Of a stretch of 32,488 nt of DNA, positions 1-32,488 are shown one piece after another. Location: positions 1 through 32,488 of the forward strand of contig JAUXGL010000030.1 of the NCBI GenBank assembly GCA_030622135.1, written 5' to 3'. The DNA is from Deltaproteobacteria bacterium (GTDB lineage: Bacteria; Myxococcota; B64-G9). A program made the position numbers and the translations under genes. The first letter of the stretch is position 1. Each line of letters begins with the position of its first letter. The notes under the pieces are model-generated. The model did not search any database, was not told where the DNA came from, and saw only the letters and a list, made by a program, of their open reading frames with translations.

Positions 1-132
1 AAAGGAACTCGCGATGTCCGTTGTCACAGTTACGGTGAACGAATTGGCACGTTGGCCTCGCGCAAGATGCCAATGGTGCGCGGTTGATTGGGGTTGCCGC
101 GAAAGAGGGTGGGAGATTCCGGGAGTGAGGTC

Positions 133-942
133 ATGAGACGCAATCGATGCTCAAAGTATTTTGCCGAGCACCTGGTGGTCGCCCTGTGCGTATTGATGCT
201 TGGCGGCTTTATGGCCCGGGCGGGGGAAGCGTCGGTTTCCAAACGCCTGATGAAGCACACCCGCGCCATAATGCTGGGGCCCAAGCTGAAGATTCGACCG
301 GGGGAGTGGGTGGCCTATCAGATGTGCGTCTCGGGCGAGCAGGTGGGCATGGGGAGTCTACAGGTTCGCCTGAAGGTTAGCATACCTGTCCATGCCGACA
401 TCGAGCATCCGCTGAAGCCCGGTCAGTACTGGGTAGAGTTCGAGTTTTCGGAGCCGGGAGCCCAGCAGCAGTATCCGGCACTGGTCTTCAAGATGCTGGT
501 GGCGGGCGATCCCCGCGATCCCGGGGCCGTCAAGGCCGCCTACATTCGCAGCGGAAATCGCGTGCCCATGATCTTGCCCCTGAAAGATCTTCAAACCGAA
601 GACACGCTCGCTCCTGCCTGTGCCAAAGGGGACGGGGAAAGTTGCGCGAAGAAGGGGGGACGGGTTCGCAACCTCGGGAAGAAGAAAGTGTACACGAACA
701 TGGGGTGGATTCAGACCGACCACGTGCGCGTGGTTTTTCCGAAGACCGATCAGCCTCCGGTTGACTACTGGATCAGTTCTCGGGTGCCCATCTTCGGTCT
801 TGTCCGCATAAGCTGGTCTGCGGTTATGGAGTTTGAACTGGATAGTTACGGCACGGGAGCACTTTCACGCATCGACGAGAGCAAGGCCGTGCCGCTTCCC
901 GATTCCAAAGGATTACGGGATCTTGTGGAGGGATCGGAGTAG
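133..942 (+). CDS. Secreted protein of unknown function, upstream of Tad genes
   Basis: The product is 269 residues. The ATG at 133 is preferred over an in-frame ATG at 88 because GGGAG lies 7 nt upstream, and the protein then begins with a basic N-region followed by a hydrophobic core (about residues 12-28, LVVALCVLMLGGF) and a plausible AxA-type cleavage site near MARAGEA. The rest looks like a soluble extracytoplasmic beta-rich domain with no motif I recognise. Two cysteines near residues 165-175 lie in a lysine/glycine-rich stretch. The next gene starts 25 nt downstream on the same strand, so the two are probably cotranscribed. Position next to cpaB, tadB and tadC suggests a pilus accessory role, but this rests on context only. 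Pairing with the small secretin-N-like protein downstream is a possibility, not a demonstrated fact. Confidence 0.75.
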   Translation: MRRNRCSKYFAEHLVVALCVLMLGGFMARAGEASVSKRLMKHTRAIMLGPKLKIRPGEWVAYQMCVSGEQVGMGSLQVRLKVSIPVHADIEHPLKPGQYWVEFEFSEPGAQQQYPALVFKMLVAGDPRDPGAVKAAYIRSGNRVPMILPLKDLQTEDTLAPACAKGDGESCAKKGGRVRNLGKKKVYTNMGWIQTDHVRVVFPKTDQPPVDYWISSRVPIFGLVRISWSAVMEFELDSYGTGALSRIDESKAVPLPDSKGLRDLVEGSE

Positions 943-967
943 GACACATTCTGGTTGGAGGTGGGAT

Positions 968-1300
968 ATGAAGAATCGCTCTTTAGTTATTACATCCAGT
1001 TTGGTGGCTCTCATTCTTACCGGCATATTTGCAGCCGGTGATGCGTGGGCGCGGGAGAAACCCAATACGCCCAGCGTCGTACAGTTGAGATTGGACGAAG
1101 GGAAAAGGGTTATGGATTTTCCCGGCTTCCAGTCCATGAAGGTGGAGAAGCCTGCTCTGCTGACGATCGTGCACAACCGGAGCAAAGGGACGTTTACTTG
1201 GATTCCAAAACTTAGAGGAGTAACCTTCGTTAATTTTCGGCTCAAGATGCCCTATCAGAAAAGAATCACCAAGGGCAAGTTCAAGGTCATCATTCGTTAG
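968..1300 (+). CDS. Small exported protein resembling the Tad secretin N-terminal (pilus formation N) domain
   Basis: The product is 110 residues. The start at 968 follows GGTTGGAGGTGGG. Residues 1-28 form a signal peptide ending in AWA. The remaining 80 residues have the pattern of the domain at the N-terminus of CpaC/RcpA secretins: a strand with LRLDEGKRVMDFPGF, a central VEKPALLTIV segment (equivalent to the usual 'nPeVAdv' strand), and a final GVTFVNFRL strand equivalent to the usual 'GtTtlivw'. There is no secretin barrel, so this would be the N-domain alone. It sits between a secreted unknown and the cpaB promoter, which supports a periplasmic role with the pilus. The family call is from pattern memory; a profile search against the pilus-formation N domain would decide it. 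Confidence 0.6.
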   Translation: MKNRSLVITSSLVALILTGIFAAGDAWAREKPNTPSVVQLRLDEGKRVMDFPGFQSMKVEKPALLTIVHNRSKGTFTWIPKLRGVTFVNFRLKMPYQKRITKGKFKVIIR

Positions 1301-1326
1301 TATCGGGCTTCCGTAGGAAAAAGCTT

Positions 1327-1354
1327 TTGACAACCCGATCCTCGGTGCTATAAT
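1327..1354 (+). promoter_or_regulatory. Perfect-consensus sigma-70 promoter before cpaB
   Basis: TTGACA at 1327-1332 and TATAAT at 1349-1354 are separated by 16 bp, so both hexamers match the consensus exactly. The expected start of transcription is near 1361, giving a leader of about 110 nt before the cpaB ATG. The leader holds a GGACCC/GGGGTC hairpin near 1428-1441. Confidence 0.8.
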
Positions 1355-1471
1355 CCGCAAAACTGCTCGAGATTGCGTGGTTTTCTGCGGTTTTTGGTGC
1401 CGCGAGTCTCTTTGTGGGTACCCCGGACCCGAGGGGGGTCTTGTGAGTCTTTTCGGGAAGGAGAAGACGCT

Positions 1472-2281
1472 ATGTTGAAGGGGAAAACGCCTTTGGTCGT
1501 CGCTCTGGTATTGGGGTTGCTGGCGGCGTTTTTGGCCTACCAGACCATCCAGCGCAAGGAGGCCAAGATCAAGGCGGGTTGGACCCTGAAGCCCGTGGTG
1601 GTGGCGAAACGGGACATCGTCGAGGGGGCGGTGCTGGATTCTGGGATGGTGGCCAAGAGGCAGATGCCCGAGCAGTTCGTGACCCCCAGCGTGGTTGTGC
1701 CCGAGCAGTTCGATAAGGTGAGCGGTCAGAAGTTGATGGTTCCCCTGCAACGGGGTGATCTGATTCTGTGGAGCCACTTCCGGTCCGAGGGCGCCTTCGA
1801 GCGGTTGAGCAATATCGTGCGCAAGGCCGGCCGGGCCATCAGCCTGGACATCAGCGGCGCCTCGGCCGTGGCCGGATGGGTGCGTCCGAACGATCACATC
1901 GATATCCTGGGCACTTTCCAGGATCCCAAGACCGACCAGATGGTGACGGTGACCCTGCTGCAGAACGTGATCGTACTGGCCACCGGGGAGATCACCGGCA
2001 GTACCAATGTCCAGGCGCTGGACAAGGACTCACGTGACTATAACTCGGTAACCGTGATGGTGCTTCCCGAGGAAGCCGAGATCATCATCCTGGCGTCCCA
2101 GCTTGGAGCTTTGCAACTCAGCTTGAGAAATCCGGAGGACATCGGCGGCGAGGAGGAGCGCGCGCGGGCAACCATCGAGACGTTGCTGACCGGCGAGCGG
2201 GTGAAGGCCCTGAAGCGCAAGCGCGAGAGGACCTTCCAGATCATCCGCCTGCCTACCGGCGGATTCCAAGGGGCCGATTGA
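1472..2281 (+). CDS. cpaB: Flp pilus assembly protein CpaB/RcpC
   Basis: The product is 269 residues, the usual size for CpaB. The ATG at 1472 is chosen because GGAAGGAG lies just upstream and the protein then starts with a short basic segment and one transmembrane helix (about residues 7-23). The SAF-like domain follows directly: VVVAKRDIVEGAVLDSGMV, then PLQRGDLILWSHF, then the RcpC-type region with RAISLDISGASAVAGWVRPNDHIDI. That GWVRPNDHID stretch is the hallmark of this family. CpaB is an inner-membrane or periplasmic protein thought to link the outer-membrane secretin to the inner-membrane Tad machinery. It is the first gene after a perfect promoter and is followed by repeat A and tadB. 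The acidic and basic C-terminal segment from about residue 225 appears specific to this protein. Confidence 0.92.
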   Translation: MLKGKTPLVVALVLGLLAAFLAYQTIQRKEAKIKAGWTLKPVVVAKRDIVEGAVLDSGMVAKRQMPEQFVTPSVVVPEQFDKVSGQKLMVPLQRGDLILWSHFRSEGAFERLSNIVRKAGRAISLDISGASAVAGWVRPNDHIDILGTFQDPKTDQMVTVTLLQNVIVLATGEITGSTNVQALDKDSRDYNSVTVMVLPEEAEIIILASQLGALQLSLRNPEDIGGEEERARATIETLLTGERVKALKRKRERTFQIIRLPTGGFQGAD

Positions 2282-2334
2282 CACCGCAAAAATCGCGGCA
2301 TACCAATGGGCACGGCTTCGCCGCGCTCCGCCGC

Positions 2335-2440
2335 AAGGCCGATTCGCGGGAGTTTGGAGGCTTCGATGAAACTCGCAAAGCTGTACCTGGTTTGTAGATG
2401 TGAGCCAAGATCGGTTAATTCCGGTTTTTCAAGTGCCTAG
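2335..2440 (+). repeat. Repeat A, copy 1 (upstream of tadB)
   Basis: This is the first of four nearly full-length copies of a dispersed intergenic element. Conserved blocks are AAGGCCGATTCGCGGG, TTTGGAGGCTTC, GAAACTCGCAAAGCTG, ACCTGGTTTGTA and a terminal TCAAGTGCCTAG. A GC-rich run with small inverted repeats precedes it (2293-2334). It ends 15 nt before the tadB start, so it would form most of the leader of that gene. Confidence 0.9.
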
Positions 2441-2455
2441 CGATTTGAGGGAAGC

Positions 2456-3313
2456 ATGGAGTTCCTCTTCGGCAAAGGGATCGTTTTCCTGGTGATCATG
2501 GGGGCGGTGTTCATGTTCGCCCTCCTGATCATGAGCGTGCTCAGCCGGGCTTTTGAGCGCTATCAGGAAAAGTATGTGGCCAAGTCGATGCGGGATCTGT
2601 CCGACATGTTCTTGTTTGTCGACGGACGGCAGCTGTTGATACTCAACATCTGCATCACCGCGTTGTTTATGCTCATCGGCATTCTTTTCTTGGGTATCTT
2701 TTTCGCCATTATCCTGGCCGTCGGCGGGTTTTTCCTGCCCACGCTGATAGTGAAGATGTTTCGCAAGCGGCGGATCCATAAGTTCAACCGGCAGCTGGTG
2801 GATTCGTTGAATGCGATGTCCAACGCCTTCAAGGCGGGGCTGACGTTCCCGCAGGCCATGGAGCACGTGGCCTCGGAGTCGGCGGCTCCGCTCAGCCAGG
2901 AGTTCGGTCTATTCGTGCGCGAGATCAAGCTGGGTGTGCCCCTGGACGACGCCCTGGCGGGCATGGCCCGGAGGGTCGACTGCGATGACCTGGACCTGGT
3001 GGTGACCGCCACGACCATTTCCCGACAGCTGGGCGGCAACATGGCCGAGATGTTCGACACCATCGCGGCCACCATCCGCGAGCGGTTTCGCCTGGAGGGC
3101 AAGATCGAGGCGCTGACAGCCCAGGGAAAGCTGCAGGGGTGGATCGTCGCCGCTCTCCCCCTGGTGCTCGGGGTGGTGATGAACTGGATGCGACCGGACT
3201 TGATGCAGCCCATGTTCGAACAAGCGTTCGGCTACATCCTGGTCGGAATCATCATCTTCATGGAGGTTATGGGGATTCTGATCATTAGAAAGATCGTCAA
3301 CATCAACGTTTAG
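2456..3313 (+). CDS. tadB: Tad pilus inner-membrane platform protein TadB (type II secretion F family)
   Basis: The product is 285 residues. The start follows GAGGGAAGC. The layout is typical of TadB: an N-terminal membrane helix (about 8-28), a cytoplasmic stretch, a long hydrophobic pair of helices (about 61-100), then the cytoplasmic four-helix T2SSF domain, and a C-terminal pair of membrane helices (about 223-280). The T2SSF signature is clear: FNRQLVDSLNAMSNAFKAGLTFPQAMEHV with LGVPLDDALAGMARR and LGGNMAEMFDTIAATIRER. TadB and TadC together form the inner-membrane platform on which the TadA ATPase acts. TadA is not in this window. It is separated from cpaB and from tadC by copies of repeat A rather than by the short gaps usual in tad operons. 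Confidence 0.93.
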   Translation: MEFLFGKGIVFLVIMGAVFMFALLIMSVLSRAFERYQEKYVAKSMRDLSDMFLFVDGRQLLILNICITALFMLIGILFLGIFFAIILAVGGFFLPTLIVKMFRKRRIHKFNRQLVDSLNAMSNAFKAGLTFPQAMEHVASESAAPLSQEFGLFVREIKLGVPLDDALAGMARRVDCDDLDLVVTATTISRQLGGNMAEMFDTIAATIRERFRLEGKIEALTAQGKLQGWIVAALPLVLGVVMNWMRPDLMQPMFEQAFGYILVGIIIFMEVMGILIIRKIVNINV

Positions 3314-3325
3314 TGCCTTGTCAAA

Positions 3326-3445
3326 AGGCGGCTTGGCACTGGGCCGACTCGCGGGTGTTTGGAGACTTCAGTGAAACTCGCAAAGCTGCACCTGGTTTGT
3401 AAGTGTGACTCGGGACCGGTGGGTTTCGGCATCTCAAGTGCCTGG
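3326..3445 (+). repeat. Repeat A, copy 2 (upstream of tadC)
   Basis: This copy is in the same orientation and has the same blocks as copy 1, beginning with GGCGGCTTGGCAC and ending TCAAGTGCCTGG. The GAAACTCGCAAAGCTGCACC core is identical to copies 3 and 4. The tadC Shine-Dalgarno AAGGAG starts 3 nt after it. Confidence 0.9.
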
Positions 3446-3461
3446 ATAAGGAGTCCCGCAC

Positions 3462-4370
3462 ATGGGCGGTGATTTGATCGGTAGCCTCATGTCCTTATTG
3501 ATCTTTCTGCTGGTGCTGGGAGGAGTGTTCTTTCTCGCCTACGGCCTGTGGGATGTCCTGCTCAAGTCGTTGTTCTCAGAGGCCAAGGAGTTGGATGACC
3601 GCTCGACGCTCAAGGCCATGCGTAGGGTGATATTGAGGAAGATGGCCGTTTACAACCGCCGGATCGTCTGGCCTCGCTATGAGCGGCGCATCTCCCGGAA
3701 GGTCATGAATGCGGGGGGAGTCGGCGGCCTGACTCCGGAAGAGTTTATGAGCATGCAGCAGCTCTCCTGTCTCGGCTTTACCATATTCGGGTTGATCCTG
3801 ATCAACTTCTTGCGCAATAACGTAGAGCTGAACGCTTCCTATCTCTATGTGCTGCTCTTTACTCTCGGCGGATTCTTTTTCCCTGAAAGCTGGCTTAGGG
3901 ATCAGGTGAATAAGCGTCATTTCAAGATCGTCCGGGAGTTGCCCTACAACCTGGACTTGCTCACCTTGTCGGTCGAGGCCGGGCTGGATTTCCAGGCTGC
4001 CGTGGGGACCGTTTGTCAGAAGGGTAAACAGGGGCCGCTGGTCGAGGAGTTCAATCTGATGCTCAAGCACTTGCGGGTGGGGAAGACCCGCGAGGAGGCC
4101 CTGCGGATGATGGCCGACCGAGTAGGTTTGCCGCAGCTTTCCTCCTTCATCTCCGCCCTGATCCAGGCGGATCGCATGGGCACCAGCCTGGGAAAGGTGC
4201 TGAGGATCCAGTCGACCCAGATGCGAATCGAAAGAACCCAGCGGGCGGAGAAGCTGGCCAACGAGGCGCCGGTGAAGATGCTGTTTCCCTTGATTGCCTG
4301 CATTTTCCCCACGGTCTTTTTGGTTTTGTTCGGCCCCATAGTCTTCCAGTTCATGACCGGCGAGTTTTAG
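3462..4370 (+). CDS. tadC: Tad pilus inner-membrane platform protein TadC (type II secretion F family)
   Basis: The product is 302 residues. The ATG at 3462 lies 8 nt after AAGGAG. It has an N-terminal transmembrane helix (about 8-28), a basic cytoplasmic region, a second hydrophobic block (about 100-145) and a C-terminal membrane helix ending in VFLVLFGPIVFQF. The T2SSF domain carries the TadC pattern ELPYNLDLLTLSVEAGLDFQAA and a GTSLGKVLRIQSTQMR segment, followed by the family-typical stretch EKLANEAPVKMLFPLIACIFP. It is the partner of TadB in the platform. Separate upstream and downstream copies of repeat A flank it. No frameshift or missing segment is seen. Confidence 0.94.
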   Translation: MGGDLIGSLMSLLIFLLVLGGVFFLAYGLWDVLLKSLFSEAKELDDRSTLKAMRRVILRKMAVYNRRIVWPRYERRISRKVMNAGGVGGLTPEEFMSMQQLSCLGFTIFGLILINFLRNNVELNASYLYVLLFTLGGFFFPESWLRDQVNKRHFKIVRELPYNLDLLTLSVEAGLDFQAAVGTVCQKGKQGPLVEEFNLMLKHLRVGKTREEALRMMADRVGLPQLSSFISALIQADRMGTSLGKVLRIQSTQMRIERTQRAEKLANEAPVKMLFPLIACIFPTVFLVLFGPIVFQFMTGEF

Positions 4371-4496
4371 CGCCGCATACTTCGCGGCACAAGGCCGATT
4401 CGCGGGCGTTTGGAGGCTTCGGTGAAACTCGCAAAGCTGCACCTGGTTTGTAGGTGTGACTCAAGATCGATGAATCTCAGCATCTCAAGTGCCTAG
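4371..4496 (+). repeat. Repeat A, copy 3 (upstream of the FHA gene)
   Basis: This is the most complete copy. It begins directly after the tadC stop with CGCCGC(ATACTTC)GCGGC, a small hairpin, then shows all conserved blocks. A CACCT/AGGTG hairpin around GGTTTGT lies at about 4441-4457. It ends TCAAGTGCCTAG. Confidence 0.9.
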
Positions 4497-4545
4497 TCAG
4501 GAGAGCCTTCTAACCCGGGACTTTTTCCGATACGTCAAATCGATT

Positions 4546-4562
4546 GGAGGAACGTAGCGCTG
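4546..4562 (+). promoter_or_regulatory. Shine-Dalgarno that decides a CTG start
   Basis: GGAGG at 4546-4550 lies 9 nt before the CTG at 4560, which is in frame with the FHA gene. Between the upstream in-frame TAG (4494) and the first ATG (4647) there is no ATG, GTG or TTG in this frame. Starting at 4647 would remove the first strands of the FHA fold. Confidence 0.6.
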
Positions 4563-6059
4563 GGCTTCAGGCTGACAATCCTTGCTGGTCCGGAGGAGGG
4601 CCGGGACTACGCCTTCGATCGGATCGAGATCACCGTTGGCAGGACCATGGAAAACGACGTGGTTCTGCCCGATCCGGGCATCTCCCGCCAGCACATAAGC
4701 ATCCGGGACAAGGGCGGAGCCTATATTCTAAAGGATCTGGGCAGCTCCAACGGGACCAGTTTGAACGGGAGGAAGGTACGGGAGGATGTTCTAAAATCCG
4801 GTGACGTTATCACGCTGGGCGGCGCCAAGGTGCGCTTCGAGGCTCAGGAGAGCAAGTCCACACGATCGGTGAAGAAGCCGGCCCGCCGGCGATCGGTAAC
4901 TCCAGCTGGAGCTGGGGCTGCAAAACCCGTTGTCGCCCAGAGCCGGGCCAGGCAACGCCAGCCGCGGGAAAGAATGACTCCGGCGAAGCTGGCCGGGCGG
5001 CAGCAAGGCATTATCCGGTCGGCCGGAATGCGGAAACGAACCGATCCGCGGGCGCAACGCGAACTCAGCGGGGAGGCGGAAGTCTCGAGCGGAGAGCCGC
5101 AGGCACAAGGCCGCGGATCGAAGACGAGGTTGGCGGGTCCCCTTACGGAACTGGCCGGCAAGTTCGCGACCTGGTTTAAGGGATTGAACCGGAGGCTGCA
5201 GATCGTATTGATCGCAGTAGCCGGCCTGCTTTTCCTCCTGATTGTCATCAAGCTTTTCCAGGGAGGTCAGGATTTTGTCCGCGGTTCGATCGATCATTCC
5301 GATGAGGAGTTTCTTCCCGGCCGGTACGATTCCGATGGTAAGGCGTATCGCTACGGGCTGGGCTCCGTGTCAATTAATTGCCGGGTGAAGGCGACTTTCA
5401 AGTTCAAGTATGCCAACGGGCGGGCAACAATGAACTACGCGGTAGCGGAGATTGACAACAAGCAGGAAGTGGCCATCCAGCTCAACGGGATGCTGGTAGG
5501 ACACGCTCCCATTACGTTGGGTAAGTGGTCGAACTATATTCTTTTCAACCTTCCCCGCAAGCAGTTGTTGGAGAACGAGGAAAACCGCATTACCTTCTTG
5601 AGCATGGTCAACTACAACAACGCCGATGCGGAGGAAAGCTGGGCGGTCGTGGTGAAATCCATTGAGGAAACTCCACTCCCGCCTCCCGATAAGGCGGCGG
5701 CGGAGGAGGCCTTCAAGATTGCCAAGGAACGTTACAAGACCAAGAACGTGGCTCCTCCCAATCTGTATCGCTCACTGGTTTTCTTTAAAAAAGCCAGGGA
5801 TTACTTGGAGCTGTTTCCAGAGGAGCGCCGTCCGGAGGTTTACCTCGAGTCCAGCGAGATGGTTCAGAAGATAGAGAAGGAACTCGATCGGAAGTTCCGC
5901 AACTATCGCTTCGAGGCGGAAAGAGAGAGGAACCGCAACCGGCTGGACCAGGCCAAGAACATCTACCGTCAGCTCATGCTCACGTTTCCCGACACGGTGG
6001 ATCCCCGGCATCTTTATGCCAAGAAACTGTTCGAGAAGATCGTGGACCGAGGCCGATAA
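4560..6059 (+). CDS. FHA-domain, single-pass membrane protein with helical C-terminal part
   Basis: The product is 499 residues if it starts at CTG 4560, or 470 from ATG 4647. With the CTG start the N-terminus reads as a complete FHA domain (about 3-95): RLTILAGPEEG, VGR at 26-28, SRQH at 42-45, and GSSNGTSLNG at 61-70. These are the phosphothreonine-binding signatures. A basic and Pro/Ala-rich linker follows, then one transmembrane helix (about 212-230). The C-terminal half contains a beta-like region with an NQL-type repeat and then charged helices (about 380-490) that look like TPR or coiled helices. Topology is inferred as FHA in the cytoplasm and the C-terminus outside. It lies between tadC and a second FHA/TPR gene (15 nt gap), so a role in regulating or scaffolding the Tad pilus by Ser/Thr phosphorylation is plausible but not shown. 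Confidence 0.8.
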   Translation: MGFRLTILAGPEEGRDYAFDRIEITVGRTMENDVVLPDPGISRQHISIRDKGGAYILKDLGSSNGTSLNGRKVREDVLKSGDVITLGGAKVRFEAQESKSTRSVKKPARRRSVTPAGAGAAKPVVAQSRARQRQPRERMTPAKLAGRQQGIIRSAGMRKRTDPRAQRELSGEAEVSSGEPQAQGRGSKTRLAGPLTELAGKFATWFKGLNRRLQIVLIAVAGLLFLLIVIKLFQGGQDFVRGSIDHSDEEFLPGRYDSDGKAYRYGLGSVSINCRVKATFKFKYANGRATMNYAVAEIDNKQEVAIQLNGMLVGHAPITLGKWSNYILFNLPRKQLLENEENRITFLSMVNYNNADAEESWAVVVKSIEETPLPPPDKAAAEEAFKIAKERYKTKNVAPPNLYRSLVFFKKARDYLELFPEERRPEVYLESSEMVQKIEKELDRKFRNYRFEAERERNRNRLDQAKNIYRQLMLTFPDTVDPRHLYAKKLFEKIVDRGR

Positions 6060-6074
6060 AGGTTGGGTGACGAT

Positions 6075-8486
6075 ATGACGGATTCGGAGGACCGGCCCAA
6101 AAAAAGGGAGCCGGACTTGACCGACGGGAAAGAGTCCGACGATCTCGAGTTGGTCGGGGACGACGACATTGTTGCCACCAACGATGGCGACGAGGATCTG
6201 GTCGCGGATATCTCCGGCGACAAGGATCTGGAGGAGGATATTTCCACCAGCGAGCTGGATGTCCCCGATTACATCCGTAGCAAGCTGGAGCAATCCCTCC
6301 CGGAGAACGAGGATCTGGTGGGTGAGGATCCTTTCGAGGGTGACGCCGAGACGCTCGGGGAAGACGAAGACGATGTGGTCTTCGAAGACGAAGAGTTGGT
6401 GGAGGAGCAAACCAACGATATCAGGCTGTCGTCGAAGGAAGCCGGAGAGTCGGTGGGAGATACCATGGAGGAGCCGGTTGCTCCTCGCCGGAGATCGCGG
6501 AGGCGCAGGCGATCCGCTGACGGGGAGGCTGCCGATCTCATCTCGCAGGGCGTGCCGTCGCCGGCCAAGCCGACCGACGGCATGCCCTGGTCTCAGGATG
6601 AGGAGGCGCCCTCAAACGGCGAGGACGGCAGGGAAGCGCCGGACGCAGGCGAGCCCATGTATCCGGAGGATACCGAGTCTTGGACACCGGAAGCCTTGCG
6701 GGACGCTTCACAGTCGACCGGCAGCGCTGCCGAGCCCAGCGCTGCCGAGCCCATTGGGGACGATCCCGCGCGGGAAAAGACTCTGATCTTAGGGGATGAG
6801 CCCGAATTGGGCCCGCCCGAGTATCCTTTCCTGGTGGTTGTTCGGGGCGAGGAAGAGGGGCGCGAGATTGAGCTTACCCGGGCTCAGGTCACCATGGGAC
6901 GCGGTGTGGACAACGATCTGGTTTTTCCGGACATAGCCTGCTCTCGCCGGCATTGCATACTGGAGGAGTTGGGTGGCGATTTCGTGATTGCCGATCTTGG
7001 CTCCGGAAACGGCACGCTGGTCAACGGCATCCGCATTCAGAGAGCCGTTTTAGGGGACGGAGACGAGATAGAGATTGGCAGCACCATACTCCAGTTCAAT
7101 ATGCCTTTTGCTGTGTCGGGGCATCGAGGTGCGCAGATCCAGGCGGTTACTTCCACCCATCCCATGCCTCCCGAGGGGAGGGGAGGGTTCTTGGCCGATT
7201 TGTTGGCGGATCTCCTCAAGAAGAAGCTGGTGTTATACGGAGGGGGCGGCGTGCTCGGTTTCCTCTTTATCCTGCTGCTCATCAAGGCTGTTTCCGGCCC
7301 CGCCGAGCCCCCGGGCCGGAGCCCGGCGGAGTTCCAACGCCAGGACCGTCTCCGGATTCAGCAGGAGCTTGATAAGCACATGCAGGAGTCCCGGTCGCTG
7401 GTCAAGGAGAAGAAATGGATGCAGGCTCAACTCAGCATCCAACTCGCGTTGAAGCTGGACCCCCAGAACCGGCTTGCCTTGGACTACCGAGACTTCATCG
7501 TGCGTGAGGTGAGCGCCCAGACGGCCTTGCAGACGGCGCGGAATTTCATCGAGCAGAAAGCCTGGGATGAGGCCATTTCCGTAATCAACCAGGTCAGTGG
7601 CGAAAGCGAGTGCTATGCGGAAGTCGCCGGCCTGAAGCGGAACATCGAGCTTGGAGTCAAGGCCGATCTGGTCGGCCAGGGTAAGGCCCTGATGAAGGAG
7701 AAGAGCTACAAACAGGCTCTGGTGAGATTCGACGAAGTTCTCCGGAGGGACCCCGGACACAAGAAAGCGATGGCGCTTAGGCGAGCGGTGGTGAAAGAGA
7801 TTGGCAAGGAGGAGAGTCGGGTTGCCAAACTGGAAAAAATGAATAAGCGCAAGACGGGTACCCTCAAGAAGAAGAAAAAGAAGGAATCCAAGAAGAAAGG
7901 CAGCCTGCGCGGCCGGTTGCTGGCATTGTACAAGAACGGGGAGATCGACAAGGTCATCGAGAAGGCCAAGGCGTTTGGCGCCACCGAACAGCTGGTCAAG
8001 CTCAAGAAGTTCAAGAGCGTTTACAGCCGGGGAATGGAGTTGTCGAGGAACAAGGGGCAGGTGAAGCAGGCCATCGGGTTTCTCAAGCAAGCCATAGCGC
8101 TGGACAAGAAGATCGCCGGGGGAGCCGGAAAGTACAGACAGCAAATCAAGGAAAAGCTTGGCCAGAACTACTTCGTCAAGGGTGTGGACGCTCACATGAA
8201 CAAGCGGTATCCCGAGGCCTACAAGTCCTACAAGGCCTCCTTGAAGTACTACCCCGGTTACAAGCTGTCCGGCAAGCGCCTGCAGGGTCTCGAGAAGATC
8301 GCCAAGAAGTTCTACGAAGAGGCCTACATCATCAAGTCCACCAATGCCGACGAGGCTGTCTTGAAGCTCAACACGGTTATGCAGATCGTCCCCCCCCACC
8401 ACGTTTACTATGGTAAGGCCAAGCACCTGAAACGCAGCATTCAGGGTCCCCTCTCCCGCGAGCCGACCGGCAACTCCGGATTCTAA
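6075..8486 (+). CDS. FHA-domain membrane protein with acidic N-terminus and TPR-like C-terminus
   Basis: The product is 803 residues. The ATG at 6075 is preferred over the in-frame TTG at 6063. Residues 1-140 are strongly acidic. A low-complexity linker follows, then an FHA domain at about 250-345 with MGR (274-276), SRRH (290-293) and GSGNGT (about 309-314). One transmembrane helix lies at about 387-407. The C-terminal 400 residues are helical repeats of TPR type (for example ARNFIEQKAWDEAISVIN and KSYKQALVRFDEVLRRDP), interrupted by a lysine-rich stretch near 590-615. It starts 15 nt after the other FHA gene, and the two share the same order of FHA, membrane helix and helical repeats. The FHA part is presumably cytoplasmic and the TPR part extracytoplasmic. 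No kinase or phosphatase is encoded nearby. The stop codon lies inside a copy of repeat B. Confidence 0.85.
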   Translation: MTDSEDRPKKREPDLTDGKESDDLELVGDDDIVATNDGDEDLVADISGDKDLEEDISTSELDVPDYIRSKLEQSLPENEDLVGEDPFEGDAETLGEDEDDVVFEDEELVEEQTNDIRLSSKEAGESVGDTMEEPVAPRRRSRRRRRSADGEAADLISQGVPSPAKPTDGMPWSQDEEAPSNGEDGREAPDAGEPMYPEDTESWTPEALRDASQSTGSAAEPSAAEPIGDDPAREKTLILGDEPELGPPEYPFLVVVRGEEEGREIELTRAQVTMGRGVDNDLVFPDIACSRRHCILEELGGDFVIADLGSGNGTLVNGIRIQRAVLGDGDEIEIGSTILQFNMPFAVSGHRGAQIQAVTSTHPMPPEGRGGFLADLLADLLKKKLVLYGGGGVLGFLFILLLIKAVSGPAEPPGRSPAEFQRQDRLRIQQELDKHMQESRSLVKEKKWMQAQLSIQLALKLDPQNRLALDYRDFIVREVSAQTALQTARNFIEQKAWDEAISVINQVSGESECYAEVAGLKRNIELGVKADLVGQGKALMKEKSYKQALVRFDEVLRRDPGHKKAMALRRAVVKEIGKEESRVAKLEKMNKRKTGTLKKKKKKESKKKGSLRGRLLALYKNGEIDKVIEKAKAFGATEQLVKLKKFKSVYSRGMELSRNKGQVKQAIGFLKQAIALDKKIAGGAGKYRQQIKEKLGQNYFVKGVDAHMNKRYPEAYKSYKASLKYYPGYKLSGKRLQGLEKIAKKFYEEAYIIKSTNADEAVLKLNTVMQIVPPHHVYYGKAKHLKRSIQGPLSREPTGNSGF

Positions 8487-8541
8487 CCGCCATTTCTCAC
8501 AATTTTTTTTGCGGTAGTCCTCGTTTCTCAACAGCCACAAA
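8483..8541 (-). repeat. Repeat B, copy 1 (minus orientation)
   Basis: Read on the minus strand this contains GGCTGTTGAGAAACGAGG, ACTACCGC, an A-rich stretch, and GTGAGAAATGGCGGTTAG. The CCGC/GCGG arms form a hairpin. It overlaps the stop codon of the upstream FHA gene. Confidence 0.75.
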
Positions 8542-8567
8542 TGAGAAATGAGGGCTGAATATGTGTA

Positions 8568-8585
8568 CCGGATGACACAATCCGG
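8568..8585. terminator. Possible small hairpin after the FHA/TPR gene
   Basis: CCGGAT, a 6-nt loop and ATCCGG form a 6-bp stem with no T-run after it. It could help end the upstream transcript, but this is weak evidence. The rest of the 241-nt gap (8487-8727) holds repeat B copy 1 and the sigma-54-like site; I see no gene in it. Confidence 0.2.
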
Positions 8586-8675
8586 CTCGCCGGGCGCGCG
8601 TAGCCCAACGGGCGTCCTGTTCCAATAGCTTGATACTTGTAGCTTTTACGCGTTCTCCTCCGGGGCTTTCCCGCC

Positions 8676-8691
8676 TGGCACAAAACTGGCA
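8676..8691 (+). promoter_or_regulatory. Sigma-54 (-24/-12) promoter before the TPR lipoprotein
   Basis: TGGCACAAAACTGGCA has the sigma-54 pattern TGGCAC-N5-TTGCA with one mismatch (G for the second T of the -12 box). The GG and GC doublets are exactly 12 bp apart, as the sigma-54 holoenzyme requires. Transcription would start near 8702, about 26 nt before the ATG at 8728. A sigma-54 promoter needs an enhancer-binding protein; none is in the window. Confidence 0.6.
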
Positions 8692-8727
8692 ATTCACCAG
8701 GCTGGACCCAAACAAAGGAGGATGAAC

Positions 8728-9765
8728 ATGGACATTCGTGCAATGAAAAAAGGGATGATTTCAACAATCGCGATCCTGTCGGCTGCTTTTCTGGCATTCG
8801 GATGCGAGTGGTTGGGCGGGTCTCCGGACGGAGGCCAGCGCGAGGTCCTTGAATTCAAGCTGCCGGCGGTCAAGACGGCTGCGCCGATCGTGGTGGTCGA
8901 TGAAACAGTTTTGTCGAAACCGGAGGTCGGAGAGGCCGATGTCGGCATCGATCTGTCCGAGAGCGTGCCCGACATCGCCTTCGAGCACGTAGACACACAA
9001 CCCACCGATCACGTACAGGTCGCCAAGGAGCTGATCGAGAGCGGGGACCGGGCGGCCGCGATGATCGAGTTGGGAAAAGCCCTCTACGATGACCCGGAGG
9101 ACTTTGACGCCGCGTTCTTGCTGGGCAGAACGGCCCGCCTGGGCGGGAAGCCCGAACTGGCCGCCCGGGCGTTCCTGCTGGCGGCAAAGATCGACCCGGA
9201 GGTGGGATCGCCCTGGCTTCAGCTGGCGCGCTTGTCGCTGGCGCGGAAGGACAACGACGAAGCCGAGATGAGAATCCGCCACGCCCTTTCCGTCGATCCG
9301 AAGCTCTCGGAGGCTCACAACCTGCTTGGCCGGGTTTGGTTGAACCGTTCCCATTGGCACCGGGCCATCAACTGTTTCGAGAAGGCGGTGACCCTGTCTT
9401 CGGACAACCGGTACTACTGGAACAACCTGGGGTATGCATACCTGTTGAAGCAGGACTTCTCCAATGCCGCCATCGCGCTGGAGGCCGCCGTCGAGGACGG
9501 GGAAGACCCCGATGTTCCCGCGTACATCCACAACAACCTGGGGCTGGCATACGAGGGCGCCGGTAGGTTGCATGACGCTATCGTGGAGTTTAGGCAGGCG
9601 CAGGAAAAGAACCCCGGGTACATCAACGCCAAGATCAACTTGGAAAGGAATGTGAGGCTGGCCAAGGCGGAGGCGGAGGTTGACGAGATCGCCACCGACG
9701 AGCTGCAGATCGAGCCGGAGCCGGAAGATAGCGATTTGATAATCGTCGATCCGGATGAGCAGTAA
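8728..9765 (+). CDS. TPR-repeat lipoprotein (TadD-like)
   Basis: The product is 345 residues. ATG 8728 is chosen over 8722 because AAAGGAGG ends at 8721, giving 6 nt spacing. The signal peptide ends in LAFGC, a lipobox with the lipidated cysteine at 26. An acidic linker follows, then about five to six TPR units between residues 90 and 310, with the usual pattern (for example AHNLLGRVWLNRSHWHRAINCFEKAVTL cut into helix A and B, and YYWNNLGYAYLLKQDFSNAAIALEAAV). The C-terminus is acidic. Tad loci commonly encode a TPR lipoprotein, TadD, thought to help place the outer-membrane secretin. That role fits the location here but is inferred. The gene has its own sigma-54-like promoter and a strong hairpin behind it, so it appears to be a separate transcription unit. 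Confidence 0.88.
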   Translation: MDIRAMKKGMISTIAILSAAFLAFGCEWLGGSPDGGQREVLEFKLPAVKTAAPIVVVDETVLSKPEVGEADVGIDLSESVPDIAFEHVDTQPTDHVQVAKELIESGDRAAAMIELGKALYDDPEDFDAAFLLGRTARLGGKPELAARAFLLAAKIDPEVGSPWLQLARLSLARKDNDEAEMRIRHALSVDPKLSEAHNLLGRVWLNRSHWHRAINCFEKAVTLSSDNRYYWNNLGYAYLLKQDFSNAAIALEAAVEDGEDPDVPAYIHNNLGLAYEGAGRLHDAIVEFRQAQEKNPGYINAKINLERNVRLAKAEAEVDEIATDELQIEPEPEDSDLIIVDPDEQ

Positions 9766-9786
9766 GCGACCGGAAATGGAGGTAAA

Positions 9787-9819
9787 ATAGCGGCCCTCGC
9801 ATGACGAGAGGGCCGCTAT
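9787..9819 (+). terminator. Strong hairpin after the TPR lipoprotein gene
   Basis: ATAGCGGCCCTC (9787-9798) pairs with GAGGGCCGCTAT (9808-9819) over 12 bp around a 9-nt loop. It lies 22 nt after the stop. No clear T-run follows, so it may be a terminator of mixed type or an mRNA end stabiliser. Confidence 0.6.
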
Positions 9820-9840
9820 CCCAATCTCCCGTTGGTGCCC
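9820..9840 (+). repeat. 21-bp motif shared with the window end (copy 1)
   Basis: CCCAATCTCCC followed by GTTGGTGCCC recurs at 32339-32359 with two mismatches in 21 bp. It lies between the hairpin and the PBP promoter. Confidence 0.5.
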
Positions 9841-9852
9841 TTTTATGGGCTA

Positions 9853-9881
9853 TTGAACCGGGTCCGGAATTCTCCTAAGAT
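9853..9881 (+). promoter_or_regulatory. Likely sigma-70 promoter of the PBP gene
   Basis: TTGAAC (9853-9858) and TAAGAT (9876-9881) are spaced by 17 bp. Each hexamer matches four of six consensus bases. The predicted start lies about 12 nt before the ATG at 9900. Confidence 0.45.
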
Positions 9882-9899
9882 TACCGAACCGGAGCTGTC

Positions 9900-12398
9900 A
9901 TGACGCAACCCGAAGAAGCGCAGGTTAAAAAGCCAGGGCGTCTGCGACGCTGGGGGTTGCGCTTGCTCGTTTCAGCGGCCTGCCTGGTCTTTTTGGCGAT
10001 TGCAGGCATGGGCGGGATTTTGCTGTATTTCAGCTTTTCCCTGCCCAAGTTCGATTCGTTGGAGGACTACCGGCCTCCCCAGGTGACTCGGATGGTCGAC
10101 CGGAAAGGCCGGGTGGTCGCCGAACTGTACGACGAGAAGCGCACGGTGGTTTTGTTGGAGCGGATACCCAAATACGTGCGCCAGGCTTTCCTGGCCGCCG
10201 AAGACGCGGATTTTTATCACCACCCCGGTCTGGACTTCACCGGAATGCTGCGGGCGCTCTTCCGCAACCTGGTGGCGGGACGTGTGGTTCAGGGTGGCAG
10301 CACCATTACCCAGCAGGTGATCAAGACCTTCATCCTGGGACCGGAGCGCAGCTATTCGAGGAAGATCCGTGAGATTCTCCTGGCATTGCGCCTGGAGTCC
10401 AATCTGACCAAGGATGAGATCCTCGGCCTTTATCTAAACCAGATCTATTTCGGTCACAGCTGCTACGGAGTCCAGGCAGCCAGCCGGTTCTATTTCGGCA
10501 AGGACGTCGACGAGTTGAGTCTCAAAGACGGCGCCATGCTGGCCTCCTTGCCCAAGTCCCCGGCCCGCTACTCACCCGTTCGCCACCCCGAGCGGGCCCG
10601 CGAGCGCAGGAACTGGGTGCTGGACCAGATGGAAAACAACCAGATGGCGTCGGGCCAGGAGATCGAGCAGGCGCGGGCGCAGGACCTGGGTGTGGTTGGC
10701 GAGTCCACGGATTTCTTCCGGCTGGCGCCGTACTACGCGGAGCATTGCCGTCGTTTGCTGGAAGAGAAGCTGGGCCGTAAGGAGTTGTACCGGGGTGGCC
10801 TACGCGTTTCATTGGCGGTGGATCTGGATTTGCAGCAAGCCGCCCAGGCGGCGATTAAGCGGGGCCTGCGGGACGTCGACCAGCGGCAGGGCTATCGGGG
10901 CCCGGTGGCCCAACTGTCGTTAGAAGACCTGGCGGCGCTGAAAGACCGGGCTCAGACCGCGGGCACCGGCTCGAAGATATGGACTCTCCGCCCGCCTCCC
11001 GACGGATCGGATACATCCGAAAAACCGTGGAAGTCAAGTTGGATCGATCCGTGCGAGCATTGCCGGGTCTTGGTACCGGTGGTGGAGATCCGGGGAGGTG
11101 GTCAGCCGGCCGTCGCGGTGGTGGACCTGGGCAGTGCCCGGGCTGAACTGGGTCTTTCTCAGGTCAAGTGGGCGCGCAAGTTTTCCCCGGTGGTTCGGAC
11201 CAAGAAACCGAAATCGGTGACGGACGTCCTTTGCGTCGGGGATGTCGTGGAAGTGGAAATCGAGAATGCGGATCCGAAACGTTTGGCGGTGCGTCTCAGT
11301 CAGCCGCCCCTAGTCCAGGGTGCCCTGGTGGCCATCGATCCCCAGAACCATCATGTGATGGCTATGGTCGGGGGCAGTGACTTCAAGAAATCCTCGCTCA
11401 TCCGCGCCGTCCAGTCCCGGCGGCAGCCCGGTTCGGCCTTCAAGCCCATCCTGTATGCCGCTGCCATCCGTACCGGCGCCTACACGCCCACAACCATTCT
11501 CATGGACACGCCCGAGGTCTACCGCGCCAGCCTGCGGGGGAGCGCCTGGAAACCCCGTAACTTCGAGAGGGTGTTCGTCGGGCCGGTTTCGCTCCGCTAC
11601 GCGCTGGCCCATTCCATCAATACCATTGCGGTGAAGGTCGGTTCGGACATCGGCGTGGACTCCATCATCACCATGGCCCGTGCGTTGGGCATCCGGTCGG
11701 ACCTGACCCGCAACCTGTCAATCACCCTGGGTGCGTCGGAGGTTACGCCGCTCGAGCTGACCAACGCCTACGCCACGCTCGCATCCGGCGGCCTGGCCGC
11801 CGAGCCGGTGTTCATCACCTCGGTTTTGGATGGCGCGGGCGAACCCATGGACCTGTTCGAACCGGCGGAGCCCGTCTCGGCCATCGGCGCGGCCGAGGCG
11901 TTTGTCATGACCTCCCTGCTGCGGAGCGTGGTAGAAGAAGGAACCGGGAAAAAGGCCCTGAGGTTGAACCGTCCCCTGGCCGGGAAGACCGGAACGGCCA
12001 ATCAGCAGAGGGATGGGTGGTTCGTGGGATACTCGCCCGATCTGGCCACTGGTGTATGGGTGGGTTTCGATGATCACAAAAGGATGGGCACCGGGTGGGC
12101 GCAGGGAGCCGGAACCGCCCTGCCCATCTGGGTGATGTTCATGGAAGCGGCGTTGTCCGAGCGGCCCCGGTTGGATTTCCGCGCGCCCGCGGGTGCGGTC
12201 TTTGCCCGTGTGGATCCCGGCAGCGGGCTGCTGGCCCCGCCCCGGCTGGCTGGAGCCCGGCTCGAGGTGTTCGTGGAGGGGACCGAGCCGCGTTCCCATT
12301 CCAGCAGTTTTAGCCAGGAGCCGGACATGACCTCGGATGGGGGGACGGCGCCGGCATCGGATCGGGGTGAGCGGATACCGGAGGGACTGTTTCGTTGA
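9900..12398 (+). CDS. mrcA: Class A penicillin-binding protein 1A (transglycosylase and transpeptidase)
   Basis: The product is 832 residues, typical for PBP1A. A transmembrane anchor spans about 22-45. The GT51 glycosyltransferase domain (about 70-240) has the catalytic glutamate in LAAEDADFYHHPG (E101) and the QGGSTITQQV motif. An OB-like insert (about 320-470) is typical of PBP1A. The transpeptidase domain has all three motifs: SAFK (S512, K515), SIN (S572) and KTG (696-698). The enzyme polymerises lipid II and cross-links peptidoglycan in the periplasm. The C-terminal 40 residues are a disordered Ser/Pro-rich tail. The next gene overlaps the stop by 4 nt. No key residue is missing. Confidence 0.96.
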   Translation: MTQPEEAQVKKPGRLRRWGLRLLVSAACLVFLAIAGMGGILLYFSFSLPKFDSLEDYRPPQVTRMVDRKGRVVAELYDEKRTVVLLERIPKYVRQAFLAAEDADFYHHPGLDFTGMLRALFRNLVAGRVVQGGSTITQQVIKTFILGPERSYSRKIREILLALRLESNLTKDEILGLYLNQIYFGHSCYGVQAASRFYFGKDVDELSLKDGAMLASLPKSPARYSPVRHPERARERRNWVLDQMENNQMASGQEIEQARAQDLGVVGESTDFFRLAPYYAEHCRRLLEEKLGRKELYRGGLRVSLAVDLDLQQAAQAAIKRGLRDVDQRQGYRGPVAQLSLEDLAALKDRAQTAGTGSKIWTLRPPPDGSDTSEKPWKSSWIDPCEHCRVLVPVVEIRGGGQPAVAVVDLGSARAELGLSQVKWARKFSPVVRTKKPKSVTDVLCVGDVVEVEIENADPKRLAVRLSQPPLVQGALVAIDPQNHHVMAMVGGSDFKKSSLIRAVQSRRQPGSAFKPILYAAAIRTGAYTPTTILMDTPEVYRASLRGSAWKPRNFERVFVGPVSLRYALAHSINTIAVKVGSDIGVDSIITMARALGIRSDLTRNLSITLGASEVTPLELTNAYATLASGGLAAEPVFITSVLDGAGEPMDLFEPAEPVSAIGAAEAFVMTSLLRSVVEEGTGKKALRLNRPLAGKTGTANQQRDGWFVGYSPDLATGVWVGFDDHKRMGTGWAQGAGTALPIWVMFMEAALSERPRLDFRAPAGAVFARVDPGSGLLAPPRLAGARLEVFVEGTEPRSHSSSFSQEPDMTSDGGTAPASDRGERIPEGLFR

Positions 12399-13813
12399 AA
12401 CGCACGTTTTGCCTGGCGGGCCTTGTTCTCGTTCTTCTCGTTGCGGGTATAGTCGCCGCCGAAGGTCCGGCGCTGCAGCAGTTGGCCGACAAGCTGTACC
12501 AGCGGCTCGAGAAAGTTCTGCAAAAAACCAAGATGTCCGATCCGGCCGTGGCTGTCGTGGTGGAAGGCGACAACTCCATCCTGGGGAAGGAGGGGCGCAT
12601 CGCCCAGGAACTGGAGCGCCTGCTGGTCTACCGGATGGAGTTCGGCCCGGTGGTGGGACAGACGCTGCCGTTGGGAGCCGGAGGCGTTAAGGCGGCCGAG
12701 GAGGCCCGGGGTTACGGGGCCGCCCTGCTTCTTCGCTGTGTGGTCGGAGTGGAGCAGGGCACCATCCACGTGACCGCCGACTTGACCCCGTTGCATGTTC
12801 CCTTCTGGGATCGGCTCGTGGATCCGGTGCCCAAAGGGGCCAAGGAGCACCTGTTTGTCTCCACCCGGGTGGACCAGGAGATCCTGCTGCTATTGGGAAA
12901 ATCCCGGGCGCCTCCGCCGTTGAGGAGTTGGAACCTATCCGAGCTGCTCTATGTGCCCCGGCGGGTGCTCGATTTGGGTCTTGGTGATCTGGACGGGGAC
13001 GGGAATCCCGAGTTGGTTCTGCTCTATGCGGACGCCATCGAGGTTTATTCTCTCAAGGACGTTACGGCCGACCCAGGCGGCACGCCGCGGCGTCTGGTTA
13101 CCCACAGCCTGTCTCATTTACCCGAGGCGAAGGTCCGGGTGCGCGATCCGATGGGCAGCCTGCTGGTGGCCGATTTCAACCAGGACGGTCGTTTCGAGGT
13201 GTTCTACAAGCTGTTCAACCGGCGGGTCGGTCAGGTTCTCTCTTGGGGGGGCAGCGACTTGCGTCCCATCCGCAAGCTGAAAAAGGTACCCCTGTGTGTT
13301 TACCGGGAGAAGCAGCGCGCCCGGATCGTTTACGGAGAGCCGGATCCCGGCACGAACCATTATCTTCCCCGGGTCGAAGTGGCGGACATCAACCAGTCGT
13401 CTGGGAACAGCTATTCCTTGCCGGGGGCTTTCTTGACCCTACGATGCTGGCAGTCGGCACGGGAGGAGCCCCCCGGGATGATCGTGGTGGACCGGGCGGG
13501 TCGGGTGTTTCGTCTGGACTCCGCTTTCAAGGCGCGGTCGTTTTGGGAAGAGGCGGGCGCGGGGGCCGGGGTGGTCAACCTCGACCGGGACGAGGCCCCG
13601 GAGTTGATTGTTTCCGATCGGGTGTGGCCCGGCGAGCCGGATGGGCTTCGGATCATTTCCCACCAGGAGGTTCTCTGGCAAACCCGCGAGGTGGTCGGGA
13701 ACGTGGTTGCCGTCGCCGGCGGCAGATTCGGGGCCGGCGGACAAATCAAGGCTTTGCTGGCGGCGGTCGAGCCGGGCGAATCGGCGAGCCGCATCTACTT
13801 GCTGGGAAGGTGA
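12395..13813 (+). CDS. Secreted FG-GAP/VCBS-like protein coupled to PBP1A
   Basis: The product is 472 residues. It starts at TTG 12395, overlapping the TGA of the PBP gene, with GGAGG 10 nt upstream, so translation is probably coupled. A signal peptide covers about residues 1-23. Residues 30-160 look like an alpha/beta extracytoplasmic domain (VVVEGDNSILGKEGRIAQ, then LLVYRMEFG). From about 185 on there are FG-GAP-like blades with calcium-type loops: DLGDLDGDGNPELVLLYA, VADFNQDGRFEVFY, VEVADINQSS and VVNLDRDEAPELIV. This suggests a beta-propeller in the periplasm or on the surface. Coupling to PBP1A hints at an envelope role. Its specific function is unknown. Confidence 0.82.
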   Translation: MKRTFCLAGLVLVLLVAGIVAAEGPALQQLADKLYQRLEKVLQKTKMSDPAVAVVVEGDNSILGKEGRIAQELERLLVYRMEFGPVVGQTLPLGAGGVKAAEEARGYGAALLLRCVVGVEQGTIHVTADLTPLHVPFWDRLVDPVPKGAKEHLFVSTRVDQEILLLLGKSRAPPPLRSWNLSELLYVPRRVLDLGLGDLDGDGNPELVLLYADAIEVYSLKDVTADPGGTPRRLVTHSLSHLPEAKVRVRDPMGSLLVADFNQDGRFEVFYKLFNRRVGQVLSWGGSDLRPIRKLKKVPLCVYREKQRARIVYGEPDPGTNHYLPRVEVADINQSSGNSYSLPGAFLTLRCWQSAREEPPGMIVVDRAGRVFRLDSAFKARSFWEEAGAGAGVVNLDRDEAPELIVSDRVWPGEPDGLRIISHQEVLWQTREVVGNVVAVAGGRFGAGGQIKALLAAVEPGESASRIYLLGR

Positions 13814-13818
13814 GTGAA

Positions 13819-13877
13819 TATTTATGGCTGTTGAAAAATGATGACTACCGCAAAAATTGGTAAGAAATGGCGGATAG
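13819..13877 (+). repeat. Repeat B, copy 2 (overlaps the start of the next gene)
   Basis: It contains ATGGCTGTTGAAAAATGATG, ACTACCGC, AAAAATTGG and TAAGAAATGGCGGATAG. It matches copy 1 read on the minus strand. The ATG ATG start of the solute-binding protein and its first dozen codons fall inside it. Confidence 0.7.
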
Positions 13878-15388
13878 GGATCCTGCTGGGCATATCACTA
13901 TTGTGCTCAGAGCGGGATCTTTACGGTGGCACCCGCCGGCCGTACGGCGGTGTGCTCAAGGTTCCCGTCACCGGTGGAGTCGACACCGTCGATCCCGCCC
14001 GCGTATCGACGCTGGTAGAACTGGAGCTGGCCAGGCAGATCCATGACACGCTGTACCGCCAATCCGCCGATGATGTCCTGCAACCCAGCCTGGCCCAGGA
14101 CCTACCGCAGGAGTTTCGAGGAGGCCGGGAGTTGATCGTCCGTCTGCGGCCGGGGGCGATGTTCCATGACGGGTCTTCTGTCACCAGCGCAGACGTGCTG
14201 GCCTCGTGGAGGCGTTTGTTGCATCCAAAGACCGCATCTCCGCACTGGTGGTTGCTGGCGCCCGTTGAAGGTGCACTGGCTTTTCATCGGGGCCGGAGCA
14301 CGAAGATCTCCGGGCTCGAAAGGATTAACCGGCTGGCCTTCAGGATTCGCCTGTTGGCGCCCATTGCGGAGTTCGCAAGAGTTCTGGCGGCGGTTCCGAC
14401 CGCCCCGCTCCCGATGAAGTGGTTGGCCGGCAAGGAGAAGGGATCCTATCCCCCCGGAAGTGGTCCCTTCGTCTGGTCGGTTGCCGGCCAGGGAAGCGAA
14501 GAGATGGTTCTGGAAGCTTTCTTGGGCCACTCCCGGGGAAGACCCTACCTGAGCCGCGTGTCGTTGCTTGGCTATCCTTCCCCCCGGGCGGCCGGGCTGG
14601 CTTTCGAACTGGAAGAGGTGCACATGAGCCGCGTGCGGCCTTCCCGACGCTCGGGGTTTTACCACGGCGTAGCGGGGCCGCGGGTGCAGATGGTCTTCTT
14701 GGCCTTCAATCCAAAAAGGATCGAGAGGTTCCCCCGCGGTTTTCAAAAGGCGGTGGAGCAGGCCGTTGATCGCCAGGCGCTGGTGGACTACCTCATCGGA
14801 GATCAAGGATTGGCTACGGACGAAATCGTCATCCGGAAAACACCGGAGGGGTCGCCGGAGCCGCTGCGAGGAGATCCCCAGGCGGCCCAAGAGTATTTCA
14901 AGCGGCTCATGTTCCAGGAGAAGGGGGTTCCCCCGGTGCTGGAGTTCTTGGTGCATGCGGACCGGGTTTTGGAAAAAGCGGTGGCGGAGAGAATCCAGGT
15001 CAATCTGGTAGACATCGGCGTGGTGGTGTCGGTCGTTTCGGTGGATCGGAAAACGTTCGATGCTCGGGTAAACGCGGGGGGATATGATTTCTATCTGGCT
15101 CATCCGTTGGCGCAAACGACCGATCCGGAGCTTGGGTTGCTGGGTTTGGTGGCGATGGTGCTGGGGGACGCGGGGATCGAGGATCTGATGCGATCGCTGG
15201 AAAAGTTGCCGGTGAACGAAAACAGGAGCGCCATGGTGCGGGAGATGGCCAGGCGCTACCAGGTTCGCTTTTCCTGGATACCGCTGTTTCAGTACGCCCG
15301 GCAGATGTTCGTTCACGAGTCCGTGCAGGGATTAGTCCAGGACGCCACCGGCCTGACTGACTTTGCCCAGATCTGGCTGATCAGATAG
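13838..15388 (+). CDS. Family-5 extracellular solute-binding protein (oligopeptide-type), orphan
   Basis: The product is 516 residues from ATG 13838 (13841 is also possible); no clear Shine-Dalgarno precedes it. A signal peptide covers about residues 8-30. The SBP_bac_5 pattern is plain: GVLKVPVTGGVDTVDPARV, HDTLYRQSADDVLQPSLAQDL, a VRLRPGAMFHDGSSVTSADVLASWRRLL block, GSGPFVWSV, and a C-terminal lobe with FQKAVEQAVDRQALVDYL. Members bind peptides or other solutes in the periplasm and deliver them to an ABC permease. No permease or ATPase gene is adjacent, so the partner is elsewhere or the protein acts alone, perhaps with the sensor kinase that follows 11 nt downstream. The N-terminal residues MMTTAKIGKKWR derive from a dispersed repeat, which is unusual. 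Confidence 0.88.
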   Translation: MMTTAKIGKKWRIGILLGISLLCSERDLYGGTRRPYGGVLKVPVTGGVDTVDPARVSTLVELELARQIHDTLYRQSADDVLQPSLAQDLPQEFRGGRELIVRLRPGAMFHDGSSVTSADVLASWRRLLHPKTASPHWWLLAPVEGALAFHRGRSTKISGLERINRLAFRIRLLAPIAEFARVLAAVPTAPLPMKWLAGKEKGSYPPGSGPFVWSVAGQGSEEMVLEAFLGHSRGRPYLSRVSLLGYPSPRAAGLAFELEEVHMSRVRPSRRSGFYHGVAGPRVQMVFLAFNPKRIERFPRGFQKAVEQAVDRQALVDYLIGDQGLATDEIVIRKTPEGSPEPLRGDPQAAQEYFKRLMFQEKGVPPVLEFLVHADRVLEKAVAERIQVNLVDIGVVVSVVSVDRKTFDARVNAGGYDFYLAHPLAQTTDPELGLLGLVAMVLGDAGIEDLMRSLEKLPVNENRSAMVREMARRYQVRFSWIPLFQYARQMFVHESVQGLVQDATGLTDFAQIWLIR

Positions 15389-15399
15389 GAAGGTGTGGC

Positions 15400-17100
15400 G
15401 TGCGGCTATCGACTCGGTTGACGCTGGCCTTCTTGACGGTGGCCTTCGTGCCGGCCGGTGCCGTGTTGATGTTTACCTGGTCCAGCGTGGAGGAGCGATT
15501 TGTCGAGGAGTTCCAGGATCGTCTGGACGGAGTTGCCGAAGGAATTCGAGCCAACCTTTCAGAAATCGGTCAAGAGATTCAGCGAAAGGTTCGAGCCCTG
15601 TCCGAAAGCGATCCCATCGAACGCATTTTAGTAGACATGGTTCGGGGAAACCTCAACCGTCGGGCGTTGGTGCCCGAGGCCGGCAAATGGATGCAGGCGT
15701 GGGATCTACCTCTGTTGAGCCTGATGGATGGTGCCGGGACGGTTCTGTCCAGCGGCCACCTTCCCGCCAGGTCCGGCAGCCGGGATGAGGAATCGCTGGA
15801 GCTTGCCACAAGGCAAGAGATGCAGCCGGCGGTCCGAGAAGTCCAGGTGCTGCGCGGTGGTAAAATCGAGAACATCTTGGCCGTAGTAGTGGGGGGGCGG
15901 AAGAGCTTCAACCGCGAGGAAGTGCTGCTTGTCGGCGGCAAGCTGCTGGACGATAAATTCGTCACCGATCTGGAGAACCTATCCGGGGCGGAGATTCAGA
16001 TTGTGGATGTCCAGGACCGAGTCATCGTGGGCGGAGATGTGACCGGGAGTGACGATCGTCAGTCCTGGCAGGCACGTGATGGGGTGACTTACCGGCGCAT
16101 CGTTCTTCCTCCTGAGGCCGAGCAAGCATCGGCTTACCTGGTGGCCGGCATATCCGAAGGCAAGCTGAAGGCGGCCCAGCAGCGAATCCTTATCGCGTCG
16201 GTGGGGGCGGCGGCGGCGGGTGTCTTCATTTCATTGCTTCTAGGCCTTTTGATATCGAGAAAGATCCTGGGTCCGGTCAGCGCTCTGGTGAATGGTGCCC
16301 GGCGGCTGGCCAAGGGGGATCTGGAACATCGGGTGCCGTTGACGACCTCGGGTGAGATCGGGGAGTTGGTGGAGTCTTTCAATGGCATGGCGGACGATCT
16401 GGTGGTCTACCAGCGAAGGTTGGTTCGGGCCGAGCGGGTGGCCGCCTGGCGTGAAATCGCCCGGCGGATCGCCCACGAAATCAAGAATCCGTTGTCACCC
16501 ATCCAGATGTCAATCGAGTCTCTCAGAAAGGCTTATATTGCCGGCCATTCGGCCTTTGACGAGATCTTCGAGGAGTCCACGAAGGCTATCCTGGAAGAGG
16601 TGGCGGCGCTGAAAAAGATCGTCGGTGAGTTTTCCGAGTTTGCCCGTCTTCCTAAGCCCACCATGGTGGTACAGGCTTTGAACGCGGTGGTGGAGAGTAC
16701 GGTAAACCTGTACCGCAGCGAGCAAGGCGGAGAAAGACTCCGGTACCATCCCGGCGATGCGCTGCCTCCGGTGGCCATCGATCGGGAACAGATCGGTCGC
16801 GTGTTGGCGAACTTGCTCTCCAATGCTTTCTGGGCCATCGGTCAGGACGGGACCGTTCGGATCATCACCGCTCGGGGGGGTGATCGTTTGTTGCTGCGGG
16901 TGATAGACAACGGACGCGGCATGAGTCCCGAGGTGCTGGAGAAAGTGTTCACTCCGTACTTCACTACTCGGCAAGATGGTACCGGGCTCGGTCTGGCCAT
17001 TGTCCAGAGAGTTGTCGAGGATCACGGCGGCGCCATCGAGATAGAATCGTCCGATGGAAACGGAACGTCCGTTAGTATTTTTCTTCCGATCCCAGCCTGA
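15400..17100 (+). CDS. Membrane sensor histidine kinase, NtrY-like, with HAMP domain
   Basis: The product is 566 residues. It starts at GTG 15400 after AGGAAGGTG. Transmembrane helix 1 is at about 7-27, a periplasmic sensor domain runs from about 30 to 255, and helix 2 is at about 262-285. A HAMP domain follows (PVSALVNGARRLAKGDLEHRV). The phosphoacceptor is H359 in RIAHEIKNPLSPIQ. The ATPase domain has the N box NLLSNAFWAIG, the G1 box DNGRGMSP, FTPYFTTRQDGTGLGLAIV and a final DHGG. The layout is that of NtrY-type kinases, which usually act with sigma-54 activators of the NtrX/NtrC type. No response regulator lies next to it, so it is an orphan here. The preceding solute-binding gene may supply its ligand or signal; this is inference. 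Confidence 0.93.
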   Translation: MRLSTRLTLAFLTVAFVPAGAVLMFTWSSVEERFVEEFQDRLDGVAEGIRANLSEIGQEIQRKVRALSESDPIERILVDMVRGNLNRRALVPEAGKWMQAWDLPLLSLMDGAGTVLSSGHLPARSGSRDEESLELATRQEMQPAVREVQVLRGGKIENILAVVVGGRKSFNREEVLLVGGKLLDDKFVTDLENLSGAEIQIVDVQDRVIVGGDVTGSDDRQSWQARDGVTYRRIVLPPEAEQASAYLVAGISEGKLKAAQQRILIASVGAAAAGVFISLLLGLLISRKILGPVSALVNGARRLAKGDLEHRVPLTTSGEIGELVESFNGMADDLVVYQRRLVRAERVAAWREIARRIAHEIKNPLSPIQMSIESLRKAYIAGHSAFDEIFEESTKAILEEVAALKKIVGEFSEFARLPKPTMVVQALNAVVESTVNLYRSEQGGERLRYHPGDALPPVAIDREQIGRVLANLLSNAFWAIGQDGTVRIITARGGDRLLLRVIDNGRGMSPEVLEKVFTPYFTTRQDGTGLGLAIVQRVVEDHGGAIEIESSDGNGTSVSIFLPIPA

Positions 17101-17129
17101 AAATTATTTCATTTTTACGACGTTTTTTT

Positions 17130-17158
17130 TTGGTCTTCGGTAAAGAATTTGCTATTAT
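17130..17158 (+). promoter_or_regulatory. Possible promoter of the lysine-rich gene
   Basis: TTGGTC (17130-17135) and TATTAT (17153-17158) are 17 bp apart in a markedly AT-rich stretch. The -10 box is good and the -35 box is weak. Confidence 0.4.
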
Positions 17159-17209
17159 TTATTTTGTCACGAAGACGGTGGATCACCCATTATCCCAAGG
17201 AGGCCAACC

Positions 17210-17392
17210 ATGGCGAAGAAGAAGGCGGCCAAGAAGAAGGTAGTGAAGAAGAAGGTAGTGAAGAAGAAGGTGGCCAAGAAGAAGCCGGCCAAGAAGAAGG
17301 TGGTGAAGAAGAAGGTGGCCAAGAAGAAACCGGCCAAGAAGAAGGTGGTGAAGAAGAAGGTGGCCAAGAAGAAGCCGGCCAAGAAGAAATAG
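17210..17392 (+). CDS. Histone-H1-like lysine-pentad protein, 60 residues
   Basis: The ATG follows AAGGAGG by 6 nt, and a strong terminator lies downstream, so this is a self-contained gene. After MA the whole protein consists of KKKxx pentads (xx = AA, VV, VA or PA), with KKKVA-KKKPA-KKKVV as a 15-residue higher-order unit repeated three times (45 nt in DNA). It is like the C-terminal tails of bacterial histone-H1-like and AlgP-like proteins, which bind DNA without sequence specificity and compact the chromosome. There is no globular domain. Repeat number probably varies between strains because the DNA is a tandem repeat. The other reading frames through the repeat give Glu/Gly or Pro/Ser-rich translations and are not genes. 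Confidence 0.85.
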   Translation: MAKKKAAKKKVVKKKVVKKKVAKKKPAKKKVVKKKVAKKKPAKKKVVKKKVAKKKPAKKK

Positions 17393-17481
17393 CAGCGACT
17401 GAATGTGGTTGGGCCACAGGCTTTAAGCCACGAGGGCAGGAGACTACAAGAAGGCCACATAAACCAAGATGGTTGGCCCAT

Positions 17482-17514
17482 ACTAAAGCCGGCCCTAGCG
17501 GGGCTGGCTTTAGT
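17482..17514 (+). terminator. Terminator of the lysine-rich gene
   Basis: ACTAAAGCCGGCCC pairs with GGGCTGGCTTTAGT over 14 bp (one G-T pair) around a TAGCG loop. It is followed by GTTTAAATAAA, only a weak T-run. The stem is one of the strongest in the window. Confidence 0.75.
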
Positions 17515-17610
17515 GTTTAAATAAACAGCCTACAGATGCCCCCAAGATGTCCTGAGCAGTTACAAAACTTCTTGCAGTTCCTGCATCGATTTGTAAGATG
17601 GAGTCGTATT

Positions 17611-17644
17611 TCGCACGCTGAAATCGGTGAGAAATAGCGGTTAG
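17611..17644 (+). repeat. Repeat B, copy 3 (partial)
   Basis: It contains GCTGAAATCGGTGAGAAATA followed by GCGGTTAG. These 28 nt are repeated exactly at 17668-17695. Confidence 0.75.
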
Positions 17645-17695
17645 CCCTCTGCGAAACGAGGACTACCGCTGAAATCGGTGAGAAATAGCGGTTAG
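17645..17695 (+). repeat. Repeat B, copy 4
   Basis: GCGAAACGAGGACTACCGCT leads into the same 28-nt block as copy 3. ACCGCT and AGCGGT form a 6-bp stem around a 16-nt loop. It ends 22 nt before the next start codon. Confidence 0.75.
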
Positions 17696-17717
17696 CAGTA
17701 AAAAGCGAAAGGGTGTC

Positions 17718-18578
17718 ATGCGACGCGTTCTTATGCTGGTAGTCACGGTATGGTTGGCGCCTGGCCACGTCGCCGCTGGAGAGAAGATCCCCTGGGACAA
17801 GATTCCAGACCTGAGTGTTTCCCAGTTCAGGGCCGAGTTCGTCTCCCAGGTGGCTAAAAAGCTTGAGGAGATTAAGTGTTACGGGAGGTGCTCGGAGTCG
17901 GTGGCGGCTTGCCTGCGGAAGAATCCTTCCCATGCCACCGCGGTTCGTCTGGCCCGCGACACTTTCTACCTCATGGCCGGAAAGAAGGGGCCGGAGGAGA
18001 TCCTGAAATGGGTGGAGGCGCGCAAGAAGATGGCCCACCCTGAATGGACCCACAGCTTCAATCTAGACGGAGTAGTTCCGTTGGGTAAGAAGGACGCACT
18101 GGTGGTCATCGTGGAGTTCTCGGATTTTCGTTGTCCGTTTTGTGCCAAGGTGGCCCCGGTTCTGGAGCAGGTTGTCTTGGAGTCTGGAGGCAAGGCGCGC
18201 TTGTACTTCAAGCAATTTCCCATCAAGGGCCGTCCCCAGTCCCTTCAGGCGTCCAAGGCTAGCGTGGCCGCGCAGGCGTTCGGGAAGTTCTGGGAGTATT
18301 GCCGGCTGCTCTTCGAGAACCGGTCCGATCTCTCGAACGAGACACTGCTGGCGCTGGCCAAGAAGACCGGGATGGATTCCGGGAAGTTTATAGAGGAGTT
18401 GGCACGTGAGGAAGTGCTCAACCGGGTAGCCGACGAGAAGATGGAAGGACTACGTGCCCGTATCCAAGGTACACCGACGGTGTTCATCAACGGCAAAGAG
18501 GTTGTTCTCACTCCCACCCACGAGCTCTTGAAAGACCGGATCCAAGAGGAGTTGGATATCCTGAATGAAAGGGATTGA
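17718..18578 (+). CDS. Periplasmic DsbA/thioredoxin-fold thiol oxidoreductase with CPFC motif
   Basis: The product is 286 residues. It starts after AAAGGG. A signal peptide covers about residues 1-21. Residues 30-110 form an N-terminal helical domain with three cysteines in CYGRCSESVAACL. The thioredoxin-like domain starts near 118, with VIVEFSDFRCPFCAKV (active site C139-P-F-C142). An inserted helical region follows, then the cis-proline loop GTPTVFINGKEV near 254-265. This is the layout of the DsbA-family proteins common in Deltaproteobacteria (Thioredoxin_4 type). It would form, reduce or shuffle disulfides outside the inner membrane. No DsbB partner is seen. It converges with the next gene. 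Confidence 0.88.
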   Translation: MRRVLMLVVTVWLAPGHVAAGEKIPWDKIPDLSVSQFRAEFVSQVAKKLEEIKCYGRCSESVAACLRKNPSHATAVRLARDTFYLMAGKKGPEEILKWVEARKKMAHPEWTHSFNLDGVVPLGKKDALVVIVEFSDFRCPFCAKVAPVLEQVVLESGGKARLYFKQFPIKGRPQSLQASKASVAAQAFGKFWEYCRLLFENRSDLSNETLLALAKKTGMDSGKFIEELAREEVLNRVADEKMEGLRARIQGTPTVFINGKEVVLTPTHELLKDRIQEELDILNERD

Positions 18579-18623
18579 GCGTTTCTCCTCGCGTTGGTGA
18601 TGGTCTGACTGCGGGAGAAGCGC
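18579..18623. terminator. Hairpin between convergent genes
   Basis: GCGTTTCTCC (18579-18588) pairs with GGAGAAGCGC (18614-18623) over 10 bp (one G-T pair) with a 25-nt loop. It lies between the stops of convergent genes and could serve both strands. Confidence 0.4.
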
Positions 18624-18638
18624 AAACAGAGGGGGGTT

Positions 18639-20651
18639 CTACTTGACCGGAGTGGCTCTCAAGGCGGCCTTGCCGTTTTTTACGTACACCTGGAACTTTA
18701 CCGAGCGGCACTTGTAGCGGACTTTGAGGTCGGCTGTGTTCTTGCGCAGCTTCTGAGCAAAACGGTCGAAGGTAAGCCCCGCCGTGGGCTCGCCACATTG
18801 CTTCTTGGTGCCGACGAACTGATCGAACACTTCCTTGAAATGGGCCTCCTCACCCGCCGGTTTCGCCGGTGGCGGAGGCATGACCGGTGTCGCCGGCATG
18901 ACCGGCGCCGGTGGCTTGGGTATAATCGATGGCTTGGCTGCGGCGGTTTCCGCCTCAGCCGCGTTGGTGGAAAGCTTGAGCAGCAGCTCGTCGGGAACCT
19001 GTGCAATCACCGTGGCGTCCGGCTTGTAATCGGATGAGGTGATCTGTTCGTTCTCGATGCTTTCGTCCAGGCTTGGTATTGCCGGCGTTGCCGGGGGAGG
19101 GGTCGGGCGTGCCTGAGCCAGTATCGCGGGTTCGACCTCCCGGGTGGCATCCTGATCGTCGAAGATTCCGGCGAGGTCGCTGGGCACATTCACTCGCGGC
19201 CCTCCGTCGGCGGGGGGGTGTGCGGCCGGGGACGGCTCCGGACTTAGACTTAAAGCCGGCTCCTCTTTGGGCGCTTCCAGTTGCGGCGCTTCTTCAGGTT
19301 TACCCAGAGGTGCTGCTTCGCTTCCGCGGTTTGCCGCGTTTTTCAGCGGCCCTATTCCTTCAAGGGTGTGGTGCCCTTCGGTAGGCTCCGGATTCGCGGG
19401 GGGAACGGCTTCTTTCGGTTCCGGTTGCTTCTCTCCGGCGAGCAGGCTTTCGAAATCCAGCGTGCCGCTTGCGCCGGCATCTGTCGGAGTGGGCTCGGTG
19501 GGCTTGCCCAGGATATCGGAGACGGATTCCGGCGATATGGCCGCGGGTGCCCGGGTACCGCTGGTAAACAGCTTGGCGATGTTGCCCGCCAGATCCCTGT
19601 ATACACCCGAGTAGCTTTCCACGCCCAGGGTGGATGCGCTTCCGTCCGCCAGCATGGTGATCGCATCCCGCAAGCGCTCCGCTTCCTTGCCGGTGGCGGG
19701 CTTGCCGCAAAGCAGCAGGCCAATCAGGAGCCCGAAGACCAGGAGTGCGCCGATGCCGATGAACAGCGTCTGCTGGGCTTTGGCGAACGGTGTCAGCATG
19801 TCCGCGAGCGGCAGAATCGCCGAGGCATGCAGGCCGTCCGTGCTGCTGGGCAGTTGGACGGGTCGGGCCGCAAAGCCGGTGTCCTTGGGGCTTATGAACA
19901 GGGGCGCGGCCGCCGACGGATCCGCAAACCGGACGATATCGCTGGAGTCGAGTTGGGACAGCAACGGTTTCAGGGCTTTTGCGGAAACCGTGGATGTCAC
20001 CGTCTGCTTGCGCAGGAAGATGGCTGCCTGAAGCCCCGATCTGGCCGTGTACTCCTTCAAGATGTCCGTACCGAAAGCGTTCATGGACAGGAGGCATCCG
20101 GACACGTTACCCCGGGTATTCAAGATGGGAGTTGCCGCCATGGCGAAGGGAGGTTGGCCCTTATTCAACTCGTAGAAGCCGTCCCGGGAGACGCCGCTTA
20201 GGCATTCCGTTACGATGGGCAAACCCTTCAGGCTTTCACCATACTTGCTCTGGTCCGGTAGCTTGGCCAGCACTCGCCCCTCGAGTGAGAGTACCGAGAG
20301 GTTTGCGGTTTTGAGCTTTTTCTGCAGATTCTCCAACACCGGGACCAGTCTTTCGTGGGAGCTCTTCAGGACGTTTTGCAGCGCCTCGGGAGACAGGTTT
20401 GCGGTGGAAGCGGGAGCCTGGGCCAGGGGAGTTGCCAAATTTTCGTTTTTGCATTCTCTGGAGAGCTTCTCGATTTCTTCAAAAGCTCTCATCCGCAAGA
20501 AGTCGACCAGGCCTTTGTCCGCGCCACCGAGCCGGGCTTCGATCTGGTTTTGGATCTGGGTCATGTAGAAGCTGTTCAGCCCGAAGATGGCCCCTGCTCC
20601 GCCCCCTCCCACCAGTAGTACGACGATGATGACTATCTTGATTTTTGACAT
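18639..20651 (-). CDS. Two-pass membrane protein with periplasmic sensor-like domain and Pro-rich cytoplasmic part
   Basis: The product is 670 residues. The start follows AAGGAGAGG. A first transmembrane helix (about 4-27) is followed by an extracytoplasmic region of about 240 residues. Its second half resembles a Cache-like sensor (LSLEGRVLAKLPDQSKYG, then FAMAATPILNTRGNVSGCLL). A second helix lies near 286-308 (LFIGIGALLVFGLLIGLLLC). The next 280 residues are Pro/Glu/Ala-rich and disordered. The last 65 residues form a compact domain with KKQCGEPTAGLTFDRFAQKL and FQVYVKNGKAALRATPV, which resembles the C-terminal domain I know from myxobacterial proteins such as MXAN_5187. Its role is unknown. 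It is 36 nt downstream of the cupredoxin-like gene, in the same direction. Confidence 0.85.
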   Translation of the reverse strand: MSKIKIVIIVVLLVGGGGAGAIFGLNSFYMTQIQNQIEARLGGADKGLVDFLRMRAFEEIEKLSRECKNENLATPLAQAPASTANLSPEALQNVLKSSHERLVPVLENLQKKLKTANLSVLSLEGRVLAKLPDQSKYGESLKGLPIVTECLSGVSRDGFYELNKGQPPFAMAATPILNTRGNVSGCLLSMNAFGTDILKEYTARSGLQAAIFLRKQTVTSTVSAKALKPLLSQLDSSDIVRFADPSAAAPLFISPKDTGFAARPVQLPSSTDGLHASAILPLADMLTPFAKAQQTLFIGIGALLVFGLLIGLLLCGKPATGKEAERLRDAITMLADGSASTLGVESYSGVYRDLAGNIAKLFTSGTRAPAAISPESVSDILGKPTEPTPTDAGASGTLDFESLLAGEKQPEPKEAVPPANPEPTEGHHTLEGIGPLKNAANRGSEAAPLGKPEEAPQLEAPKEEPALSLSPEPSPAAHPPADGGPRVNVPSDLAGIFDDQDATREVEPAILAQARPTPPPATPAIPSLDESIENEQITSSDYKPDATVIAQVPDELLLKLSTNAAEAETAAAKPSIIPKPPAPVMPATPVMPPPPAKPAGEEAHFKEVFDQFVGTKKQCGEPTAGLTFDRFAQKLRKNTADLKVRYKCRSVKFQVYVKNGKAALRATPVK

Positions 20652-20687
20652 GGACTATCCTCTCCTTGTCCCTGCGTCACTGGGGGA

Positions 20688-21584
20688 TCACTCTTCCTCG
20701 ATCTCGATTTCCGGTTCCACGTCCTTGAAGGTCGGCTCGTCCATATCTTCTGCGTTTTCCTTCTCGGGGGGCGGCTTCGGCGGTTTTTGCATTCCCGGTT
20801 TTTCACGGGGCTTCACCGGAGGAGGTTTTTTAAAAGGGGGCTTCGATGGTTTTTGCCGTTCCGGTTCTACGCGGGGTTTCTCCGGGGGTGGTTTGTCTTC
20901 GGGTGGCGATGCCTCTCCTGGCGGAGGTAGTGCTTTGGTCACCTGAGGTCCGAGCTTCACCTGCGTCAATCCGCTTTCGGGCACCTTCACTTCGCCAGTC
21001 CAGCGCCACTTCCCCCGGGCGAAGATCTTGCCTCGGTAGGTCCCCGGGGGGGCTTTCTGGAAAGAGAAATTGCCCGAGGCTCCCACCTCCGTGTGCAGGG
21101 GACTGGAAACCACCAGGATTCTGGCGTGCATGAAGGGGAACTGGTGACAACGAATCTCGACGATGCCCTCCGAGAGGAGACGTTGCTCATGGTTGGCCCC
21201 GGTTTTTAAATCGGAAAACTGGAATCCGTTGGGGCCTTCCGCCGAGCATGAGTAGATCTGGGGGCTTTGGTTCTTGAAGGTCACCGTGGATCCCACGGGC
21301 ACCACGATCAGGGGAGGTTGAATTTCGTATCCCTCCAGCCGGATCTCGGTCCGGGGTTTCTTGGCGGATTTGAAAAGGTTAGCCTGCTTGCCCTCCAGGA
21401 TTACGATCATCTGCCCCCAGCCGGTGGCCGGTTTCAGCCCGGAACCTAGGCGCCATAGGCAGGCGTCGCGGTATTTTGGTGCTGAGGGAGGAGGTTTTCC
21501 GGGGGTTACGGTTCCCCACACCGTACCGGCCGAGGCCTGTCCGATGGTCAGAAAAATCGATACAAAAACCAGTAAATGTCGCAT
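20688..21584 (-). CDS. Exported cupredoxin-like protein with Pro/Lys-rich tail
   Basis: The product is 298 residues. The ATG at 21584 is chosen because GGAG lies before it, a promoter lies just upstream, and a signal peptide then starts the protein (1-19, ending ASAG). Residues 20-200 resemble the plastocyanin-like proteins with a carboxypeptidase-regulatory tail: PPLIVVPVGSTVTFKNQSP, then EIRCHQFPFMHARILVV, then GNFSFQKAPPGTYRGKI. In that family the copper site is His, Cys, His, Met. Here the first His is absent (QIYSC) and the usual CxxHxxM reads C-H-Q-F-P-F-M, so metal binding is doubtful. The last 90 residues are Pro/Lys-rich and end in an acidic stretch. It is first in a two-gene unit with the Pro-rich membrane protein. 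Confidence 0.82.
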   Translation of the reverse strand: MRHLLVFVSIFLTIGQASAGTVWGTVTPGKPPPSAPKYRDACLWRLGSGLKPATGWGQMIVILEGKQANLFKSAKKPRTEIRLEGYEIQPPLIVVPVGSTVTFKNQSPQIYSCSAEGPNGFQFSDLKTGANHEQRLLSEGIVEIRCHQFPFMHARILVVSSPLHTEVGASGNFSFQKAPPGTYRGKIFARGKWRWTGEVKVPESGLTQVKLGPQVTKALPPPGEASPPEDKPPPEKPRVEPERQKPSKPPFKKPPPVKPREKPGMQKPPKPPPEKENAEDMDEPTFKDVEPEIEIEEE

Positions 21585-21603
21585 GGAATCACTCCGGACG
21601 ATT

Positions 21604-21632
21604 ACCATAGGATATTCCCTTTTGAATGTCAA
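21604..21632 (-). promoter_or_regulatory. Sigma-70 promoter of the cupredoxin-like gene
   Basis: On the minus strand TTGACA (21632-21627) and TATGGT (21609-21604) are spaced by 17 bp. The -35 is perfect and the -10 matches four of six. Confidence 0.55.
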
Positions 21633-21648
21633 GTGTTGATAAAGACGG

Positions 21649-22425
21649 TTATTTTTCGGTTTTTCCGGGGGACCCGGACTCCGGTATTTTCTCCGAGGCG
21701 ATTCTTTGTCCATCGGGAAACCGGTGGAGAGAAAGCATCCGGTTCTCGAGTCTGAGGTAGCTACCGGATTTAACCGCCGGTCCCGGGTTGGCGATCAGCC
21801 CACCTGGGACTCGGTTCAACAGTGGCTGATGGGTGTGGGCGAAGATCGCCGCGTCGGTCTTGTGGCTTTCGAGTTGTAGCCGGGCCTCGGCAAGGGACGC
21901 CAGGCTTTCGTTAGCCCGTCCCGGCCAGGTGTTTCGCCGGCTCACCGTTGCGAAGGCCAGCGCCAGGCGGAAGACGACGGCGTCGTGAAACAGCCGGTCC
22001 CGGGCAAACCGGATCGGCGCGCTCTGCAGGATCCTGCGCAGCAGCCGGGTGCCCAGGTCGGTGGGGCTGGTGCGGTCTCCGTGCATGAGGCGCAACCGGA
22101 CGTCCCCCATTTCCAGGGTGACCGGGCCGGTGTGAATCACAACCGTCCCCGGTCCGAATATGCTTTCGTCGAGGTCGAAATCGTGGTTGCCCTCCAGGTA
22201 GTGGATCGGCGCCCAGGGTTCGAAGACATCCAGGACCGGTCGGTACGCCTTGGCCGCGACCCGGTTCTTCCCGGCGAGAAAGTCAAAAAAATCACCGAGG
22301 ATCACCAGGCCGCCGGGCACCGGATCTCTTTGCAGGAAGCCAACCAGGGTTTCCTGGTTGGGATCGGACCGGCCGCGCAGGTGGGCGTCCGCGAGAAAAA
22401 CGACCGGATGGTTCAAAGCATTCAT
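21649..22425 (-). CDS. Metallophosphoesterase, UDP-2,3-diacylglucosamine diphosphatase (LpxH)-like
   Basis: The product is 258 residues. The ATG at 22425 overlaps the TGA of trmB by 2 nt (ATGA), so translation is coupled. The calcineurin-like metal-binding motifs are complete and in order: DAH (13-15), GDFFD, GNHDFDLDE, HGDRTS and AHTHQP. The GNHDFDL and HGD pattern with the family's length matches LpxH or its relatives. LpxH cleaves UDP-2,3-diacylglucosamine to lipid X in lipid A synthesis at the inner membrane. No other lpx gene is nearby, so another phosphoesterase of the same superfamily cannot be excluded. The C-terminal 20 residues are charged and poorly conserved-looking. Confidence 0.78.
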   Translation of the reverse strand: MNALNHPVVFLADAHLRGRSDPNQETLVGFLQRDPVPGGLVILGDFFDFLAGKNRVAAKAYRPVLDVFEPWAPIHYLEGNHDFDLDESIFGPGTVVIHTGPVTLEMGDVRLRLMHGDRTSPTDLGTRLLRRILQSAPIRFARDRLFHDAVVFRLALAFATVSRRNTWPGRANESLASLAEARLQLESHKTDAAIFAHTHQPLLNRVPGGLIANPGPAVKSGSYLRLENRMLSLHRFPDGQRIASEKIPESGSPGKTEK

Positions 22426-23048
22426 GGCTGTGCCGGTCCCGGGCCGATGAGCGTGTAGGCGAGCCTCAAGACGGGAATGCCGAGCCTCAGGCACTTCTTT
22501 TCCCGGTGCGATTGCAGTCCTCCCAGGTGCCGGCTGCGGAATGTCATAGCCGGTGTGGGCTGGAAGGCCGGGCAGGTCGAGAAGACCGACCGGATCTCTT
22601 CGGCCAGGTCGGGTACGTCCGTTTGGAGGTAGATGAATCCCCCGGGTTGAAGGATTTCCGCCATCTGCAGAATGACTTGGCGCCGTATCAATCGGCGCTT
22701 GTGGTGTCGTTTCTTCCACCAGGGATCCGGGTGGTGCCCGGTGAAGCCCCGGACGCTGTTTCGGGCAAAGAGGACGGGCAGATCCTGGGTTGCGTCGCAG
22801 CGGATGGCGCGCAGGTTGGTTACCCCCTCGTGCCGGCAGCGTTGCCTCAATCGCATTACCCACTTCCGGCGAGTTTCCAGCGCCACGACGTGGATTTCCG
22901 GAAAGTCCACGGCCCGTTGCCAGGCGTAATCGCCACGACCGCATCCCAGATCGACCTCGATAGGGGCGGCTTCGCCGAAGGCCTTCTCCCAGTCGGGAGG
23001 GGCGGGGGTTATATTGCGCAGTTGCGCGTGTCGGTGCAGAGACAGCAT
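22422..23048 (-). CDS. trmB: tRNA (guanine-N7-)-methyltransferase
   Basis: The product is 208 residues from ATG 23048; a TTG at 23063 is an alternative, and neither has a clear Shine-Dalgarno. The SAM-binding motif is VDLGCGRGDYAW, followed by ALETRR. The family signature is HHPDPWWKKRHHKRRLI, where most members have FPDPWPKKRHHKRRL. TrmB makes m7G46 in the variable loop of tRNAs. The F-to-H and P-to-W changes in the signature are minor. It overlaps the LpxH-like gene by 4 nt. Confidence 0.92.
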   Translation of the reverse strand: MLSLHRHAQLRNITPAPPDWEKAFGEAAPIEVDLGCGRGDYAWQRAVDFPEIHVVALETRRKWVMRLRQRCRHEGVTNLRAIRCDATQDLPVLFARNSVRGFTGHHPDPWWKKRHHKRRLIRRQVILQMAEILQPGGFIYLQTDVPDLAEEIRSVFSTCPAFQPTPAMTFRSRHLGGLQSHREKKCLRLGIPVLRLAYTLIGPGPAQP

Positions 23049-23109
23049 TCGGTCAAATTGCAAAGCTTATGGTTGATTCGCGACTCTATATTACCTACCA
23101 TCCTCGTGT

Positions 23110-23139
23110 TTCATATCGACCCGTCTTTCGTTTTGTCAA
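23110..23139 (-). promoter_or_regulatory. Likely sigma-70 promoter of trmB
   Basis: On the minus strand TTGACA (23139-23134) and TATGAA (23115-23110) are spaced by 18 bp. It lies about 60 nt before the trmB start, in the region shared with the divergent gene at 23167. Confidence 0.45.
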
Positions 23140-23166
23140 GCGTGAAAGAGGGTGGGAGGTTTGAGT

Positions 23167-24501
23167 ATGGCTAGGACCAGGACGCTGGCGAACCTGTGGA
23201 GTGAGGTGATCCAGGCGTTTGAGCGGGAGCAGTGGGATCGTGCCCTGAAACGCTGCATCGTGATCCTTCAGGGAGCGCCGGATTGTTTCGAGGCCCGCAT
23301 GATGGTGGCCGACATCCTGCTCAAGCAGGGAATGGTCTCCGAGGCCATGGAGGTCTACAAGGTGATCGCCTGGCATTTTACCAAGGCCGGGTTTCCCCTG
23401 CTGGGTATCGTAGCGATCAAGATGCTGACCGCGGTGGAGCAGAGCTACGCCGAGGTGCTCGAGGTTCTGGCCGGCCTGTATTCCGCAGACTCGGACCGGG
23501 TATCTCCGGAGGCGCCCGCGCCGAAGTTGCCGGATCTCAAAAGCGTGGAGATCACCAAGGCGGCCGAGAACATCGACTCTGTGGTGCCGCTTGCCGGAAG
23601 GGAGTTGGGCAGCCTGGCGACCAAACTGGCCACGGACGAGAAGGGGTTGACCGACTATCCCGAGAAGCTGCATGCCATCCCCTTGTTTAGCGATTTGCCG
23701 GAGGACGCTTTCGCCAAGCTTCTTGGCGACCTGCAACTCAGGCGGTTTGTCTGCGACAGCACGATTCTGCGCGAAGGAGACCCGGGGAAATCCTTCTTTC
23801 TCTTGGCGCGCGGGATGGTCGAGGTGAGCAAGCAGGTGTCGGGAGAAAATCTGGTGCTGGCACGCCTTTACGACGGATCCGTGTTCGGGGAGATGGCCTT
23901 GGTGTCCAGTGAACCGCGATCGGCTACGGTCCGGGCCCGGTCGCAAGTGGACCTGCTCGAGTTGGCCCGGTCGGATCTGGAGAAGGAGGCCGAGCAGCTT
24001 GAGAGCGTCGGCCGGGCGCTGAAAAAATTCACGCGATCGCGCATGCTCAGCAATCTTATGGCTCTCTCACACGTCTTCAGGGCGCTTCCCCATGAAGAGC
24101 GTCATGCGGTGCTGGATCGTTTCATCTCCATGACAGTGAAGAAGGGCCAGGTGATCATCGAGGAAGGGCGCAAGGGCATTGGCCTGTTTGTCGTGCTCAG
24201 GGGAGAGGCCGAGGTTAAGAAGCGAGAAGGTCACATGTTGGTTCCATTGGCGTTGTTGCGCGCGGGAGACGTGTTCGGTGAGATCTCCCTGATCAAGGAT
24301 ATCCCCACGACGGCCACGGTTATTGCGGGCAAGGATGGGGAGTTCTTGTTCCTTTCCCGCCGGGAGTTCGAAAGCCGCGTCCGGCGAAACCCCGAACTCT
24401 GGCGTACCCTGAGTGATATCTCCGAGGAAAGGCTTAGGGAAACCGCGCGTCTGATGAGTGAAACGGAACTACTGGGTGACGACGAGTTAATATTGATCTA
24501 G
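23167..24501 (+). CDS. Protein with helical N-terminus and two cyclic-nucleotide-binding domains
   Basis: The product is 444 residues. ATG 23167 follows GGGAGG by 9 nt. Residues 1-110 form TPR-like helices (AFEREQWDRALKRCIVILQG, LLKQGMVSEAMEVYKVIA). The first cNMP domain (about 168-285) has a full phosphate-binding cassette FGEMALVSSEPRSATV with the conserved Arg. The second (about 299-430) reads FGEISLIKDIPTTATV and lacks that Arg, so it may not bind a nucleotide. There is no DNA-binding or enzymatic domain, so it may be a cAMP or cGMP sensing adaptor. TPR plus tandem cNMP proteins of this kind are known in Deltaproteobacteria. It stands alone between a divergent and a convergent gene. Confidence 0.88.
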   Translation: MARTRTLANLWSEVIQAFEREQWDRALKRCIVILQGAPDCFEARMMVADILLKQGMVSEAMEVYKVIAWHFTKAGFPLLGIVAIKMLTAVEQSYAEVLEVLAGLYSADSDRVSPEAPAPKLPDLKSVEITKAAENIDSVVPLAGRELGSLATKLATDEKGLTDYPEKLHAIPLFSDLPEDAFAKLLGDLQLRRFVCDSTILREGDPGKSFFLLARGMVEVSKQVSGENLVLARLYDGSVFGEMALVSSEPRSATVRARSQVDLLELARSDLEKEAEQLESVGRALKKFTRSRMLSNLMALSHVFRALPHEERHAVLDRFISMTVKKGQVIIEEGRKGIGLFVVLRGEAEVKKREGHMLVPLALLRAGDVFGEISLIKDIPTTATVIAGKDGEFLFLSRREFESRVRRNPELWRTLSDISEERLRETARLMSETELLGDDELILI

Positions 24502-24544
24502 CGCCAAAAGCAGAGGGCCGTCGGCGCGGGGGCTTGCTTCTACC

Positions 24545-26080
24545 TTATTTACCGGTCCGGCCCAGTCGGCCGATGAGCAGCTTGTAGTTGTGGTTGACCA
24601 CCTGGAAGCGCCGGCTGCCCTTCTCCCCTTTAATGAGTTCTTCGATGGGCTCGATGGGTTTCTTGGATCTGAGCTTGTCGAAGGCCCAGATGAGGGCGAA
24701 GCGGACGTTCTCCGATTGGTCGTTGATGATCTTGAGCAGGGGATCGACCGCTTTCTGGTCCCCGATGCGCCCCAACTCGAAGGCGGCTTTCTCGCGGACG
24801 GCGGGTTCCTTGTCCGACAGCTTGCCGATCCAGCAGTTGGCGTCCTTTTTGCACTGGGCATAGGCCTGGATGCGTTTGAGGCTTTCCTTGACCGATTTGG
24901 AGACGGTGACGTCCTTCTGGGCTTTTTCCAGTTTCCGCAGCTGTGGGAGGACTTCGTCGGTGCCCAGGTTGCCGATGGCCTCGATGAGCGGGGCCCGGGT
25001 CCGGGGATGCTCGCCGGTGGTGGCGAACTTCAGCATCTCGGCCGTGGCCGAGCGGTGGCCGATGTTGTTGATGGCGGTGGCGCAGATGGTGCGGACGTCC
25101 CAGAGCTCCTTTTCCAGGTACTTGTAGACAAGCGGCAGGGCGCGTTTGTCGCCGATGCTGCCCAGGGAGTTGATCAGACGGGACATGACTAGCAGGCGGT
25201 TGGTCTCCTCCGGCCACTTGTCCACCTTTTCCGCCACTTCCAAGATGGGCTCGACGGCTTTCTCGCTTCCGATGTCGCCGAGAATCTTGGCGGCGTTGGC
25301 CTCCAGGGCTCCCGCCAGGCCACCCACGCTTTCCGCGTTGATTCGCTTGGCCTCTTTGTTCTTGCCTAACATGGTCTTCACCAGCGGTTCGACGGCCGGC
25401 TCCCCGATTTTTACCAGCGCCAGTCCCGCCTGAGCGAAGTAGTAGGCCTTTTCCCGGTAGAGCGCCAACACCAGGGATTTGACCGCCCGGGGATCTCCGA
25501 TCTCGCCGAGCGCGTGTACGGCGTTCAGGCGGACGATCTTGTGGACCCCGGAGTTCTCGGACAGTTGCAGGAGCTCATCGACTGCCCCTTGGGCCTTCAG
25601 CTTGCCCAAAGCCCGGATGGCGGCTCGCTGGACCGTGGGCTCCTTGGTCAGCTTCATCAGGCGCATCAGGGGGGTGATGGCCTGGGAATCTCCGATGGCC
25701 CCGAGGGCGGAGACGATCTTTTGGTTGGCCCGGTTGGTCCGCTTGGCCTTGCGGCCGTCCTTGTTGGGACCCACGGTGTAGTCGATGGCGGCGATCATGG
25801 GACCCACCGCACTCTTGGTTTTCCACTTCTTGAAGATTTCCGCGATCCTCTCGCGGTATTTGGGCTTGTTGGCGCTGGATTCGAAGGTCTTCAGCAGCGC
25901 CGGCTCTGCTTTTTCGTCGCCGATTTGCTTCAGGTTGTCGATGGCCTTCTCGATTTTCTCAGGGTTGTCGAGAGCCTTCATCCAGCATTCGGCGTCTTCT
26001 CCATCCTTGCATCTTGACTGACAGCCAAGCAGGAACACGAGCGGGACGAGCGCCAACACCAGGGCAATTCGCGACTTCAT
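24545..26080 (-). CDS. HEAT-repeat lipoprotein
   Basis: The product is 511 residues. The ATG at 26080 follows AAGGGGG and gives a signal peptide with the lipobox LLGC. A much longer open frame upstream is not needed. The mature protein is built from HEAT/PBS-type repeats (for example NQKIVSALGAIGDSQAITPL, LNAVHALGEIGDPRAVKSLV, AAFELGRIGDQKAVDPLLKI). Two segments share a motif: CKDGEDAECWMKALDNPEK right after the lipidation site and CKKDANCWIGKLSDKEP near residue 412, each followed by HEAT repeats. This suggests an ancient duplication with a possible disulfide within each motif. It would be anchored to a membrane, facing the periplasm, as a protein-protein scaffold. Its partners are unknown. 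It has a good promoter and is divergent from another exported HEAT protein. Confidence 0.88.
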   Translation of the reverse strand: MKSRIALVLALVPLVFLLGCQSRCKDGEDAECWMKALDNPEKIEKAIDNLKQIGDEKAEPALLKTFESSANKPKYRERIAEIFKKWKTKSAVGPMIAAIDYTVGPNKDGRKAKRTNRANQKIVSALGAIGDSQAITPLMRLMKLTKEPTVQRAAIRALGKLKAQGAVDELLQLSENSGVHKIVRLNAVHALGEIGDPRAVKSLVLALYREKAYYFAQAGLALVKIGEPAVEPLVKTMLGKNKEAKRINAESVGGLAGALEANAAKILGDIGSEKAVEPILEVAEKVDKWPEETNRLLVMSRLINSLGSIGDKRALPLVYKYLEKELWDVRTICATAINNIGHRSATAEMLKFATTGEHPRTRAPLIEAIGNLGTDEVLPQLRKLEKAQKDVTVSKSVKESLKRIQAYAQCKKDANCWIGKLSDKEPAVREKAAFELGRIGDQKAVDPLLKIINDQSENVRFALIWAFDKLRSKKPIEPIEELIKGEKGSRRFQVVNHNYKLLIGRLGRTGK

Positions 26081-26141
26081 GGAAAACCCCCTTTCCAGGG
26101 ATATGTCTTGAAACCGGTCCACTTCGCCAATTGATAAGGTG

Positions 26142-26169
26142 ATTATCAAGTGTTTGCTGGGATAGTCAA
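26142..26169 (-). promoter_or_regulatory. Sigma-70 promoter of the HEAT lipoprotein gene
   Basis: On the minus strand TTGACT (26169-26164) and GATAAT (26147-26142) are spaced by 16 bp. Each matches five of six consensus bases. Confidence 0.65.
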
Positions 26170-26234
26170 CAGGAAAAAATTTCTTGTGGGGGTTGGGAGT
26201 TTGTGATACATCGTTCATCAATAAGGTGCGAGAA

Positions 26235-27266
26235 ATGGGGAATAAAATCCGCGCTCTGCTGGCCTTGCTCTTGACGGTTGCTTTGTCCCTGACCGCCGTC
26301 TGGGCGGCCGAGGACAAGGTTGCGTTTCTCTCCGATAAGCTGGGTAAAAACCCGAGTTTCAAGGTGCGCTTGAAGGCGGCGGTTCTGCTCGGTCGCATGA
26401 AGGATCCCCGGGCCGTTCGCCCGCTCTGCGATGCGCTGGAAGATGACAACTATGTGGTTCGCGGCGCTGCGGCCAGGGCTTTAGGCAATCTGGGTCACCC
26501 CATGGCGGTAGCCGCGGTGGAGCCGTTGCTGCGGATGGTGGGGGACGAGGAGCTTTTTGTGCGCAAGGAGGTTCGGCGGGCGCTGGAGAACCTGTCCGGT
26601 AAGAAGTCGATCGACTACTTTATCTCCGCTTTGAGCCACGACGATTCCGCTGTCCGCCTGACCGCGGTTCACGTGCTGTCGATGATGCGGGTTTCCGAAG
26701 CCCGCATGGCCGTCATTCCCGCGCTGGGGGACAGTGACGAGGAAGTGCGGGCGGAGGCAATCGTAGCCGTCAAGGGCCTCGGCCATGCCGAGATGGAGAG
26801 CCTGCTGACGCAGGCGATCTCCAAGAAGGACAACTACCGGGTTCAGGTCACGGCGGCTAGATTGATTGGGGAGATGCGGATCAACTCGGCCATGGGTTCG
26901 CTGGCCGATCTGCTGGTGCAAGACGATGTGGTGCCGGAGGTCAAGCGGGAAGCGGCGGAAACGTTGTCATTGATTAAAGACCAGATAAACGTATCTGCGC
27001 TGATCGCCCAACTGAGTCAGGAAGATCGGGTCTTGATGGACCGGGCCATCAAGCTTTTGGGTATTCACGACGGACGGGAAGCGGTGGATGCCTTGTTGGG
27101 ATTGCTCAAGCACCCGGATCCCTTCGTTCGCCGTAAAGCGGTGTTTGCCCTGAGCGATACGGCCGATCCCCGGGCGATTCCCGCCCTCGAGTTTCTATTG
27201 AAATCGGAAGACGACCCACGCTTTCGCGAGCTGATCAAACGCACGCTCAGGAAACTCAGGCCCTGA
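26235..27266 (+). CDS. Exported HEAT-repeat protein
   Basis: The product is 343 residues. ATG 26235 follows AAGGTG and gives a signal peptide (1-24, ending VWAA); the longer frame from 26184 lacks this logic. The rest is HEAT/PBS repeats, about ten of 30 residues (for example LKAAVLLGRMKDPRAVRPLC, VRGAAARALGNLGHPMAVAAV, VRRKAVFALSDTADPRAIPAL). There is no lipobox, so it is probably soluble in the periplasm. It is divergent from the HEAT lipoprotein, with 154 bp between start codons. The two could be partners or products of an old duplication. Confidence 0.86.
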   Translation: MGNKIRALLALLLTVALSLTAVWAAEDKVAFLSDKLGKNPSFKVRLKAAVLLGRMKDPRAVRPLCDALEDDNYVVRGAAARALGNLGHPMAVAAVEPLLRMVGDEELFVRKEVRRALENLSGKKSIDYFISALSHDDSAVRLTAVHVLSMMRVSEARMAVIPALGDSDEEVRAEAIVAVKGLGHAEMESLLTQAISKKDNYRVQVTAARLIGEMRINSAMGSLADLLVQDDVVPEVKREAAETLSLIKDQINVSALIAQLSQEDRVLMDRAIKLLGIHDGREAVDALLGLLKHPDPFVRRKAVFALSDTADPRAIPALEFLLKSEDDPRFRELIKRTLRKLRP

Positions 27267-27282
27267 CGTAGTTACTCGTCTT

Positions 27283-27296
27283 CGCGGAAAGCCGCG
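27283..27296. terminator. Small hairpin between convergent genes
   Basis: CGCGG, AAAG and CCGCG form a 5-bp stem in the 37-nt gap between convergent stops. No T-run is present. Confidence 0.3.
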
Positions 27297-27303
27297 GGGA
27301 GCT

Positions 27304-27636
27304 TCACTTCTCGATGCGATAGCGACGGGCTAGGTCCAGAAGCTGGCCGGTGGAGAGGATTACGAGCCGCTTGCGGTACGTTTTGTCTTCCGTCTTGTCC
27401 CGGCCCACCTTGACGATGGCGTCGATCAGCTTGTCCCGGTTGCCGTAGCTCTTCTTCACCTTCTGCTCCCGCGCCAAGAGTATCAGAAGCTTCCGGTTGC
27501 TCTGGGCACGGAGCTTCTTCTTCATCTCGTCCTTGGTGGTATCCGCTGGGCGCTTGATTAAGCCAAGCAACTCATCGACCAGCTTGTCCTTGTTGCTGAA
27601 TTCCTCGTTTACTTGTTGCAACGGCGTCTTTCTCAT
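27304..27636 (-). CDS. Small basic protein with internal duplication, unknown function
   Basis: The product is 110 residues. The ATG at 27636 follows GAGGTGG by 4-5 nt; an in-frame extension to 27795 would run through repeat A and is rejected. The protein is basic and helical, with two similar segments: FSNKDKLVDELLGLIKR (about 13-29) and YGNRDKLIDAIVKVGRD (about 65-81). After each comes a basic, leucine-rich helix (RKLLILLAREQKV and KRLVILSTGQLLDLARR). It might bind nucleic acid in the way of small SAP or Rho-N-like folds, but I do not recognise the family. It has a copy of repeat A in its leader, in the same orientation as in the pilus genes, plus a 19-bp palindrome. Confidence 0.7.
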   Translation of the reverse strand: MRKTPLQQVNEEFSNKDKLVDELLGLIKRPADTTKDEMKKKLRAQSNRKLLILLAREQKVKKSYGNRDKLIDAIVKVGRDKTEDKTYRKRLVILSTGQLLDLARRYRIEK

Positions 27637-27685
27637 TATTCCACCTCGATTAAGGTCTTCGGGTATCACACATCTGGGTGGTCTC

Positions 27686-27704
27686 TGCAAGTAAAATTCT
27701 TGCA
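27686..27704 (-). promoter_or_regulatory. Palindrome in the leader of the small basic gene
   Basis: TGCAAG (27686-27691), 7 nt and CTTGCA (27699-27704) form a perfect inverted repeat. It lies about 50 nt before the start codon. It could be an operator or an mRNA hairpin. Confidence 0.35.
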
Positions 27705-27721
27705 TTGTCGCGGCGGCGTCA

Positions 27722-27848
27722 CTAGGCACTTGAGAGGCCGAGATCTTTACACTTGAGTCACACCTACAAACCAGGTGCAGCTTTGCGAGTTCCATCGGAG
27801 GCTTCCACGCCCGCGAATCGGCCTTGTGCCGAGCCGCCTTTCGGCGAG
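27722..27848 (-). repeat. Repeat A, copy 4
   Basis: Read on the minus strand this shows the same blocks in the same order as copies 1-3: GGCGGCTCGGCACAAGGCC, GATTCGCGGGCG, GAACTCGCAAAGCTGCACC, TGGTTTGTAGGTGTGACTCA and TCAAGTGCCTAG. It is 1 nt shorter near the 3' end. Confidence 0.9.
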
Positions 27849-27872
27849 GCGCTAGCCCTGGTTTTCACCGCA

Positions 27873-27922
27873 GGCTTCCACGCCCGCAAATCGGACTTGT
27901 GCCGCGCAGTTTGCGGCGCTAG
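27873..27922 (-). repeat. Repeat A, 5' half copy next to copy 4
   Basis: On the minus strand CTAGCGCCGCAAACTGCGCG is followed by GCACAAGTCCGATTTGCGGG and CGTGGAAGCC. It matches the first 50 nt of repeat A and then stops. It lies just before the amidase start. Confidence 0.75.
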
Positions 27923-27932
27923 GATTATCACT

Positions 27933-28961
27933 ATGGTATCCGTGAGCAGAAGCGCCGGGATCCTTACAACCATCATTATTGTTGGGTTTTTCCTTTTGAC
28001 TTCAGAGGTTTACGCAGGTCCAGCGGAGAAGAGGACGGGATCGTGGTTCATCGGCGCGGACGGCTTGGTCGTTGGGGTGTTTGGCAAGAAGCCACGCAGC
28101 CTGTGGGGACCCGGTCTTCCCGGAGAGGTGAACTTCAAGGGTTCTTTTGTGCCCGGTTTCCTTTCCGCGGCTCAGTGGTCTGCATTGGCCGCAAGCTGTC
28201 CCGACTGCGACGGCTGCCGGGTGCCGGTCCGGGGCCCGGGGGCCATACAGGATCGCCTGGTGGTGGTCATCGACCCGGGACACGGGGGATCCCAGCGCGG
28301 GGCCGTGGGTGTTACCGGAGTGAAGGAAAAGGACATCGTCCTTCGGGTGGCCCGGCGAGTTCGGCGGATGCTCGGAAATGCCGAAGATGTGGATGTGGTC
28401 ATGACCCGTCTGGAGGACGACGAGATTACCCTGGAGGAACGCGTAGAGATGGCCAACCTGGTCCAGGCGGACCTGTTCGTCAGCATTCATGCCAACTCCT
28501 TTTCGAGCCCAGCGCTGGGAGGCGTCGAAACGTTTTTTCATTCCATCGAGGCTTCCGGCGAGGAGGCCAGCCGGGTGGCTTCTTGCGAGAACGCGACCCG
28601 GGGCAAGAAAGGCCGGGGTGCGGCGGACGCGCTCAGCCTCATCCTGCAGGACATGCAGAGCGCGGAGAAGCTGCGCGACTCCAGCCGCCTGGCCCACCTG
28701 GTTCAAGAGCAGTTGGCCGGGGCGGTGCCGTTCGAGAACCGGGGCGTCATGCAGGCGGATTTCACCGTGTTGCGCGGCACCCGCATGCCTTCTATCCTTG
28801 TCGAGCTGGGTTTTCTGAGTAACCCCAAGGAGGAGCAGACCCTGGGGGACGCCCTGATCCAGGAAAAGATCGCCAACGCCATCCGCGAGGGTGTGCTGTT
28901 GTACTGGGAGCTGGCCAAGCGCAAGCAGGTGTCGGTTCCCCCGAAGGCGGGCGCAAGGTGA
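27933..28961 (+). CDS. N-acetylmuramoyl-L-alanine amidase (Amidase_3)
   Basis: The product is 342 residues. ATG 27933 gives a signal peptide (1-29); upstream in-frame codons run through repeat A and are excluded. After an unassigned region (30-105) comes the Amidase_3 domain: VVVIDPGHGGSQRGAVG with the first zinc His, VKEKDIVLRVARRV with the zinc Glu, LFVSIHANSF with the second zinc His, and MPSILVELGFLSNPKEE with the catalytic Glu. It cleaves the amide bond between MurNAc and the stem peptide in the periplasm, usually at septation. It is not preceded by an AMIN domain that I recognise, unlike E. coli AmiC. It overlaps rdgB by 4 nt. Confidence 0.93.
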   Translation: MVSVSRSAGILTTIIIVGFFLLTSEVYAGPAEKRTGSWFIGADGLVVGVFGKKPRSLWGPGLPGEVNFKGSFVPGFLSAAQWSALAASCPDCDGCRVPVRGPGAIQDRLVVVIDPGHGGSQRGAVGVTGVKEKDIVLRVARRVRRMLGNAEDVDVVMTRLEDDEITLEERVEMANLVQADLFVSIHANSFSSPALGGVETFFHSIEASGEEASRVASCENATRGKKGRGAADALSLILQDMQSAEKLRDSSRLAHLVQEQLAGAVPFENRGVMQADFTVLRGTRMPSILVELGFLSNPKEEQTLGDALIQEKIANAIREGVLLYWELAKRKQVSVPPKAGAR

Positions 28962-29692
28962 AAGAGCTGGAAAAACCCAAGGTAGTAGTGGCCAGCCGGA
29001 ACCGGGGAAAGATCTCCGAGTACCGGCGCATGCTAGATCAGGCGGGCTTTTCGGTGGTTTCCAGCGATCGGGCCGGGGTGGGTGATGATGTGGAGTTGCC
29101 CGAAGAGGGAGACACCTTCGAGGCCAACGCTTTTTCAAAGGCATCCGCCCTTCAGAAGATTATCGGAGGTTGGACCCTGGGAGACGACTCGGGCCTCGAG
29201 GTAGATGCCCTGGGCGGTGCGCCCGGCGTTTTCTCCGCCCGCTATTCCGGGTCACGGCAGCGAGGCTCCGAAAGGGACCGCGCCAACTACGAGAAGCTCC
29301 TTCGGGAGCTGCAAGACGTGCCGGACGAGAAGCGCACCGCGCGTTTCGTTTGCGCCATTGCCATGCTGGGCCCAAACGGTCCCGGCCGACGAAACGGCCG
29401 GGGCAAAAACGGACCTTGCCCTGGCCGTTTCATCGGCCAGGACAAAAACGGACCTTGCCGGTGTATTACCACCCGGGGGGTTTGCACGGGTCTGATAATC
29501 CGGGTGCCCAGAGGCGACGACGGTTTCGGATACGATCCGGTATTCGTAGCCGACGGGTACGATCGGACCATGGCCGAGCTGACCATGGACCAGAAGAACC
29601 GCATTTCCCACCGCGGGCATGCCCTGCGTGGGCTGGTGGAAAAACTGAAAACCCCCGATGCCGGCAGGCATCGGGGTCTGCATGGGTCGTAA
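28958..29692 (+). CDS. rdgB: RdgB/HAM1 non-canonical purine NTP pyrophosphatase with an in-frame insertion
   Basis: The product is 244 residues; the family is usually about 195-205. It starts at GTG 28958 inside the amidase TGA (GTGA). Family motifs are intact: VVVASRNRGKISEY, the metal/active-site stretch TLGDDSGLEVDALGG, PGVFSARYSG, and near the end RGDDGFGYDPVF and QKNRISHRGHAL. The enzyme hydrolyses dITP, XTP and ITP. Between AMLGPNG and the ITTRGVCTG strand, where relatives have only a short beta turn, there are about 25 extra residues encoded by a tandem palindromic element (KNGPC occurs twice). The C-terminal dozen residues are encoded by the tRNA terminator hairpin. The insertion is on a loop away from the active site in known structures, so the enzyme may still work. 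Confidence 0.9.
   Translation: MKELEKPKVVVASRNRGKISEYRRMLDQAGFSVVSSDRAGVGDDVELPEEGDTFEANAFSKASALQKIIGGWTLGDDSGLEVDALGGAPGVFSARYSGSRQRGSERDRANYEKLLRELQDVPDEKRTARFVCAIAMLGPNGPGRRNGRGKNGPCPGRFIGQDKNGPCRCITTRGVCTGLIIRVPRGDDGFGYDPVFVADGYDRTMAELTMDQKNRISHRGHALRGLVEKLKTPDAGRHRGLHGS
29381..29459. repeat. Tandem palindromic element inside rdgB
   Basis: The two units are 40 and 39 nt (29381-29420, 29421-29459). Each consists of a palindrome (CCCGGCC/GGCCGGG in unit 1; CTGGCC/GGCCAG in unit 2) plus CAAAAACGGACCTTGCC, 17 nt identical in both. The GGCAA/TTGCC ends of the second part can also pair. Confidence 0.8.
29642..29676 (-). terminator. Intrinsic terminator of tRNA-Lys, inside the rdgB 3' end
   Basis: CCCCGATGCC (29653-29662) pairs with GGCATCGGGG (29667-29676) around a 4-nt loop. 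Read on the minus strand, GTTTTCAGTTTTT follows, so this is a standard rho-independent terminator for the tRNA. Confidence 0.75.
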
Positions 29693-29755
29693 AGGATTCG
29701 AACCTTTGGCCCGCGGATTAAGAGTCCGCTGCTCTACCAACTGAGCTAACGACCC
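29683..29755 (-). tRNA. tRNA-Lys(CUU)
   Basis: The 73 nt on the minus strand form a complete cloverleaf. The acceptor stem is GGGTCGT/ACGACCC with discriminator A. The D arm is GCTC/GAGC, the anticodon arm GCGGA-CTCTTAA-TCCGC with anticodon CUU, the variable loop 5 nt, and the T arm AAAGG-TTCGAAT-CCTTT. CCA is not encoded. The rdgB stop codon on the other strand overlaps its last 10 nt. Confidence 0.97.
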
Positions 29756-29807
29756 GTGGTCTCATGGCCTCTTCTTGTGCCAAACCTTCGGTGCGGTGCC
29801 AACCCAG

Positions 29808-30695
29808 TCATCCATCGATACGCAGTTTGACTCCCTCCCGGGCGCCGAAGACGATCAGCTCGGGGTTGAGGCGTTCGGCCCGCTCAATGCACGGCTCGAT
29901 CTTTTTCTCCACATCGACGTCGGACTGGAGCGGATCGTGGTGGAAAACAGCCAATTGCTTCACCCGCGCCTGAAAGGCCAGATCCACCATGGTGGTGGCC
30001 CGCGAGTGCCCCCAACCGATTTTTTTTGGGTATTCCTCATCGGTGTACTGTCCGTCGGCGATGAGTAGGTCGGCGCCTTTTACAAAATCCACGAACGGCC
30101 TGGGGGCGTGCCTCAACTTTTCGGGGTTGCTGAGAGATTCCTCGGGATTCAGCAGGACCGGATCCAGCTCGTTGTCGGTGGCGTAGACCACCTTGCATCC
30201 GTTCTTGACGAATGCATAGGCGGTGCTGAGGCCCGGGTGAGTCTGCTCGATGCAGCTTACCTCCACGCCGCCGATGATCTTGCCTCCGTCGCCCAGATCG
30301 TTGGGGCGGATGTTGGCGTGCAGTTCGGAGAAATCCACCGGAAAATAGTCGGACTGCATCTGGCCGGAGAGCAGATCGTACATCCGTTTATCCCCGGTGG
30401 AGGTCCCGTAGATATAGAAGGTGTTGTCGGGCTCGTAGAACGGGAGGAAGAAGGGAAACCCCTGGATGTGATCCCAGTGGGAGTGGCTGTAGAACATGTG
30501 CCCGGTGATAGGCCCGGCGCCGCGGGTCATCAGGTCCAGGCCCAGCTCACGCAGGCCCGATCCGCCGTCGCAGATGAAGGTCACGTCGTCGATGCGGATT
30601 TCCACACAGGCCGTGTTGCCACCGTATTTCTGCGTCCGGAATCCCGGGGTGGGAATGGATCCCCGGGTCCCCCAGAACTTGACGAAGAAGCCCAT
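29808..30695 (-). CDS. Metallo-beta-lactamase-fold hydrolase
   Basis: The product is 295 residues. The ATG at 30695 shares one base with the TGA of the FHA gene (TGATG), so the two are coupled. It begins with FVKFWGTRGSIPTPG and has YGGNTACVEI, the metal motif SHSHWDHIQG, a TDNE aspartate, and GWGHS and FHHDP for the other ligands. This is the phosphodiesterase/RNase-Z-like branch of the fold, with unknown substrate (a cyclic nucleotide or phosphodiester is possible). Coupling with an FHA protein suggests control through a phosphorylated partner, by inference. tRNA-Lys lies 52 nt downstream on the same strand. Confidence 0.88.
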   Translation of the reverse strand: MGFFVKFWGTRGSIPTPGFRTQKYGGNTACVEIRIDDVTFICDGGSGLRELGLDLMTRGAGPITGHMFYSHSHWDHIQGFPFFLPFYEPDNTFYIYGTSTGDKRMYDLLSGQMQSDYFPVDFSELHANIRPNDLGDGGKIIGGVEVSCIEQTHPGLSTAYAFVKNGCKVVYATDNELDPVLLNPEESLSNPEKLRHAPRPFVDFVKGADLLIADGQYTDEEYPKKIGWGHSRATTMVDLAFQARVKQLAVFHHDPLQSDVDVEKKIEPCIERAERLNPELIVFGAREGVKLRIDG

Positions 30696-31090
30696 CAGGT
30701 GCCCTCGTGATAGATGAGGATCACGTCACCGAGTTGAATGGTGTCTCCCTCTCGGAGGGTGGCCGAGTGGATCTTTATGCCGTTGAGGAACACTCCGTTG
30801 TGGCTCTCCATGTCCGTGCAGGCGTACTCGTCCCCGATTTTCTTCAGCAGCATGTGCCGGCGCGACACCTCGTTGGAGTCCAGGCGAATCTCCGACTCGG
30901 GCAGACGCCCGACCGTTATCACGTCCCGATCCAGGATGAGCTCGCGCCGTCCCCCCGGGCCTTCCACCTGCTCAAGGACGAATGGCTTGACCGCTTTCTT
31001 CATCGCCTTCACGGTGGTTCGGGACTTGGATGCGGTGGAGGTGACGTCGTCCCAGGTGGTGTTTTCCCAATCGTCTTTCTTGTCGCCCAC
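30695..31090 (-). CDS. Small FHA-domain protein
   Basis: The product is 131 residues. It starts at GTG 31090 after GAGGAG. A polar N-terminus of about 35 residues rich in Thr/Ser and Asp (DDWENTTWDDVTSTAS) could itself be a phosphorylation site of the GarA type. The FHA domain follows (about 36-128), with ITVGRLPESEIRL, SRRH and ESHNGVFLNG, all the usual phosphothreonine-binding residues. There is no membrane segment. It is directly coupled to the downstream hydrolase gene and divergent from the Ntn-hydrolase gene. Confidence 0.9.
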   Translation of the reverse strand: MGDKKDDWENTTWDDVTSTASKSRTTVKAMKKAVKPFVLEQVEGPGGRRELILDRDVITVGRLPESEIRLDSNEVSRRHMLLKKIGDEYACTDMESHNGVFLNGIKIHSATLREGDTIQLGDVILIYHEGT

Positions 31091-31161
31091 GTTGCTCCTC
31101 TTGTCTGACGGTCGTCATTTTGCCACACTATCCTTAGGTGTCAAGATGGAGGGCTCAGTCG

Positions 31162-32259
31162 ATGCGCGGTGTGGTTGCCGGTCTGGCGGTTCTTCTCCTC
31201 CTCGTCCAGAGCGCCTGCGCTCATTTACCTCCCGTCTTCCGGTCCGCCGAGGTGCAGAACGGCAGCTTGGGGTGCCGTGGGTCGGTGTGGGTCATGCAGC
31301 TTTCGGGTACGCCCGAGCAGCGGGGAAAGGCCGCCGGGGTTCTGGTGGGCGAGCAGATCCGCTGGGTGCTTCCCCGCTACCTGAAGGCCATCCTGGGTTC
31401 CGCGGAGGTCTCGGAGCAGGTGCATGGGCTGGTGCGCAAGATAGCGACCGGGATAGCCAAGGAGCACCTCGATCAGCTCAAGGCCCTGGCCGATTCCGCG
31501 GGCGTGGATCTCGACGGCTTGCTGGTGGCCAATCTGGCTCCCGATCTGTTCGCGGCCTTGTCCTGCTCGTGCCTGGTTGTATCGGGGAAGAAGAGCAGCT
31601 CCGGCCGTCTACGGTTTGCCCGCAACCTGGATTGGCATGGCGGGGATGTCCTGGCCGAGTTGGGTCTCGTGGTGGTGGAGAGCGGCGCCAAGTTGCGCTT
31701 CGCGAGCGTTACCTGGCCCGGCCTGGTGGGCGTGGCCACCGGCATGAACGAGAAGGGCCTGGCCGCGGCCGATCTGGTCGTTTTGGGAAGGCGCGGCGGG
31801 ACCCAGCCGGGCGTGCCGGTATTTTTCGCCTTGCGTACGCTAATGGAGACCTGCGGCTCGGTCGATGCGGCCGCAGATCTCATGAAACAGATCCGGCGCA
31901 CCGTCTTGCAGAACTACATGCTGGCCGATTCAAAGACGGCCGCCGCATTGGAGACCGGACCCGAGCGCTTTCGCCGCCGGGACCTCAAAGCCGGTCACGT
32001 GGCCGTGGCCAACCACTTCGGTCCCGACCGGCATCCGCGGGGACGCTACGCGAAGCTGGTCAAGGCCGCGCAGAGGGGCGAGCTGGGGGTCGAGGAGTTG
32101 CAGCAGGTCTTGGAGCAAGTCGCCCTGGGGGACATGAACGTCCAGGCGGTGGTCTTCGAGCCCGGCGAGCTTGTGATTCATCTCTCTACTCGCTCCCGCC
32201 CGGCGGCCCGGGGCCCCTTTGCACAGCTCGACCTGGCGCCCTTTTTCAAGGGTAAGTAG
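31162..32259 (+). CDS. Exported C45/AAT-like Ntn-hydrolase
   Basis: The product is 365 residues. ATG 31162 follows GGAGGG by 8 nt. The signal sequence (1-20) ends QSACA; the cysteine is not in a canonical lipobox. The body matches the acyl-coenzyme A:6-aminopenicillanic acid acyltransferase (C45) family: GTPEQRGKAAGVLVGEQI near the N-terminus, then LSCSCLVVSG where C135 aligns with the nucleophile exposed by self-cleavage, then GRLRFARNLDW and VTWPGLVGVATGMNEKGLA. Relatives are amidases or acyltransferases with varied substrates. The substrate here is unknown. The nucleophile could also be C137. Confidence 0.82.
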   Translation: MRGVVAGLAVLLLLVQSACAHLPPVFRSAEVQNGSLGCRGSVWVMQLSGTPEQRGKAAGVLVGEQIRWVLPRYLKAILGSAEVSEQVHGLVRKIATGIAKEHLDQLKALADSAGVDLDGLLVANLAPDLFAALSCSCLVVSGKKSSSGRLRFARNLDWHGGDVLAELGLVVVESGAKLRFASVTWPGLVGVATGMNEKGLAAADLVVLGRRGGTQPGVPVFFALRTLMETCGSVDAAADLMKQIRRTVLQNYMLADSKTAAALETGPERFRRRDLKAGHVAVANHFGPDRHPRGRYAKLVKAAQRGELGVEELQQVLEQVALGDMNVQAVVFEPGELVIHLSTRSRPAARGPFAQLDLAPFFKGK

Positions 32260-32488
32260 AGCTTGTCGCGGGAGACGTTTAGGGACATCCGCACTACCAG
32301 GAATCCCGACGCGGCGAACTCCGGCTCCCGGGTTTCCCCCCAATCTCCCACTGGTGCCCATATGTTTCGATATAACATATTGACTTCACCCAGAAAACGG
32401 GTGCTGCAAAAAGCGCTGCCCAGGGCAACTCAATATACGCGGTGCCACTATACTGGTGAGTTAATTTACTCGTGGTCCTCTCGTAAGT
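32260..32488. other. Window end, no gene seen
   Basis: From about 32360 the sequence becomes more AT-rich. It holds the second copy of the 21-bp motif, TTGACT at about 32380, a TATACT at about 32450, and small inverted repeats (GAGT/ACTC around TAATTT). I see no supported coding frame or RNA. Confidence 0.5.
32339..32359 (+). repeat. 21-bp motif shared with 9820-9840 (copy 2)
   Basis: CCCAATCTCCC followed by ACTGGTGCCC differs from the first copy in two of 21 positions. Confidence 0.5.

Follow-up and report, generated by a model that had tools for sequence, protein, structure and literature searches.

An in-frame palindromic insert in a deltaproteobacterial rdgB gene and the dispersed hairpin family to which it probably belongs

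The rdgB/HAM1 gene in the window (the whole stretch of DNA analysed, 32,488 nt) carries an in-frame palindromic insert that very probably consists of a pair of units from a dispersed palindromic DNA element specific to this lineage. The pair would have entered the gene once the genus had diverged from the rest of its family, and would be translated as a surface loop of 26 residues. The element inserts in genes with a precise unit size (39 nt in genes), nests in the loops of its own copies and conserves its hairpin. Copies and states of the element were all read from one draft genome.

The rdgB insert and its product

Assignment of the gene to RdgB/HAM1, already made in the preliminary description, agrees with the profile searches, in which TIGR00042 scored 161.6 bits against a cut-off of 145.35 and PF01725 also matched. 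The two palindromes and the shared 17-nt block described there are present as well, with both copies of the block exact (Table 1). Shuffled sequences contained an average of 0.11 matches to CAAAAACGGACCTTGCC at three or fewer mismatches, and 0 of 100 shuffles contained two; the repeated block is not a product of chance. The two 39-nt units form a direct repeat of 79% identity, in which the hairpin of unit 1 is reversed relative to its own tail, and the palindromic region as a whole is an inverted repeat of 89% identity with 28-nt arms. Single-strand folding of this region surpassed that of shuffled sequences both as DNA (z = -5.7) and as RNA (z = -6.4). A known RNA family was rejected as an identity for the insert, an Rfam scan of the window having returned a tRNA only. 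Separately, a minus-strand tRNA gene (probably Lys-CTT) and a likely terminator hairpin, at window positions 29651-29755, overlap the 3' end of rdgB.

Table 1. Positions of the rdgB gene and its insert in the window, and genes hosting type-I copies
Feature	Position	Strand	Details and basis
rdgB/HAM1 gene carrying the insert	28958..29692	+	244 aa, GTG start; ORF, TIGR00042, PF01725, PDB RdgB matches
In-frame insert	29381..29458	+	78 nt (26 codons), two 39-nt units; alignment with seven same-family RdgB
Unit 1	29381..29419	+	hairpin CCCGGCCG-ACGAAA-CGGCCGGG and tail; repeat finding, hairpin listing
Unit 2	29420..29458	+	hairpin CCTGGCCG-TTTCAT-CGGCCAGG and tail ACAAAAACGGACCTTGC; repeat finding, hairpin listing
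17-nt tail block CAAAAACGGACCTTGCC, first copy	29404..29420	+	exact match
17-nt tail block CAAAAACGGACCTTGCC, second copy	29443..29459	+	exact match
Long inverted repeat of two head-to-head hairpins	29379..29443	.	28-nt arms, 29379-29406 and 29416-29443
Type-I hosts: rdgB; DegT aminotransferase; AMMECR1			inserts sized against relatives
Type-I host: ABC_trans_aux lipoprotein			copy at C-terminus; Pfam
Type-I hosts: PilZ-AMIN protein; AMIN protein; TPR protein			Pfam
Type-I hosts: spermidine-synthase fusion; PD40 lipoprotein			Pfam
Type-I hosts: two unnamed ORFs; decayed remnant			remnant within an 843-codon frame

The insert had been proposed as a 79-bp element adding about 25 residues, three of them cysteines. 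Its in-frame nature stands, and its extent is corrected to 78 nt (29381-29458); alignment to same-family RdgB sequences gives an added peptide of 26 residues, PGRRNGRGKNGPC PGRFIGQDKNGPC. Two of the cysteines lie within the insert, and the third (codon TGT at 29462) falls outside it. CGGT was rejected as a target duplication: its flanking copies are 82 nt apart, a frame-breaking distance, and the CGGT-bounded stretch is therefore not the insertion unit. The RdgB motif residues are intact despite the insert, as the preliminary description had held. The modelled protein adopts the E. coli RdgB fold (1k7k; TM 0.90 normalised to target length), and the insert lies between strands 127-137 and 169-180, with a pLDDT of about 45-62 against mostly >94 in the remainder. 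In the model, the insert is a low-confidence loop at the tip of a β-hairpin.

RdgB was detected in 50 of the 58 genomes searched. The alignment showed the 26-residue loop to be absent from the RdgB of seven same-family genomes, each of another genus, in which the protein runs directly from ...LGPNG to the residue preceding ..RG.C.G. Six of these seven are exactly 26 residues shorter than the insert-bearing RdgB, and the seventh has five extra residues of unrelated sequence at the insert site. A same-length loop encoded by unrelated DNA, the finding that the preliminary description had set against an insertion, was not seen within the family. A wider alignment of 38 sequences was concordant, nearly every RdgB aligning without the insert, and some distant RdgBs have longer turns at this loop. 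Insert length was quantified against relatives in three genes, RdgB, AMMECR1 and DegT aminotransferase, giving 26, 26 and 13 residues (two, two and one units), with intact flanks in the relatives that lack the insert; in the spermidine-synthase fusion, the aligned loop was too variable for sizing the insert. The RdgB gene of Nitrospirae bacterium GWB2_47_37 (L163:1501-2109) carries another palindrome, CCCCCCTTAATAAGGGGGGG, in the identical loop, where it is read in frame as TPPLNKGGQGG. That palindrome is an unrelated, independent parallel case.

A dispersed hairpin family with two subfamilies

A search of the insert's own genome for the palindrome, as envisaged in the preliminary description, uncovered a dispersed family. 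A BLAST-type search yielded 46 matches, and the degenerate pattern CGTTTCRTCGSNCRGSRCNARANCGSAC occurs at 37 exact sites and at 63 sites with three or fewer mismatches, a tolerance at which a reversed-pattern control gave 0 sites in the same genome. These counts are lower bounds on copy number because many copies sit at contig ends. The exact pattern had 0 matches in 96 relatives, the relaxed pattern gave single matches only, at control level, in 57 relatives, and exact-pattern scans of genome_contigs and viral_contigs returned 0 each, in collections from which the records of this genome may be absent. The hairpin has a stem of 8 bp and a loop of 6 nt, and among 51 distinct hairpins the stem takes the forms CCGTCCG, CCGGCCG, CCGGGCG, CCGGACG and CTGGCCG. 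Paired cells amount to 94.6%, versus 80.0% in shuffles; four of the eight stem pairs are altered on both sides (14 distinct forms), and the covariation score was reached by 0 of 500 shuffles. At the level of sequence, this covariation shows that the stem varies by compensatory changes, the hairpin DNA evidently being what is conserved.

Type-I copies, which have the terminal motif GGACCTYG and a tandem spacing of 39 nt, lie in at least 12 protein genes, in a stop-free frame every time. Pfam confirmed the hosts Ham1, DegT, AMMECR1, ABC_trans_aux, PilZ/AMIN, AMIN, spermidine-synthase fusion, PD40 and TPR. Coding log-odds exceeded 50 at 11 type-I loci, the twelfth being backed by Pfam, versus 0 of 29 type-II rows. 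Three type-I-like copies ending in CCTTGAA are non-coding (C67, C139 and C254), one of them at a contig end. The gene-borne copies use four different reading frames, yielding unrelated peptides, and only stop-free frames occur. The PGRF frame of the rdgB copy is closed by TAA in most other copies; here the codon is AAA, and the frame is open because the copy has ACAAAAA instead of ACTAAAA.

Type-II copies have the terminal motif GCACACTTG and a tandem spacing of 40 nt, and occupy one position of a MITE-like repeat of ~215 nt with the ends ATCTCCCA...TGGGAGAT and terminal inverted repeats (e.g. L224, L234, L241). A search of the genome with the right part of this repeat gave 40 matches scored from 124 candidates. 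Between fixed left and right points, its copies form a ladder of 73 nt when empty, 113 nt with one unit (+40) and either 152 nt (+39 more) or 153 nt (+40 more) with two; lengths off this ladder come from copies that hold different, unrelated inserts. The extra unit sits in the first unit's loop, with TTTC^AT as the site of the 39-nt units, and nesting of a 39-nt unit at TTTC^AT was found in 12 loci, with hosts of both type I and type II. Taken alone, the ladder is also compatible with deletions having occurred between short direct repeats (ACACTT[AG]C); for the gene inserts, the direction is settled as gain because there are relatives without the insert. Neither terminal inverted repeats nor a target duplication of the palindrome alone was consistent across sites. 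The ~215-nt repeat also bears further nested inserts, CACCACAAGGGTGCAGCAAAAAACGCG and GCAGCGCTTTTTGCAGCACCCG.

The window contains other repeats. An intergenic family of ~110 nt, with inner repeats, is represented by three direct copies and one inverted copy (2329-2440, 3334-3445, 4385-4496 and 27721-27907). A short dispersed repeat, GGTAGTCCTCGTTTCTC / CGCTGAAATCGGTGAGAAATAGCGGTTAGC, lies at 8506-8542, 13820-13856 and 17616-17696, in one place as an identical pair spaced 51 nt apart, and a 15-nt coding repeat at 17196-17400 specifies a Lys/Ala/Val-rich, histone-H1-like tail.

Spread of the element and alternative explanations

We infer that the hairpin element spreads as selfish DNA. Within the one genome examined, no insertion was seen to be recent and polymorphic. 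Gene copies of the element would persist only where the unit length is divisible by three, the frame is free of stops and the receiving loop or linker is tolerant, and the transposing form may be a single-stranded hairpin that an enzyme acting in trans copies or relocates. Tentatively, and with the balance of our judgement somewhat against it, we picture a self-targeting mobile hairpin: single-stranded units of 39/40 nt would enter genes as well as the loops of copies already in place, and a shift of one base in the length of the unit (from 40 to 39, or the reverse) would separate off the frame-neutral, gene-dwelling branch, which adds 13-residue steps.

A Y1/HUH transposase is our best guess at the mobiliser, although a doubtful one. 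Five Y1_Tnp hits occur in the genome, two of them within frames of 317-319 aa, and intragenic REPs and subfamilies with alternative complementary stems have been described (PMC3733652); both observations speak for a REP-type repeat moved by the genome's own RAYT-like Y1 transposases. We nevertheless consider that reading rather unlikely, given that the GTAG tag is absent, a TGTC-like flank is found in some copies only, the loop measures 6 nt and no hairpin copy flanks any Y1 gene (0 of 5 in this genome), leaving no transposase linked to the element. The two RAYT-like Y1 genes, of about 318 codons, are located at L096:1498-2448 and L097:2017-2973, with no palindrome beside either. About as likely as the Y1/HUH route, and equally uncertain, is replication template switching or gene conversion between hairpins, which would involve no dedicated enzyme. 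Nesting recurs at one loop position, the hairpin of rdgB unit 1 is reversed against its tail, and microhomology to the tail flanks the DegT site and the MITE site, all in keeping with template switching, whereas the RdgB and AMMECR1 sites show little homology to the tail.

The remaining explanations fare far worse. A selected protein module (e.g. a cysteine/lysine loop), gained for function, is a very improbable account of the peptide: the frame is kept in several conserved genes, but the four frames yield unrelated peptides, conservation rests in the DNA hairpin and the loop is of low confidence in the RdgB model. Ordinary variation in RdgB loop length, in which local sequence slips or is tandemly duplicated with no mobile element, could accommodate the longer turns in distant RdgBs and the five additional residues of one same-family protein; it is still less probable, since copies of the inserted DNA are scattered over many unrelated loci, where they have covarying stems and the same length of 39 nt. 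The dispersed copies likewise lead us to reject a local duplication of rdgB sequence. An assembly artefact, a concern raised in the preliminary description, is scarcely credible: the many repeat copies at contig ends indicate that the assembler did struggle with the hairpin family, but the rdgB copy is internal to a 32-kb contig, its units differ by 21%, its frame is unbroken and inserts of equal precision occur in other, unrelated genes.

Comparison with known systems

Palindromes that encode protein in frame are best known from Rickettsia, a group with reduced genomes. The Rickettsia palindromic elements, ~100-150 bp in length, are found in frame in protein genes (Ogata et al, 2000, 2002; reviewed in PMC10969869). 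By analogy, the element described here appears to be a new family working like them; the likeness, drawn already in the preliminary description, lies in behaviour (in-frame copies in other conserved genes), and no likeness in sequence emerged from an exact-pattern scan of genome_contigs (0 matches). In both systems, repeated palindromes lie in frame in unrelated functional genes and also in non-genic copies. The present element works with small, frame-neutral units and loop-targeted self-insertion. Unlike the ~150-bp Rickettsia elements, it is modular: its 39-nt units make up inserts that are 39 or 78 nt long (in three genes) and lengthen the protein in 13-residue steps, and four different frames are tolerated.

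REP families comprise small hairpins with subfamilies of alternative complementary stems, head-to-head pairs and some intragenic copies (PMC3733652), and the present family shares each of these features. It differs in having no consistent GTAG/CGTC tag, a 6-nt loop, nesting in its own loop and no linked RAYT; unpaired GTAG at the stem end was absent from the flanks of the hairpins listed. CGTC REPs have a stem of 8-9 bp, a loop of 4-5 nt, AT pairs at stem positions 1-2, a CCA-like tail and a CGTC/TGTC tag (PMC3733652). The 8-bp stem, and TGTC in some type-I copies, fit this pattern, whereas the 6-nt loop and the C-G stem ends do not. The features tested place the element outside the GTAG and CGTC REP families as PMC3733652 defines them.

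Palindromes of Volvox organelle DNA, hairpins of 14-79 nt (ptDNA) that are often inserted into one another and thought to be selfish (PMC2670323), occupy intergenic and intronic DNA, whereas here one subfamily inhabits protein genes. As for MITEs, the type-II copies sit inside a MITE-like ~215-nt repeat, but the palindrome has no terminal inverted repeats beyond its hairpin and can be missing from the MITE. The in-frame coding palindromes described here occur in a 4.8-Mb genome of a lineage other than Rickettsia. Empty, filled and nested sites coexist in this one genome with coding and non-coding subfamilies one base apart in length, so that the route by which selfish DNA turns into protein sequence can be tested directly.
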